From Bdellovibrio bacteriovorus (GTDB lineage Bacteria > Bdellovibrionota > Bdellovibrionia > Bdellovibrionales > Bdellovibrionaceae), in contig NZ_LUKD01000001.1 in the NCBI RefSeq assembly GCF_001592745.1, positions 242,489 through 306,488 on the forward strand: 64,000 bases of DNA. The letters are read 5' to 3'. Below, piece by piece: positions 1-64,000 of this stretch. The notes below the pieces were generated by a model. It was not told the DNA's origin, did not search any database, and saw only the letters and a list, made by a program, of their open reading frames with translations. A program made the translations under genes and the position numbers. Numbering within the stretch: position 1 is the stretch's first letter; the number at the start of each line of letters is the position of its first letter.

Positions 1-397
1 TGGTCAGAATAAAAACAGCATCGTACTTATCGGGCAAATCAATGCGCGCGTTGGCGCGGCGTTGAAGCTGAAATAAATCCGTATCAATTTTTAAAACAGC
101 CCATCCCGCTTCAAAATACAATTCGGTCTGAAAAAAATAACGTTCACTTTTAAATGCAAAATTCACCACGCACTTTTGCGCGGTCGCAATGCCTTTTGAA
201 TCCGCCGTGTGATGGCATAAAAGAGCTTCATCCTTTTCCGTCTGCACCGCGATCAAATGAAAAATATCTTCTTGAGAAGCACCCTTAACGGATACCTGCA
301 TTTTGTCGTGAGCCACTTCGCGGAAAAGCATTTTCTTTTCCGAAAGTGCGACCTTCTTAAAGATCATTTGCGGGGCATTGGGATTGTTCGAATTCAT
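1..397 (-). CDS. PilZ-like domain protein, C-terminal part outside the window
   Basis: The reading frame is open from an ATG at 397 to the left edge, giving 132 visible residues with no stop. After about 105 residues comes a QRRANAR segment followed by a short beta-like stretch. This resembles the RxxxR entry motif of PilZ domains, which bind cyclic-di-GMP, preceded by a YcgR-like N-terminal domain. The call is a motif reading only, because most of the putative PilZ domain lies outside the window. The start codon overlaps the glpK stop as TAATG, so this gene is probably translated from the same message, downstream of glpK. A link between glycerol kinase and c-di-GMP signalling is not established by this arrangement. 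Confidence 0.55.
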   Translation of the reverse strand, partial: MNSNNPNAPQMIFKKVALSEKKMLFREVAHDKMQVSVKGASQEDIFHLIAVQTEKDEALLCHHTADSKGIATAQKCVVNFAFKSERYFFQTELYFEAGWAVLKIDTDLFQLQRRANARIDLPDKYDAVFILT

Positions 398-1881
398 TAA
401 ACTTTCTCCAAAGCCTTTTCCCAGCGGAGCATACGCTCTTTGCGTTTTGCCGGAGTCATCTTTACTTTAAATTCTTTGTTGATCTTCCAGACGCGACGAA
501 TTTCTTCTAAATCTTTCCACATTCCACAGCCCAGGCCCGCGATGAAGGCGGCTCCCAGTGCGGTTGTTTCCAGATTTTGCGGGCGCACTACATTCACGCC
601 ACAATAGTCCGCCTGCATTTGCATTAAAAGATCATTCGCAGCCGCGCCACCATCGACACGCACACTGCGGATTTTTTTACCCAGATCTTTTTGCATAGTT
701 ACTAATATATCCACGTTCTGAAGAGCCATGGCTTCTAAGGTCGCGCGCGCCACGTGAGCCTTTGTCGTTCCCCGAGTCAGACCACTGATAACTCCGCGTG
801 CTTCGGGCTTCCAATGAGGCGCCCCGAGTCCCGTCAACGCAGGCACAAACTCGACACCCTGAGTGTCATCCACGGTTTTGGCCAAAGCTTCGATATCTGA
901 TGACTGTTGGAATAATCCCAATCCGTCACGCAGCCATTGAACAGCGGCTCCACAAACAAAGGCACCACCTTCTAACGCGTAAACCAGTTCTCCATCTTTC
1001 AGTTTCCAAGCAATCGTTGTTAGGAGTTTGTTCTTCGACTTCACTGCCTTTTTTCCGGTGTTCAGCAACAAAAAGCTGCCAGTACCGAAAGTACATTTGG
1101 AATCACCAATATCAAAACAAGTTTGTCCAAAGAGAGCCGACTGTTGGTCCCCTAAAATACCTGTGATAGGAATTCCATCCGGCATGAAGCCCAAACCTTG
1201 AGTGCGCCCGAAATCCGCATTGGAAGGACAGATTTCTGGAAGAATGGATTCCGGTACATTGAAAAGTTTTAGAAGCTCTTCATCCCACCAACCCGTATGA
1301 ATATTCATCAGCATCGTACGCGAAGCATTGCTGACATCGGTTTTGTGAGATTGACCATTGGTGAGTTTCCACAAAAGAAAGGTGTCAACAGTTCCGGCAA
1401 GCACATGTCCTTCGCGGGCTTTTTTCATGGCGTTAGGGACATTCTTAAAAAGCCATTGAATTTTTGTCGCTGAAAAATAAGGATCCAGGACCAAACCTGT
1501 TTTGGCCGTAATCATTTTTTCTTTTTTAGCTTTTTTTAATCTTTCGCAAATTTCTTGTGTACGGCGGCACTGCCAGACGATGGCGTTGTGAAGGGCCTTT
1601 TTCGTTTTCGCATCCCACAGCATCACTGTTTCGCGCTGATTGGTGATGCCGACGGCTTGAATTTGCGATCCTTTAATACCCGCTTTTTCTAGAGCCAAAC
1701 GCATGGATCTTTGTGTTGAGTACCAAATGTCCTCAGGGTCATGTTCCACCCACCCTGGCTTGGGAAAAATTTGTTTGAAAGTTTCACGGGCCTCTGCGAC
1801 AAGACCTCCGGCTTGATTGATAATACAAGTCCTAGAGCTCGTTGTACCTTGGTCAATCGCCATGATAAAAGTAGAAGACAT
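397..1881 (-). CDS. glpK: Glycerol kinase
   Basis: ATP-dependent cytosolic kinase converting glycerol to sn-glycerol 3-phosphate, feeding phospholipid synthesis or glycolysis. The 494 residues match the usual length for the family. FGGY-kinase landmarks are visible in order: the N-terminal phosphate-binding AIDQGTTSSR, GWVEHDPEDIW, TNQRET, the FGTGSF segment near the middle, and a C-terminal DGGAAANDLLMQMQAD followed by TTALGAAF. It is divergent from an acyltransferase gene whose start lies a few dozen bases away, and its stop overlaps the start of the downstream PilZ-like gene. No glpF or glpD is visible nearby, so glycerol entry and oxidation must be encoded elsewhere. Confidence 0.97.
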   Translation of the reverse strand: MSSTFIMAIDQGTTSSRTCIINQAGGLVAEARETFKQIFPKPGWVEHDPEDIWYSTQRSMRLALEKAGIKGSQIQAVGITNQRETVMLWDAKTKKALHNAIVWQCRRTQEICERLKKAKKEKMITAKTGLVLDPYFSATKIQWLFKNVPNAMKKAREGHVLAGTVDTFLLWKLTNGQSHKTDVSNASRTMLMNIHTGWWDEELLKLFNVPESILPEICPSNADFGRTQGLGFMPDGIPITGILGDQQSALFGQTCFDIGDSKCTFGTGSFLLLNTGKKAVKSKNKLLTTIAWKLKDGELVYALEGGAFVCGAAVQWLRDGLGLFQQSSDIEALAKTVDDTQGVEFVPALTGLGAPHWKPEARGVISGLTRGTTKAHVARATLEAMALQNVDILVTMQKDLGKKIRSVRVDGGAAANDLLMQMQADYCGVNVVRPQNLETTALGAAFIAGLGCGMWKDLEEIRRVWKINKEFKVKMTPAKRKERMLRWEKALEKV

Positions 1882-1915
1882 ATTACCCCCAGATTCAGAT
1901 GGACGTTACTACATC

Positions 1916-2686
1916 ATGAAGAATTTCTTGCAGAAACCCAACGAAAAAATTTTTGGTCTTCGGAACCTTGACCGAGACACATTAATTTTTCGCGTGTTGC
2001 CAAGATTCCTTCTAGAGATCCTACGCAAATACTTCCGCCTAGAGATCACGGGCGCTGAAAACATTCCTCGCCGAGGGCCGGTCATCATTGCCCCTAATCA
2101 TTCGGGTTATACTGGATTTGATGCTTTTCTTTTGGGGCATATTGTTCAAGAAGAAGCTCGCCGCGTCCCCCGTGTTTTGACTCATCACTTTTGGTTTTTG
2201 ACCGAAACGACGGCCATCCCCGCACAAAAAATGGGTTTTACTGAAGCAACCTTTGAAAACGGCATGAACGCACTCAAAAAAGGTAATGCCATTGTGCTTT
2301 TCCCTGAGGGCGAACAAGGAAACTTCAAACCCACTTCAGAACGCTATCAGCTGCAAGAATTTAAACGTGGCTTTGTGCGCATGGCTTTAGAAAGTCAGTG
2401 TCCCATCGTACCGGCTATTATTTTAGGCGCGGAAGAAACCCACATCAATTTAAAGAAATTGAAATTCACGAAATTCCTAAAAGGCAGTGTCATTCCATTG
2501 CCGTTGAATATCGTTCCCTTGCCGGCAAAGTGGCGCATTCATTTCTTAGAGCCGATCTATCTTCCTTATAAACCAAGCGCCGTAAATGATTCCGAGCTTG
2601 TGCATGAAATCGCCCAAGACATTCAAGAAAAAATGCAAGAGGCGATCAAAGAAGAGCTTTCTAAGCGCGGGAATCCATTTCTTTAA
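1916..2686 (+). CDS. PlsC-like lysophospholipid acyltransferase family protein
   Basis: Predicted membrane-associated acyltransferase of the 1-acylglycerol-3-phosphate acyltransferase (PlsC) superfamily. I start at 1916 (257 aa). An in-frame ATG at 1862 and one at 1817 overlap glpK, and neither has a good ribosome site. Block I reads NHSGYTGFD (His62 to Asp69), so the spacing is HX6D rather than the textbook HX4D. Block III is FPEGEQGNF, followed by EFKRGFVRMA and IVPAIILG, all typical of the family. Acyl donor and acceptor cannot be told from sequence. It converges on a PAP2 gene with a 4-base overlap, and glpK lies on its other side, so glycerolipid metabolism is a reasonable theme. Confidence 0.8.
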   Translation: MKNFLQKPNEKIFGLRNLDRDTLIFRVLPRFLLEILRKYFRLEITGAENIPRRGPVIIAPNHSGYTGFDAFLLGHIVQEEARRVPRVLTHHFWFLTETTAIPAQKMGFTEATFENGMNALKKGNAIVLFPEGEQGNFKPTSERYQLQEFKRGFVRMALESQCPIVPAIILGAEETHINLKKLKFTKFLKGSVIPLPLNIVPLPAKWRIHFLEPIYLPYKPSAVNDSELVHEIAQDIQEKMQEAIKEELSKRGNPFL

Positions 2687-3405
2687 AATTCCATCGCGAG
2701 ACTAAGACCTCTTGTTTCCCCGTCTAAGATAGGAAGCACCGTCATAAAACTTTTTCCGGTATTCAGCGCCGCCGCTCTTCCCCAATAAATTCCCAATGCC
2801 GCTCCGGCCACCACGTCACTGGCCCAATGGATATTTTCATTCACCCGCGAGACACCGATAAAGGTCGCTGCCAGATAGGCAGGAATCCCCGCTTTGTATC
2901 CATAGGCATAAGCCAACGATGTCGCCGTCGCAAATGCGGAAGACGAATGCCCCGACGGAAACGACAGTCGATCCCGACCGCTGGGACGTTCGCGGTTGAC
3001 GACAAAGGCCGTGGTGATGTGGGTGGCTGCTGTGAGCATCAAAGCTTTACTGTGAGCAACTCCATTCACCGGATCCAAAGCTAATTGTAAGACGGCAATG
3101 GCAATGCCCGGCCCACCACTTCCAAGGTAACCACCAATATCCGCGACATTGGAGTCCATCCACTTATCTTCTTCGCGCAGATTATGAAGATAAATGGTTC
3201 GGTCATACTGTTTCGTGGCCGCGACGGATAAAGCTCCACTTAAAAAAATCATCTGCCCACCGGTATCAAAAGAGTTCACGATCGTGGGCTTAAGCTCGTA
3301 CTCCCAGAAATTGCGGGGCTCAAGAGTTTTCAGATTCTCTTTCATATCGTCCCCGTGAGCAAAGGGACCACTTAAAACTATCAAAAAAGACAGAAGGTAT
3401 TTCAT
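2683..3405 (-). CDS. Secreted or periplasmic PAP2-family phosphatase
   Basis: 240 residues with an N-terminal signal peptide (MKYLLSFLIVLSGPFAHGD). The three PAP2 motifs are visible in the second half: VNRERPSGRDR (a variant of KX6RP), FPSGHSSSAFA, and SRVNENIHWASDVVAG with the catalytic His. PAP2 enzymes remove phosphate from lipid phosphates such as phosphatidate, undecaprenyl diphosphate or lipid A, and the substrate here is unknown. The region before the PAP2 core resembles outer-membrane or periplasmic PAP2 proteins rather than the compact six-helix type encoded just upstream. Its start overlaps the stop of that PAP2 gene (TGATG), so the two are probably translated together. Confidence 0.85.
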   Translation of the reverse strand: MKYLLSFLIVLSGPFAHGDDMKENLKTLEPRNFWEYELKPTIVNSFDTGGQMIFLSGALSVAATKQYDRTIYLHNLREEDKWMDSNVADIGGYLGSGGPGIAIAVLQLALDPVNGVAHSKALMLTAATHITTAFVVNRERPSGRDRLSFPSGHSSSAFATATSLAYAYGYKAGIPAYLAATFIGVSRVNENIHWASDVVAGAALGIYWGRAAALNTGKSFMTVLPILDGETRGLSLAMEF

Positions 3406-3965
3406 CAGGCACCTCGGACTCTTTTGCTAACAAATCGTAGAAAGTGATATGAAAGTTTTCCGACTAGAAATCCCAGAACGAAGCCTGCAATCACGTCAGA
3501 GGGAAAATGCACTCCACAATAAATGCGTGAATATCCCATTAAAATGGCCAGCGGATATAAAAGGTACGCCGATCTGGGGTAAAAAGAGCTGGCAAAAGCC
3601 GCGACGGCAACGGCATCCGCCGCATGACTTGAAGGGAATGAAAATCCCCCGGCCAAAGGACCACGCAAGATCACTTCTTCAAGTAAATTCGAATTCATTG
3701 GACGAGGTCTTGCAAAGATATCTTTAAGAAAAGAACCTGATAGAGCATCAGCGAGACTGGCGACAACACTCGCGCCCAGAAGAACTCCGAGTCCCTTCCA
3801 TCTTTCTTTATAAAAGATTCCGATCAAAAGAAGAGGTAAAAGAAAATAATAAAAAATGGAACTTTTAAAAAAGTCCGTCCACAACGGGAAGAAAGCATCA
3901 AAGCCCTCGTTCGCCGTCGTAAGATTGATCAGGTGAAAAAGCGCGTGATCTAGTTTTTCCAACAT
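3405..3965 (-). CDS. Inner-membrane PAP2-family phosphatase
   Basis: 186-residue integral membrane protein with about five or six hydrophobic segments. PAP2 signature: KDIFARPRP, then FSFPSSHAADAVA, then SRIYCGVHFPSDVIAG. This is the compact form seen in undecaprenyl-diphosphate phosphatases (PgpB/BcrC-like) and lipid A phosphatases (LpxE-like). Choosing between these needs phylogeny. It lies at the centre of a four-gene minus-strand run. Nine bases separate it from the upstream envelope gene, and its stop overlaps the start of the second PAP2 gene. Confidence 0.85.
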   Translation of the reverse strand: MLEKLDHALFHLINLTTANEGFDAFFPLWTDFFKSSIFYYFLLPLLLIGIFYKERWKGLGVLLGASVVASLADALSGSFLKDIFARPRPMNSNLLEEVILRGPLAGGFSFPSSHAADAVAVAAFASSFYPRSAYLLYPLAILMGYSRIYCGVHFPSDVIAGFVLGFLVGKLSYHFLRFVSKRVRGA

Positions 3966-3974
3966 GGGCGCTCC

Positions 3975-4625
3975 TTAAAATGCCAAAATTCCGACGGTCC
4001 AACTCAAACTGTAGATGTTTGAGTTGTCCGTCCTGGAGCTAGAAGAAACGACCACAGGCACGTCTCCATCCATGCGGACGTCATCTTCTTGCTCTAAAGA
4101 TTGAATGGTGAATGAAATTTCTGAAAACCAAACTTGGCCTTTTTGCGTTTTATTTAATAAACCCCAACCAATTCCTGCGACGGGCCCATCTAAGTGAATA
4201 CGACTGACGGAAGGGTCCGAGACATTTGATGGCGTGTCTCCGTTTAAAAAAATCACTGTCGGAGCGCGGCCAATAAAAAGGCGTGCATAAGGAGTTCCCC
4301 ATTCAGGGGTTTCAAGATCGGGGATCTGCGCTCTTAAACCTAAAGTGAATAATGTGTCCCAAACAAGGTAACTGCGCACCCGATTGAATTTAACATTCGC
4401 ACTCCACTCCACCGCCCACTGAGGATGAAAGACATAGAGCAAGTCGGTTTTTAAGTTCAGTCCCAAGCCCGCATCGTCACGCTCATGTTTGGAGATGTAT
4501 ACGGAAGAATTCAAACCTCCACCCGCAAGAAGATGAATCCCTTCACTCCAATATGACGGAGTAAATTCGTCAGCGAAGCTGGGAGCAGAAAATAAAATCG
4601 TGAAAAGAAAGATCCACTTTTTCAT
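3975..4625 (-). CDS. Putative outer-membrane beta-barrel protein
   Basis: 216 residues with a clear signal peptide (cleavage expected after SAPSFA). The mature part alternates polar and aromatic residues and ends in SWTVGILAF, the terminal-phenylalanine signal expected for a strand inserted by the Bam machinery. I do not recognise a named family. Its start shares the A of the upstream stop (TAATG at 4623-4627), so it is translationally coupled to the DUF3943-like gene. The pair sits upstream of two PAP2 phosphatases in the same direction, suggesting an envelope-related operon. Confidence 0.6.
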   Translation of the reverse strand: MKKWIFLFTILFSAPSFADEFTPSYWSEGIHLLAGGGLNSSVYISKHERDDAGLGLNLKTDLLYVFHPQWAVEWSANVKFNRVRSYLVWDTLFTLGLRAQIPDLETPEWGTPYARLFIGRAPTVIFLNGDTPSNVSDPSVSRIHLDGPVAGIGWGLLNKTQKGQVWFSEISFTIQSLEQEDDVRMDGDVPVVVSSSSRTDNSNIYSLSWTVGILAF

Positions 4626-5248
4626 TAAAACCCCACAACAACCTGCAAGCCGACAGACCGATCTGAGACTTGCGGAAGAGCTGCGATGTTTTCAGGATGA
4701 TTCGGCAGCAAAGTGAATGGATTTAAGATGTATCCTAAAGACTTTAAAGCGACGGAATCTTTCGCGCGGAAGTAAGTGCTTAACCGCTCAAATCCCATTC
4801 CCACCAAAGTTCCATAGATGGGAGTTTGATAGATGTCTTGGATGCTGGGTTTCTCGGTGTAAGTTTCGACGGCGAATTCAAAAGCGAGTGATGATAGAAA
4901 CGTCCACAGAAACGCCTCTGTTTGTTCGTAGTCGCGATAACGATAGTAAAGATAATAGTAATTTCCCGAAAGCGCGTGCTTAAAGATATTGAAATCAAAA
5001 CTGTCTTTATCAAACTCGGGATGAAGCGGATAACTGAAGAAGTTATCCCAAGACCCATGATCCGTGATCGTATCCTTCTGAGTGATCAAATAGACCGTCC
5101 ACTGCGCCCCGTACACTGCGGAAAAATCGAGAACCTTCTGATGAATACCAATTCCAGAAGAGGTGTTTTCTTGCGAGGGGTTGGCCAAAACCAAAGACGC
5201 GCTAAAAAGAACTGCAACAAGACTGAAGACATGAACTCGGAAGTTCAT
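4625..5248 (-). CDS. Secreted DUF3943-like protein
   Basis: 207 residues from the ATG at 5248. A longer frame starts at 5269, but GTGGAG lies about six bases before the inner ATG, and that start gives a clean signal peptide ending LVLA-NP. The centre contains FKHALSGNYYYLYYRYRDY, then FEFAVETYTEKPSIQDI and QTPIYGTLVG. This resembles DUF3943 proteins, thought to be envelope proteins of unknown function. It is the first gene of the minus-strand run that ends with the two PAP2 phosphatases. I infer a role in the envelope but cannot name one. Confidence 0.6.
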   Translation of the reverse strand: MNFRVHVFSLVAVLFSASLVLANPSQENTSSGIGIHQKVLDFSAVYGAQWTVYLITQKDTITDHGSWDNFFSYPLHPEFDKDSFDFNIFKHALSGNYYYLYYRYRDYEQTEAFLWTFLSSLAFEFAVETYTEKPSIQDIYQTPIYGTLVGMGFERLSTYFRAKDSVALKSLGYILNPFTLLPNHPENIAALPQVSDRSVGLQVVVGF

Positions 5249-5488
5249 AAAAAGCTCCACGAACCACATGAAAAAACAAACTTGTGGGCCGAACTAACTA
5301 TTTAGAACCTCTAATATTTTCGACCTCTAAGTATGTATGTGATTACTTACTTATGTGAACGCAGATTACACCCAACCCAAATAAGTAATCAAGCAATTAC
5401 TTAAAAATTAAGCAGTGGGGGCCGAACTATAGAAAGAAATATCGAGACCGTTGCAAGACTGCGGTGGGAAATGCACGAAATTTTAAGA
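5249..5488. promoter_or_regulatory. Intergenic region with direct and inverted repeats
   Basis: About 240 bases between the class III pilin-like gene and the DUF3943-like gene, both on the minus strand. The string GGGCCGAACTA occurs twice in direct orientation (5286-5296 and about 5419-5429). Between the copies lie repeated TTACTT/AAGTAA strings, including an inverted repeat AAGTAAT/ATTACTT around 5381-5402. This is the likely promoter and operator region for the minus-strand gene at 4625-5248. No reading frame here looks coding. Confidence 0.35.
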
Positions 5489-5674
5489 CTATTGCTTACG
5501 TTTATCAGGAACGTCTTGAGCGACAACGTTCAGAATGTTGTGCCATTTTGAGACAAGAATACCCGGCTCTTCGGAATTACGACTGGCCAACTGCTTTACG
5601 AGCAAGGCGGAAAGTCCGACGGCGATGGTGAGGAGGAGCACATACTCCACCACGATTTGACCACGTTTATTCAT
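5489..5674 (-). CDS. Small class III-signal pilin-like protein (Flp/TadE-like)
   Basis: 61-residue protein starting MNKRGQIVVEYVLLLTIAVG. The pattern basic-Gly, Gln, then Glu-Tyr and a hydrophobic stretch matches class III prepilin signal peptides and Flp-type pilins. Cleavage would occur near the Gly-Gln junction, leaving a single N-terminal helix. The short tail ends in PDKRKQ. Flp pilins and TadE-like pseudopilins are assembled by Tad systems, but no tad genes are visible here. It lies 13 bases after the upstream gene on the same strand, so the two probably share a transcript. Confidence 0.6.
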   Translation of the reverse strand: MNKRGQIVVEYVLLLTIAVGLSALLVKQLASRNSEEPGILVSKWHNILNVVAQDVPDKRKQ

Positions 5675-5687
5675 GAATTAGATGATA

Positions 5688-6119
5688 TCACACTTCCGCA
5701 AGAGCTAAAGCAGGAGCAGTGACAGCTGGACGCCAGTTTTCCATTGTGAGACGCAAAGTCTCTATCAAAAGATCTAGGTTTTCGTCTTCGATAGGACCAC
5801 GAAGTCCAATCACCACGTCGTCGTGCCACTTTTCAACTTCCAGAGGACCTGGTTTTCCGATGGCGCCTTCGAAGGAAAGAGCAAAACTATCTACGGTAGG
5901 ATAAACCATCACAAGGATGTTTGCTCCTGAAGCTTTAGAAACTTCTTTGGCCTTCGCCATTTCCGCGCCCAACTTCTGTTGAATCAAGAAATAGATTTTC
6001 AAAGCCAGAGCTTCATGAAACTGAGCAAAGTAAATGCGAACGGGACCATCAAAGATGGCACTGTTAAAAGCAGGATTAAAATACTTCGACTGCATTAAAG
6101 TGGTGTATGACGATCTCAT
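5688..6119 (-). CDS. Hypothetical protein upstream of the pilin-like gene
   Basis: 143 residues from the ATG at 6119. An in-frame ATG at 6143 exists, but GGAGGGGA lies just ahead of the inner one. No signal peptide or membrane segment is seen. The sequence is mixed alpha/beta in character (for example ANILVMVYPTVDSFALSF) with a hydrophobic alanine-rich end. I do not recognise the family. It is followed after 13 bases by the class III pilin-like gene, so a cytoplasmic accessory role for that pilin is possible but unproven. Confidence 0.6.
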   Translation of the reverse strand: MRSSYTTLMQSKYFNPAFNSAIFDGPVRIYFAQFHEALALKIYFLIQQKLGAEMAKAKEVSKASGANILVMVYPTVDSFALSFEGAIGKPGPLEVEKWHDDVVIGLRGPIEDENLDLLIETLRLTMENWRPAVTAPALALAEV

Positions 6120-6222
6120 GTTGTAGCTTCCCCTCCACGACACAGCTCAAGACTAGGAAGAAATGCCGTGTTTATTCAAAGGAAATTTTAAGAATCTTAA
6201 ATTTTCTGACGCAGCAGATTAT

Positions 6223-7464
6223 TTAAAGACTATTAAAAACCTTCTTTCCTCTCGAAAAAACAGCCTTCTTCGGCGCATCCCCCACGCTGTAAAACAGGGT
6301 TCGCCAGTCCTTCTCGATGCACAAAATATCAGCAGACTTCCCGACCTCAATGGAACCCACCTCTTGCTGCAAGTTCAAAGCATGAGCAGCTCCGACAGTG
6401 TAGGCTCCGATGACTTCAGGAAGTGTCATCTTCATTTCAAGTCGCGCTAGCAATCCCACCAAATTTAAATCCTGTGTGGGTGATGTCCCTGGATTAAAAT
6501 CTGTCGCTAAGGCCACGCGGGCCCCTGCTGCAATCATGTCGCGAGCGCGCGGATAATTTGTTTTTGTATAGAGATCCGCTGCGGGCAGAAGGACACAAGT
6601 CACTTCAGACTTCGCCAAAGCTTGAATCTCTTTATCCGAGACTTGCAAAAGATGGTCACCTGACAAGGCTCCTAAGCGGACAGCCACATCACTTCCGCCG
6701 CTTAAAGACATTTGATCGGCGTGAATCAGAATTTCAAATCCCATCTCTTGAGCTTTACGCAAATACGCTTCGGATTCCGCTTTCGGAAAAAAGCCTTTTT
6801 CGATAAAGACATCCACGCGACGAGCGAGCTTTTTCTTTTTAACTACTGGAAGGACTTTATCGCCCAAGAAGTTTAAATACTCTTCATAGGTTTTAAATTC
6901 AGGAGGCAGAGCGTGCGCACCCAAGAACGTGCAGACAGTCCGAAGATTCTTAATTGTGTTCGCGGCCTCAAGCATTTTTAATTCATCTTTTAAATTCAAT
7001 GCATAACCGGATTTGATTTCAACCGTCGTCACACCTTGAGAAATAAAGTGATTCGCTCTTTCCTGTCCGTCTTTAGCCAGTTCAGAAACTTTCGCCGAAC
7101 GCGTTTTCTTCATGGTGGATAAAATACCGCCTCCGCGAGCGGCAATTTCCTGATAACTGACACCTTGATTGCGCATTTCAAACTCTGCAGCGCGATCCCC
7201 TGAAAAAATCAAATGTGTGTGACATTCTACAAAACCTGGAAGGACCGTAAGTCCCTTCATGTCGAACTCTTTAAGACCTTTTTTTCGAGACCATTCTTTC
7301 GGAAGTTTTTTATGCGCCCCCACCCACGCAATGCGATCTTTTTCGATCACGACAGAGGCGTTAGACTGAATGCTAAGATCTTCTTCCTGCACGTGCCGTC
7401 CGCCTTTTGCGGAAGCGCCTTGCAAGGTCAGAAGTGTGGAAATATTTTTTAAAAGAATGCCCAT
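6223..7464 (-). CDS. hutI: Imidazolonepropionase
   Basis: Third enzyme of histidine degradation, hydrolysing 4-imidazolone-5-propionate to N-formimino-glutamate in the cytosol. It has 413 residues, normal for the family. Amidohydrolase landmarks are present: the metal-binding VECHTHLIFSGDRAAEF, the substrate-binding ARGGGILST, a central IHADQMSLSGG and the ATDFNPGTSPT segment. hutU and hutH lie 25-28 kb away, so the pathway is split in this genome. No hutG or hutF is visible here. A weak AT-rich inverted repeat follows the gene, but no clear terminator. Confidence 0.95.
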   Translation of the reverse strand: MGILLKNISTLLTLQGASAKGGRHVQEEDLSIQSNASVVIEKDRIAWVGAHKKLPKEWSRKKGLKEFDMKGLTVLPGFVECHTHLIFSGDRAAEFEMRNQGVSYQEIAARGGGILSTMKKTRSAKVSELAKDGQERANHFISQGVTTVEIKSGYALNLKDELKMLEAANTIKNLRTVCTFLGAHALPPEFKTYEEYLNFLGDKVLPVVKKKKLARRVDVFIEKGFFPKAESEAYLRKAQEMGFEILIHADQMSLSGGSDVAVRLGALSGDHLLQVSDKEIQALAKSEVTCVLLPAADLYTKTNYPRARDMIAAGARVALATDFNPGTSPTQDLNLVGLLARLEMKMTLPEVIGAYTVGAAHALNLQQEVGSIEVGKSADILCIEKDWRTLFYSVGDAPKKAVFSRGKKVFNSL

Positions 7465-7507
7465 GGTTTATTCAAACACATGCACGCCTAGGATCAAGCA
7501 AAAATAA

Positions 7508-7532
7508 AAACGGCGCCCTTAGAGCGCCGTTT
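7508..7532 (-). terminator. Intrinsic terminator of the minor-pilin-like operon
   Basis: Stem AAACGGCGC/GCGCCGTTT with a seven-base loop, followed on the minus strand by a T-rich run. It lies 25 bases past the stop of the EF-hand protein gene and would end that operon before hutI. Confidence 0.85.
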
Positions 7533-7556
7533 CACCATCTTAACTGTAATAAAATA

Positions 7557-8699
7557 TTATTGCGGCGAGAACCACATATCGATGATGGATCCCTGCTTCT
7601 CTTTACCTTTCTCTACGAAGACAAAGGTGCTGCGCTCACGCGCTTCTGCTCGAGAACCAAACGGTGTCTTCGCACTGTCATCGTATTTCAATGAAATCGA
7701 CTTGATGCGCGACTTTAATGGTACAAGCTCGGAAGCTTGCGATTTACCATCACCATTTTTATCAAACCACAGAAGAAGTTTTGCAAAGTCTTTGTCGTTT
7801 TTATCGATCACGCCATCGCCATTAGAGTCAAACTCTCGCAAGGCTTCGAAACCGTTTTTAAACTTCTCACCTTCATTACCAAAAAGCTCGTCCGCTTTTG
7901 TGATCTTCTTATCGCCATCACGGTCGATAGCCACGAAAGCTCCCGGAGCTTTCTTTTCTGGCCATGATGTTTTGCCTGAAGGATTCAGAGGGAACTCTGA
8001 ATGACCGTCAAATCGCGGACGATTGTCGTCGAAGAAGACCATTAATGGAGAGAAGTAACCGCCGCAGTGACCTGTCTCGCCCGGAAAAAAGGCGGAGATA
8101 CTGTATTGCCGGCCGTCTTTAGACGAACTGGTATAAATACTAGCCGAAAGAGGGCCGTCAGTACCCATATACTGTTGTCCTGCCTTCGGTGCGAACGTTT
8201 GTGAAAAGGAAGTCCCATGAAGCTTTACATCGAAATCTTCACTAATATTCCCTTCTTCATCGACGGTCGTTGTAACTGAAATTGGTACAACCATTCGTAC
8301 TATATTCCCTGCATACGAAGCCACTACGCCAGGGGAAACATTTGCCCCAGTTATGTCTTGCACCACTTCGTCACCAGCGTTCAATACTATATCCGCTGGA
8401 TATTTAACCAAATAACTTTTAACTGTCCCCTTGTCATTGATAGCGACATTGAACTCAACAGTCGCACCCCTCGCAATCGGATTTGAAACCGAACGAAGAT
8501 TTGTACCAAAACAAGTATTCGTAATATTTATGGTGATAGCGTTCTGTGCCGCTCGAGTCACTTGCCCGGAAAGCACAACCCCTTGGAAACCGGCCGTGCC
8601 ACCCACGCCCGAGTTGACGGCTGCGGGTTCTTGTTCCGCGTGTGCGTAAACCCCGATGCCGAATAAAAGTGGCAGTGGTAGCCATCTTCTAAGAAACAT
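7557..8699 (-). CDS. Secreted protein with three EF-hand-type calcium loops
   Basis: 380 residues with a signal peptide ending near VYAHA. The N-terminal half is beta-rich and not recognised. The C-terminal third carries three consecutive calcium-loop motifs: DRDGDKKITKADE, DSNGDGVIDKNDKDF and DKNGDGKSQASEL, each with Asp at the expected positions. They are followed by an IKSISLKYDD strand and a short tail. This layout recurs near the ends of large secreted and surface proteins. It is the last gene of a run with three pseudopilin genes, 34 bases downstream of the third. That is the position of the calcium-binding PilY1 in type IV minor-pilin operons, although no PilY1 propeller is evident. 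Confidence 0.7.
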   Translation of the reverse strand: MFLRRWLPLPLLFGIGVYAHAEQEPAAVNSGVGGTAGFQGVVLSGQVTRAAQNAITINITNTCFGTNLRSVSNPIARGATVEFNVAINDKGTVKSYLVKYPADIVLNAGDEVVQDITGANVSPGVVASYAGNIVRMVVPISVTTTVDEEGNISEDFDVKLHGTSFSQTFAPKAGQQYMGTDGPLSASIYTSSSKDGRQYSISAFFPGETGHCGGYFSPLMVFFDDNRPRFDGHSEFPLNPSGKTSWPEKKAPGAFVAIDRDGDKKITKADELFGNEGEKFKNGFEALREFDSNGDGVIDKNDKDFAKLLLWFDKNGDGKSQASELVPLKSRIKSISLKYDDSAKTPFGSRAEARERSTFVFVEKGKEKQGSIIDMWFSPQ

Positions 8700-8733
8700 A
8701 CAAGCCCCCTTGTTTTCCCCTTAACGTGCCCTA

Positions 8734-9699
8734 TTATTTACCCACATCTTGTGGACGAATAATTTGGTAATAAATCAAAGAATCCCGTGCGTTGTTTCTA
8801 GAGAAGACAACTCTAGTTACATCGGCTGCGAACAATTGACCCTTAGAAAACGTATTATTCATATAAACAGAACGCAAAAGATTGACTGTCTTCGTTTTCG
8901 GGTCTCTCTCTAAATAATACTTGATAATATTCACGGCTTTCAAGCGCACAAGAGGAGCAGCGCCCCCCATCGGCGGTATATCCCTTAAGAACTTATCTTC
9001 ATCGTTGATTGTCTCATTTGGATACAAGGGATGAGTCTTATTTAAGAAACCTGTGAGGTTGAAGGGGGTCAGTCTTGATTCCCCCGGTGCGTTTACAATT
9101 CCCACGAAAATCGGAGAGCGGGCTGGCACATTGTAGTTGGGTCCTGTCGGAGTCATCTCGCGAACAGCTGCTGGAGAGTCCAACATCAAAATCGTCCCTA
9201 CCTGCCAAAATCCCGGATTGGATTTTAAAACTTCATTTCCTTTGTTCAAAGACCGGAAGATTAAAGCCGCCTCTTGATTCGCACTTGCCGGAAGAGCCCC
9301 TAAATCGTAAGCCAAGGCCGGCGTGTACATCATCGTTCCCAACTTGTCGTTGGAAGTCATAAAGACAAACTCATTGCGACGACCAAACTCCAACGTCAGC
9401 TTTCTTGGAGCATCGAACTCTTGGTCTCCACCAGAATCCGAGACATAGTCGAAGAAACGAAAGCCTGTATCGTCGGGAATCAACACATTATTGAAAGAAG
9501 GTTCAGAGTATTTAAGGTCTTTAAGAATCATACGCTCAGCGATGATGTTATCAACCTTATCTTCGATCTCATTGGTGATTTGATCTTTGGTCTTTGCAGT
9601 AAAAACAAAGAAAGATGCGGCAACCATCCCCATGATCCCGAGGAGGGCCACACCGACAACCATTTCTGCTAATGAGAAACCTTTTTGATTCAACTTCAT
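8734..9699 (-). CDS. Pseudopilin with prepilin cleavage site, PilW/GspJ-like position
   Basis: 321 residues beginning MKLNQKGFSLAEMVVGVALLG. The prepilin peptidase site is Gly7-Phe8, Glu sits at mature position 5, and about 20 hydrophobic residues follow, all canonical for type IV pilin-like proteins. The globular part is unusually long for a minor pilin. The start overlaps the stop of the previous pseudopilin (ATGA at 9696-9699), so translation is coupled. By size and order it resembles PilW or GspJ, but sequence identity to either is not claimed. Confidence 0.8.
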   Translation of the reverse strand: MKLNQKGFSLAEMVVGVALLGIMGMVAASFFVFTAKTKDQITNEIEDKVDNIIAERMILKDLKYSEPSFNNVLIPDDTGFRFFDYVSDSGGDQEFDAPRKLTLEFGRRNEFVFMTSNDKLGTMMYTPALAYDLGALPASANQEAALIFRSLNKGNEVLKSNPGFWQVGTILMLDSPAAVREMTPTGPNYNVPARSPIFVGIVNAPGESRLTPFNLTGFLNKTHPLYPNETINDEDKFLRDIPPMGGAAPLVRLKAVNIIKYYLERDPKTKTVNLLRSVYMNNTFSKGQLFAADVTRVVFSRNNARDSLIYYQIIRPQDVGK

Positions 9700-10187
9700 T
9701 GTGAGTTCACCACAAACTGATAATCTTGAAAGCCATAGTTGGCTGGATTGCTAGGAAGACTTCCGTCACCTTGAGCCTGCGACCAATCTTTATGACTCAT
9801 TCTTACCGTCACTAAATACAATCCCTTAAATTCTGGTGATGCCTGCACCACGAAGCCATATCGTCCTGGACATTCAGAACAATCTTTTGCCGGCAAAATT
9901 TTACCATTTCCCCAGGCCATAGGAAGCTTGTCTAAAGCCAGAGCTTCACTGCGTGACTTGTCTGACGTGGAATAATTGATTTGATACATACGAACATTCG
10001 GGCGGATATTTTCAATCACGTCGTTGATCTGTTTGTACAAAGAGTTCTTCGTACCGCTTTCTTTAGCGACTTTACGCATGTTGATAGTTCCTGAAATAAA
10101 GAACGAACCAACTAACGTAATCATGGCCATTCCAAGCAGCGATTCTAAGATCGAAATACCTTTTTGGTTCTTGAGTTGCGACATCAT
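9696..10187 (-). CDS. Pseudopilin with prepilin cleavage site, PilV/GspI-like position
   Basis: 163 residues starting MMSQLKNQKGISILESLLGM, with cleavage expected between Gly and Ile and Glu at mature position 5, followed by a hydrophobic helix. The first two codons are both ATG, and either could be used, as the upstream stop overlaps them. A pair of cysteines (CSECPG) sits in the middle of the globular part. It is the smallest of three adjacent pseudopilins, in the place PilV or GspI takes in minor-pilin operons. Confidence 0.8.
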   Translation of the reverse strand: MMSQLKNQKGISILESLLGMAMITLVGSFFISGTINMRKVAKESGTKNSLYKQINDVIENIRPNVRMYQINYSTSDKSRSEALALDKLPMAWGNGKILPAKDCSECPGRYGFVVQASPEFKGLYLVTVRMSHKDWSQAQGDGSLPSNPANYGFQDYQFVVNSQ

Positions 10188-12937
10188 ATGCCGGACTCCC
10201 GCGAAATTTCTAATACATAAAAATGAACAAGACGGTTCTTACAAGTCGTCGCTGTTCCAGTCGAACTTGAGAGACCGCAATCTGGGTCTACGGATGTCCA
10301 ACGGAACGGATCGGCCTTCGAACGAAGAGCGATCGAATTACAGCGATATAGATTTGCCACATTTATCATTGAAGGATAAGGATGCCATACAGGATAGCGG
10401 GCAATTGTCGAACAATCCTGTCCGTTGATGCCTTTTAGCACGCGTGCTTGGCGCAACTCATAAGTAGCCATTGGATGATAAATTGTACTCCAACGAATTC
10501 CATGATTATAGGCGGTATCATCAATATCAATTCCGTTTGTTACGATAAAACTACCGATAATTCGCAATGGCTCACCACGAGGCTCAATTATTAGTTTTTC
10601 ACATGTAAAGAAACCTGCTACAAAATTTGCGGTGCTTTTAATAATACAATTTTTAGCCATAGACACGACTTGGAAGTCGACATTAGAAATACCCCCGGCC
10701 TTATAAGCGTTCTCACGCTTCAACTCAATGTCCTTTCGATTTTCATACTTTTCGGTAAATGACCAAGAGAATTTCGCGTTTGGAGCGAACGACAGTCCCC
10801 AGTCACTCAAACCGAAGGCAGAGTTTTCCGGAGTTTTGCAAATTATGTCATAGTTTTTATATGCGTTCTCATTCGGTAGCTCCCCACGCCATTGCCCGTA
10901 CTGGTCTCCAAGATACTGAGAACCTTTAATCGCCGTACCTTCACGACTGAACTGCAAAGTACCTACGTTATTATTGGACCACGGTCTTAAAGAATACTTT
11001 TTATAATAAGAAACGTCATATGCCTCAAGGCGCATATTCAGGGAAAGCGGGTTGCCGTTACTATCAAGTAGCATCTCTTCATTTTCAAAAGAGACTTCAA
11101 GGTCACGGAAAGAAGCATTTCCGGAGTTCGTGGAGTTAGGGTTGTTAGGATCTTGAGGATACTTTAATGTGATATGCACTTTGGGTTGCACACCTTCTTT
11201 AGATTCCACTGCCGCCAATTGTCTTTCGAACGTAGTTACTTGCTCTGAAGCTCGAGCAAGATCATTGTTTTTATTTTCTTTTGCACGGTTGATTTCGCGA
11301 ATCTGTCTTTTAATATCTTCAACACGATCCTCAAGACGAGCTATGCGGTCACGGTCTTTTTTATCACGGGCTTCACGCAAGTTATCTTCTGTTTGCTCAA
11401 GGTCTCTGTTCGCACGAGCTAATGCATTTTCAATTTCTCTAATATCCTGTTCAAGTCTTTCTTTTGCAAACTGGGCGTCTGCAAGTTTCCGTCTGATCGA
11501 ATCCTTTAAGCCAGAAAGATCAATTTTCGGCTCTAACGTCACTGTTCCGTTATCTGGAATCTCACCCAAAACGACAACGGACTGACCGAAGCTCATAGTG
11601 AACTTCGCTACAGCGGCTTCTTTTTTTGTCAGGTTAAATGTATTCAGAATACCGCGGATTGCATTCGGCGCATCGACTTCACCCGTTTGCGGATTGAATC
11701 GGTTTTTGTCCGTCATACCCAGACGGTACTGATGTTTACTGCCTGTATTTCGTAAAATTTGACCACGCAGCTGACTGTTAATCGTGCTTTTCAAATCATA
11801 TTTTGAAAGATTGTACTCGACACATTTTTTTAAATCCGAAGGATCCACCGTATCGCCACTGGTCTGAAAGCCGGAAAGGAAGTCTAAACCGATGTCGCGC
11901 GCGCCATCCAGCTCAACCCCTTTTTGAAAGCCACCAAACTGGCGGATGTTCGCCCAGAACTGATCTGAGTCGGCTCCCGCGCTTCGAGGTTGAAACTCGG
12001 CGTTCCTACGAAGCACCGGGCCTTCACCTAAAATAATCTTATCTTTGAATGTCACTGGCGTATAAACTGTATCAACGCCCTTTTCGTCAGACTCTAAATC
12101 AGGTGCCGCGGGTAAGCGAACCGCTCCATTTACAAACACCGGACTTTCAAAAATAAGTCCTGGAAATCTTAAACGATCATTTCTAGAAGAAAATTGTTTT
12201 AGGGCTGCATCCCCTTTTGCTTCAGGGACACCGGATCTATTCTCTTTATCTAAGTGAAGATCACCAGCCACGAGCAAAGCAAAGCTTCCCACTTCGCGAG
12301 GATATACGCCGATTTTTGAAGTCGTCGTTAATTCACTGCCGCCGACCAGAATCGGTTTGCCTGAACCATCCAACAAACTGATTTTGACCGTAAGATAAAG
12401 CTCTCGGCCGTATTCGGGAATCACACCGCGATTATCGCGTGCTATGTCAATGCGAATCGCTTCGGTTTTATAACCCTTTAACTCAGATACGATTTTGTAA
12501 ACAGGATGAAGGGCACTGAAAGTTTTTAAGTTGATCGTCTCGCCAAATCGAATCAAGGGAGCTTTTTCTGGATTTGTAACACCGGCCAAACGCAAAAAGT
12601 TCACCGTTTCGGCCTTCATCAACATACGCTCGATAGAACGCGGATGCGCAAGCACTCCGTTCATGTTGTCGCCGCATTTTTCCGGCATCCAGTCTTTAGA
12701 AAAACACCAGCGTTGTTTGATACCAAACAACGTAAAGTCCATCATCGAGTGCAACGCCAATCGCGCCGTGATGATAGAAGCGGTCTTCGTCACTTGTTGA
12801 CGATGTTTAATGACTTGCGGAGATAAGAAATAAAGCATAACGCCCACGACACCAACGGCGACGAGGGCTTGGACAAAGGCGCTACCTTTGTTGTTCGGCT
12901 TCAAGATAGAACGTTCTAGCCAGAAGAGTGGTTTCAT
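10184..12937 (-). CDS. Giant coiled-coil pseudopilin-like protein (GspK/PilX-like N-terminus)
   Basis: 917 residues from the ATG at 12937, preceded by AGGAGA at good spacing. A longer frame begins at 12979. The N-terminus has a prepilin-like site, NNKG|SAFVQALVAVGVVG, followed by a hydrophobic helix, but mature position 5 is Gln instead of Glu. Loss of Glu5 is a known trait of the tip pseudopilin GspK. Residues about 475-577 form a long charged coiled coil rich in Glu, Arg and Lys. The C-terminal part is beta-like with scattered cysteines. GspK proteins are about 300 residues, so this is about three times the usual size. It is the first gene of a four-gene run with two ordinary pseudopilins and an EF-hand protein. 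Confidence 0.7.
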   Translation of the reverse strand: MKPLFWLERSILKPNNKGSAFVQALVAVGVVGVMLYFLSPQVIKHRQQVTKTASIITARLALHSMMDFTLFGIKQRWCFSKDWMPEKCGDNMNGVLAHPRSIERMLMKAETVNFLRLAGVTNPEKAPLIRFGETINLKTFSALHPVYKIVSELKGYKTEAIRIDIARDNRGVIPEYGRELYLTVKISLLDGSGKPILVGGSELTTTSKIGVYPREVGSFALLVAGDLHLDKENRSGVPEAKGDAALKQFSSRNDRLRFPGLIFESPVFVNGAVRLPAAPDLESDEKGVDTVYTPVTFKDKIILGEGPVLRRNAEFQPRSAGADSDQFWANIRQFGGFQKGVELDGARDIGLDFLSGFQTSGDTVDPSDLKKCVEYNLSKYDLKSTINSQLRGQILRNTGSKHQYRLGMTDKNRFNPQTGEVDAPNAIRGILNTFNLTKKEAAVAKFTMSFGQSVVVLGEIPDNGTVTLEPKIDLSGLKDSIRRKLADAQFAKERLEQDIREIENALARANRDLEQTEDNLREARDKKDRDRIARLEDRVEDIKRQIREINRAKENKNNDLARASEQVTTFERQLAAVESKEGVQPKVHITLKYPQDPNNPNSTNSGNASFRDLEVSFENEEMLLDSNGNPLSLNMRLEAYDVSYYKKYSLRPWSNNNVGTLQFSREGTAIKGSQYLGDQYGQWRGELPNENAYKNYDIICKTPENSAFGLSDWGLSFAPNAKFSWSFTEKYENRKDIELKRENAYKAGGISNVDFQVVSMAKNCIIKSTANFVAGFFTCEKLIIEPRGEPLRIIGSFIVTNGIDIDDTAYNHGIRWSTIYHPMATYELRQARVLKGINGQDCSTIARYPVWHPYPSMINVANLYRCNSIALRSKADPFRWTSVDPDCGLSSSTGTATTCKNRLVHFYVLEISRESGI

Positions 12938-13073
12938 GGCGAATCTCCTATCTGTCCATATCGACACACAGGATATCAAACTTAAGATACAAAAGTCCGG
13001 TAGGTCCTGAGATTTACCTGACTTTCACTCTTAGTGATTCACTATGAAACACTCGCTGTTTCGATCCGGGAAA

Positions 13074-13820
13074 CTACTTGGCTTTCCCTTGGTTAGCGAC
13101 GGCTTCGATGGCCGCTTTCACTTCTTCAGGGTCTCCGATGAATTCCTTCTTCAGGACCTTAAAGTTTGCGTCCAACTCGTACATCATAGGAATACCCGTT
13201 GGCATATTCACTCCCATGATTTCATCCGGAGTCATGCCTTCAAGATGTTGCATCAAGGCACGCAAACTGTTCCCATGCGCCACGATCAAAACATTCTTTC
13301 CCGATTTGATCGTCGGAGCGATCGTGTTGTTCCACAAAGGCAAGAAACGCGCGACCGTGTCTTTCAAAGACTCTTGGCTTGGCAGAATTTTTGGGTCCAC
13401 ATCTTTATAACGCGGATCATGAGAAGGATGGCGAGGATCGTTCACATCCATTGCTGGAGGCGGAACATCATAACTACGTCTCCAAATTTTCACTTGGTCC
13501 TCACCATGACGAGCCGCGGTTTCAGCTTTGTTCAGACCTTGCAGAGCTCCATAATGACGCTCATTCAAACGCCAGTCTTTGTGTACTGGAAGCCACACTT
13601 GATCCACTTCATCCAAAACGAAGTTCAGAGTTTTAATCGCTCTTTTGAGCATGCTTGTGTAAGCGATATCAAAGCTAAAGCCTCTATCTTTGAGTGCTTT
13701 CCCGCCTTTTAGAGCTTCGGCTCGACCTTTTTCTGAAAGATCTACGTCTTGCCATCCGGTAAAACGGTTTTCTTGGTTCCACACACTCTCACCGTGTCGA
13801 ATTAGAACTAACTTATACAC
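13074..13820 (-). CDS. gpmA: 2,3-bisphosphoglycerate-dependent phosphoglycerate mutase
   Basis: Glycolytic enzyme interconverting 3- and 2-phosphoglycerate in the cytosol. It has 248 residues, as usual for the family. The phosphohistidine motif is near the start ([18 protein letters not shown]), followed by [23 protein letters not shown], and the second catalytic His in [10 protein letters not shown]. It is transcribed alone, divergent from sucA with about 150 bases between the starts. Confidence 0.97.
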
Positions 13821-13972
13821 AGTTTAAACTCCTTCAATTTACATAGAAAAAGAGCTATCATGGCAGGGCCTTCTTTTACATCAAAAGCTTGTGATATCGC
13901 CACGCATTAAGGCGTGTCAAACTCCCAAGATTTTGAAAAATTAGCAGGCGTCTAAAACGTGGAGAAAACACC
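13821..13972. promoter_or_regulatory. Divergent promoter region between gpmA and sucA
   Basis: This stretch separates two divergent metabolic genes and must hold both promoters. A small hairpin, CACGC/GCGTG with a six-base loop, lies at 13901-13916. GTGGAG about eight bases before the GTG at 13973 serves as the sucA ribosome site. I cannot assign -35 and -10 boxes with confidence. Confidence 0.4.
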
Positions 13973-16684
13973 GTGAACAATAGCAGTGGCATCAATCGCG
14001 CCAACCTTGAATACATTGAACAGCTTTACGCAGATTTCAAATCCAATCCGGATTCGCTTGCCGTTGAGTGGAGAAGTTTTTTTGAGGGAGTCGAGTTTGC
14101 TCAAGAAGGCAAATTCGGAATGTCCGACAAAGAGCTCGCGGTTTTTCAATTGATCCAAGCCTATCGCGCTGAAGGCCACACGGAAGCGAACTTAAATCCT
14201 CTGTACGCTCCGAAAGAAAGCGAATTGCTTTCTTTGAAACGCTTCGGTTTGAGCGAAAAAGATTTGTCTGCAAAATTCCAAGTAGGCTCTTTGATCGGCA
14301 AACAAGGTGCAACACTTTCAGACATTATCGCGCAACTTAAAAAAATCTATTGCGGCACTTTGGCGTTGCAAGCCGCCGACGCTTCTCCCAAAGAAGTTCA
14401 ATGGTTGCAAACAGAGTTTGAAACAGCGAACGCTGGCAAGCTTTCTTTGGACGATAAGAAAAACGCTTTGTCGTCTTTGACGAAGGCTGAGACTTTAGAA
14501 AAATTCGTGCACACACGTTACGTGGGTAAAAAACGTTTCTCTGTGGAAGGGGCAGATTCCATTCTTCCAATGATGGACACTTTGGTGAACAAAGGCACAG
14601 GCCTGCAAGTTCAAGAAGTTTTCGTCGGCATGGCTCACCGTGGTCGCGTGAATATTCTTGTGAACTTCTTCGGTAAAGGTGAAGAGTACGTTTTCGGTGA
14701 CTTCAACGGACCGCTTGAATTAGCAGAACCTGTGGAAGGTTTTGATGGCGACGTGAAGTACCACCTGGGTTATGTTTCTGAAAAGAAAACAGCGAACGGC
14801 ACTTGCAAAGTGACGATGGCTTACAACCCTTCCCACTTAGAAACTGTGAATGCCGTGGCTGTCGGTATGGCTCGCGCGGCTCAAGATGCGTTGGGTGACA
14901 ACACTCGTAAAAAAGTAGTTCCTGTTCTTATTCATGGTGATGCGGCTTTCGCGGGCCAAGGTATTGTGCAAGAAGTTTTGCAAATGGCGGGAGTCAAATC
15001 TCACACTGTCGGCGGAACTATTCACGTGATCTTGGACAACCAAGTTGGTTTCACAACAAATGGTTTTGATACTCGTTCTACTCGCTATGCTTCTGATGCG
15101 GCGAAAATGACTTTCACACCGGTTCTTCATGTGAACGGTGATGATGTTGAAAGTGCTGTGCGTGCGATGGACATCGCTCTTCGCTACCGTCAAGAATTCG
15201 GCAAAGACGTTGTTATCAACTTGATCTGTTACCGTAAGTACGGACACAACGAAGGTGACGAACCTGCTTTCACTCAACCGCAAATGTACGAGCTCATTAA
15301 AGCTCACCAGACAGTGCGTGAAATCTACGGCAAAAAACTTGTCGCTGAAGGCAGCTTAGATCAAAAATTTATTGACGATCTTTACCAAAAAGCGATGGAT
15401 CGTTTGCAATCCATCTTTGAAGAAACAAAGAAAACAGCGCCGAAGCTTAAGAACTTCAAATTCGAGGGCCCTTGGAAAGGTCTTCGTCGCGCGACGGACG
15501 CGGACTTTGAAAAACCAGCTAATACAAAATTCGATATCAACACTCTGAAAAAGATCGGCGAAAAAATCGGTTCTTTCCCAGAGGGTTTCACTCCTCACCC
15601 TAAATTGATCAAACTTCTTGAGACCCGTAAAAATATGGGCGCAGGAAAAGATCCTATCGACTGGGGTATGGGTGAACTTCTTGCTTACGGAACTCTTCTT
15701 CACGAAGGTTCCAGCGTTCGTTTGACCGGTGAAGACTGCGTGCGCGGCACCTTCACTCATCGTCATGCGGGTATGTATGATTTCAAAACAGGCAAGGCGT
15801 ACTTCCCCCTTGCCGATCTAAACCCGAAAGCCAACCTGCTTGTGGCTGAAAGTATTCTTTCAGAATACGGCGTACTTGGTTTTGAATATGGTTACTCAAA
15901 CCAAGATCCTCGTTCCCTAGTTATGTGGGAAGCGCAATTCGGTGACTTCGTTAACGGAGCCCAAATTGTGATCGACCAATACATCGCGGCCGCCGAATCT
16001 AAATGGCAACAAATGAGCGGTCTTGTGATGCTTCTGCCTCACGGATACGAAGGTCAAGGACCTGAGCACTCTTCGGCTCGTCTTGAGCGTTTCTTGCAAC
16101 TGGCAGCGCAAAACAATTTGCAAGTGTGCAACTTGACGACTCCAGCGCAGATCTATCATGCTCTTCGCCGTCAAATGCACCGTGATTTCCGCAAACCACT
16201 TGTCGTGATGTCACCGAAGTCTTTACTTCGTCACCCACGTGCGGTTTCAACTTTGGAAGAGTTGGCAAACGGTCAATTCCAAGAAGTGATTGCGGATACT
16301 GTTGATAAATCCAAAGTGGATACAGTGGTGTTTGTTTCCGGCAAACTTTACTACGAGTTGTTAGAAGAAAGAGAAAAAACGAAGAAGGACAATATCGCTT
16401 TGGTTCGACTAGAGCAGATCTATCCTTTCCCTGCAAAACAAGTCACTGAAGTTTTGAAGTCTTATCCAAAGGCAAAAACTTTGATCTGGGCCCAAGAAGA
16501 ACCTAAAAACATGGGTGCTTTCCAGAATGTGTACTTTAAGTTTGTCGATGTGGTTGGCAAAGCCGGCATGAAGCTGGGCTTTGAATATGCGGGCCGTCCA
16601 GAGAGATCTTCTCCGGCGACGGGCTCTACATACCGTCACGCGATTGAGCAGGCTGAAATTATTAAATCCATTTTTGGCGCCTAA
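13973..16684 (+). CDS. sucA: 2-oxoglutarate dehydrogenase E1 component
   Basis: Thiamine-diphosphate-dependent E1 of the 2-oxoglutarate dehydrogenase complex, which decarboxylates 2-oxoglutarate and passes the succinyl group to the E2 lipoyl arm. 903 residues from a GTG start with GTGGAG ahead of it. The N-terminal segment (YIEQLYADFKSNPDSLAVEW) is the E2-contacting tail typical of SucA. Further marks are GMAHRGRVNILVN, the thiamine-diphosphate region HGDAAFAGQG with LDNQVGFTTN, and in the C-terminal half EYGVLGFEYGYS and LPHGYEGQGPEHSS. sucB follows after 22 bases, and lpdA lies 1 kb downstream of sucB. Confidence 0.97.
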   Translation: MNNSSGINRANLEYIEQLYADFKSNPDSLAVEWRSFFEGVEFAQEGKFGMSDKELAVFQLIQAYRAEGHTEANLNPLYAPKESELLSLKRFGLSEKDLSAKFQVGSLIGKQGATLSDIIAQLKKIYCGTLALQAADASPKEVQWLQTEFETANAGKLSLDDKKNALSSLTKAETLEKFVHTRYVGKKRFSVEGADSILPMMDTLVNKGTGLQVQEVFVGMAHRGRVNILVNFFGKGEEYVFGDFNGPLELAEPVEGFDGDVKYHLGYVSEKKTANGTCKVTMAYNPSHLETVNAVAVGMARAAQDALGDNTRKKVVPVLIHGDAAFAGQGIVQEVLQMAGVKSHTVGGTIHVILDNQVGFTTNGFDTRSTRYASDAAKMTFTPVLHVNGDDVESAVRAMDIALRYRQEFGKDVVINLICYRKYGHNEGDEPAFTQPQMYELIKAHQTVREIYGKKLVAEGSLDQKFIDDLYQKAMDRLQSIFEETKKTAPKLKNFKFEGPWKGLRRATDADFEKPANTKFDINTLKKIGEKIGSFPEGFTPHPKLIKLLETRKNMGAGKDPIDWGMGELLAYGTLLHEGSSVRLTGEDCVRGTFTHRHAGMYDFKTGKAYFPLADLNPKANLLVAESILSEYGVLGFEYGYSNQDPRSLVMWEAQFGDFVNGAQIVIDQYIAAAESKWQQMSGLVMLLPHGYEGQGPEHSSARLERFLQLAAQNNLQVCNLTTPAQIYHALRRQMHRDFRKPLVVMSPKSLLRHPRAVSTLEELANGQFQEVIADTVDKSKVDTVVFVSGKLYYELLEEREKTKKDNIALVRLEQIYPFPAKQVTEVLKSYPKAKTLIWAQEEPKNMGAFQNVYFKFVDVVGKAGMKLGFEYAGRPERSSPATGSTYRHAIEQAEIIKSIFGA

Positions 16685-16706
16685 GGCGCAGTTTAGGACT
16701 TTGTAA

Positions 16707-17972
16707 ATGAAACAAGAGATTAAAGTTCCTACGGTTGGGGAATCCATCACAGAAGCAACCATCGGTAGCTGGACAAAAAAATCCGGCGACTTTGTAAAAC
16801 GCAACGATGTTTTAATGCTGCTTGAAACAGACAAAGCCAGTGTTGAAGTAGTCGCTGAAAATGACGGTGTCTTGACTATTCTTCCAGGCAGCGAAGCTGG
16901 CGCCGTGGTAAAAATCGGTGCGACTGTAGCTACTTTGGATACTGATGCAAAACCAGCTGCGGGTGCTGCAGCGGCAGAGCCTGCGAAAGCAGAATCAGCT
17001 CCAGCACAAACTCAAGCGGCTCCTCAACAGGCAGCTTCCACAGGCAAAGATGCGTCAGCGCACCTTTCCCCTGCTGTGCAAAGAATTGTAACTGAAAAAA
17101 ATCTAGATCCTTCTTCTGTTCAAGGGACTGGCAAAGACGGTCGTTTGACGAAGGGTGATGTTCTTGATGTACAACCTCAAGCGAAAGCCGCTCCGGCAGC
17201 AGCCCCTGCTAAGTCCGCAGCTCCGCAAGTTTCTGCGGCGGATGTGATGGCTGCTCGTGGTCCTTCAAAACAAGGCGATAAAAAACTTGTAGCGATGACG
17301 ACGATCCGCAAACGTATCGCTGAAAAACTAAAAGAAGCGCAAAACACCGCCGCTCTTTTGACGACTTTCAACGAAATCGACATGACGAAGGTGATGGAGC
17401 TTCGTGCGAAGTACAAAGACAAGTTCAAAGAAAAATACGGCTTGAACTTGGGCTTTAATGGCTTCTTCGTAAAAGCCGCGGTTGAAGCATTGAAGGCTTA
17501 CCCTGCCGTGAATGCATGGATCACAGGCTCTGATATCGAATACCACAATTACTACAACATCGGTATTGCGGTATCGACGGAAAAAGGCTTGATGGTTCCC
17601 AACGTGAAAGACGCTGACACTCTTTCATTAGCTGGAATTGAAATGGCCATCCGTGATTTGGCTACAAAAGGCCGTGATGGAAAAATCACTCCGAATGATT
17701 TAGGCGGTGGGACTTTCTCAATCACAAACGGTGGCGTGTTCGGATCTCTGCTTTCAACTCCGATCTTGAACTACCCGCAATCAGCTATCTTAGGACTTCA
17801 CAAAATCCAAGACCGCCCTATGGCGATCGACGGAAAAGTAGAAATCCGCCCTATGATGTATGTCGCATTAACGTACGACCACAGAATCATCGACGGGAAA
17901 GAAGCCGTCAGCTTCCTTGTAAAAATCAAGGAGCTTGTCGAAGATCCAGAAAGACTTCTACTAGAAGTCTAA
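16707..17972 (+). CDS. sucB: Dihydrolipoamide succinyltransferase (E2 of 2-oxoglutarate dehydrogenase)
   Basis: Core subunit that transfers succinyl from the lipoyl arm to CoA. 421 residues with the expected order: one lipoyl domain (residues 1-75) with lysine in ETDKASVEV, an Ala/Pro-rich linker, a peripheral subunit-binding domain ([15 protein letters not shown]...[15 protein letters not shown]), a second Ala/Pro linker, and the catalytic domain ending in [15 protein letters not shown] with the active His. It follows sucA closely and ends just before a strong terminator. Confidence 0.97.
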
Positions 17973-17983
17973 TAAAAACCCAA

Positions 17984-18016
17984 AAAAAGGCCCGTATCAA
18001 ACCGGGCCTTTTTTTT
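17984..18016 (+). terminator. Intrinsic terminator of sucAB
   Basis: A stem AAAAAGGCCCG / CGGGCCTTTTT with a seven- to eight-base loop and a T-run lies just past the sucB stop. A separate palindrome (arms AGACTTCTA and TAGAAGTCT, 17952-17970) overlaps the last sucB codons. Confidence 0.9.
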
Positions 18017-18068
18017 ATTTACCAAAATTTGTTTATAGTTAGATAAAACAATATCCGATTTATCTGAC

Positions 18069-18698
18069 ATGAAGTCTCTTTTTCAATCTTCATTGTGTTT
18101 CTTCGCCCTGACTTGTGCAGGTTGCACTGGCGAACTATCAACGGCAACATACGGCTCGATTCAGAGTCTTTACGGAAATTGGACAACGGGTTGCAAAAGC
18201 GAAGGAACCGTCTTCGCAAAAATCAACGCTCTGATGAATGAGGACGCCACTTATAGGTTGGAAACCATCACTTACTCGGACCCGACCTGCACGACAAAGC
18301 TTTTAGCTCTTGATGAAACCGGCACGTTTCAAATCACTCGTATCACGAACACGAAGCTGGACCATTCCGGAGACCTTACTTGGATACTTTCTTTAGCGAC
18401 GGTCACGCCCCTCTCCGTTGATGCAGAAACTTCGCTTAACACATCCGCCTACTGTGGTTTCACGGACTGGCAGCTCAATATACCAAAGGACATCATGGGT
18501 CAGACCTGCGATGGAAAGACCATAGGATCCACAGGAAACAAAAACTATGACCTGTTCGATGTAGCAACGACAGACAATCCCTACATAGGACGCAAAACCG
18601 GCGATCTCAGATTCGGCTATAGATCCACCGATCGCGACGGAACTTCAGAATCCCGAAGACCCAACTCTTTAAACACCAACCTCATTTATCGAAAATAA
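18069..18698 (+). CDS. Hypothetical lipoprotein with a paralogue at 60 kb
   Basis: 209 residues with a lipoprotein signal (CFFALTCAGC, cysteine at about residue 18). The mature part has several cysteines and the strings AYCGFTDW and TSESRRPNSLNTNLIYRK. The secreted protein at 60326-60865 shows the same landmarks in the same order (AYCGFHDW and TSVDRRHTELDPNYYIKK), so the two look like members of one small family. Function is unknown. The gene lies after the sucAB terminator and before lpdA, so it probably has its own promoter. It interrupts what would otherwise be a sucA-sucB-lpdA run. Confidence 0.65.
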   Translation: MKSLFQSSLCFFALTCAGCTGELSTATYGSIQSLYGNWTTGCKSEGTVFAKINALMNEDATYRLETITYSDPTCTTKLLALDETGTFQITRITNTKLDHSGDLTWILSLATVTPLSVDAETSLNTSAYCGFTDWQLNIPKDIMGQTCDGKTIGSTGNKNYDLFDVATTDNPYIGRKTGDLRFGYRSTDRDGTSESRRPNSLNTNLIYRK

Positions 18699-18816
18699 TA
18701 AGGCCATCAAATCGCCCCACAGACCTATGGCATAACACAACAAACCGCTCCACAAGCAGCTATAGCCTCGTCTACAAAAAACAACAATAATCCCCCACCC
18801 AAAACCCAAAACACTA

Positions 18817-18892
18817 GGACCGTTCAAAAAGGTCCAGCCGCAAGGCGGAAGGGGCCCGACAACGCAGCCGGATGGGCCTTTTTCAACGGTCC
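18817..18892. repeat. GC-rich structured intergenic element with long inverted repeat
   Basis: The outer arms (18817-18835 and 18874-18892) are 19 bases and pair except for one C-C mismatch and one G-U position. Inside lies a small CCGC/GCGG hairpin (18838-18848). A competing stem pairs GGCCC (18853-18857) with GGGCC (18874-18878) followed by T5, which alone looks like an intrinsic terminator. Base composition differs from the AT-rich flanks. It could be a terminator for the lipoprotein gene, a dispersed palindromic repeat, or an attenuator ahead of lpdA. Confidence 0.5.
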
Positions 18893-18939
18893 GGGTAATG
18901 CGATGATTCTTTGGTGACCCTTCTGCTAGTATATCGTAT

Positions 18940-18957
18940 AAAAGCATAAGTGCTTTT
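18940..18957 (+). promoter_or_regulatory. Hairpin in the lpdA leader
   Basis: A perfect seven-base stem, AAAAGCA/TGCTTTT with a TAAG loop, ends 17 bases before the lpdA start, right before its AAAGGA ribosome site. A weak promoter-like pair lies upstream (TTGGTG at 18911 and GTATAA at 18936, spacing 19). It could affect initiation or be a remnant terminator. Confidence 0.3.
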
Positions 18958-18974
18958 CACTAAAGGATGCTTCT

Positions 18975-20384
18975 ATGAGCGAGACACAATTTGATCTAAT
19001 CGTTATTGGTTCTGGACCCGGTGGATATGTAGGCGCGATTCGTGCCGCACAGTTGGGTTTAAAAACAGCTGTTATCGAAAAAGATAAAACTTTTGGTGGT
19101 ACATGCTTAAACGTCGGTTGCATTCCTTCCAAAGCTCTTCTTGAAAGTTCTGAACACTACGTGGCCGCTCAACATGATTTTGCTGCCCACGGTATTAAAG
19201 TTTCTAAAGTGGATTTAGATCTTCCAACAATGTTGGCTCGTAAAGACAAAGTCGTAAAACAAAATACGGAAGGAATTAACTTCCTGTTTAAGAAAAATAA
19301 AATCACTCCATTCACTGGCTTCGGTAAAATCGTCGCTCCGGGTAAAGTGGAAGTGAAAGCGGACGACGGCAACACGCAAGTTCTAACAACAAAGAACATC
19401 GTGATCGCGACAGGCTCTGCACCGGTTGAGCTTCCTTTCTTGAAATTCGATGAAAAACGCATCGTCTCTAACACGGGCGCATTGGTTCTTTCACAAGTTC
19501 CAAAAACAATGATCGTTGTGGGCGGTGGTGTGATCGGTCTTGAACTTGGTTCTGTATGGCAGCGTTTGGGCGCTAAAGTAACAGTGATCGAATACGCCAA
19601 TCGCCTTGGTGGAACAATGGACCAAGACTGCATGAATGTGCTTAAACGCGGTTTAGAAAAAGAAGGCATGAGTTTCCTTCTTTCGACTAAAGTGACAGCG
19701 TCAAAAGCATTGAATGACGGCATTGAAGTTACTTACGAATCTTTGACGGATGGTAAAACATCTTCCATGAAAGCCGACGTCGTTCTGGTCGCGACGGGCC
19801 GTAAACCATTCACAAACGGTGTGGGTTGTGAAGAAATGGGCATCCAAAAAGATCCTCAAGGTCGTATCGTTGTTGATAAACACTTCCAAACAAATGTTCC
19901 TGGCATCTATGCCATCGGTGACGTAATTGCGGGCCCAATGCTAGCACATAAAGCGGAAGAAGAAGGCGTGGCTTTAGCAGAGATGCTAGCAGGTCATGCT
20001 GGACACGTGAATTACAACACAGTCCCTGGCGTCATCTACACGCACCCAGAAATCGCGGCTGTCGGATTGACAGAAGAGCAATTGAAAGAAAAAGGCATTG
20101 AATTCAACGTTGGTAAATTCCCATTCATGGCGAATGGCCGTGCTCGCGCGAAAGGCTTCACAGAGGGATTTGTAAAAATCATCGCTGACAAGAAAACAGA
20201 TCGTATTTTGGGCGCGCACATGGTCGGACCAAGTGTTTCTGAGCTCATTCATGAAGTGGTTGTCTGTATGGAATTCGGCGGCAGCAGTGAAGATCTAGCT
20301 CGCTCTTTCCACGCGCATCCAACACTCAGTGAAGCGGTTCGCGAAGCCGCCTTGGGCGTAGAAAAACGCACAAGACAAATGTAA
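18975..20384 (+). CDS. lpdA: Dihydrolipoyl dehydrogenase (E3)
   Basis: FAD enzyme that reoxidises the dihydrolipoyl groups of 2-oxoacid dehydrogenase complexes using NAD+. It has 469 residues. Visible are the FAD-binding IGSGPGGYVGAIRAAQLG, the redox-active disulfide GGTCLNVGCIPSKALL, the NAD-binding VVGGGVIGLELGSVW, AIGDVIAGPMLAHKAEEEG, and the C-terminal HAHPTLSEAVREA with the catalytic His-Glu pair. With sucAB upstream it completes the 2-oxoglutarate dehydrogenase complex. It has its own leader and ends in a bidirectional terminator. Confidence 0.97.
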   Translation: MSETQFDLIVIGSGPGGYVGAIRAAQLGLKTAVIEKDKTFGGTCLNVGCIPSKALLESSEHYVAAQHDFAAHGIKVSKVDLDLPTMLARKDKVVKQNTEGINFLFKKNKITPFTGFGKIVAPGKVEVKADDGNTQVLTTKNIVIATGSAPVELPFLKFDEKRIVSNTGALVLSQVPKTMIVVGGGVIGLELGSVWQRLGAKVTVIEYANRLGGTMDQDCMNVLKRGLEKEGMSFLLSTKVTASKALNDGIEVTYESLTDGKTSSMKADVVLVATGRKPFTNGVGCEEMGIQKDPQGRIVVDKHFQTNVPGIYAIGDVIAGPMLAHKAEEEGVALAEMLAGHAGHVNYNTVPGVIYTHPEIAAVGLTEEQLKEKGIEFNVGKFPFMANGRARAKGFTEGFVKIIADKKTDRILGAHMVGPSVSELIHEVVVCMEFGGSSEDLARSFHAHPTLSEAVREAALGVEKRTRQM

Positions 20385-20404
20385 TTTTTGAGGTTCTAAA
20401 AACT

Positions 20405-20436
20405 AAAAAGCCTTCAGGGATCCTGAAGGCTTTTTT
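20405..20436. terminator. Bidirectional intrinsic terminator between lpdA and a convergent gene
   Basis: Stem AAAAAGCCTTCAGG/CCTGAAGGCTTTTT with a short loop and T-runs on both strands. It serves lpdA on the plus strand and the secreted-protein gene ending at 20440 on the minus strand. Confidence 0.92.
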
Positions 20437-20439
20437 ATT

Positions 20440-20871
20440 TTATCGACAAAGTGACTGAAGCACATCCCAACCCGGTCGAACCGCGGGCTCAATCGGAGCC
20501 TCTTCCGCCGTCGGCTCAAACTGGCTGACCAGATCGTTTTCATATTTATAACAGTCGCGACGCTTGAAATTTTTCTGCTGAGGCAGGCTTTCTAACACGC
20601 TCACCATTAAATCCATATGCGCTTCATCTAAAGCTCCCTGCGGAGCGCTGTTGTCACGAAGAGTTTTAATTTGCCCCAAGACGCGGTGAACGGAACTGAA
20701 TCGCTCTTTATTATTACGTGCTTTGACGACTTCTTTTTGCAGAAGTTCGGCGTAACTATCCACCTGCTGACGAAGACTGCGTTGGCTCTGAATGGGAACT
20801 TCTTGGCGGATCGCTGCCGAAGCATCCAAGACTAAAAGCCAAGTAAATGCCGCTAAAAAGATACTTTTCAT
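20440..20871 (-). CDS. Small secreted protein, paralogue of the transglycosylase partner
   Basis: 143 residues starting at 20871, where GGAGG sits five bases ahead of the ATG. A longer frame to 21129 lacks support. It has a signal peptide (MKSIFLAAFTWLLVLDASA). The mature part is helical and charged, with KERF, a central MDLMVSVLESLPQQKNFKRRDCYKY and a final cysteine (LQSLCR). The gene at 21583 encodes a protein with the same landmarks (NKRF, MSLFMESLSYMPDKKEFQAKKC, VVDLIC), so the two look like diverged copies. Function unknown. Confidence 0.6.
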   Translation of the reverse strand: MKSIFLAAFTWLLVLDASAAIRQEVPIQSQRSLRQQVDSYAELLQKEVVKARNNKERFSSVHRVLGQIKTLRDNSAPQGALDEAHMDLMVSVLESLPQQKNFKRRDCYKYENDLVSQFEPTAEEAPIEPAVRPGWDVLQSLCR

Positions 20872-20980
20872 GCTCGCCTCCAACATTTTTATCGTATGAC
20901 TTCCCGTTTTTAGCAATCTCGACTGTGGGGAAAGCCTAAATGCTGATACTTTTTTAATTAAGAACGTTTGAGGAACCACA

Positions 20981-21514
20981 ATGAAATGTCTATTTACCAT
21001 CAGTATTATTCTTTTTTCACTTGCATCAGCCGCATCAAACAAAATGGATATGGCTTGCGTTACAGAGTTCCCATCTACAAGCTTCGTTGTCCGCGAAGCT
21101 GCCGACACTGTGATTGTTGAAATTTTCAATCACAATGGTCCGCAGTACCGTCCCGTCTATGACGGTATCGTCACTCCGAACGACCTCGGTACTATTGCAA
21201 AACGCGCGAACGTTGTCAGCAAACTTCCGACGATTTTACGTTTTGAATGGCCGAGAGCGAAGTGTGAATACCATGGTCCATTAGTAAAATCCTGCATGGG
21301 AACGACTGACGAACAAGATGTGAACGGATTCAAAGTAAGCGGATGGTCTTTCACTTCCTCAGAAGTGACGGAAAAAACTTTCGCTGGAGATTTTAAGTCG
21401 CATAAAGTGTCTGCGCATTTCAGCGTCGATGGCAGCACGTATTCCGTGCCCATGACATATCAGGAACATGATTGCGAACCGAACAGATATTTTAGAAAAG
21501 ACATTCTCCAATAA
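20981..21514 (+). CDS. Hypothetical secreted protein
   Basis: 177 residues with a signal peptide (MKCLFTISIILFSLASAA). The mature part has five cysteines, suggesting disulfides in the periplasm or outside, and a beta-rich look (GFKVSGWSFTSSEVTEKTF). I do not recognise a family. It is divergent from the small secreted protein at 20440-20871, converges on its paralogue, and is separated from the latter by a bidirectional terminator. Confidence 0.6.
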   Translation: MKCLFTISIILFSLASAASNKMDMACVTEFPSTSFVVREAADTVIVEIFNHNGPQYRPVYDGIVTPNDLGTIAKRANVVSKLPTILRFEWPRAKCEYHGPLVKSCMGTTDEQDVNGFKVSGWSFTSSEVTEKTFAGDFKSHKVSAHFSVDGSTYSVPMTYQEHDCEPNRYFRKDILQ

Positions 21515-21531
21515 ATTGGATTTTTAAAAAC

Positions 21532-21566
21532 AAAAAAAGCACGGTTCAGCACCGTGCTTTTTTTAT
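21532..21566. terminator. Bidirectional intrinsic terminator
   Basis: A stem of A-run plus GCACGGT pairs with ACCGTGC plus T-run around a five-base loop. It serves the convergent genes ending at 21514 (plus) and 21583 (minus). Confidence 0.92.
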
Positions 21567-21582
21567 TTGCCGTAAGAGGATT

Positions 21583-21999
21583 CTACTTACAGATAAGATC
21601 CACGACTTGGAATGCCTTATCAACATAGGCCTCTTTTTGGCTCTTATCGTAAGACTTCATCATAGACGTCACTTCTTTTTTATACTCCGGGCACTTTTTA
21701 GCCTGAAATTCTTTTTTATCTGGCATGTAAGATAAAGACTCCATGAAAAGGCTCATGTTCAGTTCCTTTTCTTCAGATTGACGTGGGTTCTTTGCACGCA
21801 AATCACTTAAGTCTTTATAGCTTTTCAAGAAAGCATCGAAACGTTTGTTCACGTCTTTTTCTTTCTTTAACTCTGTTTCTAAAGCCGCTACTTTCTTATT
21901 GAACTCTGAAAACACATCCACTTTCGCCGCAGCAACCGGAGTTCCTGCGGTAAAAAGAGAAACAGAAATTAAAGCTCTAAGAATTTTTGTTCTGTGCAT
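21583..21999 (-). CDS. Small secreted helical protein coupled to the lytic transglycosylase
   Basis: 138 residues with a signal peptide ending near GTPVAAA. The mature protein is Lys/Glu-rich and helical with two cysteines. It starts 31 bases inside the end of the upstream lytic transglycosylase gene, with AGGAGC ahead of its ATG, so translation is probably coupled. Its landmarks match the protein at 20440-20871. A role as partner or restrainer of the transglycosylase is a guess based only on the overlap and periplasmic location. Confidence 0.65.
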   Translation of the reverse strand: MHRTKILRALISVSLFTAGTPVAAAKVDVFSEFNKKVAALETELKKEKDVNKRFDAFLKSYKDLSDLRAKNPRQSEEKELNMSLFMESLSYMPDKKEFQAKKCPEYKKEVTSMMKSYDKSQKEAYVDKAFQVVDLICK

Positions 22000-23399
22000 G
22001 TTCCTGCTCCTAAACCTTTATCCAACACACGTGCTTGCGCTTTCACTGCTGGGATGTAAATAGAATCTTTGTAAGCAAACAAGTATTGCGCCAACGTCAA
22101 AGGCTTACCACCTTTAGAGATGGCTTTTGCTCGCGCTTCACCTGCTTTGAATTTACCCTGACCCGGCTCGTACCAATAGTTCATATCGAAATCGGCTTTC
22201 GTGATCGGATACTTCTTCAAAGTGGCAATACGGTACTTCAACCACTCGCGGAAGAACATCGCAGGGCGGCCCGGGCCTGAATTGTAAGCCATAACAAACA
22301 GCATCTCTTTGATGGTCTCTTTGTCAAAGCTATCAATACCTGCATCCTTCATCAACTGTTCAGCACCTTTGAAGTTCGGATCTTTATTGTCTTTGGAACG
22401 AGCAAAGGCATTGTTCGCATTGCGTTTTGTCGCATGATAAAAGATTCCGTAATACACAAGGCTGCGCAATGGATTTGGCGGAGACGAAATCGCATGGCAG
22501 CGATTGGCGTCATCGGCTTTGATATCTTCCGCATTCTTCGGAACGGCGCCAGGAATCTTCATCAAGCGTTTGCAAGACTCTTTTTCGCTGTTCGTGATAC
22601 GACCTTTGAAATTTGGATAGTTTTGCTGAACGTCGACAAGTGCTTGATCCGTGAATTGACCAATACCACCGTCATTCACCAGACCAAACGCGTTCACGTG
22701 CAAACCACTTTCATTTGAAAGTTTGGGTGCAATGAATTTCGCAGGCACATCAAGACAGTCAGCCACATCAATCAAAGAGTTATAAACCAAGTTAACGTAA
22801 TCTTCTGTCACGCAGGCTTTGTGCCCGTAGCGCTCCGGTTTACCTTCAGGGTCATTATCACACTTAGAAAATAAATGCGGATCATGCTTATAATCCTTAA
22901 CGTCCTTCACTTCACGTTGTTCTGTAGGACCTTTGGTGCGATTGTAAGCAATGTCGGCTTCCCTTTTTTCTTCTGGAGTCAACGCACGGTCTTTCCAGAA
23001 GCGTCTCATGATATAAAGCGCGCATTTGCGAGGCAGAACTTCTGCAGTCTTAGAATAATCACGAGTTCCAGAAAACAATCCTTGAGGATCTGCTTTTTTG
23101 AAAGCTTCGAATTTATCTTGAAGATAGTTACGGTCTTTGCCGCAATCTTCAGGCTTTTCAAAGCTCAAAATATTAGGTGTGCCGCCAAATTGACAGTTAC
23201 AAGTCATGTCTTCTTGAGAAGCCGTCATCGTTGAAACGGACTGATTCGCCAAATTGATTTTCTGAATGACTGTCTCTTCTGCTGAAGAGGCGAAGTCGCT
23301 CCCGTCAGGTCTGTAATACAAGCCGTACCAGCCGAAAACTGCAAAGCAAGTAAAACAACAAAACGTGTAAAGCCAGAAGGATGTCCTTGATTGCTTCAC
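21969..23399 (-). CDS. Membrane-anchored lytic transglycosylase-like protein
   Basis: 476 residues. An N-terminal hydrophobic segment (about residues 9-27) acts as an anchor or uncleaved signal. A cysteine-containing region follows. A lysozyme-like module begins near residue 225: KLSNESGLHVNAFG with the candidate catalytic Glu, GGIGQFTDQAL, and later MAYNSGPGRP. Glu-Ser, Gly-x-x-Gln-Phe and Ala-Tyr-Asn-x-Gly are the classic signatures of soluble lytic transglycosylase (SLT) domains, which cleave peptidoglycan glycan strands. Inserts between the motifs make it longer than a plain SLT domain. Its end overlaps the next small secreted gene. Confidence 0.75.
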   Translation of the reverse strand: MKQSRTSFWLYTFCCFTCFAVFGWYGLYYRPDGSDFASSAEETVIQKINLANQSVSTMTASQEDMTCNCQFGGTPNILSFEKPEDCGKDRNYLQDKFEAFKKADPQGLFSGTRDYSKTAEVLPRKCALYIMRRFWKDRALTPEEKREADIAYNRTKGPTEQREVKDVKDYKHDPHLFSKCDNDPEGKPERYGHKACVTEDYVNLVYNSLIDVADCLDVPAKFIAPKLSNESGLHVNAFGLVNDGGIGQFTDQALVDVQQNYPNFKGRITNSEKESCKRLMKIPGAVPKNAEDIKADDANRCHAISSPPNPLRSLVYYGIFYHATKRNANNAFARSKDNKDPNFKGAEQLMKDAGIDSFDKETIKEMLFVMAYNSGPGRPAMFFREWLKYRIATLKKYPITKADFDMNYWYEPGQGKFKAGEARAKAISKGGKPLTLAQYLFAYKDSIYIPAVKAQARVLDKGLGAGTCTEQKFLEL

Positions 23400-23520
23400 C
23401 CTACTCTCCTTTTTGATAGTGCATCAGCTTCTTATCTGTTTATTCAAAGCAAAACTAAAGGTACGAAAGTCTAGATGCTTCCACAATTCTTGAAGAGTTC
23501 TAATTTTGAGACGGTGAAAT

Positions 23521-24075
23521 TTAGAAACTGTAAGAGATAGCCAGGACGGCGTTCGCCCCGCCTAAAAAATAAAAAAGACCGCGCATGTCTTCGTCTTCGG
23601 ATTGACTGGCGCTATAAATATTCACAGCCGCAATCAAAGCATGAGTCGCGACTCGAATCCAACGGCGATTTTCCCGCAATTCGTTTTGTTTCAAAAGATA
23701 TCTTTGCAGCACTTCGTTCTTTTGTGCGAGTGAAAGTGATGAGCCCTCTAAGGCATAATAGAAAGACGAGGTCTCACTTCCTGCCCAATAGTAACTGGCC
23801 CCAACACCGATCGCAGCCAGCCCCACATTTGACGTGATTGCAAAAAGTGTCTGACTGAAAATCTCTTCAGAGTGAAAGTATCCTACCGTTCCACCGACAG
23901 CCGCCACCGCGCCTGAAATCATGTAACTTAAGCCTTTTAACTCCTGAGCTTTTTCTTCTTCTAAAACATGTTTACGAAATTCGTTCCATTGAACGGGACC
24001 GTCATAATGTCCGTCTTCAGAAAATGATTTCAATGGGCTTAAAAGAAGAATGAGCAAAAAGAGACTCAGCTTCAT
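23521..24075 (-). CDS. Hypothetical envelope protein with signal peptide
   Basis: 184 residues. A signal peptide (MKLSLFLLILLLSPLKSFS) is followed by a soluble start and three or four hydrophobic, glycine-rich stretches (ISGAVAAVGGTVGYF, GLAAIGVGASYYWAG, ALIAAVNIYSAS), ending LAISYSF. It could be a small membrane protein or a beta-barrel component. Its start overlaps the stop of the upstream gene by 4 bases. It is last in a three-gene run of envelope proteins. Confidence 0.55.
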   Translation of the reverse strand: MKLSLFLLILLLSPLKSFSEDGHYDGPVQWNEFRKHVLEEEKAQELKGLSYMISGAVAAVGGTVGYFHSEEIFSQTLFAITSNVGLAAIGVGASYYWAGSETSSFYYALEGSSLSLAQKNEVLQRYLLKQNELRENRRWIRVATHALIAAVNIYSASQSEDEDMRGLFYFLGGANAVLAISYSF

Positions 24076-25085
24076 AGCGTGATTCCCATCTGAATAAAGA
24101 CGCCTCGACTGACTTTTTCGCTCCAGTACGTTAAACCACTGGTGAAGTTTTTAAATGTTAAAAGAAAGCCGGCAGAATGATCGTACTCTGACACACTAGC
24201 CACCGCATGAAGGATACCCAACTCGTAAGCCGCCGCCACACGAAAAGCATCCCGCGCATTTTCAGTTTCTGAATGCAGATGAAACTGCACACCCAGTTCG
24301 AAAAGACCTAATGGCACCAGGGGTTTCATAGAAGCGCCAAGAAGCCCTTCAGGTTTGATCGGATACTCTTCGGTTTTTCTATCCGAAAAGCCCCATTGAC
24401 TTAGCATCGCTGAAATCTGAGGCTGCCAAGCTAAATCTTCCCAGGCATAAAGAAGGCCCGGTTCGACGTACACCAGTTCTTGTGTTTCTGAAGCAAGTAT
24501 TTCTTGAGAGTTTCCAGCAAAAGCTTCGCTCAAAGCGAAATACTGTCCGATAAATCGCACATGCGTGTAGCGCACCTGAATACCCGCATAAAGATTCTCG
24601 TACAAATAAGTTCCCGCCTGTCCTTTCACGCTTTGCTCTTCGGCTATAAGCAAATCAATCATCGGCAAAGAAGGATTTTCCATACGCGATATGGCAACGA
24701 TGCGATAAGGTTCAAAAGACACGCCCCATTTCGGAGCTTGAAAAGAGGCTTCAAAAGAAAACTCTCCCTCAATATTTTCTCGGCGAGAAAAGAACTTCGC
24801 AACGGCGGCTTCGTCCTCTTTGCCCTTCAAAAGATCTTCCGCTTCTTTGATGTACTCAAGATTGCTTCCCATGAAAATATCAGCATCGAATCGACGGGCG
24901 CGATCTTTGGCGATAGCGGCAGGATTGCACGGCAGACCTTTTTGAACGCTATCCATCGTGTAACAAGAACTGCCCAATGAACGCGCCAAGAAACGAGTCG
25001 ATCCATCACGCAAGGTGGATGGCAGCGTATTTGCTGAAGCCAAACAAGAAATGAAAAGTAAAAATAAGATCAGCCTTAGAAGCAT
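24072..25085 (-). CDS. Putative outer-membrane beta-barrel protein
   Basis: 337 residues from the ATG at 25085, with GGGAG ahead of it. A GTG at 25103 is possible but less likely. It has a signal peptide ending near SCLASA. The mature part has many alternating aromatic and polar residues (YLYENLYAGIQVRYTHVRF, FELGVQFHLHSE) and ends GVFIQMGITL, as expected for a barrel. I do not recognise the family. It overlaps the upstream lipoprotein gene by about 10 bases and the downstream gene by 4, so the three are one operon. Confidence 0.55.
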   Translation of the reverse strand: MLLRLILFLLFISCLASANTLPSTLRDGSTRFLARSLGSSCYTMDSVQKGLPCNPAAIAKDRARRFDADIFMGSNLEYIKEAEDLLKGKEDEAAVAKFFSRRENIEGEFSFEASFQAPKWGVSFEPYRIVAISRMENPSLPMIDLLIAEEQSVKGQAGTYLYENLYAGIQVRYTHVRFIGQYFALSEAFAGNSQEILASETQELVYVEPGLLYAWEDLAWQPQISAMLSQWGFSDRKTEEYPIKPEGLLGASMKPLVPLGLFELGVQFHLHSETENARDAFRVAAAYELGILHAVASVSEYDHSAGFLLTFKNFTSGLTYWSEKVSRGVFIQMGITL

Positions 25086-25804
25086 ACTGTCTCCCGCGGC
25101 CACGGCTTGGCTAAGGCTTCCGATTTTATTCTCTCAATGTCGTTTTGAAGCTGCTCACAATCTTTTTGTCTTTCAGGAAAGGATTTCTGCACATCCTTCA
25201 CTAACAACTTCACAACATCTAAAATATTTAACGACCATGCAAAGAAGGGTCGTAACTCTTCGGTGCACACTTGACCTTGCGTGGTGATGAGATAGTTCCG
25301 CAGACCTTCGCTCACTAGGGACTTGATATACACAATTCTTAAGGTGGCGGAATACAACGCAGCTCCTGGCTCTGTGACGTCATGAAGAACTTGCAGCGCG
25401 CGCGATATATCTTCCCTAGGAGCGGAAGAAAGCTCTGGCACTTTTTCCCAATGCGCAGACATCTGGCGAAGCACATTTAAAAGTCCCGTTGTCGGTTCTG
25501 AAGTCTTCGAGTGCGCGATTTCTATCTGGGGAATTTCTTTAACGGCGACAAAAGAATAAATCTTTTCGATCTTCACCCCGGCCCGCGCCGCATAGGCTGA
25601 GGCCAAAGCCAGCTTCACGTGATAGTGCGGATCTTTTGCCGATAGCTCCGCGAAGTAAGAAATGGCCTCATCCGTGCGTCCGTCATCCAACAAAGAAAAT
25701 CCCCTAGAAAGTGCTTTTTCTCGGGTCATCGGATCTTCTTTTGACTGGCACGACGAAAGTCCTAACAGTAGGACGAGTGCTAATTTAAGCGGGTTTCTAT
25801 GCAT
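25076..25804 (-). CDS. Lipoprotein with TPR-like N-terminal helices
   Basis: 242 residues. The lipoprotein signal ends LLGLSSC. After it come helices resembling a tetratricopeptide repeat (ALSRGFSLLDDGRTDEAISYFAELSAKDP), then a mostly helical region with cysteines near the end. Probably anchored on the periplasmic face of a membrane. First gene of the overlapping three-gene envelope operon with two outer-membrane-like proteins, so an assembly or scaffold role is conceivable. Confidence 0.6.
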   Translation of the reverse strand: MHRNPLKLALVLLLGLSSCQSKEDPMTREKALSRGFSLLDDGRTDEAISYFAELSAKDPHYHVKLALASAYAARAGVKIEKIYSFVAVKEIPQIEIAHSKTSEPTTGLLNVLRQMSAHWEKVPELSSAPREDISRALQVLHDVTEPGAALYSATLRIVYIKSLVSEGLRNYLITTQGQVCTEELRPFFAWSLNILDVVKLLVKDVQKSFPERQKDCEQLQNDIERIKSEALAKPWPRETVCF

Positions 25805-25933
25805 AGGACACGGATGTTAACGCCTTGCATTGGAAAATTCGACAGGGCACGCGACGCAGTAAAAATTATTCATTGATCCTTACTTCGCCGCAATATACCC
25901 CTGCCACCGTGTAACACTTCTAAGGATGGTGTC

Positions 25934-27241
25934 ATGTTTCGTCTACTATTAGTAACAACGACTTTTCTTGCTAGTTTTTCTGCGTCTGCGGCCGTTTGGA
26001 CGTCCGTCAACGATTGGTCTTCTGCTTGGGAAGATCGTTATGCAGAATGGGTGCGCACTGAATGGCGCACAGACTTCTTCTCTCGTCGCACTTTACCCAA
26101 TGGTCAAAGCAATCCTTATTATGGATTGAAAGTCGATTGTGCCGATACGGTTTATTCAATGCGTATTATCTTTGCGTATGAAAATCGTCTGCCTTTCGTC
26201 GCTCAAGATCCGACATCTTCCGGAAGAACGATCTCTAATAAGATGAGCCGTTGGGATGGTCAAAGCGAGACCAACCGCGTGCGCAATTTCTTGTGGTTCA
26301 TCTATGAAACGATGAGCACTCGCTCTCTTCCGAATGACACTTACCCTGTCGCCATCAACCGCAATGTGATTCGCTCCGGTTCGTTGATTTTAACGACGAA
26401 GAAAAATCATCACTCATGGACCGTGAAAGAGATCTTGCCTATCGGTGTGCCTCACCTAGTTTACAACTCTGTTGTGGGTGCAACGACGGGTTTGGGTTTG
26501 CAAGAACGTCAATCTTGGCCAAATCCTGAATGGGTTTTCGAGGGAGAATACGCAGCTTCCGGACACGCAGGTTTCCGCGCTTGGAGACCGGCTTCTGCTT
26601 TGAATATCCCCGTGTGGCAAGTTCCAGGTTACAGCGAAGAACAGTACCGCATTCCATTGAACAAATGGGTTCGTTACGTGCAAAACCGCTTGGCACTTCG
26701 TCAAGAAACGGACGATCAAATGGTCGCACGTATGTTGAAAACTATTTGCGTGGGCTTTACAGACCGCGTGAACTATGCGCGCGAAGGTATCGACTACATC
26801 AAAAAGAATCCGCGCTGCATGAACTACGCAACTTACGACAACTACTCGACGCCAAATCGTGATCAACGCATTTTTGACGACATGATGTCTTTGCGTCGCG
26901 CTTACCGCGAGATCTTGCAAATCAATGGTGGCAATCAACTGAGTGCGGCCTCTGTTCAGCAATTGAATAAAATCTTCCCGTTCATCCAGCAAAGTGCGGC
27001 TTACGAAGCTTCTAAAATGACATCTTTAGGTGTTAGCAGCGCCTCAGTTTGCGTTACTGAATATTACCCGGGGCGCAAAATGGATTTGGCTGAGTTCAAG
27101 CGACGCATGTTTGCAGGCCTCATTTCCAATAATCCGCACGATGACCTTGAGTATCGCTGGGGCGAAGCGCGTGGACCTTCGCAGCGTGCAAGATCATGTC
27201 AATCGTGGGATTCTTGGAGTCCGGATCTTTCAAACAACTAG
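25934..27241 (+). CDS. Secreted protein with NlpC/P60-like Cys-His pattern
   Basis: 435 residues with a signal peptide ending SASAA. In the first half, Cys69 lies in LKVDCADTVYSMRI at the head of a likely helix, and His159/His160 lie in NHHSWTVKEI, preceded by a GSLIL strand. Cysteine at a helix start followed about 90 residues later by a His-containing strand is the layout of NlpC/P60-type papain-fold peptidases and amidases, which cut peptidoglycan peptides. The C-terminal half is helical and not recognised. A good AAGGAT ribosome site precedes the ATG. The next gene starts nine bases after its stop. Activity is an inference from motif order. Confidence 0.55.
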   Translation: MFRLLLVTTTFLASFSASAAVWTSVNDWSSAWEDRYAEWVRTEWRTDFFSRRTLPNGQSNPYYGLKVDCADTVYSMRIIFAYENRLPFVAQDPTSSGRTISNKMSRWDGQSETNRVRNFLWFIYETMSTRSLPNDTYPVAINRNVIRSGSLILTTKKNHHSWTVKEILPIGVPHLVYNSVVGATTGLGLQERQSWPNPEWVFEGEYAASGHAGFRAWRPASALNIPVWQVPGYSEEQYRIPLNKWVRYVQNRLALRQETDDQMVARMLKTICVGFTDRVNYAREGIDYIKKNPRCMNYATYDNYSTPNRDQRIFDDMMSLRRAYREILQINGGNQLSAASVQQLNKIFPFIQQSAAYEASKMTSLGVSSASVCVTEYYPGRKMDLAEFKRRMFAGLISNNPHDDLEYRWGEARGPSQRARSCQSWDSWSPDLSNN

Positions 27242-27250
27242 ATAGGAACT

Positions 27251-27958
27251 ATGAAACCGATCACTCTTAAAGTATGGATTCTGTGGGCGCTGGTGTTATT
27301 CATCTTAGGCGTCCTTGCAGATTATTATTTCTTACACATTCTTTTTCACGAAAAACAAAACGGCAACGGAACGCACATCGAAGCGATGGGCACGCCAGCC
27401 GAAACGCCTGCGGCCCAACCGACTCCAGAGACGGGGGTTGACTCTTCATTTCTTGACCGCAACGCCAGCGACGAATCGGCGAACAGTTTACCTCAACAGG
27501 ACAACTTCCTAGCGTCTTTGAAAGCTTGTGCTCCTGAAATTGCAGCCCAAGCTATTGCAACACCCGAAGCTTTGCTTGAGTACTTGCAAAAAAGTGTGGG
27601 TGTAGCTCGCGAAGAAATCGCCGTTGAGAATTATCATCTGACATTGAAAGACGGAACTCTTCGTCGCGTTCACGTGATTGCCGCTGACAACACGAACTCT
27701 GCGGATAAAAAAGAAATCCGCTATTTCAAATTGGATGCCGAAGGGTATCCCGAACGTCTTCCGTTGAAAAGCGATGAAACTGTCGAATCCTTGCTCGCTC
27801 AAGGAACCGTGACAAAGCATGAAGTAAAATCAAAATTAGATCTTAAAGATGGATCGAGTGTCAGCCTTGAAATGCACGACCAGCGTGCCTTTGAATTCCA
27901 GTACGACAATCACGGAAAAGTACTTTCCTGCCGTCTGCGCGCCTGCCAATGTCCTTAG
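27251..27958 (+). CDS. Membrane-anchored hypothetical protein
   Basis: 235 residues. One N-terminal transmembrane helix (ILWALVLFILGVLADYYFL) is followed by a Thr/Pro/Ala-rich linker and a globular region of about 150 residues probably outside the inner membrane. The protein ends in a cysteine-rich CRLRACQCP. No family recognised. It directly follows the NlpC/P60-like gene, so the two probably act in the same compartment. Confidence 0.6.
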   Translation: MKPITLKVWILWALVLFILGVLADYYFLHILFHEKQNGNGTHIEAMGTPAETPAAQPTPETGVDSSFLDRNASDESANSLPQQDNFLASLKACAPEIAAQAIATPEALLEYLQKSVGVAREEIAVENYHLTLKDGTLRRVHVIAADNTNSADKKEIRYFKLDAEGYPERLPLKSDETVESLLAQGTVTKHEVKSKLDLKDGSSVSLEMHDQRAFEFQYDNHGKVLSCRLRACQCP

Positions 27959-28052
27959 GACCTTCCTTGGTCTAGGACCGCATTAAGTTGCTGTCACAGT
28001 ATTTCAAATCACAGCCCCTCTGATAGAGTAAATGTTAGAGGGTCTTTGATCT

Positions 28053-28484
28053 ATGCCAAACTCGCAGTCCTTTTTACATTCTAGAAGCCTGTGGACTTAC
28101 TATGTACTTTTCTTTTCAGGCTCGACCGTTTTGCTTTATCAAGCGTTTGGTTGGAATGTGTTTGGCGACTCGGTCAACTTCTTATGTCTGCTGTTTTTAA
28201 TCCACGGATTTGCAGCGAAGAAATTCCTGCACATCATTGAAAATTCTTTGCTGGTAACCCTGGGATACATTCTTCCCCTTCTAATTCGCAATTCGCTGAA
28301 ACTTTCTTATTCCGAAGCACCTTCGATGAAAGACTTTTTGCATTTAGGTTTGATCTCAACGGCGACAACGTTGGGATTTGGATTTGCGTTTTCGCTTCTG
28401 GGTTATGTTGTGCGTTGGGCGCGCCACAAAGTTCTTCGCCTGTCTCGCGGCAAAATCAACACCCGCGCCTTGCAGGATGACTAA
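28053..28484 (+). CDS. Small integral membrane protein
   Basis: 143 residues with about four hydrophobic segments (starting near TYYVLFFSGSTVLLY, FLCLLFLIHGFAA, LLVTLGYILPLLI and TLGFGFAFSLLGYVV) and a basic C-terminal tail. No family recognised. Its stop overlaps the convergent ABC ATPase stop by four bases. Confidence 0.6.
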   Translation: MPNSQSFLHSRSLWTYYVLFFSGSTVLLYQAFGWNVFGDSVNFLCLLFLIHGFAAKKFLHIIENSLLVTLGYILPLLIRNSLKLSYSEAPSMKDFLHLGLISTATTLGFGFAFSLLGYVVRWARHKVLRLSRGKINTRALQDD

Positions 28485-29281
28485 TCTCCGGTCGTCGCAC
28501 GCAGCTGCGCCTCTTCAAAACGATTCTGTTCTGCCATAACAAGTTCAGACAGTTCTTTTTTAAGAGCATTGAATTCCGGCGATGCGGGATTGCGGGGCCT
28601 CTGAATTCCCACATGAATATCACGCTTCACTGTTCCTGGGCGATAGCTCATCACAATGATTCTATCTGCCAGATAAATGGACTCTTCAATAGAGTGTGTG
28701 ACAAAGACGATGGTCTTTTTAAACTCACTCCAAATTTTTAAAAGCTCATCTTGAAGACTGCGCCGAGTGAGGGCATCTAAAGCCCCGAAAGGTTCATCCA
28801 TCAGCATGATCGGAGAATCCAAGGCAAGGACTCTTGCGATGGCCACACGTTGCCTCATTCCTCCTGAAAGGTCTTTGGGGAAACGTTTTTTAAAATCGGT
28901 CAGTTTTAAAATTCTTAAAAGATCATCCAGCTTCTTAGTAATTTTATCTGGATTTTCTTTACGAATCTTCAGACCGAAGACAATGTTTTCTTCGACCGTC
29001 ATCCAGGGAAAGAGCGCATATTCTTGAAAGACCATGCCGCGGTCCGGGCCGGGTTCGGCAATCAATTTTTGTTCGACTTTGATTTGTCCCTCGGTCGGTA
29101 ACGAGAAGCCCGCAATCGCATTAAGCAGTGTGCTCTTACCGCAGCCGGAAGGACCGAGCAGGCACACAAACTCTCCGGGTTGGATATCGAAGGTGATATC
29201 TTTTAAGGCGACGACATCTCCGCCATCACCTTTAAAGACTTTATGAACGTGCTCGATTTCAATGTGGGCCGCCTTGCTCAT
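28481..29281 (-). CDS. ABC importer ATP-binding protein, nitrate/sulfonate/taurine type
   Basis: 266 residues. Walker A is GPSGCGKST, the Q-loop lies in FQEYALFPWMTV, the signature is LSGGMRQRVAIARVLA, Walker B is IMLMDEP, and the switch His is in FVTHSIEESIYLADRI. EYALFPW and the IEE after the switch His are typical of the SsuB/TauB/NrtD subfamily. It energises uptake through the permease whose gene overlaps its start by four bases. The substrate is not fixed by sequence. Confidence 0.92.
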   Translation of the reverse strand: MSKAAHIEIEHVHKVFKGDGGDVVALKDITFDIQPGEFVCLLGPSGCGKSTLLNAIAGFSLPTEGQIKVEQKLIAEPGPDRGMVFQEYALFPWMTVEENIVFGLKIRKENPDKITKKLDDLLRILKLTDFKKRFPKDLSGGMRQRVAIARVLALDSPIMLMDEPFGALDALTRRSLQDELLKIWSEFKKTIVFVTHSIEESIYLADRIIVMSYRPGTVKRDIHVGIQRPRNPASPEFNALKKELSELVMAEQNRFEEAQLRATTGD

Positions 29282-30090
29282 TCAAGCCCCCGATGCCAGC
29301 GTAGAAGATAATTATTTAGTTTGCTAACAGCAGAGTCGATGGCTAACCCCAAAAGACCGATAGAGAACATACCGGCGATAATTTTATCAGACCAAAAGAA
29401 TTCCCGAGCTTCCAAGATACGATAGCCTAAACCATTATTCACCGCGATCATTTCGGCCACGATCATACAGATAAATCCTGTTCCAATACCAATACGCACG
29501 CCGCTTAAGATGTAAGGCATTGCTGCTGGTAAAATCACTTTCATAAACATGACTCCGGGAGTAGCCCCCAAGTTTTTGGCAGCGCGAATATAAATGCTGT
29601 CCACCGCGCGCACCCCGACAATTGTATTCATCAAGACAGGAAAGAAAGCGCCCAGAGCAATCAGAAAGACAGCCGGTGGATCACCAAGACCGAACCACAA
29701 AATCGCCAGCGGAATATACGCGATTGGGGGAATCGGTCTTAACACTTGAATCAAAGGATTCAGATAATCATACACGTGAGTGCTTGCCCCCATCATCAGA
29801 CCCAATGGCAAAGCCAAGCCAGCCCCAATCAAAAAACCCACCGCCACGCGGTAGGTGCTTGAGATCAAATCGCGAATGAGTTCTCCGGAAAACATCCAGG
29901 AGAAGTATGACTCTTTGGCGGGATCGTAAGGTTCATAGGGTAAGAGGTATTCATACCACTTGATAAGAACAGATGAGGGTGCAGGCAAGACCTGAGGATT
30001 CACCCATCCGGCACGCACCACCAACTCCCAAAGGGCGACGACCAAAAAAGGAACCCAAATACCCTTTAAAGATGAGGACCAATTCTTCAA
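29278..30090 (-). CDS. ABC importer permease, SsuC/TauC type
   Basis: 270-residue inner-membrane permease with about six helices. The EAA loop reads RAAKNLGATPGVMFMKVILPAAMPYILSG, the contact site for the ATPase. The start LWELVVRAGWVNPQVLPAPS and the YIPLAILWFGLGDPPAV segment are typical of the aliphatic sulfonate/taurine/nitrate family. It lies between the binding-protein gene (12 bases upstream) and the ATPase gene. Confidence 0.92.
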   Translation of the reverse strand: MKNWSSSLKGIWVPFLVVALWELVVRAGWVNPQVLPAPSSVLIKWYEYLLPYEPYDPAKESYFSWMFSGELIRDLISSTYRVAVGFLIGAGLALPLGLMMGASTHVYDYLNPLIQVLRPIPPIAYIPLAILWFGLGDPPAVFLIALGAFFPVLMNTIVGVRAVDSIYIRAAKNLGATPGVMFMKVILPAAMPYILSGVRIGIGTGFICMIVAEMIAVNNGLGYRILEAREFFWSDKIIAGMFSIGLLGLAIDSAVSKLNNYLLRWHRGLE

Positions 30091-30102
30091 AATGATCTCC
30101 TG

Positions 30103-31113
30103 CTATTTAACACCGACGGCTTTTTTTGCATCCGCCAACAGATCTAACTTCACCCAGTCCGCCGCCTTCGGAGGGTTCTTCATACGACCCACTCCGTATT
30201 TTGCCATCATGTCCGTTGTGATCTGCATGTGTTCGACAGTTAAGTCGTAAGTGTAATCCGCATTATCCATGGCATCTTTGAAATCCTGCGAAGTGATTTG
30301 ACCTTTGAACATTTTTTGAATGACAAACTTTTCGGCGATCTCGGGTTTATCAATGAAAAGTTTCGTCGCCTCGACAAAACACTTCATGAATCTTTCAGCT
30401 ACGGGTCTTTTTTCTTTGTACATTTTTTCGGTCATCACCATGGTACGAATCGGCTCTCCCATCGCGGTGTCATAGGGCTTTAAAAGTTCCACGCCGAAGC
30501 CTTTGTTAATAGCTTGTGAAGACTGCGGTTCGCTTTGGGACATCGCCATGATATTTTTAGATTGAAGAGCTTGATTTAAATCTGCAAAAGCCATGAAGAC
30601 AATTTGCACATCTTTACCGGGTTGATCGGACCACGTCAGATTGTGCTTAGCTAGTTCCGCATAAAGTAAGAGTTCTTGGGCTCCCCCGCGAGCGACTCCG
30701 ACTTTTTTGCCTTTAAGATCTTTTACTGTTTTGATACCGGAATCTTTAGCGACCACGATACGGGCCCCTCCCTTAGAAAAACCCGCAACGGCAAAGACGG
30801 GTGCCCCCCCGGCTCTTCCCGCAATCGCGGCATCGGCCGCACTGGCCGCCACATCAATTTCACCGGCAATAATGGCTGGAACGATATCCAATCCCTTGGC
30901 GAAGACCCGCTCTTGGACATTTAAATTATACTTATGGCAATACTCGGAAAGATAACTGATAGCGCCGTAGTGAGCGAACTTAAGGTTACCAACCCGCACT
31001 AAGTCGGGAGCCGCTTTCGCATCTAAATTAAAGATGCTTAAGAGTAAGAGGAAGAAGAAACCCAAAATCAACTTCGAATTCTTACCGTTCTTCTTAACAC
31101 CAAGATGTTGCAT
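30103..31113 (-). CDS. ABC importer substrate-binding protein, SsuA/NMT1-like
   Basis: 336 residues from the ATG at 31113, with GGAGG at good spacing. A longer frame to 31206 has no support. Signal sequence: basic start, then FFFLLLLSIFNLDAKA. The mature protein follows the NMT1/SsuA plan: VRVGNLKFAHYGAI, GEIDVAASAADAA, VAKDSGIKTVKDLKGKKVGVARGGAQELLL and YKEKRPVAERFMKCF. Family members bind sulfonates, taurine, nitrate or thiamine precursors. It is the first gene of the importer operon. The leader holds a small AAGTAC/GTACTT hairpin near 31127-31143 but no riboswitch I can recognise. Confidence 0.85.
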   Translation of the reverse strand: MQHLGVKKNGKNSKLILGFFFLLLLSIFNLDAKAAPDLVRVGNLKFAHYGAISYLSEYCHKYNLNVQERVFAKGLDIVPAIIAGEIDVAASAADAAIAGRAGGAPVFAVAGFSKGGARIVVAKDSGIKTVKDLKGKKVGVARGGAQELLLYAELAKHNLTWSDQPGKDVQIVFMAFADLNQALQSKNIMAMSQSEPQSSQAINKGFGVELLKPYDTAMGEPIRTMVMTEKMYKEKRPVAERFMKCFVEATKLFIDKPEIAEKFVIQKMFKGQITSQDFKDAMDNADYTYDLTVEHMQITTDMMAKYGVGRMKNPPKAADWVKLDLLADAKKAVGVK

Positions 31114-31310
31114 AAACGAGCCTCCGTGAAGTACGCCGTACTTTTGTTGTCGGATGCACCGTAAGCACGGCCATTTCAGTAAACGCTGCAATGACCCGAC
31201 CCGCAATAAGTCTTATGACAGGCCTTTTCAATGTCGACCTACAGATGTCATTTCTGAAACTTTGTTAAATGAAGGTCTTCCGTAATACTGCAGTAAACCA
31301 AGGAGTAGTC

Positions 31311-31667
31311 ATGGCACAAAAAAGAAGATCGGCTACGGCGGCGGCAAAGAAGAAAACAGGTTCTCGTAAAAAAGCAAAATCCGCTTCTGCGAAAACTAAA
31401 AAAGCGCCAAAGCTAGCCCAAACAAAAATGGAAATGAAAAAAAGTCGCGCGACTCAAAAAGCCCCTCCCGCATCACCTAAGAAGTCTCGCGCTAAAGCCG
31501 GAGTTGAAACCACAATGGATTCTCCGCGCGAACCTGCACGTGAACTTGAAGAAGGTTTAACAGCGCAGCCAAAGATGAAACTTTCAAGAAAAGGAAGTGG
31601 CGATTTTCGCGAAAGACAAAGATCTGTTTCACAACCGAATGCTGTCAATCCCGCAGGAAGACGATAG
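31311..31667 (+). CDS. Histone-H1-like Lys/Ala-rich basic protein
   Basis: 118 residues from the ATG at 31311, preceded by AAGGAG. An upstream in-frame ATG at 31269 is less likely. The first 70 residues are almost entirely Lys, Ala, Arg, Ser, Thr and Pro, in runs such as AKTKKAPKLAQ, like histone H1 tails and bacterial DNA-condensing proteins. The remainder is more mixed and ends in NPAGRR. No structured domain is visible. It may bind DNA or RNA non-specifically. Low complexity makes homology unreliable, but the ribosome site and downstream terminator support a real gene. Confidence 0.65.
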   Translation: MAQKRRSATAAAKKKTGSRKKAKSASAKTKKAPKLAQTKMEMKKSRATQKAPPASPKKSRAKAGVETTMDSPREPARELEEGLTAQPKMKLSRKGSGDFRERQRSVSQPNAVNPAGRR

Positions 31668-31689
31668 CACTGACTAAAGATTGAAAGAA

Positions 31690-31719
31690 AAAGAGCCTTC
31701 TTATCAGAAGGCTCTTTCA
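31690..31719. terminator. Bidirectional intrinsic terminator
   Basis: Stem AAAGAGCCTTCT/AGAAGGCTCTTT around TATC. It serves the convergent H1-like gene (plus) and hutU (minus). Confidence 0.9.
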
Positions 31720-31722
31720 TAT

Positions 31723-33369
31723 TTATAACCAAAGACTTTTCACACCGCGCTCTTCAGCGACTTCTTTTGCAAGCTCATAGCCCGCATCCAAGTGCCTGAA
31801 GACGCCCATTGCTGGATCGGCAGTGAGAACGCGCTCTAAACGACGAGCGGCTTTTTCAGTTCCGTCGGCCACGATAACTTGTCCTGCGTGTTGACTATAT
31901 CCCATGCCCACGCCACCGCCGTGATGCAAGCTCACCCACGTTGCTCCGCAAGCAGTATTTACAAGGGCATTCAGAAGAGCCCAGTCACTCACGGCATCAG
32001 ATCCATCTTTCATCGCTTCTGTTTCACGGTTTGGACTTGCGACAGAACCGCAATCCAAGTGATCACGACCAATCACGATCGGCGCTTTCACTTTTCCTTC
32101 CGCCACAAGCTGATTGAACATCAAGCCCGCTTTAGCGCGCTCGCCGTATTCAAGCCAGCAGATACGCGCCGGCAGACCTTGGAACGCAATACGCTCTTCA
32201 GCCATATCCAACCAACGAAGTAGGTCTTTCTTGTGAGGGAAAAGCTTTCTCATCGCATCGTCTGTCACTTTGATATCGTTAGGATCGCCGGACAAAGCCA
32301 CCCAGCGGAAAGGACCACTGCCTTTACAGAATAGAGGGCGGATGAATGCAGGTACGAATCCAGGATAATCAAAGGCATTCGTCACACCTGCTTCGTAAGC
32401 GCGCGCACGAAGGTTGTTACCGTAATCAAAAGTCACGGCCCCTTTATCTTTCATCGCCAGCATACCGCGAACATGTTTTGCCATTGAAGCATAGGCTGCG
32501 TCTAAATAAGCTTTTTGATCGCGCTCACGGAATTCCTTCGCTGTCTCGACCGTGCAACCTTCAGGAATATAACCCACCAATGGATCATGTGCTGAAGTTT
32601 GGTCTGTCAAAAGATCCGGAGTAAAACCTTTTTCAATCATTTGATGAATAACGGTCGCCATATTGCCCAGAAGAGCGATGGATTTTGCTTCACCAGACGC
32701 TGTGTATTTTTTCACGCGTGCTAAAGCATCATCAAGATCTGTAGCGACTTCGTCGACGTATTTTGTTTCAAGACGTTTTTGAATACGAGTAGGATCAATT
32801 TCGACGGCCAAAACTGTGGCACCTGCAAAAACACCGGCAAGAGGTTGCGCTCCACCCATACCACCTAGGCCTGCCGTCAAAATCACACGGCCTTTAAGGT
32901 TTCCGCCAAAATGTTGGCGACCGGCTTCAACGAATGATTCGTAAGTTCCCTGGATGATACCTTGAGTTCCGATGTAGATCCACGAACCCGCCGTCATCTG
33001 ACCGTACATCATCAGACCTTTTTTATCGAGCTCATTGAAGTGTTCCCATGTCGCCCACTTCGGTACAAGGTTCGAGTTTGCAAGAAGAACGCGTGGAGCA
33101 TCTTCATGAGTTTTCAAGATTCCAATCGGCTTACCCGATTGAACCAAAAGTGTTTCGTCGTTTTCTAGATTTTTTAAAGCTTCAAGAATTTTATCAAAGC
33201 TTTCCCAGTTACGAGCGGCTTTACCAATACCACCGTAAACAACCAGATCTTCCGGACGCTCTGCCACCACTGGATCCAAATTGTTTTGAATCATTCTGTA
33301 AGCAGCTTCTTGCAACCAGCCCTTACAAACCATTTTATTTCCTGTAGGAGCCTTTACAACACGAGACAT
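31723..33369 (-). CDS. hutU: Urocanate hydratase
   Basis: Second step of histidine degradation, converting urocanate to imidazolonepropionate with tightly bound NAD+. 548 residues from the ATG at 33369 with GGAGG four bases ahead. A longer frame to 33390 reads through that ribosome site. Landmarks are [18 protein letters not shown], the NAD-binding [31 protein letters not shown], and [23 protein letters not shown] with the catalytic cysteine. It lies 34 bases downstream of hutH and ends at a bidirectional terminator. Confidence 0.97.
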
Positions 33370-33403
33370 TTTCCCTCCAAAAGGTGCCAAATAAAAAATT
33401 AAA

Positions 33404-34939
33404 TTACCATTCCATCGGACCGACGGCTTTTTCAGCCACAGTCACTAGCTCGTTTGAAAGCATCATCGCTTTAATAGCTTCGATGTCTTTGTAGAAGATA
33501 CGATCTTCTTTAGCGTATGGAACTGTTTTACGAATGTGATCAAACACAGCCTTCACGGCCGCATTCGGTTGAAGTGGCGCTAACATGTCAATAGCCTGAC
33601 ATGCCGACAACAGCTCCATAGCAACAACATGTTCTGCGTTTCTTAGAATTTGCGCGAACTTTCTTGCGGCGATCGTGCCCATTGATACGTGGTCTTCTTT
33701 TTCCGCTGAAGTCGGGATGGAATCCACCGATGCAGGATGCGCCAAAACTTTATTTTCGCTGACCAAGGAAGCCGCCGCCACTTGCACAATCATGTGACCT
33801 GAGTTCAAACCACCGTTCGGAGTTAAGAACGCGGGAAGCTCACTCATCTGAGTTGAGATCATTTTAGAAATACGGCACTCACTGATGCTGGCTTGAGAAG
33901 AAATGGCGATACCGGCAAAGTCCATCGCATGCGCCACAGGCATTCCGTGGAAGTTGCCGCATGAAAGAACTTTGTTTTCATCGGCGAATACCAACGGATT
34001 GTCTGTTGAAGAGTTGGCTTCAGTTTCCAAAACTTTAACAACATAACGAAGAGCATCTTTAGCGGCCCCATGAACTGCTGGCATACAACGAAGTGAATAA
34101 GCATCTTGTACGCGAGGGTCGTTGATGGAATGACTTTCAGAAATCTGGCTGGTCTCGCCCAAAATTTTCATCAGGTTGCGCGCTGTTTTCGCTTCGCCTG
34201 GATGAGGACGAGTGGCCGAGATCAAGGGATCAAAAGCTTTGCGTGTGCCACGAAGGCCTTCTAAAGACATCGCGCCTGCGATATCCGCAAGCCACAATAA
34301 ACGGCGTGCTTCCCACAATGAAAGAAGACCGACAGACGTCATCACCTGACAGCCGTTGATCATTGAAAGACCTTCTTTAGCTTTCAACTCTAAAGGCTCG
34401 ATGTTTTTTTCTTTCAACAATTCACGGACGTCGACGGCTTGACCGTCTTTACCCCACGCCAAACCTTCGCCGATGATTGTTAGTGCTAAGTGAGAAAGCG
34501 GGGCTAAGTCACCACTCGCCCCTACGGAGCCTTGTGAAGGCACTACCGGGATGATGTCGTTGTTGAGGAACTCAAGGATTTTATCTACGACCAGCGGGCG
34601 GATACCGCTGTGACCTTTAGCCAAAGCATTGGCACGAAGAACCATCATCGCACGCGTTTCTTTTTTCGTGAACGGAGTGCCGACACCCACTGAGTGGGAA
34701 CGAATCAGATTTCTTTGCAACTGCTCAATTTCAGCGTCAGAGATACGAACGGAAGAAAAGGCACCAAAACCTGTGTTCACTCCGTACATCACTTCACCAC
34801 TAGAAATGCGGCCTTCAATATACGAACGAGATTTTTGCATCGCCGCTCTACCGCTGGCTGCCAACTCCACCTTCATGCTAGGTGTGGTCGCGATTTGGTA
34901 AAGGTTTTCTAAAGTGATGTTTTCACCGTTAATTTGCAT
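33404..34939 (-). CDS. hutH: Histidine ammonia-lyase
   Basis: First step of histidine degradation, eliminating ammonia to give urocanate. 511 residues from the ATG at 34939, preceded by AGGGAG. An upstream frame to 34969 is less likely. The cofactor-forming Ala-Ser-Gly is in [15 protein letters not shown]. Other marks are [31 protein letters not shown], and STDNPLVF. With hutU it forms a two-gene operon. Confidence 0.97.
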
Positions 34940-35190
34940 AGAACTGACTCCCTTAAAAACGAACCGCATCCTAGCGCAAGGACTCTAGTTTAGGTACTTT
35001 CTGTGTGGTTTGCGCCTTGCGTAATTTGGTGCTTTTTGGGGTTGGGCAGTACGGCGTCTTTGAATGTTTCCTTAAACGGAAACAGTTCCTTTGCGGAAGT
35101 CGTTAAAATGGCTTTACCCCCGTGGGACTCGTGGCTGTTCGAAGTACTTAGGCTGTGTTTGGGTGCCCGCGCCTGGAAGTTGTTCAAAAT
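34940..35190 (+). ncRNA. Candidate structured RNA in the hutH-OMP gap, otherwise no gene
   Basis: About 250 bases without a convincing gene. Short frames exist on both strands, but none has a ribosome site or family resemblance. The plus strand is G-rich and can form hairpins such as TGTTTCC/GGAAACA around TTAAAC (35069-35088) and TTCC/GGAA just after it, and it ends at a strong terminator (35191-35223). That combination would suit a small RNA. It could equally be a leader of hutH on the minus strand. I compared it by eye with the c-di-GMP-I riboswitch consensus and with E. coli 6S RNA and found no match. Confidence 0.2.
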
Positions 35191-35223
35191 AAAAAAAGGA
35201 GTTGGTTGACCAACTCCTTTTTA
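35191..35223. terminator. Bidirectional intrinsic terminator
   Basis: Stem AAAAAGGAGTTGGT pairing with AACTCCTTTTT around a short loop. It ends the minus-strand outer-membrane gene at 35244 and any plus-strand transcript from the preceding gap. Confidence 0.9.
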
Positions 35224-35243
35224 GTTTTGCTTCTAGATTTTTA

Positions 35244-35771
35244 TTAGAACTCAAGAGGTAAAGAGACTGAAAGAACGTAAGAGTCGTTCTTTGCATCAGT
35301 TGCCAAATCATTACCATCAAGCTCTGTGAAAGTTTCATTTAAGTACTCAAGATTCAATGAAATGAATGGCAAGCCTGTGAATGCGACACCCACTTTGTAG
35401 TTAGAACCTTTAAGTTTACCAGAATCTTCAAGTTTGATTTCATTCAAGAAACCATATCCAACCCAAGCTCTCACTAAGATTGGGAAATCGATACCGACAA
35501 CACCATAAGCTGTACTTCTTTTTGCATCTTCATTCGCGCCAGCATCTGGTTTTGATTCCGCGCTGACTCCTAAAGTGTAATCAAGTCCCGCCCAGAACAT
35601 AATTGGCGTTTTGTAAGCCAAACGAAGCCCTAGTTGAGTACCATCCAATTTACCATCTGGATCTTTAGTTTTACCCATCTCATAGCCAAGATATGGCTCC
35701 ACTAAAAGATCGGCGTGCGACACGCTTGTAAAGCCTAGAATCAAAGCAAAGACTGCCATGAGCTTTTTCAT
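35244..35771 (-). CDS. Small outer-membrane beta-barrel protein
   Basis: 175 residues. A signal peptide (cleavage after SVSHA) is followed by strands with glycine and aromatic alternation: DLLVEPYLGYEMG, TQLGLRLAYK, AYGVVGIDFPILVRAWVGYGF. It ends SYVLSVSLPLEF with terminal Phe. This is the usual form of an eight-stranded OmpW/OmpX-like barrel, although the specific family is not recognised. It has its own terminator and stands alone. Confidence 0.7.
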   Translation of the reverse strand: MKKLMAVFALILGFTSVSHADLLVEPYLGYEMGKTKDPDGKLDGTQLGLRLAYKTPIMFWAGLDYTLGVSAESKPDAGANEDAKRSTAYGVVGIDFPILVRAWVGYGFLNEIKLEDSGKLKGSNYKVGVAFTGLPFISLNLEYLNETFTELDGNDLATDAKNDSYVLSVSLPLEF

Positions 35772-35915
35772 AAAATTCTCCTTTTGTAATCCAAAACACT
35801 TAGGATTCGTCTAAAATTTTGAAAGGACTCTTTACAGAGGTCAATGACACTTCCACTGCGTACACGACCTTCTAAGAGTTCTTCTGGTTGAAAAACCAGT
35901 CCAGGGGAAACGCTT

Positions 35916-36413
35916 ATGTTACGAACCTTCAAGGATGACAAAGAGTTCTATGCCTCCCTGCCCAAAAAGCGTATTGGCGCGGGCGTACTGCTTTTCTATA
36001 AGGGGGATTTGTTGATAGTGCAGCCAACTTATAATCCGGGATGGATTTTGCCTGGAGGCACTGTCGAAGGTGAAGAATCTCCCCTCGAAGGATTGCATCG
36101 CGAAGTCCGCGAAGAGCTGTCGATCGCCATTGATCCCCGCGATCTTATTTCTGTCGATTATATTTCAAACAAAGACGTCAAAGGCGAATACATCCAATTC
36201 CTTTTCACCGCCAAAGAGCTGACAGAGGTGCAAGCACAAAGCATTCGCTTAGACCCTTACGAGCTTCGCGATCATAAATTTGTCGATATTGAAAAAGCCC
36301 TGACTTTGCTGACACCTTCGGTAGCAAAGCGTGTGGGACATAGCTTGATTGCGATGGAAGAAAAGAAAGGCGCAGTTTATTTGGAAAACGGATCACCGTT
36401 TGTGAACTTATAA
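35916..36413 (+). CDS. NUDIX hydrolase
   Basis: 165 residues. The Nudix box is present and complete: GGTVEGEESPLEGLHREVREEL, counted as GX5EX7REX2EE, which binds the metal that activates hydrolysis of nucleoside diphosphate-X substrates. It has a RIGAGVLLFYKGDLLIVQP lead-in strand and a C-terminal helix region. Substrate unknown. AGGGGA precedes the ATG. It stands alone between an outer-membrane gene and rpe. Confidence 0.92.
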   Translation: MLRTFKDDKEFYASLPKKRIGAGVLLFYKGDLLIVQPTYNPGWILPGGTVEGEESPLEGLHREVREELSIAIDPRDLISVDYISNKDVKGEYIQFLFTAKELTEVQAQSIRLDPYELRDHKFVDIEKALTLLTPSVAKRVGHSLIAMEEKKGAVYLENGSPFVNL

Positions 36414-36489
36414 AATAACAGTTTACCCGCGCCATTTCTTCCGCCGCGATTTAGATTTATTTTTTTATTTTGATATTCCGAAGGAAGGT

Positions 36490-37125
36490 TTACTTTAAAG
36501 ATGCAATTGCCGTCTTATAGTCTTTACTAAAAACGTAACTACCTGCCACAAACACATCGGCTTCGTGGCAAAGCTTTGCGGTTTCTGCGTTGATGCCACC
36601 ATCGACTTCAATAAGACAATTCAATTTTTTTGCGTTGATTTCCTGGCGCAGCTTCGAAATTTTTTCGATTTGGTCGTGCATGAAAGACTGACCACCAAAA
36701 CCAGGTTCTACCGTCATCACTAATACAAGATCACACAATGGCAAAAGCGGAAGAACAGTCGCTAACGAAGTTTTGGGTCGCAAAGTGATGCCAGGTTTAG
36801 CACCCAATTCACGAATGCGGCGAAGAACCGCAACAGGATCTTTGGTAGCTTCCACGTGAATGGTTAAATAATCACTACCCGCCTTAATAAAATCTTCGAC
36901 GTAGCGCTCGGGCTCTTCGATCATCAAGTGAACATCCAGGGGAAGTGGAGACACTTTCTTCAAAGACTTAACAACCGGAATACCGATCGTGATATTGGGA
37001 ACAAAGCGCCCGTCCATCACATCCACGTGAATCCAGTCCGCCCCCGCTTCGGCAACGGCCTTGATTTCTTTTTCAAGATTCGCAAAATCCGCTGACAAAA
37101 TAGAGGGAGCGACCATCTTAGACAC
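36490..37125 (-). CDS. rpe: Ribulose-phosphate 3-epimerase
   Basis: Pentose-phosphate pathway TIM barrel interconverting ribulose- and xylulose-5-phosphate. 211 residues. Visible are APSILSADFANLEKEI, WIHVDVMDGRFVPNITIG, DVHLMIEEPERY, LVMTVEPGFGGQSF, and EVDGGINAETA with the metal-binding and catalytic residues. It is the last gene of the lptG-def-fmt-rpe run and overlaps the end of fmt by eight bases. Confidence 0.97.
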   Translation of the reverse strand: MSKMVAPSILSADFANLEKEIKAVAEAGADWIHVDVMDGRFVPNITIGIPVVKSLKKVSPLPLDVHLMIEEPERYVEDFIKAGSDYLTIHVEATKDPVAVLRRIRELGAKPGITLRPKTSLATVLPLLPLCDLVLVMTVEPGFGGQSFMHDQIEKISKLRQEINAKKLNCLIEVDGGINAETAKLCHEADVFVAGSYVFSKDYKTAIASLK

Positions 37126-38065
37126 CGAGCTTGTCTCCTACTTTAAGATCATGACCTTTTAAGAAGTCCGCCACCTTCATGCGATTGCGAGACTCTGGCT
37201 GAACTTCGTATATTTTTAAAATGCCATCACCTGTCGCCACCGACAAGTGATCTGCATTGACTGTCGTGATACTTCCTGGCTCTGCACTCACCGGTCCACT
37301 AACGGGAACCGCTTTATGCAGTTTCAATTTTTTACCTTGAAGCAAAGTGAAAACTCCCGGCCCGTAAACGAAACCACGAATTTTCCCGTCAATCGCTTTT
37401 GCAGAAAGATTCCAGTCCACCTGCGATTCATGCTTTTCAATTTTTTTAGCAATGGTGACTTGCGACTCATCTTGCGGCGTGGGCGCTAAGTTGCCACGCA
37501 CATAATCCATCAGCTCCACACGCAAAAGATCCGCACCCAACTCTGCAAGTTTATCGTGAAGTTCTAATGCATTCATTTCGGGAGTGATCTTCACGCGACG
37601 AATGCCGATGATGTCTCCAGCATCGAGCTTCTTCACCATCTTTTGTAGAGTCACGCCACTTTCAAGATCGCCCGCTTCAATCGCACGTTGAATGGGAGCC
37701 GCTCCCCGCCATCGCGGCAAAACAGATCCGTGAACATTCACGCAGCCAAAACGAAAAGAATCTAAAAAATTTTGTGTCAGAATTTGCCCGAAGGCGACGA
37801 CAACACCAACTTCTGCTCCCCAGCTAGCAATTTCTGCAACAGCAGCGGCGTCCGCTTTTAAGGATTCAGGAGAAATAACTTTTAAATTGTGGGCTTGAGC
37901 TAAAACCTTCACCGGACTTGGTGTCAGTTGCAATTTACGTCCTGCGGGACGATCAGGTTGAGTGACAACTCCGACGACCTCAAAGTGCTCATCTTTCAGA
38001 AGAGCTTGCAAAGAGGTCACGGCAAATTCAGGGGTTCCAAGAAAACAGACGCGGACCTTACTCAC
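37118..38065 (-). CDS. fmt: Methionyl-tRNA formyltransferase
   Basis: Adds formyl to initiator methionyl-tRNA. 315 residues. The N-terminal formyl-transferase fold shows FLGTPEFAVTSLQALL and the folate-site INVHGSVLPRWRGAAPIQRAI-like segment (here VNVHGSVLPRWRGAAP). The catalytic Asp region reads MVKKLDAGDI. A C-terminal oligonucleotide-binding domain follows. It overlaps def by four bases, the usual def-fmt pairing. Confidence 0.97.
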   Translation of the reverse strand: MSKVRVCFLGTPEFAVTSLQALLKDEHFEVVGVVTQPDRPAGRKLQLTPSPVKVLAQAHNLKVISPESLKADAAAVAEIASWGAEVGVVVAFGQILTQNFLDSFRFGCVNVHGSVLPRWRGAAPIQRAIEAGDLESGVTLQKMVKKLDAGDIIGIRRVKITPEMNALELHDKLAELGADLLRVELMDYVRGNLAPTPQDESQVTIAKKIEKHESQVDWNLSAKAIDGKIRGFVYGPGVFTLLQGKKLKLHKAVPVSGPVSAEPGSITTVNADHLSVATGDGILKIYEVQPESRNRMKVADFLKGHDLKVGDKLGV

Positions 38066-38694
38066 ACTTCCAACTTTTCTTTGCCTGGTCCTGCTCCAGC
38101 TTTCGCATCCGCTCCAGCACTGCCGGCGTCCGCCGCTTTATCTTTCACAGGGTAGCCGTACTTTTTGATTTGGTTTTTGATCTTATTGCCTTTAACGAAG
38201 CTCAAGTGATCGACGAAAAGAGTGCCCTCTAAGTGATCCAGCTCGTGCTGCATACAGATCGCAAGAAGACCATCAGTTTTTACGATGAACTCTTTGCCAT
38301 TCAAATCAAAAGCTTTCATTTCGATATAGTTATAGCGCTCCACAGTTTCGTAGTAACCAGGGATAGATAAGCAACCTTCGTCGAAAGTTGTTTTGCCTTC
38401 GCCTTTAACAATTTCGGGATTGATTAGAATCAACGGTTGAGGAACGGCTTTTTCAAGATCCGTCATGTCTTCGTACTTATAACGACGACCTTTATCATCT
38501 TTAGGGCGAGTGTCGATAACAACCATACGCACCAACTCACCCACTTGCGGAGCCGCAAGTCCGATGCCGTTCGCGTCGTACATAGTTTCGATCATATCCT
38601 CGGAAAGCTTTTTTAGCTCAGGACCAAACTCCGTGACAGGTTTAGAAACTTCACGCAATTTCGGATCTGGGAATGTGAGGATTTTCATGATCAT
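38062..38694 (-). CDS. def: Peptide deformylase
   Basis: Iron metallohydrolase removing the N-formyl group from new proteins. 210 residues. All three motifs are present: GIGLAAPQVG, EGCLSIPG, and QHELDHLEG with the metal-binding HExxH. The last 30 residues (DKAADAGSAGADAKAGAGPGKEKLEV) form an Ala/Gly/Lys tail beyond the normal enzyme length. GGAGG lies five bases before the first ATG, although the second ATG at 38688 is also possible. It lies between lptG and fmt in one operon. Confidence 0.96.
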   Translation of the reverse strand: MIMKILTFPDPKLREVSKPVTEFGPELKKLSEDMIETMYDANGIGLAAPQVGELVRMVVIDTRPKDDKGRRYKYEDMTDLEKAVPQPLILINPEIVKGEGKTTFDEGCLSIPGYYETVERYNYIEMKAFDLNGKEFIVKTDGLLAICMQHELDHLEGTLFVDHLSFVKGNKIKNQIKKYGYPVKDKAADAGSAGADAKAGAGPGKEKLEV

Positions 38695-38721
38695 AGGAAC
38701 CTCCGAGAGGCCCCCATTATA

Positions 38722-39801
38722 TCAGCGTTTCAGCCTTTTGAGAAGGACCAAGGCCACGACCGTCATGACAATGTTGGGCATCCATGAAGCCACATAAGGA
38801 GGCAAAGTCCCATGCTGCCCTAAAGTGATTCCCGACGAATAAAACACGTAATAGGCGAAAACCAGCCCTAAGCAGATCCCGACATTCAGCATTGTACCAC
38901 CCGAACGAGCTCGCCCGACGCTGAAAGGGATGCCTAAAAGACACATGACGAGGCCGGCAAAGGCAAAGCTGACCTTGGCGTGATAGTCGACCTCATAGGC
39001 CACTGTATCCAGGCCCGCGTTTTTGTTCTTTTCGATAAAGTGTTTTAGCTCTGCCTGCGACATCATATCGGCCGTCTGACCCGCGCTTTGCAGGTCTTTG
39101 GAGTCCTCGGCCATGACAATGTTTTTCTTTTTAAACTGTGTCGTTAAAGGAAAACTGGAGTTCTTGGTAAAGACCGTGACGGCACCGTTTTCAAGTAGCC
39201 ACTGCGAGCCCTGAATGATGACTTCGCGAGATGTGATCATCTGCACCAGATCCCAAGCATCGTTGAAGAAATACATCGTCAAGCCTTGGGCGCGGTCCCC
39301 TTTGGCGTTCAAAGTCTGAATGTTGAAGATCGAGTTCTTAGAGCGGTACCAGATCTTATCAGTTTTGATCGTCGAAAAACGATGCGGCTCTTTTTTCAGA
39401 TCATAATAAAGAATGTAGTTCTTTTCTTTCGTCGCTTTTGGAATCAGGCGATCCGAGGCGTAATAACCCAGAACAGAAATAAAGCTGACGCAGATAAGGA
39501 TCGGCGCGGAAATACGCAGAAGACTCATTCCACTCGCAAATAACGCGACGAGTTCATTCGCCTTATTCAAACTTGAAAGCGTCAAGATTGTGCCCAACAA
39601 ACAGGCAACCGGAAGAAGCTTCGAAATGATTTCAGGGAACGAATACAGATAGTAATTCAAGAGTGCCGAGGGAGCGACATTCTTATAATTCACCATCGTG
39701 GACATGGCGTCGACAGCGGTGAAGATCGTCAAAAACACTAAAAGACCACCCAGGAAATATCCCCAAAACAGCCATGTTGTGTATCTGTCGATTCTGTTCA
39801 C
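38722..39801 (-). CDS. lptG: LptF/LptG-family lipopolysaccharide export permease
   Basis: 359-residue inner-membrane protein of the YjgP/YjgQ family. N-terminal helices begin IDRYTTWLFWGYFLGGLLVFL, a KANELVALFASGMSLLRI segment forms the coupling region, a periplasmic jellyroll covers about residues 120-260, and three helices follow near the end (FAFAGLVMCLLGIPFSV). These permeases pull LPS from the inner membrane towards the periplasmic bridge. Choosing between LptF and LptG is tentative. It is first in the operon with def, fmt and rpe, and its start is only 35 bases from the divergent response-regulator gene. Confidence 0.85.
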   Translation of the reverse strand: MNRIDRYTTWLFWGYFLGGLLVFLTIFTAVDAMSTMVNYKNVAPSALLNYYLYSFPEIISKLLPVACLLGTILTLSSLNKANELVALFASGMSLLRISAPILICVSFISVLGYYASDRLIPKATKEKNYILYYDLKKEPHRFSTIKTDKIWYRSKNSIFNIQTLNAKGDRAQGLTMYFFNDAWDLVQMITSREVIIQGSQWLLENGAVTVFTKNSSFPLTTQFKKKNIVMAEDSKDLQSAGQTADMMSQAELKHFIEKNKNAGLDTVAYEVDYHAKVSFAFAGLVMCLLGIPFSVGRARSGGTMLNVGICLGLVFAYYVFYSSGITLGQHGTLPPYVASWMPNIVMTVVALVLLKRLKR

Positions 39802-39836
39802 TTGACTACTCCCGGTTTTCCTATTCTACTTTCCAT

Positions 39837-40937
39837 ATGGCTTTACGCGTCTTGCTTGCAGATGAGAGTTCCACAATCAAAAAAGTAATGCAACTGGCAT
39901 TGTCTGACTTCGGTGTCGAAGTGAAGGCCGTTCCCGTGGGACTTGATGTATTAGCCGTCACCAAAAGCTTCAAACCCGATATTGTATTTGCCGACGTACT
40001 TTTGACAAAGCGTTCAGGTTACGAAGTTTGTTCTGATCTTAAGAACGATTCTGAAACAGCTCACATCCCGGTTGTGTTGATGTGGAGCGGTTTCATGGAG
40101 ATCGACGAAGCCAAAGCCACTCAATGCCAAGCCGATCGTCGCTTGGAAAAGCCTTTTGATGCGGATCTTTTGCGCTCGATCGTCACTGATTTGGTGCAAA
40201 AGACCAAGTCCAATCCTATCAGCAATTTCTTGGCTTTTCCGGATATGCCTGAGTTTGAAGAAACGCCTTCATCCCCTCAAGAACAGCAGGTTGCGGAAGT
40301 TACGGCTTCAAAAAGCGGCAATATCTATGCAATTCCTGAAGCCGGTGAAAATGAGTTCGATCATATTCCTGAAATTGAAAATCCCGATGTGAATCCTTTG
40401 GAGTTGAACGACGAAGAATTTTCTTCGGTTCCATTGACGAATCCAAAAATGGCGGATGAGCATGACGAAGGTGGTTGGGCTCATCAAGATTTGACGAAAT
40501 TTAAAATCAATTTGCCTGAGACTGAAAATAACGATTTTGCCTCTAAGTTTGTCATCCCGCAGGATGACGAATTATCGCAAGCGCATATTGAAGTCGCTGG
40601 TGATTTTGAAGAAATCAGCTTTGAAAAGCCTGCGGCACAGACAAAGACGAAAATTCCTTTAGAGTCCGACTCTTTCATTAACAAAGTTGAAAAATCAGTG
40701 AAAGAGCAGATGATGGAAACATTGTCGAAAGGGCCACAAAAAGCGGCACCTTCTAATGCTCAGCCCAATTCTCAATCCAAAGTAGACTTAAACGGCAATA
40801 TGATGGAAAAGGTTATTCGTGAGGAAGCTCGCGAAGTGATTGAGTCTATTTGCTGGAAAGTTCTTCCTGAAATCGCGGAAAGAATCATCCGCGAAGAGAT
40901 CAATAAAATCCTCCGCGAAACAGAGAAATCTATTTAA
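39837..40937 (+). CDS. Response regulator with acidic linker and C-terminal helical tail
   Basis: 366 residues from the ATG at 39837. A longer frame from 39774 overlaps lptG and has no merit. The receiver domain (residues 1-120) has acidic Asp9/Glu10, phosphoacceptor Asp53, Ser84 and Lys105, so it looks functional. A linker of roughly 180 residues rich in Glu, Asp, Pro and Asn follows, probably disordered. The final 35 residues form a helix, REEAREVIESICWKVLPEIAERIIREEI, like the tail seen on some myxobacterial-type receiver proteins. No DNA-binding domain is present, so output is by protein contact. A weak terminator hairpin at 40936-40968 follows. Confidence 0.8.
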   Translation: MALRVLLADESSTIKKVMQLALSDFGVEVKAVPVGLDVLAVTKSFKPDIVFADVLLTKRSGYEVCSDLKNDSETAHIPVVLMWSGFMEIDEAKATQCQADRRLEKPFDADLLRSIVTDLVQKTKSNPISNFLAFPDMPEFEETPSSPQEQQVAEVTASKSGNIYAIPEAGENEFDHIPEIENPDVNPLELNDEEFSSVPLTNPKMADEHDEGGWAHQDLTKFKINLPETENNDFASKFVIPQDDELSQAHIEVAGDFEEISFEKPAAQTKTKIPLESDSFINKVEKSVKEQMMETLSKGPQKAAPSNAQPNSQSKVDLNGNMMEKVIREEAREVIESICWKVLPEIAERIIREEINKILRETEKSI

Positions 40938-40968
40938 GCATCAGCCTTTATAAAAGCCTGGTGCTTTT
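40936..40968 (+). terminator. Probable intrinsic terminator
   Basis: The arms AAGCATCAGCC and GCCTGGTGCTT pair with one G-U pair and one mismatch, followed by T4. It sits between the response-regulator stop and nadC. Confidence 0.55.
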
Positions 40969-40985
40969 GAAAGAGGTCGATTGCT

Positions 40986-41810
40986 ATGACATTGTTGGAG
41001 CTCATCCGCGCTGCCATCAAAGAAGACATGCCTCAAGGCGATGTCACTACCGAATCTTTAGCACTTAAACCACGCATGGGCCGTGCTCGCCTGAAAGCCA
41101 AGGAAGACATTGTTCTTTCTGGAGCCATGGCTTTTGAACAATCCATGCAAGCCTTAGAACCCAGCGCCCGCGTGAAGTGGCACTTTGAAGAAGGTGACGA
41201 GATTTTAAAAAATCAGATCATCTGCACTATCGAAGGCGACTTAGTACAAATTCTTAAAGCCGAGCGTGTAGCTTTGAATTTCTTGGGACATCTTTCTGGT
41301 ATTGCTACTCACACTCGTCGTTTCGTGAAACAAATTGCCGGAACTAAGACTAAAATCCTGGATACTCGAAAAACGACACCGGCTTTCCGTGAACTGGAAA
41401 AGCGCGCGGTCGTTCATGGGGGTGGTGTGAATCACCGCATGAATTTAAGTACTGCGATTCTTATCAAAGACAATCACATCTCTGTGATGGGTGGAATCAC
41501 AGCGGCGGTGAATCGCGTGCGTGAACACTCTCAGCTTCCCATCGAAGTGGAAGCTCGCACTTTGGAAGAAGTGAAAGAGGCTGTCGGTCTGAACGTTCAA
41601 CGCCTTCTCTTAGACAACATGGATAACGAGACTTTGAAAAAAGCTTTAACCATGATCCCTGCCGAAGTTGAAACGGAAGCTAGCGGAAACATGAATCTAG
41701 AGCGCGTTCGCTCTGTCGCTGAAATCGGTGTGAACTTTATTTCCGTCGGTGCTTTGACTCACTCTGCACCTTGCGCGGACGTGAGCCTTATCTTCCACTG
41801 GGAGGACTAA
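40986..41810 (+). CDS. nadC: Nicotinate-nucleotide pyrophosphorylase (carboxylating)
   Basis: De novo NAD synthesis, converting quinolinate and phosphoribosyl pyrophosphate to nicotinate mononucleotide. 274 residues. Landmarks are EDMPQGDVTTESL, ALNFLGHLSGIATHTRRFV, LDTRKTTPAFRELEKRAVVHGGGVNHRMNLS, LIKDNHI and IEVEART, ending with ISVGALTHSA. Its stop shares an A with the birA start (TAATG at 41808-41812). Confidence 0.97.
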   Translation: MTLLELIRAAIKEDMPQGDVTTESLALKPRMGRARLKAKEDIVLSGAMAFEQSMQALEPSARVKWHFEEGDEILKNQIICTIEGDLVQILKAERVALNFLGHLSGIATHTRRFVKQIAGTKTKILDTRKTTPAFRELEKRAVVHGGGVNHRMNLSTAILIKDNHISVMGGITAAVNRVREHSQLPIEVEARTLEEVKEAVGLNVQRLLLDNMDNETLKKALTMIPAEVETEASGNMNLERVRSVAEIGVNFISVGALTHSAPCADVSLIFHWED

Positions 41811-42559
41811 TGGATACTCCTTTAGCTGACATCCGTATTGGGCAAGTGACATCACAGTGGGCGGAAAGCAATCACTTGTATGTCTCTTACAAAACACAAC
41901 AAGACAGCACAAATTCTCTCGCTAAAGAAGAAGCCTTTGAAGAAAGTCTTTTGGAAGAGTCTTTGTGTCTTTACGTGACGGACCATCAAACTGCTGGACG
42001 TGGCCGCGGTAAAAACACGTGGCTGGATGCCCATCACGGAAGTGCGTTGCTAAGTTCGTGGTCTTTTCTTTTGGGAATCAAACCACAGCCGACGACTTCT
42101 TGCTTGGTGGGACTCGCCGTCTACCGCGCCTGTTCGACAACGTGGCCCTTTTTACCTTGGAACTTGAAAGCTCCGAATGACATTTACATCGGAGATAAAA
42201 AAGTGGCGGGCATTCTTTTAGAAAGCCTGGTTCAAGGAAGCGACGTGCGCTTAATTATCGGCCTGGGCTTTAATGTCACTGCTTCTCCTGAAGAGGTTGA
42301 AACCGCAACAAGCCTGATTGAATCTTTACCTCAGGGCGCTCCCCTATTGGGCCAAGACTACATGGCTTTTTTGGACCGTTTGTTGTTTGAATTAACAGAT
42401 GCGGTTTCTCACTGTGATGAAGCTTTAAGTCCGACAGATCAATTGTCCTTGTTGACGGCTTTGAATCAACATCCTTTGTTGAAAGAAAAGTACACCGGCA
42501 TGGAGGCTGATGGCAGCCTGCTTATTGGCGATAAAAAAATCAATTGGACGACTCTTTAG
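41810..42559 (+). CDS. birA: Biotin-[acetyl-CoA-carboxylase] ligase, short form
   Basis: Attaches biotin to the carboxyl carrier protein. 249 residues from the ATG at 41810. A frame from 41771 lies within nadC. The catalytic domain shows DSTNSLAKEEA, DHQTAGRGRGKNTW (biotinyl-AMP loop), LKAPNDIYIGDKKVAGILLE, and GLGFNV. There is no N-terminal helix-turn-helix, so it is a group I ligase without repressor function. It is coupled to nadC by the TAATG overlap. Confidence 0.93.
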   Translation: MDTPLADIRIGQVTSQWAESNHLYVSYKTQQDSTNSLAKEEAFEESLLEESLCLYVTDHQTAGRGRGKNTWLDAHHGSALLSSWSFLLGIKPQPTTSCLVGLAVYRACSTTWPFLPWNLKAPNDIYIGDKKVAGILLESLVQGSDVRLIIGLGFNVTASPEEVETATSLIESLPQGAPLLGQDYMAFLDRLLFELTDAVSHCDEALSPTDQLSLLTALNQHPLLKEKYTGMEADGSLLIGDKKINWTTL

Positions 42560-42568
42560 GAGGAAATC

Positions 42569-43117
42569 ATGGCTTTGACATTCACTCCGTTCCCCGATTT
42601 AGGAAATGCTTGTCCAGAGTTTAAGCTTCCGGCAACGGACGGGAAAACTTATTCCTTAAAAGATTTCCCGACGGGACATCCTTTGGTTGTGATGTTCATC
42701 TGCAATCACTGCCCCTATGTTCAAGCCATTGAAGACCGCCTGATTCAACTGGGTCAGGATTTGAAAAAACAAAACGTATCGGTTGTTGCTATTTGCTCTA
42801 ACGACGCGAAATCCCATCCTGAAGACTCTTTTGAGAATCTAAAAAAACGTGCGGAAGAAAAATCTTACCCGTTTGTTTATCTTTACGATGAGTCTCAAGA
42901 AGTCGCTCACAAGTTCGGCGCGGTCTGTACACCGGACTTCTTTGTATATGATAAAAATCACAAGCTTGCGTACCGCGGTCGCCTGGATGACTCTTGGAAA
43001 GATGCTAGCAAAGTGACAAAGCGCGAACTTTACGAAGCCGTGCAAACCTTAATAAAAGATCAAAAAGTTTCTGAAGAACAAACGGCCTCTATGGGCTGCT
43101 CAATCAAATGGATATAA
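42569..43117 (+). CDS. Thioredoxin-like redoxin (AhpC/TSA-type fold)
   Basis: 182 residues with no signal peptide, so cytosolic. The motif CNHCPYVQAIEDRL lies near residue 46 and corresponds to the active-site CxxC of this redoxin subfamily. PEFKLPATDGKTYSLKDF precedes it and CTPDFFVYDKNHKLAYRGRLDDSW follows. Members are usually annotated as thioredoxin family or thiol-disulfide redoxins of unknown substrate. A strong AGGAGG precedes the ATG. The next gene starts four bases after the stop. Confidence 0.88.
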   Translation: MALTFTPFPDLGNACPEFKLPATDGKTYSLKDFPTGHPLVVMFICNHCPYVQAIEDRLIQLGQDLKKQNVSVVAICSNDAKSHPEDSFENLKKRAEEKSYPFVYLYDESQEVAHKFGAVCTPDFFVYDKNHKLAYRGRLDDSWKDASKVTKRELYEAVQTLIKDQKVSEEQTASMGCSIKWI

Positions 43118-43121
43118 CAGC

Positions 43122-43658
43122 ATGAAGTATATTTTATTTTTCATTCTAGTCGCGATGGTTTCATTCGGTCTTTTCCTTTCCAACTATTTGGGAGCTTGGA
43201 AAGGCGTCGACATCTCTGAATCACAGCAAGGTCCTTTTAAAACCGTGTACCTTGAGCATGTAGGCCCCTATCACAAAGTAAATAAAGTGATCGAAAAAGT
43301 GGAAAAATTCATGGCTTCACAAGGCGCACCTTGTGGTCGCACTTTCGGTGAATACATGGATGATCCACAAACAACAGAGGAAGCACGCCTTCGCTCTAAA
43401 GTGGGTTGCATCGTTGCTGAAGTTCCAGCAAACCTACCTGAAGACTTCAAATCTGGCGAAATTCCAGCGCGCAAATACGTTGTGGCGGTCTTCACAGGTT
43501 CTCCCGGCATCGGCCCTATGAAAGTCTACCCTCGTGTGAACGACTACATGCTAAAACAAAACCTAAAACAAACTGAAGCCGTCGTTGAAATCTACGAGAT
43601 CCACTCGATCACTGAGAAAAACGCCATGACAACGACGTACCTATTCCCAGTCCAATAG
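43122..43658 (+). CDS. Membrane-anchored GyrI-like small-molecule-binding protein
   Basis: 178 residues. An N-terminal helix (ILFFILVAMVSFGLFLSNYL) anchors a domain of about 140 residues resembling the GyrI/AraC effector-binding fold: KTVYLEHVGPYHKVNKVIEKVEKF, a central region with cysteines, RKYVVAVFTGSPGIGPMKVYPRVNDYM and VEIYEIH. Such domains bind small hydrophobic or cationic ligands. Ligand unknown. It is probably expressed with the redoxin gene directly upstream. Confidence 0.7.
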   Translation: MKYILFFILVAMVSFGLFLSNYLGAWKGVDISESQQGPFKTVYLEHVGPYHKVNKVIEKVEKFMASQGAPCGRTFGEYMDDPQTTEEARLRSKVGCIVAEVPANLPEDFKSGEIPARKYVVAVFTGSPGIGPMKVYPRVNDYMLKQNLKQTEAVVEIYEIHSITEKNAMTTTYLFPVQ

Positions 43659-43679
43659 GTACCTGCTTCCCTTCGTGTT

Positions 43680-43716
43680 AAAAAAAAAGAGGAGCCATAA
43701 GCTCCTCTTTTTTTTT
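43680..43716. terminator. Perfect bidirectional intrinsic terminator
   Basis: A 15-base perfect stem (A8 plus GAGGAGC, pairing with GCTCCTC plus T8) around CATAA. It ends the plus-strand redoxin/GyrI-like pair. It is followed within four bases by a second, longer inverted repeat. Confidence 0.95.
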
Positions 43717-43719
43717 AAA

Positions 43720-43770
43720 GTGCCTGCTTCTTTTTTGTACTGCTCTGCACGACAAAAAAGAAGCAGGCAC
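43720..43770. repeat. 19-base perfect inverted repeat
   Basis: The arms at 43720-43738 and 43752-43770 are exact reverse complements (GTGCCTGCTTC then T6GT) around a 13-base spacer. Each arm contains a run of six T or A. Just upstream, at about 43657-43675, the gene end carries a related string (GGTACCTGCTTCCCTT). It lies between convergent genes and could be a second terminator, serving the SIMPL gene on the minus strand, or a dispersed palindromic repeat. Confidence 0.75.
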
Positions 43771-43773
43771 CTT

Positions 43774-44478
43774 TTAGTTGATTTCGTATTCGGCGGTGAC
43801 TTCTACGCGGACTTTGATTTGGCCGGAAGCTACGTCTGTGGATGCGGCTTCGGCGATGGCTTTATTGAAAGTGGCATAGAACGGTTGCGGTGGTGATTGG
43901 GATTGGTTGCTGGTGATTTTACCAACGGCTTTGATTTTAACTCCTGCCGCTTTGGCGATTTCTTCGGCTTTTACTTTGGCGGCGCGAACGGCGTCCCCCA
44001 GAGCAGCTGTTTCGACCTGCATTCTTTTGTCTGAATCCCAAGTTAATGATGCAACGTTCACTCCGGAAGTCTGAGTTTTCTTATCAGACACAATTGCGTC
44101 CAAGAAGTTTCCAGCGTCATCAATTTTACGCAAAGTCACTTGCAGGCTTTGAGTCACTCGGAAGCCCGTCATTCTGTTTTGCTGAGTTTTTTGATCGTAC
44201 TCGTATTCAGGATTCAAACTGTAGTTGTCCGTTTGAACGTCTTCTTTCTTGATTTTGAAATCCTCAAAGACCTTCTTTACATTCTTGAACTGGCTAGCGG
44301 CCATTTGCTGGGCTTGTTTTGCTGCTGGAGCTTTTGCCCACACGCTGATAGAGATGTTTACAAGATTCGGGTCTAAGCCTCGCTCGGCCACACCGTTGAC
44401 CACAATCAAGTTGTCTGCGTGAGCCGCAGACGCCACTAAAGTAAGTGCTATAAGAGCACAGCTTAAAATCTTACTCAT
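43774..44478 (-). CDS. Periplasmic SIMPL-domain (DUF541) protein
   Basis: 234 residues with a signal peptide ending SAAHA. The mature part begins NLIVVNGVAERGLDPNLVNISISVWAK, has GFRVTQSLQVTLRKIDDAGNFLDAIV in the middle and ALGDAVRAAKVKAEEIAKAAGVKI near the end. These are typical of the SIMPL family (E. coli YggE is a member). Reported roles include oxidative stress protection, but the molecular activity is unsettled. It is monocistronic and divergent from the OmpA-like lipoprotein. Confidence 0.88.
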   Translation of the reverse strand: MSKILSCALIALTLVASAAHADNLIVVNGVAERGLDPNLVNISISVWAKAPAAKQAQQMAASQFKNVKKVFEDFKIKKEDVQTDNYSLNPEYEYDQKTQQNRMTGFRVTQSLQVTLRKIDDAGNFLDAIVSDKKTQTSGVNVASLTWDSDKRMQVETAALGDAVRAAKVKAEEIAKAAGVKIKAVGKITSNQSQSPPQPFYATFNKAIAEAASTDVASGQIKVRVEVTAEYEIN

Positions 44479-44622
44479 AAATTCCCCTTTCCATGGGCTA
44501 CCTCAAAATTCTAATCCAGGCCCTAGGTAAGGTAAACTTCTTCGCGAGGTCCAACGCATTGATTCTAATATTGCGCTTCATTCGGCTTTGTTTTGATAAT
44601 AGAGCCCTAGAGGAGTTCATTC

Positions 44623-45276
44623 ATGAAAAAGTTAATTTTAATCGGGACAGCAGTGGCGATGATTGCTACGGGCTGTGCAACAGCGAACGAAAATCCAAAC
44701 ACAGCAAAAGGTGCTGGTATCGGTGCCGGTGTGGGCGCCGTTGTGGGAGCCGTGATTGGTCACCAAACAGGTCGTCGCAATGAAGGTGCGTTGATCGGTG
44801 CGGCCTTGGGTGCAGGTCTTGGCGGAGCTGTTGGTCACCGTTTGGATAAGCAACAAAAAGAATTGGCAAAAATCGCAGAGACAAAAAGAACAGAGCAAGG
44901 TCTTATCACAAAACTTAAAAGTGATATCTTGTTCGACACTGGTAAAGCAGACCTAAAACCGCAAGCCAAAGAAAACATCAATCAATTGGCGGCGATCATG
45001 AAGAAGTATCCAGAGAATGTTCTGACAGTTCGCGGTTACACAGACGATACAGGCAGCCAAATGGTGAACAACCCGTTGTCTCAACAACGTGCAGAAGCTG
45101 TTCGCAATCAGCTTGTAGCATCAGGCGTTCCTGCAAACACAGCAACAGCAGTGGGCATGGGTGCGGCTAACCCGGTTGATCCAGGAAAAACAAAAGAAGC
45201 TCGCGCTAAAAACCGCCGTGTAGAAATCGAAATCACGGTGGATGAATCTAAAGTTCCTAAGAACGCGCAAAAATAA
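44623..45276 (+). CDS. OmpA-family lipoprotein with glycine-zipper segment (YiaD-like)
   Basis: 217 residues. The lipoprotein signal ends IATGC. Next come two Gly/Ala-rich stretches (GAGIGAGVGAVVGAVIGH, GALIGAALGAGLGGAVGH) that form a glycine zipper able to insert in or pack against the membrane. The OmpA C-terminal domain follows (SDILFDTGKADLKPQAKENINQLA, VRGYTDDTGSQMVNNPLSQQRAEAVRNQL, KNRRVEIEI), which binds peptidoglycan. It links the outer membrane to the wall. AGAGGAG precedes the ATG, and a strong terminator follows. Confidence 0.93.
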   Translation: MKKLILIGTAVAMIATGCATANENPNTAKGAGIGAGVGAVVGAVIGHQTGRRNEGALIGAALGAGLGGAVGHRLDKQQKELAKIAETKRTEQGLITKLKSDILFDTGKADLKPQAKENINQLAAIMKKYPENVLTVRGYTDDTGSQMVNNPLSQQRAEAVRNQLVASGVPANTATAVGMGAANPVDPGKTKEARAKNRRVEIEITVDESKVPKNAQK

Positions 45277-45298
45277 TTTGTTTTAGAAAAGACAAAAT

Positions 45299-45328
45299 AA
45301 AAAGGCATCCCGAGGGATGCCTTTTTTT
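45299..45328. terminator. Intrinsic terminator between convergent genes
   Basis: Stem AAAAAGGCATCCC/GGGATGCCTTTTT with a two-base centre (effective loop four). It ends the OmpA-like gene, and its edge overlaps the stop of the HD-domain gene on the minus strand. Confidence 0.92.
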
Positions 45329-45902
45329 ATTTCATGAGATTGCGGGCGATTTCTAAGAAGCGCGCCTCTGTCACTTCCGGCGGCCACGGGATGATAGGGA
45401 ACTCAAAAGGCTCATCCTCCCCGATATTCCAAGAAGCTAAATCCTTTGTGATCAGGTCGCGAACCTCAGTTGCTAGCAAACGACGATCGATCTGTTTTAC
45501 GACTTTGGGAAGTGGGAATTCCAAATTGAATTTCTGCGAGATCGCCCAGTGAATACGCGACTCTATAATTTCAAAATCAGGTAGAAGCGCTTTTACCGGA
45601 GACACCAAATCCCCGACATAAGCTTCAGTCGCATCATGAAACAACATGTGCAACGCGATCTCTTTCGTTGGAGAAACCTCTGCACCTAAGCAAGAGTGCT
45701 GACCCACGCTATAGAAAAAACGTGTGTGTCCATTAAAGCGCGCCTGACGAGCTAATGCACAAGCAATGTCTTCCATACGCACTGCTGCTGGGTCTGGATC
45801 CAAGATATTAAAACGTGTCCCGGAAAGAGTGATCACCCAGGATTTTTTGATGATTTCAGGTCTATTCAGCTTTTCGGTAAGTTCAGGCATCGCAATATTC
45901 AT
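45327..45902 (-). CDS. HD-domain phosphohydrolase, YfbR/5'-nucleotidase-like
   Basis: 191 residues. Metal-binding HD motifs are visible: RFFYSVGQHSCL, then LHMLFHDATEAYVGDLVSPVK with His-Asp and the following Glu. The opening SGTRFNILDPDPAAVRMEDIACALARQARFNG is typical of the HD hydrolases found in phage and bacteria with deoxynucleotide or related phosphatase activity. Cytosolic. The substrate cannot be inferred. It stands alone, convergent with the OmpA-like gene. Confidence 0.85.
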   Translation of the reverse strand: MNIAMPELTEKLNRPEIIKKSWVITLSGTRFNILDPDPAAVRMEDIACALARQARFNGHTRFFYSVGQHSCLGAEVSPTKEIALHMLFHDATEAYVGDLVSPVKALLPDFEIIESRIHWAISQKFNLEFPLPKVVKQIDRRLLATEVRDLITKDLASWNIGEDEPFEFPIIPWPPEVTEARFLEIARNLMK

Positions 45903-46082
45903 GAACGAAGTCCTTACCCGAAAGGGTTCCGTGTTGCATGAGTTTTCTCGTGATTCAAAGCATCATTTTGGCCTCAAATGAAATCTGTTGGATCAGTCAT
46001 AAAACAAAAACCGGTGTTCCTGTGTTGAGAACTTTCAAGCAACAGAAATAAAACCATCATCACAACTTTTAAAGGAGATCGT

Positions 46083-46568
46083 ATGAAAAAAATCATCGCA
46101 CTATTTTTAGGAATTCTTTCTACATCGGCGATTGCTCACGCTTACTCTGCGGATATGTCATGGGACGAAATCAACCGTTCAAAATACCTTCACCCGAAGG
46201 CCCCTACAGTGTACATGGGTCGCTCTATTGACTACATGTTCGTTTGCCAAGATGGCGATCGTTTGCGCACACAAAAGCCTGTGGACATCACAGAGACTCG
46301 AAGCTATGGCGGTGACCGCATGGAAGTTGTGGTCGTTGGACGTGAATATCTATCAACTCCAATCAGTTATGTTCACACTGTGGAAGACTGCTTCTGGAAT
46401 ACAAATCAACGTATTTGCAAAGACGTCGACGTCTATGGCTCATATCCCTTGACCGTGACGATCCCGGTTTACAAACGTATTTCAAACCGCAACGTAGAAC
46501 GTGAAGAGCTTCTATTTAGAAAATCTTACACGGTTCCTTCGTGTAACGACGTGGTACAGCCGCACTAG
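46083..46568 (+). CDS. Hypothetical secreted protein
   Basis: 161 residues. A signal peptide (cleavage near SAIAHA) is followed by a beta-rich region with cysteines at CQDGD, DCFWN, RICKD and SCNDV, probably disulfide-bonded. No family recognised. AAAGGAGA before the ATG and a perfect terminator after the stop show a well-expressed, monocistronic gene. Confidence 0.65.
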   Translation: MKKIIALFLGILSTSAIAHAYSADMSWDEINRSKYLHPKAPTVYMGRSIDYMFVCQDGDRLRTQKPVDITETRSYGGDRMEVVVVGREYLSTPISYVHTVEDCFWNTNQRICKDVDVYGSYPLTVTIPVYKRISNRNVEREELLFRKSYTVPSCNDVVQPH

Positions 46569-46584
46569 GATTTCAATTACTTCT

Positions 46585-46614
46585 CAACTAGAGAAGCCCC
46601 TGCTTCTCTAGTTG
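46585..46614 (+). terminator. Perfect 13-base-pair terminator hairpin
   Basis: The stem CAACTAGAGAAGC/GCTTCTCTAGTTG around CCCT is perfect, followed by a short T-rich stretch. It ends the secreted-protein gene. The next gene begins only 33 bases beyond. Confidence 0.85.
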
Positions 46615-46646
46615 TGATTTTCAGTTGGAAAACTTATTTAGACGCC

Positions 46647-48257
46647 ATGCAAAGACGTGATTTTTTAAAGACGACAGCGACATTGGCGGCTCTTTCTTCT
46701 CTTCCAACGAAAACCTTGGCTCAAGGTTCTTCTTGGGTATCCAAAAACCTGACTGACGATTGGCCTATTGCACGCCTTTCTGACAACGAATCTTCAAGCC
46801 TCGATTTTAATGGCGACAACATCGATCGCCCGCACGACATTCTTTGGAATATCGATGGCTACATCGAAAAACAAGGTGGCGAACCGAAAGTCTCTGAAGA
46901 GTTGGACGTCGTTGTCGTCGGTGGTGGTATTGGTGGCCTCGCCAGCGCCTACTATCTTCGTCATAAAAAAATCGCCCTTCTTGAACAGGATTATCGCTTG
47001 GGTGGCAACACCAAGGGAGAAATGTACAAAGATGCGATCTACAGCATTGGTGCGGCTTACTTGGCTGAACCCGATGCCGAATCTCAATTAGGCATTTTAC
47101 TGCGTGAGCTGGATATTCACGATAAGGCCCGTCGTGAGACGGGTGATGAAACCACCGTGTTCTATAATAAAAAATTCGCGCGTCCTTTCTGGGAAGGCGC
47201 CAGTGCGGATGCTCACGCCGACTTTAAAAAGTTCCACGCACGCTTAAAGCAGATCTTCAATGAAGCAGACTTTGGTTTCGAAAGTGATTTCGCCAAAGAA
47301 TATGACCAAATGACGGCGGAAGAGTGGGTCGATAAAGAATTCCCGAATATTCATCCGCATATCAAAGAGTACATGCAGCTTTACGGCTGGAGTTCTTTCT
47401 GTGGCTCTATCGATGAACTTTCTGCTTTTCAATATTTGGGTTTCATCAGTTCTGAGACCGGAGCGCTTTTAGCGTATCCAGGTGGGAACTCTTATGTTGC
47501 GCAAAAGATGGCGATCCAAATTCGCAAAGATGCCGGCAAAGAATCCTTGCGCTCTGGCTGCATGGTTTTAAGAGTGAAGGCTGAAGGCGGCGGAGCAACG
47601 GTGCTTTATGTTGACGGCATGGGCGTATTAAAGAAAATCAAAGCAAATCATGTTGTCATGGCTTGCCCTAAGTTTGTCGCTCGTCGTTTGCTTCCGCAAA
47701 TGCCAAAGCAACAAGATACAACGATTGATCTTCTTCCCTACCGTGCTTACTTGGTCGGAAACATCATCACGAAAAAGCCGATTCAAAGTCCAAGCTATGA
47801 GCTTTACTGCTTAACAGGAAAAATGCCTCCCTCACCGACGGCAATGAAGCGCGGCGATCGAAGCTTCACCGACATTTGTTTTGGAACGTGGGCTCAGGAA
47901 GAAAAAACCCAGCACAGTGTCCTGACTTTGTACCAAGGTATCGCTTACGATGGCGCTCGTCAGTTCTTGTTCAACCCAGCCTCCCATGACAAATACAAAG
48001 CGAAGTATCTTACTGATATTGAGCCCGTTCTTAATGCCTTGGGTTTATCACAAAACGACATTCACGGTGTGCGCATGACTCGCTGGGGACATGCTCTTCC
48101 GGTCGCGGCTAAAGGTCTTCTTGCTGCAAGAACAGCACAGATTGCCTCTGCATCTATTCACGACGTGATTCACTTCGCGAACCAAGACAACTGGATGACT
48201 CCTTGCTTTGAGGCGGCTCACCAAGCAGCGATTGAAGTTTCCTCGCTTATTAAATAA
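46647..48257 (+). CDS. Tat-exported FAD-dependent amine-oxidase-type protein
   Basis: 536 residues from the ATG at 46647. An upstream ATG at 46614 falls in the terminator. The N-terminus has a twin-arginine signal, MQRRDFLKTTATLAALSSLP, indicating export of a folded cofactor protein. A Rossmann dinucleotide-binding motif follows (VVVVGGGIGGLASAYYLRHKK...LEQDYRLGGNTKG), typical of the amine-oxidase/phytoene-desaturase-like FAD family, and a C-terminal HFANQDNWMTPCFEAAHQAAIEV segment completes the FAD site. Substrate unknown. It lies upstream of the SleB-like hydrolase on the same strand but 74 bases apart. Confidence 0.8.
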   Translation: MQRRDFLKTTATLAALSSLPTKTLAQGSSWVSKNLTDDWPIARLSDNESSSLDFNGDNIDRPHDILWNIDGYIEKQGGEPKVSEELDVVVVGGGIGGLASAYYLRHKKIALLEQDYRLGGNTKGEMYKDAIYSIGAAYLAEPDAESQLGILLRELDIHDKARRETGDETTVFYNKKFARPFWEGASADAHADFKKFHARLKQIFNEADFGFESDFAKEYDQMTAEEWVDKEFPNIHPHIKEYMQLYGWSSFCGSIDELSAFQYLGFISSETGALLAYPGGNSYVAQKMAIQIRKDAGKESLRSGCMVLRVKAEGGGATVLYVDGMGVLKKIKANHVVMACPKFVARRLLPQMPKQQDTTIDLLPYRAYLVGNIITKKPIQSPSYELYCLTGKMPPSPTAMKRGDRSFTDICFGTWAQEEKTQHSVLTLYQGIAYDGARQFLFNPASHDKYKAKYLTDIEPVLNALGLSQNDIHGVRMTRWGHALPVAAKGLLAARTAQIASASIHDVIHFANQDNWMTPCFEAAHQAAIEVSSLIK

Positions 48258-48331
48258 AAAACTTCTGTCTTAATTTGAGAATGAAGACAGAAAATCCTTA
48301 AGCTCACAGGCAATAAATCGATAAAGAACTT

Positions 48332-49531
48332 ATGCGGTTTATTGCCTTTTTGTTTTTATTCATCTTTGCGAGCGGCACCCTTTGGGCGAATGGAAAAGCC
48401 TACCTAGACCTTGAAGACGGTCAGATTGTTTCCGTATTCAATCAACCCGGTATGAACTGGAAAAACTGTGCGGGCGATGCCAAATGTAAATCTGTCGCAT
48501 GGCCCGATAGTTCCGCGCAAATAGAAGTTGTTTCCCCCATCAAAAAAATGAAAGTCGAAGATCCTTACACCGGTAAACTGGAAATGGAAGAATACGTTCA
48601 GGTGAAGTACCGCTATAAGCGCACGGTGAATGGCAAAGTCTATACGCAAGAAGGTCAGGGTTGGATTGACGCCGCTTATGTGACTAATGCTAAAAAGAGT
48701 TCTTTCTATGGAACGGCCGCGGCTGAAAAAGAAGAATGTCCTCCGGGCGCAAAAACTCCAGCTAAAGATATACAAAAAAGTTTAGAACCTTTGCAAAAGT
48801 CTTTATCAAATCACTCGGTCACAGATACGGCGAAAGCTCTGTCGCCGTACGTTGGCGCTTGCGTGATCAATCCTAAAAATCCGCCATCGCCATATGCGGG
48901 CGGAAATCCCTACGATGCTTACGTGCTTCCGGCTTTAAAAAAGCAAGGTGTACCGAAAATTAAAAAAGAAGATGGCACCCTCATGACCCAACAAGATTTG
49001 ATCGAGGTCGATGCCCTGGCGCGCACACTTTATGCCGAGATGGCTCGTTGTTTCAAACATGGTCTTCACTACCCGATGACAGTGGCTAAAATTTCCATCA
49101 ATCGTGCTGAAGCATCACAGCGTAAAGCCGAATTTATTAAAGGCGATCATGCCGCTATTAAAACTCCTTTGGCAAAAGTTGTGACATCTCCTTCTCAATT
49201 TTCACTGTGGCTTAAAAAGATTGATGGTAAAGACAATCCAAGTCTGCGCCACGGTCTTTGCCCGCCATCAAGTAAGGACAAGGCCTTCTGGACCGGCGCC
49301 AAACCTCCGCCTTTTGAGCAGGATATCTGGGAAAATACGATGAGGATTGCGACTGAAGCCGTTTTATTCCCGAAAAAATTTAATGCACGTACTAAGCAAG
49401 TAAAGCAGTTTCATTACACGTCCGGGATGGATGGATTCTATGGAATGAAACAAGTCTTCCCTTGGATTGAAGAACGCAAAGTTTCTAAAAATGCTTGTGT
49501 ACAGGTCTGGGACGACAAAGTAAAATCCTAA
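48332..49531 (+). CDS. Secreted SleB-like cell wall hydrolase with SH3-like N-terminus
   Basis: 399 residues. A signal peptide ends near GTLWA. Residues about 25-115 look like a bacterial SH3 or binding domain (GQIVSVFNQPGMN...GQGWIDAAYV). A Pro/Lys-rich linker follows. The C-terminal region from about residue 225 reads VDALARTLYAEMARC, VAKISINRAEAS, SPSQFSLWLKK, and later FHYTSGMDG. Comparable motifs in SleB/CwlJ-type hydrolases are LARxIYxEA with the catalytic Glu, VANVVLNR, and QFS. Such enzymes cut peptidoglycan glycan strands. This copy has the longer loop MARCFKHGLHYPM in place of the usual short GEP turn, so activity is inferred. Confidence 0.65.
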   Translation: MRFIAFLFLFIFASGTLWANGKAYLDLEDGQIVSVFNQPGMNWKNCAGDAKCKSVAWPDSSAQIEVVSPIKKMKVEDPYTGKLEMEEYVQVKYRYKRTVNGKVYTQEGQGWIDAAYVTNAKKSSFYGTAAAEKEECPPGAKTPAKDIQKSLEPLQKSLSNHSVTDTAKALSPYVGACVINPKNPPSPYAGGNPYDAYVLPALKKQGVPKIKKEDGTLMTQQDLIEVDALARTLYAEMARCFKHGLHYPMTVAKISINRAEASQRKAEFIKGDHAAIKTPLAKVVTSPSQFSLWLKKIDGKDNPSLRHGLCPPSSKDKAFWTGAKPPPFEQDIWENTMRIATEAVLFPKKFNARTKQVKQFHYTSGMDGFYGMKQVFPWIEERKVSKNACVQVWDDKVKS

Positions 49532-49533
49532 GC

Positions 49534-50028
49534 ATGAACAATTCGACATCCAATTTTGTGTTCTTAATGGATTGTGCTGATTTTTCTGAAGCGCAAGTTG
49601 TGAAATCTTTTTTGGAATCTCAAGGATTTCATCCGCGTGTGCGCGATGAACAAACCCGCACCGTGGCTCCCCATCTGGGACAACTTCTGGGAAAACTGAC
49701 TCTGGAAATTCCCGAACACGAATATATGGAAGCCTCTTTAGAGCTAGAACGAAGAGAGCCTCCGAGAATTCAAATCGTTCATGAGAATGATCTGGAAACA
49801 ACTCAAGCTATGGCCAAGAAGGCTCTTTGGAATGCGATTCTAGGCTGTATTTTTATTCCTCTTCTTTGCAACTTCTATTCGATGGTGTTGGGTTATAGAG
49901 TCCTGCGCCAGGAAGTACCTTTGACTAAGACCAGTCGCAATCGCCTGCTCTGGGCCATCGTGTTTAACTCTTTTGCCTTCTACGTTTGGCTGACAATTGG
50001 TCCAAAATATTTCTTTAAAAATTATTAG
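49534..50028 (+). CDS. DUF2007-like protein with two C-terminal membrane helices
   Basis: 164 residues from the ATG at 49534. A longer frame overlaps the hydrolase gene. The N-terminal half (VFLMDCADFSEAQVVKSFLESQGFHPRVRDEQ...LEIPEHEYMEASLEL) resembles DUF2007, a small putative signal-transducing domain with a swapped ferredoxin-like fold. Two helices follow (LWNAILGCIFIPLLCNFYSMV and WAIVFNSFAFYVWL). It starts two bases after the hydrolase stop and is probably co-transcribed. Confidence 0.7.
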   Translation: MNNSTSNFVFLMDCADFSEAQVVKSFLESQGFHPRVRDEQTRTVAPHLGQLLGKLTLEIPEHEYMEASLELERREPPRIQIVHENDLETTQAMAKKALWNAILGCIFIPLLCNFYSMVLGYRVLRQEVPLTKTSRNRLLWAIVFNSFAFYVWLTIGPKYFFKNY

Positions 50029-50097
50029 CTCACGTTTTTAACCCTGTTTTTCAGCACGACGTGATTAATAGGAACCCTTTTCAGTTATGCTGAAAGC

Positions 50098-50913
50098 ATG
50101 AAAAACATTCTGCCAGGCTTATTATTTTTTTTAGCGCTGGCTCTCTCTGCTAAGGGCCAGTCGCATGTCGTCGTCGGTCACGATTTTGATCCCTTTTATT
50201 ATAGTGATGCCGGTCCGGGAATTCAGGGAGCCTGCTACGACATCCTCAAAAAACTCTGCGAATCCAACGAAGAAAGCTGCAAATTTAAAATCGCACCTTT
50301 ACGTAACATGTTACGCATGTTGAAAGAAGGAGAAGCCGACATTGGCTGCCCACTGGGTCCTTCTCCTCAAAGAGGACGCGTTTACTACTATTCAGAAAAG
50401 GTCTTCGACACTCGTTATTCTTTTTTTGCGCGCCCCGCTGTTGCTAAAAAAATCAAAGACTATGATTCTTTGAGCCATCTGAAAGTCGGCGTCTTTTCCC
50501 CTTCTATGACCGAAGTGAGCCTGCAACAAGTTCACGAATACGTAGATAAGAAATTCAAAATTTATCCTGAAAAAACCGTGATCAACACCTTAAGAAAAGT
50601 TGAAAACAACAGCTATGACCTGGCCTATGCCAATGCCGATGTCGCTAAGACCTGGATTAAAAAAAATCGCAGCAAACTTGTCGAAGTGACAGGGCTGGGT
50701 GAGCCTACGGAATACTCGATTGTTTTTTCTCGCAAGAAATTTTCTGCCTTGGAATTTCAGAAATTTCAAACGAAGTTGCGCGAACTGCAACACACTCATG
50801 CGCTTGATGAGATCGCCGCCAAACACGGTTTAAAAATTTCATTGAGTGAAGAACCAAGTGAAGCAAGATCCAACGGAGGTTCCAGAAGAACTCCGGCGAC
50901 TAAAAATCCTTAG
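50098..50913 (+). CDS. Solute-binding protein family 3
   Basis: 271 residues. A signal peptide (MKNILPGLLFFLALALSAKG) is followed by the family 3 pattern: VVVGHDFDPFYYSD, GIQGACYDILKKLC, MLKEGEADIGCPLGPSPQRGRVYYYSE, and a C-terminal LDEIAAKHGLK. Usually binds amino acids or other polar molecules in the periplasm. No ABC permease or ATPase lies beside it, so it may be an orphan binder or sensor. The Ser/Arg-rich tail (SEARSNGGSRR) is unusual. Convergent with the STAS-like gene by a four-base overlap. Confidence 0.8.
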   Translation: MKNILPGLLFFLALALSAKGQSHVVVGHDFDPFYYSDAGPGIQGACYDILKKLCESNEESCKFKIAPLRNMLRMLKEGEADIGCPLGPSPQRGRVYYYSEKVFDTRYSFFARPAVAKKIKDYDSLSHLKVGVFSPSMTEVSLQQVHEYVDKKFKIYPEKTVINTLRKVENNSYDLAYANADVAKTWIKKNRSKLVEVTGLGEPTEYSIVFSRKKFSALEFQKFQTKLRELQHTHALDEIAAKHGLKISLSEEPSEARSNGGSRRTPATKNP

Positions 50914-51395
50914 TAGTACTTGTCTAAAAAGCGGAAGTATTGGTCCTTAAAGACATCCAAGTCCATACGGTTTCCTTGAGAGTCCTGCATTTCAGGTATA
51001 CTCAGAACAATCTTGTCTTTGACTTTCTTATATTCCAAAAACTTGGTGAAAAGTACTTGCGCATCTTCGCCACTTTGTTCGGAAAAGTACGGCACGAAGA
51101 AACTTTCAATCTCTGCTTTATCGGGCAGAAAACCTTCGACCATATTTAACTGATTCACGAAAACGCGGGGGCAATAAAAAAGCTTTAAACGCTGACAGCG
51201 CACCCGTTGAATGAAGTTATGAAAATTGCGAATGCCTAAAGAATTGATCGCCTGCAGATCTTTAAGGTCAATGCTTAAATCGAAATTAGGATTCACCTCA
51301 ACCCCATCAAGGGCCGAAGAGTACTCATTCAAACTGCCTTTAAGCAGGATGGTCGTACATTTGTCGGTAACGCTGAAAGAAAGTTGCAGAGCCAT
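50910..51395 (-). CDS. STAS-like domain protein
   Basis: 161 residues with no signal peptide. The first 100 residues follow the STAS (anti-sigma antagonist) fold pattern: LSFSVTDKCTTILLKGSLNEYS, then FDLSIDLKDLQAINSLGIRNFHNFIQ, where the Ser of NSLG occupies the regulated phosphorylation site, then LKLFYCPRVFVNQLNMV. A C-terminal extension of about 60 residues is charged and unrecognised. It probably acts in partner-switching regulation. Confidence 0.7.
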   Translation of the reverse strand: MALQLSFSVTDKCTTILLKGSLNEYSSALDGVEVNPNFDLSIDLKDLQAINSLGIRNFHNFIQRVRCQRLKLFYCPRVFVNQLNMVEGFLPDKAEIESFFVPYFSEQSGEDAQVLFTKFLEYKKVKDKIVLSIPEMQDSQGNRMDLDVFKDQYFRFLDKYY

Positions 51396-51473
51396 TAGGT
51401 TCCTTTGAGATCACCTATTATGCTCTGAACTTTCCTAAAAACAAAGTCCAGGGGTCACCGCTTCACGAAAAAA

Positions 51474-52589
51474 TTAGCAGCGCGGTCCTTCTCCACAAAT
51501 CAGAACGTCAGCTTCTTTGATTTTGAGGAGATTTTTAATACGCTCTTCGTTGGTAAAATGTGTTGCCGAGTCGCCTTCGTGCGCGTCGGGGATATGACAT
51601 AACCAGTTCATAGCCAAGGAAATCCTGTCTTGCTTTGTCTTCACATCTGTCACGGCTTTTAAGTGAGCCATTAGAATACGCCCTGCGGTCATATCGGCCA
51701 TAGCTTCTCGCTCGCGAGTTTCAAAGTATTTAGCGTCACGCTCAGGCATTGCGTTGCGAAGACACTTCGATGCCTCGACATCTTGAACGTCGACGCGCGT
51801 CTGGAACTGAAGTTGATGATACATCTCGTGAGCCAGCAGCATCACTAATGAAGTGATACGATCTTCTTTGTCTTTACCAGCCAGTTTAAGTAATTGCCCA
51901 GGGCACATTAAAATCACACCCGCGGAAGCTCCCGGAAGTAATGACGAGTGCGCTCTTAAACCTAGACCATCCCCCTCACAATTGCTGGTCGCAAGAATGG
52001 TCATCGCGTTTTTGCCTGGATAAGTATTTTCGATGATTCTTGAAATGGACATCACTTCAGTGGAATTAATCACGCTGATCTGATGCTTTTTTTCTTCTTC
52101 GGAAAGTGCGCTGGCTTGAATGTGCTCTGCATAGAGCTTCTGAACAAGAGTCTTGGTCTCTTGGATGTCTTTGTCATAATCATAGATCATGCGGTAAGCG
52201 GCATCTGACAGATGCAAAAAGCGCAGCTCTTCCTTATAGAGCTTTCCTGTTTGAAACTCTTCGTTTGTTCCTTTGAATTCCGCCGACAACTGTGGGAATT
52301 CTTTTTTTAGCTGGATCAAAGCTTTTTCACGGCCTTCTTTACGAATTGTTTCTGCGATCGGCGCCTCTTGAACCGCACACACCGTCTGCTTCGGTTTTTC
52401 GCAAAGATTCGTTGCTATTTTCTTTTCGTTTTTAGGAACGCCATCTTTGTGACTTGTCGCCGTCTGCCCTGCTTGCGCACCGGCATTTTTTTGACGCATT
52501 TTCGCTGCGTATTCGGAATCCTTTTTCGCACAAGCGGCTAAGGTGAATACGGCTGAAATCACAGTGACTGTTAAGAATGCTTTTTTCAT
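51474..52589 (-). CDS. Zincin-type metalloprotease lipoprotein
   Basis: 371 residues. A lipoprotein signal ends TLAAC. A long charged helical region follows, then HEMYH (His254 to His258), the HExxH zinc motif, in the context VMLLAHEMYHQLQF. A third ligand is likely within EREAMADMTAGRI about 45 residues later, the usual E/D-rich helix of gluzincin-like proteases. Several cysteines are present. I do not recognise the exact peptidase family. It is probably anchored in the outer membrane, facing the periplasm or the outside. GGAGCA precedes the ATG. Confidence 0.65.
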   Translation of the reverse strand: MKKAFLTVTVISAVFTLAACAKKDSEYAAKMRQKNAGAQAGQTATSHKDGVPKNEKKIATNLCEKPKQTVCAVQEAPIAETIRKEGREKALIQLKKEFPQLSAEFKGTNEEFQTGKLYKEELRFLHLSDAAYRMIYDYDKDIQETKTLVQKLYAEHIQASALSEEEKKHQISVINSTEVMSISRIIENTYPGKNAMTILATSNCEGDGLGLRAHSSLLPGASAGVILMCPGQLLKLAGKDKEDRITSLVMLLAHEMYHQLQFQTRVDVQDVEASKCLRNAMPERDAKYFETREREAMADMTAGRILMAHLKAVTDVKTKQDRISLAMNWLCHIPDAHEGDSATHFTNEERIKNLLKIKEADVLICGEGPRC

Positions 52590-52731
52590 GGACTGCTCCT
52601 AAGTTCGACACCTGTCGGGCGAAAAAAGGCGCGCGCCCGTGCGAGCACCCTTTAGATCGACCTTCAGCTGTCGAAGATCTTAAAAGCAATTTAAAGACCA
52701 AATGAGCGTCTCAGCCTGAGACACTCAGAGA

Positions 52732-53838
52732 TTATTCACCGTCTACGGCAAAAACAATGAACTCTGTCAGTTCGGCTTTTGAAAAGTTATTATCGACCAT
52801 GACTAAAAGGCTGCGACGGCCATCGGGAAGATTCGGCCCCCACGCCATGGCCTCAAAATTCTGAATGACCTTTTCACCGCGCACTTGAAGAAGATCTGTT
52901 TCAAAGTCGACGAGCTTCACTTTATCGACCGGCTGAAACGTCCCGGCTTCAAGTTTTGATGCCTCATGAACACTTTGAGCTTTTGATAAATCTGCCAAAT
53001 AGATAGCAACTGTTTGCGCCCATTTTTTCGGGCCTAGAACACGCACGCCTCTTTCCATCACGAGCATTTTAGTTTCTGAAAGAGCGAGCATTTCAGAAAC
53101 CCCTCTCATCACTTCTTTTCCTGCCGGAAGTTCATTGAAGGCGTCGATGTGATAAGCGTACTCAGCGATGGGCGCATACCCTTTATCTTTTTGATCTTCA
53201 AATTTCAGAATGCGAACGGTGTCGCCTTCCGCTTCTCTGCCATTTACAAGATCTTGAGTCAAAGCGGCTTCCGTCGTCGTGAAGACGTACTGACCGTCAT
53301 TCCATGTCGTCAGGCTTTCAAAGGCCAGGTTTCCTTGAATGCCTTTAGTCTCGACGCCTGTCGCCTCTGGAAGAAACTTATCTGGCATTGGAAAATCAGA
53401 TTTCCAAAGACCTTCAGGTGAAGTTCTAAAAATACGTGGCATCGCGCGAGGTTTTGCGTCGCTATTGCCTTCAGAGGAAAGAATTAAATCGCCTGAAGAC
53501 AAGCGCACAAGTCCTTCTGGATCTAACATGGCTTTACGATCGCCATCCATAGGAAGTCCCGTCACAAAACGAACGGCTTTCGGTGTCAGCGTCACTTTTT
53601 TGTCGGAAGTGATTGTAAGATCAAATTCGTAAAAGCGTGGATCCCCGGCGCGACCCTTGTCATCAGAAAGAGCCGTCAAAGTTCCGTTATTAAAACTGAT
53701 CGCAGATAGCCCCCCGATCGTCGTTTTTTGAAACTTTGTCCCTGTGGGAATAGATGTTTCAGCAAAGTATTCCAAGCTTAATGCCTGGGACTCTACACTG
53801 ATCAAACTCAACACGAGTAAAGATAAAAGCAGCTTCAT
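52732..53838 (-). CDS. Phytase-like esterase, secreted
   Basis: 368 residues from the ATG at 53838. The frame extends to 54009, but the inner ATG gives a signal peptide (LLSLLVLSLISVESQA) and has GAGGGG before it. The mature part has GGLSAISFNNGTLTALSDDKG, RFYEFDLTI, LDPEGLVRLSSGDLILSSEGN, KGIQGNLAFESLT, and FTTTEAALTQDL, all matching the 'esterase-like activity of phytase' family, a beta-propeller phosphatase/esterase fold. The substrate is uncertain. It lies 13 bases downstream of the ADP-ribosylglycohydrolase gene on the same strand. Confidence 0.82.
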   Translation of the reverse strand: MKLLLSLLVLSLISVESQALSLEYFAETSIPTGTKFQKTTIGGLSAISFNNGTLTALSDDKGRAGDPRFYEFDLTITSDKKVTLTPKAVRFVTGLPMDGDRKAMLDPEGLVRLSSGDLILSSEGNSDAKPRAMPRIFRTSPEGLWKSDFPMPDKFLPEATGVETKGIQGNLAFESLTTWNDGQYVFTTTEAALTQDLVNGREAEGDTVRILKFEDQKDKGYAPIAEYAYHIDAFNELPAGKEVMRGVSEMLALSETKMLVMERGVRVLGPKKWAQTVAIYLADLSKAQSVHEASKLEAGTFQPVDKVKLVDFETDLLQVRGEKVIQNFEAMAWGPNLPDGRRSLLVMVDNNFSKAELTEFIVFAVDGE

Positions 53839-53851
53839 TCTAAAATTCCCC

Positions 53852-54760
53852 TCAATTCTTAAAGAAAGCGGCGCACAGTTTTTCAATCTCTTCTTTGTAT
53901 TCCAGAACTTCAAGCCAACGCGCAGGAATGGCTTTCGGGCCATAATAAGCTCCGCATAAGACGCCCGCGACAGCTCCGCAAGAATCCGAATCATCGCCGC
54001 GATTGACAACCGCGACCAAAGCGTCTTCTAGCGAATCAAATTTCATAAAAGCCCACAATCCCGCACACAATGTATCTACACAGAATCCAGAAGTGGAAAG
54101 CTCGTTCCATTCGGTTTGCGGGATGAATTTCAGCTTTTCATAAATAAATGGACTGACTTTTTCGGCTTCATGCAAAGCTGTAGCAAAAATTTCTGCTTTG
54201 TTTTTTCCAGCCAGGACGGCCTTCACTGTTGGAACAAAAATCAAATCCGTATCGACACAGTGATGATGTCCATGAGTCATCTTGGTTTGTGTGACCATGA
54301 TTTCGTGCAGACCTTGAATAACTTGATCTTGGTAATTCCCATGAGCATTGTCATGAAGAAGCGCGAGCGGCGCCACACGCATGATGGAACCATTACCCTG
54401 GAACTCATTATTCACATAACCACAGTCTTTGAGCGGCAGACCGTCTTTAAGGTTTTGCAGTCCTTTGATTGTTGTGGTGCCAATATCCGGTGGATTACTA
54501 GCATACCATTTCAACATTTCTGATTTAAGAATATCAAACGAGATTTCTTGAGGACTCTTTAATGCGCGCAAAAGACAAAGCATCAAATCCGTGTCGTCCG
54601 TCGCTTCGCCGGCTTTCCAGTTGAATTTACCGCCGCCGACGATTTCAGTCTTCGTGTTCCAAGAGGCTTGCGGAGGCAAAAATTCCCACGGAGCTCCTAA
54701 CGAATCTCCTGCGTGCAAACCCCATAACATTCCTAGAACGCGCTCTTGATAAGACAACAT
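53852..54760 (-). CDS. ADP-ribosylglycohydrolase family protein
   Basis: 302 residues from the ATG at 54760. The frame to 54841 crosses the terminator of the upstream gene. Landmarks of the family are near the start (GMLWGLHAGDSLGAPWEF), the metal-binding EATDDTDLMLCLLRAL, FQGNGSIMRVAPLALL, and the C-terminal NRGDDSDSCGAVAGVLCGAYYG. The last differs from the common GGDTDT but keeps the aspartates. Such enzymes remove ADP-ribose from proteins or related substrates. Cytosolic. Co-oriented with the phytase-like gene. Confidence 0.85.
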   Translation of the reverse strand: MLSYQERVLGMLWGLHAGDSLGAPWEFLPPQASWNTKTEIVGGGKFNWKAGEATDDTDLMLCLLRALKSPQEISFDILKSEMLKWYASNPPDIGTTTIKGLQNLKDGLPLKDCGYVNNEFQGNGSIMRVAPLALLHDNAHGNYQDQVIQGLHEIMVTQTKMTHGHHHCVDTDLIFVPTVKAVLAGKNKAEIFATALHEAEKVSPFIYEKLKFIPQTEWNELSTSGFCVDTLCAGLWAFMKFDSLEDALVAVVNRGDDSDSCGAVAGVLCGAYYGPKAIPARWLEVLEYKEEIEKLCAAFFKN

Positions 54761-54804
54761 GCCACAAAGTCTTAGCGGCAAAGGGGGGGGCTTGTCGACA
54801 ATAA

Positions 54805-54832
54805 AAAAGCCCTCGTTTGTGACGAGGGCTTT
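54805..54832 (-). terminator. Intrinsic terminator of the aconitase gene
   Basis: Stem AAAGCCCTCGT/ACGAGGGCTTT around TTGTG with a T-run on the minus strand, 26 bases beyond the aconitase stop. Confidence 0.92.
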
Positions 54833-54857
54833 CCCAATCAAATCTTAAAGATTTAAA

Positions 54858-57119
54858 TTAAAGTCCGCGAATCAAATTCAACGCACTTCCCGCGCGGAAC
54901 CATTTCAACTGTTCTGCGTTGTAAGTGTGTTTCAACTCGATAGCTTCAGAAGAACCATCCTTGTGTTTAAGGATCATCTTCACGTTTTTACCTGGAGCAA
55001 GATCTTTAAGATCTACTAGGCTTACAAGGTCTTCTTCTTGGATCTTGTCGTAGTCTTTTGGATTTACGAAAGTCAAAGCTAATACACCTTGTTTTTTCAA
55101 GTTTGTTTCATGGATACGAGCGAAGGACTTCGTCACAACAGCCGTGGCACCCAAGAATCTTGGAGACATCGCTGCATGCTCACGAGAAGAACCTTCACCG
55201 TAGTTTTCGTCACCGATGATCACCCAGCCTTTGCCGGCTTTTTGGTATGAGCGCGCGACTTGAGCAAACTCAACACCTGTTTGACCCGTCATTAAGTTGC
55301 GACCTTTACCGATTTCACCCGTGAATGCGTTATCCGCACCCAACAACATGTTGTTAGAGATGTTGTCTAAGTGACCACGGTAGTTCAACCACTTACCGCC
55401 CGGAGAGATATGATCCGTTGTACACTTACCTTTAGCTTTTGCCAAAACGTAGTTATCAACGAAGTCTTTACCATCCCATTTCGTGAACGGAGAAAGAAGT
55501 TGCAGACGCTCTGAAGTCGGGCTGACGGCCACTTGCGCCTGAGCACCCGCTGGTTTTTGGTAACCTTCCGTATCAGGGATGAAACCTTGAGCTGGAAGTT
55601 CTGGAGCTACCGGAGCTTGCAACTTGATTTTACCTTTTGGTCCTTCAAGTTCGTCTGTCGCTGGGTTGAAATCCAAACGACCTGCAAGACCCAATGCCAT
55701 CACGATCTCTGGAGAAGCGATGAATGCCAAAGTTTCTGGGTTCGCGTCGTTACGAGCGCGGAAGTTACGGTTGAAAGAAGTCACGATCGTGTTCTTCTCT
55801 CCCGATTTTACGTCGTCACGTTTCCATTGACCGATACAAGGACCGCAAGCGTTCGCAAGAACAGTCGCACCCACTTCGTTGAACGTCGTCATTTGACCGT
55901 CGCGCTCAATGGTCTTTTGGATTTGTGTTGAACCTGGAGAAACCAAGAACGGTTGATTCATTTTCACGCCGATATCCATAGCTTGTTTCGCTACGAAAGC
56001 GGCGCGACCGATATCTTCGTATGAAGAGTTCGTGCAAGAACCAATCAAGGCTGAAGAGATTTTCGCTGTGTAACCTTTTTCTGCCACTTCTTTTTTAAGA
56101 GCAGAGATAGGACGAGCCAAGTCTGGAGTGTGAGGACCTACAAGGTGTGGTTCCAAAGCAGACAAGTCGATTTCGTAAACTTCGTCGAAGTATTTACCAG
56201 GATTTGCAACAACGTCTGCATCCGCAGACAAGATGTCTTTGTGAGCATCAGCGATAGACGCCAATTGATCACGGCCTGTTGATTTCAAGTAAGCGCCCAT
56301 GCGCTCGTCATACGGGAATACAGAACATGTCGCACCCAACTCGGCACCCATGTTTGTGATTGTGGCTTTACCCGTACAAGAGATGGAAGAAGTGCCTTCA
56401 CCGAAGTACTCAACGATTTTATCCGTTCCACCTTTTACAGTCAGCATTCCGCAAAGTTTCAAGATCACGTCTTTCGCAGAAGCCCAACCGCCCAACTTAC
56501 CTTTCAAGTGAACACCGATAAGTTTTGGATTTTTAACTTCCCAAGGAAGTCCTACCATCACGTCAGAAGCATCAGAACCACCCACGCCCACAGCACACAT
56601 ACCCAAACCACCCGCATTCGGAGTGTGAGAGTCTGTACCGATCATCAAGCCACCTGGGAACGCGTAGTTTTCAAGGATCACTTGGTGAATGATACCGGCG
56701 CCGGGTCTCCAGAAGCCGATGTTGTAACGAGAAGATGTCGTCGCCAAGAATTCGAAAACTTCTTTGTTCGACATGTTGGAAGCCGCCATGTCAGCGTCTT
56801 TCCCTTTGTAAGCTTGGATCAAGTGATCGCAGTGAACTGTTGAAGGAACGGCTGCTTCATCTTTACCCGCAAGCATAAATTGCAACAAAGCCATTTGCGC
56901 TGTCGCATCTTGCATCGCTACACGGTCTGGTCTTAGAAGAAGAAAACTTTCTCCACGAACCAACTCTTGATTTTGTGGATCATCCAAGTGACCAAACAAG
57001 ATTTTCTCCGCCAATGTCAAAGGGCGGTTCAAACGATTGCGAACTACAGCCAATCTTTCAGCTGTCTTCTTGTAAACGTTCTGTACCATTTCTGGTGACG
57101 TTTCGATTTTCGAAGCCAT
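54858..57119 (-). CDS. acn: Aconitate hydratase, mitochondrial type
   Basis: TCA-cycle iron-sulfur enzyme converting citrate to isocitrate through cis-aconitate. 753 residues, the length of the mitochondrial and some bacterial aconitases rather than the roughly 890 residues of AcnA. Visible are [40 protein letters not shown], the cluster cysteines in [16 protein letters not shown] and [21 protein letters not shown], and the C-terminal swivel [22 protein letters not shown]. It is divergent from the sirtuin gene and has its own terminator. Together with sucAB/lpdA it makes the TCA cycle the main metabolic theme here. Confidence 0.96.
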
Positions 57120-57205
57120 TGTTATTGCCTTTCTTTGAAGAACGCCCGATCATAATGAAAATCAGTTGAAAGCTCAACGAATCCGCGGCTTTGCGCGAGG
57201 CATAA

Positions 57206-57913
57206 ATGGACTTAAGACTATTTAAGAACATCGTCATCCTAACGGGGGCTGGAATCTCGGCAGAGAGCGGGATTCGCACATTTCGCGACCAGGACGGCCT
57301 TTGGGAAGAGCACCGCATTGAAGACGTCGCCACACCTGAAGCTTTTGCTCGAGACCCCAAGTTGGTTCAGCGCTTCTATAACCTGAGACGGGCTCAACTG
57401 AAAGACCCGAAAATCCAGCCAAACCCGGCTCATCTCGCATTAGCTGAATTAGAACGCCTGTGGGAGGGGGACTTCCTGCTAGTCACCCAGAATGTCGACA
57501 ACCTCCATCGCCGCGCCGGCTCTTCCCACTTACTCCACATGCATGGTCGACTGGACAAGGTTTTCTGCCTCCATTGTGATGAGCATTACGAATGGAACGA
57601 AGATTTGGCGGTCGACCAAAGCTGCGAGGCCTGTGGGCGAAAAGGCGGCGTGCGCCCTGATATCGTGTGGTTTGGGGAAATGCCTCACCACATGGAAGAA
57701 ATCTATGCGGCTTTAGACAAAGCTGATTACTTTATCTCCATCGGCACCAGTGGCAATGTGTATCCGGCAGCAGGCTTTGTGCGCTTGGCGTGGAAGGCGA
57801 AAAAGATTGAGATCAATTTGAAAGACACCGAGATCTCTCCTGCGTTTGATGCTCATTTTGTCGGACGTGCTTCGACAGAAGTTCCGCGCTTTATTAAAGA
57901 ACTGTTAGAGTAA
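57206..57913 (+). CDS. cobB: NAD-dependent protein deacylase, class III sirtuin
   Basis: 235 residues. NAD site: LTGAGISAESGIRTFRD; catalytic base His113 in LHMHGRL; TQNVDNLH; zinc cysteines CLHC and CEAC; then PDIVWFGEMP and SIGTSGNVYPAAGF. Tyr58 and Arg61 in FYNLRR match the Tyr-x-x-Arg pair that lets class III sirtuins remove succinyl or malonyl groups, so desuccinylase activity is likely. It is divergent from aconitase with 86 bases between the starts. Confidence 0.93.
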   Translation: MDLRLFKNIVILTGAGISAESGIRTFRDQDGLWEEHRIEDVATPEAFARDPKLVQRFYNLRRAQLKDPKIQPNPAHLALAELERLWEGDFLLVTQNVDNLHRRAGSSHLLHMHGRLDKVFCLHCDEHYEWNEDLAVDQSCEACGRKGGVRPDIVWFGEMPHHMEEIYAALDKADYFISIGTSGNVYPAAGFVRLAWKAKKIEINLKDTEISPAFDAHFVGRASTEVPRFIKELLE

Positions 57914-58056
57914 AAATCTCCCGTTCCAGCAATTCCTAAGAGTGAAAACTGTCTGAAGTTTTGACTGTTTTTGGTAAAAAACTTCGAGCCCTGAATACGC
58001 ATAGCTATTCTCATGTTTGTGCTTTAACTCTAGTGCCACTTTCAAAAGGTGGTTTT

Positions 58057-59199
58057 ATGCTGCACAAAGCGGTTCTCGCTCTTTCGCTTCTTATGTCTCC
58101 GTCGGCCTTCGCCGAAGAGAATTCCTTTTGGCAGCTTCCCTCTTCAAGTCCCGACCACTACTGGCAAGTTCCCTTTGATCAATCTAAGGCGTACGAAGCC
58201 AATATGATCAAATCCCATCTGTATGTGCAGAAAGAAAGCTTGAACACGATTTTGAAAATTGATTTTGATGACTTCCGTGAAGTCCCGGATCTTTTTAAAA
58301 GCTACTTGCCTGGAGAAAATTTTGATCGTCCTCGTAAAGTCAGCATCTATTTAGCTTTAACAAACGACTACAATGTGTTGAGCCCTGTTGGTGTTGAGGC
58401 TGAGACCGATGACAACGGCTACACGCACGGTTCAAAAATCGTGATCGGCGGATTCTTGCCGCAAGGTCACTACATGAGTTTTGAATACTCGTCGGACCTT
58501 TATACTCAACCGATCGATGGGACGGCTTACAAACTGCCTGATGGTGGCCGTTACGTCAGCCAGCATTTTACGAATGAAAACGTTCTTAAAATCGTTCTAG
58601 ATAATATCGATAAAAACCGCGGTAAGACTTTTTACTGGAAAGCGGAAGCTGGATGGCAACAACTTAAATCCGACTCTCCAGGAGGATATCTTGAAGGCGC
58701 GACTCAACAGGCGAAGTTCCACGCGTTGATCAATAAAGCCCAGAATGGCAAAATGAAAACTCCCATCAACGTAGATAACGGCAAAGACACTCGCAATGGT
58801 GCGATCTTGGGATTGTACGTTGGTATCGCTAAAGAATATCTGATGGCGAAAAATATGTGTCGCGTGCGTGCATTTGCAGAAAGTGGCGGTCGCGGCTCTA
58901 CAATCAATGAAGCCAGCTACGTTGCAGCGAATGTTGGTGGTATTTTGTGGTGTCAAAGCTCTCCATCATCACTGACTTATCGTGCGGAGCTAGGTCATGA
59001 GTCGAAGCTTTATAACACAGGCTATGAAGGCACCGGTTATGCAGATATTTCGACAGGAAAAAACAACTGGAGAATCGGTTTTAGAATCATGCAAAAGCAT
59101 GGAAAACTTTTGAACTATGTCGATTACAATCTTAAGAACATCAAAACTAATAAAATCGACATGATCTTTATGCTCTATTTCCGCTACGATTTTAGATAG
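58057..59199 (+). CDS. Hypothetical secreted protein, possible outer-membrane protein
   Basis: 380 residues from the ATG at 58057, with AGGTGG ahead. An upstream frame from 57961 has no ribosome site. The signal peptide ends SPSAFA. The mature part is beta-rich and ends KIDMIFMLYFRYDFR, fitting an outer-membrane strand. Repeated WQ(L/V)P strings appear early (FWQLPSSSPDHYWQVPF). Residues about 290-350 have cysteines at KNMCRVR and LWCQS. No family recognised. A terminator follows. Confidence 0.6.
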   Translation: MLHKAVLALSLLMSPSAFAEENSFWQLPSSSPDHYWQVPFDQSKAYEANMIKSHLYVQKESLNTILKIDFDDFREVPDLFKSYLPGENFDRPRKVSIYLALTNDYNVLSPVGVEAETDDNGYTHGSKIVIGGFLPQGHYMSFEYSSDLYTQPIDGTAYKLPDGGRYVSQHFTNENVLKIVLDNIDKNRGKTFYWKAEAGWQQLKSDSPGGYLEGATQQAKFHALINKAQNGKMKTPINVDNGKDTRNGAILGLYVGIAKEYLMAKNMCRVRAFAESGGRGSTINEASYVAANVGGILWCQSSPSSLTYRAELGHESKLYNTGYEGTGYADISTGKNNWRIGFRIMQKHGKLLNYVDYNLKNIKTNKIDMIFMLYFRYDFR

Positions 59200-59223
59200 T
59201 TCTGCAAAAGCACATCTGAAAAT

Positions 59224-59251
59224 AAAAAAGGAGTCTTTCGACTCCTTTTTT
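59224..59251. terminator. Intrinsic terminator between convergent genes
   Basis: Stem GGAGTC/GACTCC extended by A/T runs on both sides around TTTC. It serves the plus gene ending at 59199 and the minus gene ending at 59274. Confidence 0.9.
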
Positions 59252-59273
59252 TATTTCCAAATCTAAATAAGAA

Positions 59274-59603
59274 TTAGAATCCAGAATAGCAACGACTTGA
59301 AGTGATAGTTTGTGACGCATCACGAACCATGTACAAGCAGCTGTCTTCAGCTCTGTGAAGTTGAACACGTGTGTGAGGAATTTCTTCGTACTCCCCGTTC
59401 ACCAGTTCAATAGTGTGAGTGGGTGTCGCTTCCACGTCCAAGATCATTGGGTGGTTGCACATTTCTTGGTAGCCCCATTGAGTGTGCTTAGCTACTGTTT
59501 TGATCGCTGTTGTTAAACGTTCGTTGCGGATGTATTTATCGCAGCCTGCTGCCAATGCAGAAGACGCCGACAACACCATAACAAGTGCAAGTAAGATACG
59601 CAT
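59274..59603 (-). CDS. Small secreted cysteine-containing protein
   Basis: 109 residues. The signal peptide ends ASSALA. The 85-residue mature part has four cysteines (GCDKY, EMCNH, DSCLYM, SRCYSGF), probably two disulfides, and a beta-like middle (HTIELVNGEYEEIPHTRVQLH). No family recognised. Monocistronic. Confidence 0.6.
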   Translation of the reverse strand: MRILLALVMVLSASSALAAGCDKYIRNERLTTAIKTVAKHTQWGYQEMCNHPMILDVEATPTHTIELVNGEYEEIPHTRVQLHRAEDSCLYMVRDASQTITSSRCYSGF

Positions 59604-59710
59604 AAAAATGCCTCCGTTATTTAATTAGCGAAGGCATGTTTAGGTGTTTTTATCAGGAATGCCAACGACAAAGCCCTGACCTTTTCAAAACGAAAGCGCA
59701 TTGAGAATGC

Positions 59711-60205
59711 CTAATAACCTGGCGCGCCAGCCTCGGGCTCGCCATCCTTTTGTTTCTTAAATAAAGGCAGATATTCTTCGTAGCCTTCTTTTTCTAAATC
59801 GCGGACGGGAATGAACTTAAGCGCGGCAGAGTTTAAACAGTAACGTTTGCCTGTGGGGGCCGGGCCGTCATTAAAGATATGACCTAGGTGGCAGTCCGCG
59901 AGTTTACTGCGCACTTCAATGCGTGGCACAGAAAGACTGCGGTCTACTTTCGTCGTGACATAGGATTCATCCAAAGGTTTGGTGAAACTAGGCCATCCGG
60001 TAGAAGAATCAAACTTATCTAACGAACTAAAAAGAGGCTCGCCAGAAACGACATCGACGTAAATACCTTCTTCGTGATTGTCCCAGTATTTATTTGAAAA
60101 CGGTCGTTCGGTGCCTTCCATCTGTGTGACTTCGTATTGCAAGGGATTGAGTTTGTGTTTCAATTCCGATGACGTGGGTTTGTGGTAGTGAGAGAAATCT
60201 TTCAT
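59711..60205 (-). CDS. msrB: Peptide-methionine (R)-S-oxide reductase, zinc-free form
   Basis: Repairs methionine-R-sulfoxide in proteins. 164 residues with no signal peptide. Visible are [48 protein letters not shown] and the catalytic cysteine in [14 protein letters not shown]. The CxxC zinc pairs of E. coli MsrB are absent, placing it in the metal-free group. The usual resolving Cys before GWPSF is replaced by Thr, and Cys in ADCHLGH may substitute. Confidence 0.95.
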
Positions 60206-60325
60206 AACTCCTCCAATGTCTTTACACCCCTATTTTACTCTTATGGATTTGACGAAACACAGTTTTGCCTGCTGCCATGGGCTTTTTGTCTTGTTATTTC
60301 GCGAATTCTTAATAAGCTCGATTCT

Positions 60326-60865
60326 ATGAAAACACTTCTTCTTGCTATGACATTTTTTTCCAACTTCGTCTTCGCAAACCCTGTCAACCCACAAGGTGAA
60401 TTTCTGCGTTCATGTTATGAAGACGACACGGACTTTTTGGCTTCGGTTCTAAATATTGAAAATTCAGATTGGACCTTCACGCACACAGGATATGAAGATG
60501 AAAGCTGTTCTAAGCCTTACATCATTTATGAAGAAAAGTTTGCGGCTACCATTGATGGTGTGAACTTGGATCTTCAAGCGAAGCAAGCCTCCTACACCAC
60601 TTTGACGGACACTGTGACAGAAGCTTTAAATATGATTGCCTACTGTGGGTTTCATGACTGGAAAACGGGAGAAAAGAAAATCGTCACGGACTTGATCTGT
60701 GATGACTATGCTCCACCACGCACCGACGAAACTCGATTCACGCTTTTGCAAATTTCCGAAGAAGGGGCGCAGCTTTCTTTAGGAAAAGAGTCTCACGGTC
60801 ATAATGGAACTTCGGTCGACCGTCGACATACTGAATTAGACCCAAATTACTACATCAAAAAATAA
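60326..60865 (+). CDS. Small secreted protein, paralogue of the 18 kb lipoprotein
   Basis: 179 residues from the ATG at 60326. A longer frame to 60182 overlaps msrB. The signal peptide ends SNFVFA. Landmarks SCYEDDTDF, DESCSKPYIIYEE, AYCGFHDW and TSVDRRHTELDPNYYIKK run in the same order as in the lipoprotein at 18069-18698 (SEGTVF, TCTTKLLALDE, AYCGFTDW, TSESRRPNSLNTNLIYRK). The lipid anchor is absent here. Function unknown. It precedes the fibre gene on the same strand. Confidence 0.65.
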   Translation: MKTLLLAMTFFSNFVFANPVNPQGEFLRSCYEDDTDFLASVLNIENSDWTFTHTGYEDESCSKPYIIYEEKFAATIDGVNLDLQAKQASYTTLTDTVTEALNMIAYCGFHDWKTGEKKIVTDLICDDYAPPRTDETRFTLLQISEEGAQLSLGKESHGHNGTSVDRRHTELDPNYYIKK

Positions 60866-60978
60866 ATGGGATCGCTCTCTTAGAGAACGCCATAAGTAAT
60901 ATACACCTCTCGTCCTTCTAGCGATCCAAAAGTAGACAGCCTGATCAAGAGTTCTTAATAATATTCCGAAACGTTTGC
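60866..60978. promoter_or_regulatory. Leader of the fibre gene with distant inverted repeat
   Basis: An eight-base inverted repeat, GGATCGCT (60869-60876) and AGCGATCC (60920-60927), flanks 43 bases containing a small TCTCTTAGAGA hairpin. The fibre promoter should lie here. A regulator site or structured RNA is possible. Confidence 0.3.
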
Positions 60979-63651
60979 ATGAGATTTTTATTCCCGCTGA
61001 ACGTTTTGATATGGGCTCTCATACCGGCTCTGCTATGGGCTACGCCTAATTCTTTGAATTATCAAGGGCGCATCTTGAAAGACGATGGCACTCCTCTTTT
61101 ATATAATAATGTCAGCTTTAGTTTTGAGATCACGAATGCGGCAGAGACTTGCATCATGTACCGTGAACAGGTGAACGGTGTAAACCTTTCTGCGACCAAA
61201 GGTGTTTTTGATATCTCCATTGGTAGTGGCACAAAAATCTATCCCACCACCGCTTTTCAACTGAGTGAGGCCTTTCAAAGTGGTGTTTCTATAAATTGTG
61301 ATGGCACCGCTCCGATCACGCCGACGGCGATCGAGACGCGCAAACTGCGTGTTCAATTTTTTGACGGATCTACCTGGAAGTCGATCACACCTGCTTTAGA
61401 AATACACTCTGTCCCTTTTGCTTTCTCAGCAGCAAAATTAGAAGGCAAATCAGCATCAGACTTTGTTATTAAAACAGGGCTTCCCGTCTGCGGAGCAGGA
61501 ACATTTCTGTCGTGGTCCGGATCTGCCTTGACGTGCGAAGGTGTGACGGGATCTAACGGCGGAACCGTTACCAATGTGACTTCGACTAATTCCTATTTAA
61601 GTGTCACAAATGGAACTTCGACTCCCGCATTAACTTTAAATGTTGGCACGACGGCGAATACGGTCGCCGCGGGGAATGATTCGCGCTTTACGGACTCACG
61701 AAACCCTACAGGCACCGCAGGCGGAGACCTTGGCGGGACTTATCCAAGCCCTGATGTTGTCAAACTTCGTGGTGTGGCCGTGGCTTCAACAACACCTACC
61801 GCAACAAACAATCTTTTAAAATTTGATGGCACGGGTTGGGCTCCGGGGTTTGTGACAATCTCAGATGTGCGATCGACCGCCGCCGGCAATACGACCTTCT
61901 TTCCAACAACCTGCACGACAGCGCAAACTTTGAATTGGGAATCGGCGACAGATAAATACATTTGCGCCGACATTGCAATTCCCGATTCTAAAATCACCTA
62001 TGCTTCGCAAACAGCGAAAACATTTTTTGCAGCCCCGACCGCAGGCGGCGCTCCTAGTTTTCGCGCGATCGCTTCTTCGGACTTACCGACAACGGGTGCT
62101 GATGGCGTCTTGATTAATGGTGGAAATACATTTTCTGCGAACTCTTCCATTGGTTTAAAAGATGCTTTCAATCTTAGTCTTCTAACAAATAATTCTCCCC
62201 GATTGAGCATCCTGGGCTCGGGGCAAGTAGGAGTGCAAACTTCAACACCGCCAGCCCCGTTTACTGTTCAGAACTCATTACTCGCCACAGCCTCGTCAAC
62301 GGCCGCAGCACTCACGCCGACGCAGGTTTTAGTGAATGATGCCATCGATTTGCCGACGGGCCAACAAGCGAGTCTGTTGGTCCTTAGTCAACCTACACAA
62401 ACTGCGAATGGCACGGGTCAATATAACGCCGCCGTCTTTGATATTAACTCCAACACGGGCGCATTCAATTTGCAGGGGACGCGTGGCCTTATGGTTATCA
62501 ATACAAAGAATGGGTCCGGCACCGTCAGCAACCAAGTGGGCGGCATTGTCGGAAGCCTCTTGAAAGAAGGTACAGCAACCAGTCAGGCCGGGTTTCAGGT
62601 GACGGCTTCGGCAAGCGCAAGCACAACTCTTGGAAACCAGTATGGAACAAGCTCTTCTGTGACAAATACATCTTCAGGGACCGTCACCGTTCAAACGGCT
62701 TATCAAGGCACCGCAGTCAATTCGAGTGGCTCAACGGTGACGAACCAACACGCACTTTTTGCTTCCTCGACCAACTCGGGAACGGCGGCGTCCCAATACG
62801 GAGTTTTATCAAAGACGACTCATGATGCCGGCAACACTTTGCCTACGCAGTATGGAACTTATACGGTGGCCTCTAATAATGGTTTAGGAACCATCACAAA
62901 TGCACACGGTAATTTCAATCAGGTCTTTAATGCGGGAGCTGGCACCACCACCAATGCTTACGGTACTTTCAGTCAAATTTGGAATGACGGCACGGGAACG
63001 ATTGACAAGGCCTATGGATATTACGCCGATGTCTACAACCCCAATGGTGGAACTGTTGCCACTGGTTACGGATTGTATTTGGGTTCTGTCAGCGCCACTG
63101 CGAAATGGTCCATCTGGGCGAATGATGCCACAGCACCGTCGTATTTTGCAGGCAGGATCGGTATTGGAACCGCAACACCGACACACAATCTTCAAGTGGA
63201 AGGAACGGCGGGATTAAGTACGGGAACAGCTTGGACGAATACGTCAGATATTCGACTTAAAGATATTCAAGGAGATTACGAATACGGTTTGAATGAAATT
63301 TTAAAACTTCATACCGTGCGTTTTACCTACAAGAAAGACAACCCTTTAAAGCTTTCTTCGAAGCATAAGATGACAGGATTTATTGCGCAGGAAGTACAAA
63401 AAGTAATTCCTGATGCCGTCAAGGTTCGTCCGGATGGGTATTTAGAGTTGAACGTCGATCCTATTCACTGGGCGACCGTCAATGCTGTTCAGGAACTCAA
63501 TGGCAAATGTGAAATGTCTCAAGAGCAGGTGTCTGCACTAAAACGTGAAGTCTCTTCTTTGAAAGAAGAAAATACTTTACTGAAGATGCGGCTTGAAAAA
63601 CAGAATCAAGATTTAGAGATGATTAAAAAGAAATTGGGGCTTGCTGATTAA
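60979..63651 (+). CDS. Secreted tail-fibre-like protein with S74 chaperone domain (MAT-like)
   Basis: 890 residues. A signal peptide (LIWALIPALLWA) precedes an N-terminal domain starting NSLNYQGRILKDDGTPL. Long Thr/Ser/Gly-rich beta regions follow. Residues about 530-705 contain seven or eight degenerate repeats of roughly 22 residues built around a Tyr-Gly core and an Asn-x-Gly-x-x-Thr turn (for example NAYGTFSQIWNDGTGT). The C-terminal segment reads GRIGIGTATPTHNLQVEG, then TSDIRLKDI, then MTGFIAQEVQKVIPDAV, the peptidase S74 intramolecular chaperone. Ser756 and Lys761 match the Ser-Asp-x-Arg-x-Lys autocleavage site. A coiled coil (845-887) ends the protein. The layout matches trimeric host-recognition fibres and the MAT proteins of Bdellovibrio. 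Confidence 0.8.
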   Translation: MRFLFPLNVLIWALIPALLWATPNSLNYQGRILKDDGTPLLYNNVSFSFEITNAAETCIMYREQVNGVNLSATKGVFDISIGSGTKIYPTTAFQLSEAFQSGVSINCDGTAPITPTAIETRKLRVQFFDGSTWKSITPALEIHSVPFAFSAAKLEGKSASDFVIKTGLPVCGAGTFLSWSGSALTCEGVTGSNGGTVTNVTSTNSYLSVTNGTSTPALTLNVGTTANTVAAGNDSRFTDSRNPTGTAGGDLGGTYPSPDVVKLRGVAVASTTPTATNNLLKFDGTGWAPGFVTISDVRSTAAGNTTFFPTTCTTAQTLNWESATDKYICADIAIPDSKITYASQTAKTFFAAPTAGGAPSFRAIASSDLPTTGADGVLINGGNTFSANSSIGLKDAFNLSLLTNNSPRLSILGSGQVGVQTSTPPAPFTVQNSLLATASSTAAALTPTQVLVNDAIDLPTGQQASLLVLSQPTQTANGTGQYNAAVFDINSNTGAFNLQGTRGLMVINTKNGSGTVSNQVGGIVGSLLKEGTATSQAGFQVTASASASTTLGNQYGTSSSVTNTSSGTVTVQTAYQGTAVNSSGSTVTNQHALFASSTNSGTAASQYGVLSKTTHDAGNTLPTQYGTYTVASNNGLGTITNAHGNFNQVFNAGAGTTTNAYGTFSQIWNDGTGTIDKAYGYYADVYNPNGGTVATGYGLYLGSVSATAKWSIWANDATAPSYFAGRIGIGTATPTHNLQVEGTAGLSTGTAWTNTSDIRLKDIQGDYEYGLNEILKLHTVRFTYKKDNPLKLSSKHKMTGFIAQEVQKVIPDAVKVRPDGYLELNVDPIHWATVNAVQELNGKCEMSQEQVSALKREVSSLKEENTLLKMRLEKQNQDLEMIKKKLGLAD

Positions 63652-63666
63652 GCAAACCCCTTTTTT
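63636..63666 (+). terminator. Intrinsic terminator of the fibre gene
   Basis: Stem GGGG-TTGCT/AGCAA-CCCC with one internal mismatch, overlapping the stop codon and followed by T6. Confidence 0.75.
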
Positions 63667-63671
63667 GATTC

Positions 63672-64000
63672 TTACTTTACTTCGACCGCTGAAATCACAG
63701 AGCTGATAACTTTTTTTGCTTTCTCGACATTGGTTTTCATCGTCGATGGATCCTTTAGCGACCCCAGCATTTCTTCCGGCGCAAAGCTCATCGTTTGAAA
63801 GATCTCAAAGTTCTTGGCGATTTCATCTCCATGATCTCTACGCAGACTTGGTGGCATTAAACCTAAAAGTCTTTCGATTTCTTGGGAAGCTCCACCTTCA
63901 CCAGCGACCTCGCCTAAAACCAGGTAGAAAATATTCGTCATCTCCACACCCACCTTGCGGTAGTCGTTTTTCCCAAGAGCACTGTCGACTTGCTTGTAGC
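63672..64000 (-). CDS. C-terminal part of a possible BatD-like protein, 5' end outside
   Basis: The frame runs open to the right edge, giving 109 visible residues. A GTG at 63953 lies inside it and is unlikely to be the real start. The fragment is helical: DYRKVGVEMTNIFYLVLGEV, then LLGLMPPSLRRDHGDEIAKNFEIFQTMSFAPEEMLG. This resembles the C-terminal region of BatD (Bacteroides aerotolerance-type) proteins as I remember them, but the match is weak and unverified. It converges on the fibre gene. Confidence 0.4.
   Translation of the reverse strand, partial: YKQVDSALGKNDYRKVGVEMTNIFYLVLGEVAGEGGASQEIERLLGLMPPSLRRDHGDEIAKNFEIFQTMSFAPEEMLGSLKDPSTMKTNVEKAKKVISSVISAVEVK

Follow-up and report, generated by a model that had tools for sequence, protein, structure and literature searches.

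A conserved four-gene module with three prepilin-type proteins in Bdellovibrio bacteriovorus with the marks of a type IV filament tip

Introduction

Predation by Bdellovibrio requires type IV pili. A 64,000-nucleotide stretch of a Bdellovibrio bacteriovorus genome (the window; NZ_LUKD01000001.1, positions 242,489 to 306,488) contains three adjacent genes for prepilin-type proteins, one of them a giant, followed by a gene for a secreted protein with EF-hand loops. The locus raises the question of whether these four proteins form the tip of a filament and, if so, which machine they would serve. An initial annotation, made from the sequence alone, had read them as a compact tip complex in which a GspK-like protein carries a long rod domain. 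The letters K, V, W and Y, used here for the four genes and their products, are labels coined in the present analysis.

Results and discussion

Layout of the locus

The following features were assigned, with the basis of each assignment in brackets.

10184..12937, minus strand: K, a giant Glu5-less prepilin-type protein, 917 residues from the ATG (ORF, model, family rows)
12945..12949, minus strand: AGGAG, likely ribosome-binding site of K (sequence; a few bases 5' of the ATG at 12937)
12869..12886, minus strand: prepilin site of K, G18/SAFVQ, with Gln5 (sequence; conserved -1 Gly)
11198..11515, minus strand: K residues 475-580, an antiparallel hairpin of two helices, which some family members lack (AlphaFold2 model)
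9696..10187, minus strand: V, a small prepilin-type protein with Glu5, 163 residues (ORF, family profile)
8734..9699, minus strand: W, a prepilin-type protein with Glu5 and a GspJ/PilW-like N terminus, 321 residues (ORF, profile)
7557..8699, minus strand: Y, a secreted protein of 380 residues, with a Sec-type signal (by eye), a beta sandwich and a calcium domain (ORF, model)
7560..8051, minus strand: Y residues 217-380, folded like the self-processing module of FrpC, with three EF-hand loops (profile and structural match)
8046..8051, minus strand: Ser217-Pro218 of Y, at the position of the FrpC scissile Asp-Pro (ends of structural alignments)
7507..7533, minus strand: terminator-like stem-loop with a T tail, 3' of Y, 12-pair stem (stem search)

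The ORF list places the start of K at a TTG (12979), and the 917-residue form is counted from the ATG at 12937. The arrangement first described at this locus is borne out: three neighbouring prepilin-type genes, two with Glu5 and the 917-residue one with Gln5, precede a secreted protein with three calcium loops and then a terminator-like stem (7533-7507). Coupling by overlaps holds for K/V and V/W (4 bases each), and W and Y are separated by 34 bases. The stem is the best of 16 terminator-like sites in the region, a number that is not above chance since shuffled sequence gives 10.0 +/- 3.9. The flanking genes are taken here as phosphoglycerate-mutase-like (upstream) and imidazolonepropionase-like (downstream).

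Conservation and distribution of the module

Among relatives, 56 modules were found at 53 loci, with all four genes present in 54 of them and the remaining two stopping at contig ends. When one genome per species was searched across bacteria and archaea, 26 loci emerged: 24 carry all four genes and two, again, run into contig ends. This set overlaps with the first. K, V, W and Y are one conserved four-gene unit. In five loci (L037, L094, L098, L102 and L108) Y precedes K, with linkage kept despite the changed order. A second module lies elsewhere in the genome of the window, with proteins of 1007, 146, 334 and 415 residues. K is matched in 28 of 59 relatives and full-length Y in the identical 28, with the calcium domain of Y alone in 8 further genomes. 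A scan of viral contigs with Y gave 17 loci, and every match was confined to the C-terminal half of Y.

Across the phylum, a profile of the C-terminal part of K matches in 56 of 290 genomes, and nearly all of the matching frames are giants (828-1174 residues). Bdellovibrio, Pseudobdellovibrio, Bacteriovorax stolpii and Bacteriovoracaceae are represented among the named loci, as is one metagenome-assembled genome (L106), labelled Myxococcota by the tree tool. The module thus extends beyond Bdellovibrio.

The counts below refer to several alignments. A1 (K from 39 of the 56 modules) and A2 (Y from 34 modules) were hand-picked for spread, A3 comprises the K of the window and that of each of the 26 named loci, A4 omits truncated or missing Y, and A9 holds 15 of 30 T2SS GspK frames. 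The tree and A6 omit three A3 fragments that lack the N terminus (L087, L090 and L097).

Prepilin signatures of K, V and W

The prepilin sites of V and W (G10/ISILE and G7/FSLAE) preserve Glu5 in 24 of 25 and 25 of 25 family members, respectively. In K, the -1 Gly is present in 37 of 38 A1 rows, and Glu is found at mature position 5 in none of them, nor in any of 24 A3 rows. Given these frequencies, the prepilin motifs are not a product of chance. All three proteins carry a class III prepilin leader, a feature tested as a trait of type IVa priming complexes. W alone of the three reaches a curated model singly (N_methyl, E 1.6e-5); at the family level, the same model picks up 19 of the 25 V members and 22 of the 25 W members. 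Profile-profile comparison by hhalign gave probabilities of 93.9% for V to PilA, 86% for V to GspI and 96.9% for W to GspJ, against 15% for V to TadE2 and 1.3% for W to TadF1, the genome's own Tad pilins. The model matches and profile comparisons together place V and W in the T4a/T2SS pilin class.

Alternatively, K, V and W might retain a prepilin leader yet never enter a filament, being anchored in the membrane as periplasmic or surface proteins, and the sizes of K and Y would suit such a surface complex. However, Glu5 serves filament assembly, and its near-invariance in V and W makes this explanation very unlikely.

Size, hairpin and fold of K

The AlphaFold2 model of K (27 rows) has a mean pLDDT of 83. 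It begins with a 58-residue helix followed by four strands (130-213), an order from which a pilin fold may be proposed, and continues with a run of three-residue strands (261-310) that resembles solenoid rungs and suggests a beta-solenoid. The coiled coil of about 100 residues, noted at the outset, is recovered as helices 475-526 and 529-580 (pLDDT about 90); these are modelled as an antiparallel hairpin, and this hairpin is absent (at most 11 residues) in 9 of the 27 A3 rows, its presence or absence changing three times on the tree. The part after the hairpin is rich in beta structure, ends in a strand at 906-915 and gave no match to PDB profiles. About ten cysteines of K are conserved.

Two properties formerly ascribed to the coiled coil do not survive this comparison. 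Homologues without the hairpin are still about 840 residues or longer, so the coiled coil does not explain the threefold size of K, and the long rod domain is, in the model, a two-helix hairpin with about 52 residues per helix, or roughly 8 nm by arithmetic. In nine orthologues of the window K the insert is 110-115 residues long, and in eight of the nine its identity is 16-31% as against 49-61% in the core; these figures are an observation and do not test for selection. Across all nine, the first helix is 77-96% identical. Constant length with falling identity is the behaviour expected of a spacer. The K of the second module has a longer, Ser/Thr-rich insert.

Several database matches to K were set aside. 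The fold search brought up only hairpins among the matches listed (4ilo with Z 13.3, and others), which are not evidence of relation. FapA, SMC, Rad50 and other Pfam/NCBIfam matches, all within the coiled coil, fall below the cut-off and are regarded as cross-matches, while PDB profile matches to the core (LptA, geopilin and others; E 0.4-1.7) are at chance level.

Relation of K to GspK and PilX, and the machines available in the genome

A GspK-like identity had been proposed for the 917-residue protein, and as far as sequence is concerned it is not supported: neither K nor 27 family members match the GspK or PilX models (no T2SSK, no PilX_N), and hhalign gives K a probability of only 5.7% against the T2SS GspK. 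What the two have in common is the missing Glu5 (0 of 15 A9 rows in GspK). The PilX proteins of Myxococcus xanthus, Pseudomonas aeruginosa and Neisseria gonorrhoeae, like GspK, are also described as lacking Glu5 in the accessible text of PMC7541494.

The scan for assembly genes showed that the genome holds PilA and PilB/T/C, a T2SS with its own GspG-K, and Tad loci. Co-occurrence is uninformative as a test of the machine served by the module, given that T2SS GspK, PilB and the Tad ATPase TadZA each occur in every relative (59 of 59) and TadA2 is missing from only two (57 of 59), whether K is present or not. The restriction of the module to a fraction of the 290 phylum genomes, against PilB in every relative, indicates that the type IVa pilus as such is independent of the module. 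No FimU/GspH-like gene was found in the module in the window, the 53 loci or the 26 named loci.

The resemblance of W to GspJ and the universality of the T2SS in relatives raise the idea of a second, specialised T2SS pseudopilus tip that expels a particular cargo, in which case Y, to judge from its Sec-type signal, could be the substrate. Set against this are the GspG-K set that the T2SS operon already has, the lack of a profile relation between its GspK and K, and the finding that the module never lies beside gsp genes in the flanks searched. We consider a second T2SS tip quite unlikely.

Gene order points in another direction in one genome (G033, loci L039/L104), where K, V, W, Y, a secretin and TadA follow one another on one strand; this is the sole Tad linkage among the loci examined. 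The secretin and TadA behind the module favour a Tad machine; V and W, by their pilin class, speak for a type IVa pilus.

The calcium domain of Y and its altered cutting site

The model of Y (pLDDT 82) has two parts. The first, the N domain (47-207), forms a beta sandwich without a clear relative; its Ig-like matches (8c27 with Z 6.3, CTLA-4 with about 4.7) represent common arrangements and not kinship. The C-terminal half (218-380) superimposes on the self-processing module of FrpC (6sjw: Z 19.4, 2.5 A over 154 residues), and the calcium domain matches that module by profile (E 1.7e-26). According to the available portion of PMC7078468, the FrpC module contains three EF loops, a further, fourth calcium site and two tryptophans packed as a pair. 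Y shares the fold (6sjw, 6sjx) and the three EF loops (259-270, 291-302 and 313-324), and Trp246 and Trp311, preserved in 34 of 34 homologues, probably correspond to the tryptophan pair. Ser217 falls on the scissile Asp and Pro218 on the Pro that follows, as placed by the range ends of structural alignments and not residue by residue; Ser replaces Asp in 33 of 34 A2 rows and 22 of 23 A4 rows, and the Pro is kept in all of them (34 of 34 in A2). The one exception with Asp-Pro is the Y of L039/L104 (the same place), which also has a local insertion. At the fourth calcium site the first ligand, counted from the structural alignment, is acidic in 0 of 34, and, unlike in FrpC, no RTX protein surrounds the domain.

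With Ser-Pro in place of Asp-Pro in an otherwise FrpC-like fold, Y has retained the fold and most of the calcium loops, whereas self-cleavage has apparently been lost along with the cutting site. No PilY1 domain (PF05567) is present in Y. The same model found no PilY1 in its own genome (in the control it matched one genome, below the cut-off) and none in 290 genomes of the phylum, where it also matched no control genome, so that the absence of PilY1 is weakly controlled.

Comparison with known tip systems

Large tip pilins have precedents, and the view that the size and coiled coil of K are not typical of any minor pilin has to be revised. ComZ of Thermus thermophilus, according to the part of PMC6561018 available to us, is a GspK-like tip pilin with a large inserted domain before its last strand, and is thought to be unable to sit within the fibre. 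The order of strands and helices in K recalls ComZ, a likeness of secondary structure only. K adds the hairpin, and the inserted beta-solenoid of a ComZ-like modular pilin is in K only suggested by its short strands. ComZ binds DNA. KilN, a second giant tip pilin (PMC12075869, available sections), is considered below, and modular pilins are further known large pilins (PMC8179133, accessible text).

The M. xanthus type IVa complex (FimU, PilV, PilW, PilX and PilY1) offers the closest parallel in composition. As presented in the accessible parts of PMC7541494 and PMC8833165, one of its minor pilins lacks Glu5 and the others have it (PMC7541494), its partner has a type I signal peptide and depends on calcium, and several paralogous clusters exist, all of which recalls the present module. 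However, PilX_N is missing from the giant K, Y has the fold of a self-processing module in place of a PilY1 domain, and FimU has no counterpart.

The KilLMN Tips of the Myxococcus Kil/Tad pilus are, in the available sections of PMC12075869, three-pilin tips with paralogous copies, as with the module here, and with one large pilin that combines a beta scaffold with a pair of long helices. The model of K fits this account, a likeness by description and not by sequence comparison. The same source (2025) also predicts such Tips for B. bacteriovorus, though the available text gives no gene numbers, and given the fit the K/V/W trio may be among them; one of those Tips may thus be the present locus. 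That the module is a Tad (Flp) pilus tip, with K in the role of KilN, is in our view the less likely reading. The reported B. bacteriovorus complexes, the two-helix hairpin, extensive beta structure and conserved cysteines of K, and the gene order in G033 are all in keeping with it. On the other hand, V and W are far closer to T4a/T2SS pilins than to TadE/TadF, Tad linkage is seen in only one genome among the loci examined, and the Tad ATPases are distributed irrespective of K. The module also has a fourth gene, and no Y-like partner appears in the Kil description in those sections.

Large tip pilins are thus already known; a fourth gene such as Y, with an altered self-processing fold, and any account of a module that includes it, were not found in the openly readable literature that was searched.

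A tip and priming complex as the best reading

K-V-W-Y is a real, conserved module, and sequence and analogy make it a probable filament tip. We give about an even chance to the reading that the four proteins prime a type IV filament and form its tip, the filament being most likely of type IVa, and it is with modest confidence that type IVa is ranked before Tad. The evidence consists of the conserved four-gene unit, the Glu5 pattern (which repeats that of PilX and the other minor pilins of M. xanthus), the pilin class of V and W, and the lack of PF05567 PilY1 in the genome and the phylum. The missing FimU/GspH-like gene, the failure of K to match PilX and GspK models, the Tad linkage in G033, and the presence of the module in only 56 of 290 phylum genomes when PilB is in every relative all argue against this reading. 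By analogy, K likely stands for PilX/GspK and Y for PilY1. The compact tip complex first envisaged is in this sense retained, through the four-gene unit and the parallel with PilX, PilV, PilW and PilY1, whereas its GspK sequence relation and its long rod are not.

In such a type IV tip complex, K, V and W would be cleaved by prepilin peptidase and their N-terminal helices would bundle in the inner membrane. K, which without Glu5 would need no upper neighbour, would occupy the very tip, as has been proposed for PilX and GspK, with W and V below it forming the transition to the major pilin. Y would be exported by the Sec route, fold with calcium and dock on K as PilY1 does on PilX. The complex would then ride the extended filament and contact prey or a surface, the hairpin of K acting as a spacer of fixed length.

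A more far-reaching version, which we regard as unlikely, would make the module a new filament-tip lineage in which a dead clip-and-link module has replaced PilY1 and is retained for calcium-triggered folding. Y would be loose at low calcium and would snap onto the K tip in the calcium outside, giving a calcium-gated prey-contact head with a reach set by the fixed-length hairpin. That Y is a substitute for PilY1 is, taken by itself, likely.

For the biology of Bdellovibrio, a conserved and duplicated four-gene tip module singles out the first proteins to examine in its pilus tips, and it predicts how PilY1 was replaced. Y would give the self-processing-module fold a second role, in a setting other than RTX proteins and with the cutting site missing.

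Copy number and distribution of the K-V-W-Y module

Complete modules (giant Glu5-less prepilin-type K, Glu5-bearing V and W, and secreted calcium protein Y) occur as a tandem pair at three loci in relatives (L073, L075 and L078), and two modules are found in the genome of a relative, G006. The module is present in a metagenome-assembled genome labelled Myxococcota (L106), where a second Y-like protein of 743 aa is located upstream of K.

Further prepilin-type genes in the source genome

Prepilin-type loci elsewhere in the genome from which the window was taken (G000)
L154 (contig C9), 3971-8111: third trio with a giant Glu5-less prepilin-type protein
L155 (contig C1), 4143-7883: another prepilin-type trio, of 175, 399 and 465 aa
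L156 (contig C8, 506000-521000), 5366-7243, minus strand: 625-aa prepilin-type protein, Glu5 present

The L154 trio comprises an 857-aa giant and two proteins of 163 and 360 aa, both of which retain Glu5. The giant has no match to K, and no Y adjoins this trio. The L155 trio is followed by a 225-aa secreted protein. At L156, L159 and L161, long proteins that presumably resemble the chimeric fibre proteins of Bdellovibrio are found near prepilin-type pairs or trios.

The self-processing-module-like domain in other proteins

The 625-aa protein at L156 features collagen-like repeats and, at its C terminus, a self-processing-module-like domain that again contains Ser-Pro. The same domain type is found in relatives on other secreted, lipoprotein-like proteins (L237, L238, L239, L240 and L241), with an Asp-Pro-Leu motif close to the scissile-bond position. 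These proteins could represent active clip-and-link proteins in the Bdellovibrionota.

Follow-up and report, generated by a model that had tools for sequence, protein, structure and literature searches.

How do predatory bacteria recognize their prey? The question is still open, and the fibres formed by mosaic adhesive trimer (MAT) proteins are the leading answer to it. The stretch of Bdellovibrio bacteriovorus DNA analysed here, a window of 64,000 nucleotides, contains an intact open reading frame of 890 residues that raises this question for a single gene: is it such a fibre, and if so, what does it carry at its recognition end? As a family member the protein is ordinary, a new member of the MAT family that has already been described. 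What is noteworthy is the clean boundary of its tip cassette, together with the spread of the tip's repeat module over bacterial classes and viral contigs. We estimate a probability of roughly three in four that the gene encodes a surface fibre for prey recognition, of the MAT type and with an exchanged tip, in a Bdellovibrio-type predator. The features on which this reading draws are collected in Table 1.

Table 1. Features of the fibre gene and its product; positions are counted from the first letter of the window.
Feature	Position	Strand	Remarks
MAT fibre gene, S74 type	60979..63651	+	890 aa; start codon ATG, stop codon TAA
Putative Sec signal peptide, residues 1-21	60979..61041	+	cleavage after LLWA, read from the translation by eye
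MAT N-terminal domain, residues 14-166	61018..61476	+	NCBIfam NF053851; proposed location at the predator surface
Stalk, residues 167-412	61477..62214	+	distal part 70% identical to paralogue at C1:628 kb
Proximal capping loop V417-F428 (VGVQTSTPPAPF)	62227..62262	+	alignment to solved Bd3182 tip 8ojn
Start of tip cassette, pre-array, residues 429-501	62263..62481	+	kept in orthologues and L110
18-residue Tyr-Gly repeat array, residues 502-714, ~12 units	62482..63120	+	model of residues 605-711 mainly beta strand
Distal capping loop I727-L738 (IGIGTATPTHNL)	63157..63192	+	alignment to 8ojn, MyRF structures and bd2133
S74 chaperone/protease domain, residues 756-815	63244..63423	+	Pfam PF13884
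Predicted catalytic Ser756	63244-63246	+	SDIRLK motif
Predicted catalytic Lys761	63259-63261	+	SDIRLK motif
C-terminal coiled coil, residues 841-890	63499..63648	+	weak coiled-coil family matches; modelled helix
Intrinsic-terminator-like hairpin over stop codon, then T run	63636..63666	+	by eye from sequence

The assignment to the family follows from both ends of the protein. Its N-terminal region, which the first-pass annotation had read as a domain of the NYQGR type, matches the NCBIfam model Bdello_MAT_N, which describes the beta-rich domain conserved behind the signal peptide of MAT proteins, with 188.8 bits, far above the cut-off of 60, and the Pfam S74 model scores 48.7 bits against a cut-off of 22. 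The S74 domain opens with SDIRLK, which fits the SDxxxK motif described in MAT proteins (PMC10769870) and places Ser756 and Lys761 five apart, exactly as had been claimed. Ser-Lys dyads with this spacing are described for endoNF (S911/K916) and MyRF (S587/K592) (PMC8326128). The proposed MAT membership is backed not only by these curated models but also by the solved tip of Bd3182, an S74-type MAT protein of B. bacteriovorus HD100, whose structures PDB 8ojn, 8onb and 8onc were matched. Two smaller proposals agree with what was found: the N-terminus resembles a signal peptide (MRFLFPLNVLIWALIPALLWA, followed by T) when judged by eye, and the expected final coiled coil corresponds to a C-terminal helix modelled at residues 826–885, with pLDDT values of 85–92 across much of the distal part.

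The gene belongs to a large repertoire. This genome holds 16 S74 proteins and 21 MAT N-terminal domains, and by position 14 genes combine both; for HD100, 13 S74 and eight non-S74 MAT proteins were reported (PMC10769870). The SDxxxK dyad is kept in every one of the 16 S74 proteins, while the full Tyr-Gly array is confined to the present gene among the genome's S74 and MAT_N proteins. Two other S74 proteins (L006 and L015, at G000:C8:184997 and G000:C8:324525) were not matched by the query for the MAT N-terminal domain and may therefore rely on another kind of anchor.

Since both the S74 domain and the array resemble phage fibres, could the gene be the tail fibre of a phage or prophage instead? 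This is hardly credible for a protein that begins with a signal-peptide-like N-terminus and a MAT_N domain, of which 20 others are scattered over the genome. The gene's surroundings argue against it as well: aconitase, Sir2, MsrB and a BatD-like operon are neighbours conserved across the genus.

Between stalk and chaperone lies the array itself, which had been described as seven or eight Tyr-Gly repeats of 22 residues. The repetition is real, as none of 2000 shuffles reached the autocorrelation peak of the protein, but this peak lies at 18 residues (z 9.8) with a second one at 36 (z 8.2), and the stated period is therefore wrong. Five clear units run from Y607 to G696 (residues 607–696), and around 12 units of 16–20 residues each can be read by eye in the whole degenerate array, which makes the earlier count a reasonable undercount. 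Tandem Repeats Finder reported no array at this gene when run on the DNA, so the repeats are detectable at the protein level only. A position matrix built from six seed units, four of this protein and two of the orthologue in G009, recovers its seeds (by construction) and a weaker unit at residue 555. In addition it detects a weak unit apiece in two further S74 proteins of the genome; shuffled sequences reach a higher maximum score than any of the weak units.

Where does the tip begin, and where does it end? The solved Bd3182 tip (8ojn) aligns on either side of the array, at residues 392–431 and 724–754, which places a capping loop at each border of the tip. The proximal one departs from the usual pattern: it has Gln at a position occupied by Gly or Asn in most loops. 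With both loops anchored by the alignment, the interval between them amounts to about 290 residues, mostly the 18-residue Tyr-Gly array, in contrast to about 80 in Bd3182 with its O-antigen-like cleft and short triple beta-helix. The likeness to Bd3182 extends to the segment before the predicted cut site, which aligns, and to the common SDxxxK motif. When solved structures were searched with a profile of the array, only the bd2133 capping loop came out below an E-value of 0.01.

The second comparison comes from within the genome. The paralogue L027 (G000:C1:628 kb, 1434 aa) shares 88% identity in the S74 domain, for which the next-best paralogue reaches only about 38%, as well as 70% in the distal stalk and 56% in MAT_N. 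The alignment drops at the first capping loop, near residue 420, and resumes at the second. Unlike the tip described here, that of L027 is longer and without Tyr-Gly repeats; the two appear unrelated, with no similarity found between them except a 16-residue loop match. As chaperone and distal stalk are common to both fibres and the tips are not, the tip behaves as a cassette, and its function could be tested by comparing the two. The MAT trait of a diversified C-terminal tip on a common scaffold is found here twice, in this paralogue comparison and in the presence of the module on a second scaffold, which will be described below. The best-supported account of these alignments is that the fibre tip is an exchangeable cassette, cleanly bordered by two capping loops. 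Such a tip would have been exchanged in nature and is clearly delimited, and its scaffold has a chaperone with 88% identity to the one in L027. The gene product is very probably a self-cutting MAT surface fibre whose recognition tip has been replaced.

What fold might the array adopt? A single-chain model computed from a six-row alignment of residues 595–755 reached an overall pLDDT of 70, with about 72–81 over the array, and a pTM of 0.62; in it, a long strand segment and a short turn make up each 18-residue unit. A Foldseek search of this model against PDB and BFVD gave no significant match. In a second look at the list, C-terminal adhesin domains of tapirins stood at the top, with Z values of 11.4–11.8 and 2.7–2.8 Å over 122 residues at Foldseek E-values above 1. 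Left-handed hexapeptide helices were discounted as the array fold on account of an alignment at about 10 Å, and a single-chain model of tip plus chaperone (478 residues, pLDDT 46) was too poor to serve as a guide to the tip and was dropped. For an expected trimer seen as one chain, the array model points tentatively towards a beta-solenoid in which every repeat supplies one coil. The competing arrangement, a triple-stranded beta-helix intertwined from all three chains, comes close to an even chance. The solved Bd3182 tip and phage S74 stalks are intertwined in this way (PMC10769870, PMC8326128), and the array is flanked by capping loops of the Bd3182 type. One solenoid per chain would agree better with a single-chain model that yields a strand-rich segment for each unit and with the tapirin domains as best second-look matches, yet the Foldseek probabilities of the latter are 0.04–0.08.

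The history of the gene can be followed through its orthologues. The whole cassette was found in three of 24 species examined in the genus, namely this one, G001 and G009, and other MAT proteins of the genus have weaker arrays. The three full-length genes occupy one common site adjoining the BatD-like gene. Elsewhere the site is without them: G020 lacks a fibre gene there, a gap of 12 bases separating BatD from the small neighbour gene, and in G007 MsrB adjoins BatD. A different S74 MAT fibre gene is present in the BatD-aconitase interval of G005 and G019 (L113, L114), in another position and orientation. This interval also varies in other genes, with three similar open reading frames of about 460–480 aa in G018 (L117).

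With a single genome compared per species, the array is 97% identical to that of G001, free of indels and under a dN/dS of 0.06. Against G009 the identity amounts to 59% in the array, 68% in the N-terminal domain and 89% in the S74 domain, with one insertion of a single residue in the array; over the longer time span, the chaperone has thus changed more slowly than the tip. The first-pass annotation had expected a repeat region that varies between strains and had suggested alignment across relatives to look for mosaic exchange. Variation in repeat number is unsupported by the closest pair of species, in which the array is conserved like the rest, and by the one-residue difference to G009. At the level of whole tips, the expectation holds in part: tips differ between paralogues and scaffolds, and some species have the gene at the locus while others do not.

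These rates bear on a further possibility, that the array is a mere spacer which lengthens the fibre, while recognition takes place elsewhere or by another protein. Regular repeats, purifying selection and constant length in the closest pair would suit a structural rod. We nevertheless regard a pure spacer as unlikely, because the array takes the place of the cleft in Bd3182, would form the distal end of the fibre after cleavage, and in G009 has diverged faster than either the chaperone or the N-terminal domain.

One further pattern concerns the other end of the gene. In the comparison with the locus of the closest species (L081 in G001), third-codon-position identity is 0.62 over the first 261 codons (60979–61761) and 0.82 over the rest, a shift found in none of 500 shuffles. 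Gene conversion in the N-terminal region is possibly behind this change near codon 261. A search for a donor of these codons found none, for which reason the shift was rejected as proof of recombination between G000 and G001.

How would such a fibre work? The direct basis of our reading is the domain content, the dyad, the repeat period, the cassette borders and the occurrence of one cassette on different scaffolds; export, trimer formation, cleavage, glycan binding and the role in prey recognition we infer from what is known of the family. The fibre would be exported by way of its putative signal peptide and anchored at the predator surface through the MAT N-terminal domain, in line with the surface display of MAT proteins (PMC10769870). 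S74 chaperone and coiled coil would then assemble three chains and fold the beta-rich tip. A self-cut before Ser756 would release residues 756–890 and leave a mature fibre of about residues 22–755. Known cleavage takes place before the serine, at S782 in Bd3182 (PMC10769870) and at S587/K592 in MyRF (PMC8326128), and the coiled coil is accordingly predicted to leave with the chaperone. What would remain is the Tyr-Gly cassette, most likely as an extended rod of beta-helical or solenoid type, which may bind a glycan of the prey surface along its side or at its end; glycan binding has been reported for another MAT protein (PMC10769870). Single MAT deletions rarely affect predation (PMC10769870), which makes a role towards prey hard to see.

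The proposed scheme resembles that of endoNF, T5 pb1 and the ICA domain of MyRF, which have in common with the present protein a Ser-Lys dyad five apart, a C-terminal helix and a beta-rich stalk before the cut. They differ in their tips and in being anchored to a virion or membrane, whereas a MAT N-terminal domain takes this place here. S74/ICA domains need a trimer context to cleave (PMC8326128), and one could imagine a dyad that is present but inactive, with the chaperone remaining at the tip. This appears improbable. Ser756 and Lys761 are intact in a domain that is 98% and 89% identical in the two orthologues, the dyad is retained throughout the paralogues, and cleavage does occur in Bd3182 (PMC10769870), whose junction AGLSTG(T/S)AWT closely resembles the one here.

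How widely does the cassette of this fibre occur? In L110, from another class of the phylum (G193), residues 413–748 are present at 42% identity, and many Tyr-Gly and turn positions are invariant. This second scaffold is unrelated in its N-terminal part, which looks like that of a lipoprotein and was not matched by the MAT model, and it has an extra tip segment ahead of its own S74 domain. Beyond the phylum, related arrays occur in the Bacteroidetes MAG GWF2_35_48 (L111), where the array is joined to S74, and in the contigs L125, L127 and L129, which are taken as phages by their membership in the IMG/VR collection. For one of these viral contigs the Smith-Waterman score was 271 against a shuffled maximum of 114, and L125 holds the module in two copies. 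All four proteins outside the phylum share the repeat signature, of the GTITNAYG type. In L111 and L125 a motif resembling a capping loop follows the array, and S74 forms the end of L111; unlike the present fibre, these two did not match the MAT_N model when scanned, and L125 is without a Pfam S74 domain.

Searches of other kinds returned a mixed picture. Two alignment queries against the viral contigs and one against the genome contigs gave no match, and a query from the conserved array end matched two viral contigs. The array alone found neither a PHROG nor an annotated phage genome, and where the full protein did match PHROGs, its S74 part was responsible. The repeat module is without a sequence relative among solved structures and in common with proteins of viral contigs. 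One might go further and picture the Tyr-Gly cassette as a mobile receptor-binding module, in which every 18-residue repeat makes one coil of a beta-solenoid and the tyrosines stack into a ladder, and which is swapped between the fibres of predators and phages across classes and phyla, with the capping loops as universal joints. In this full form the idea is rather doubtful.

The surroundings of two of these relatives show further fibre-like genes. At the L110 locus, three long open reading frames adjoin each other on the minus strand. A lipoprotein-like N-terminus recurs in similar form in two of them, of which one carries the Tyr-Gly cassette; the other open reading frame gives a weak MAT_N match of 24.2 bits, under the cut-off. 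The L111 locus contains four consecutive long open reading frames with similar ends, one of which is confirmed as S74 with an array, and looks like a tandem cluster of fibre genes outside predators.
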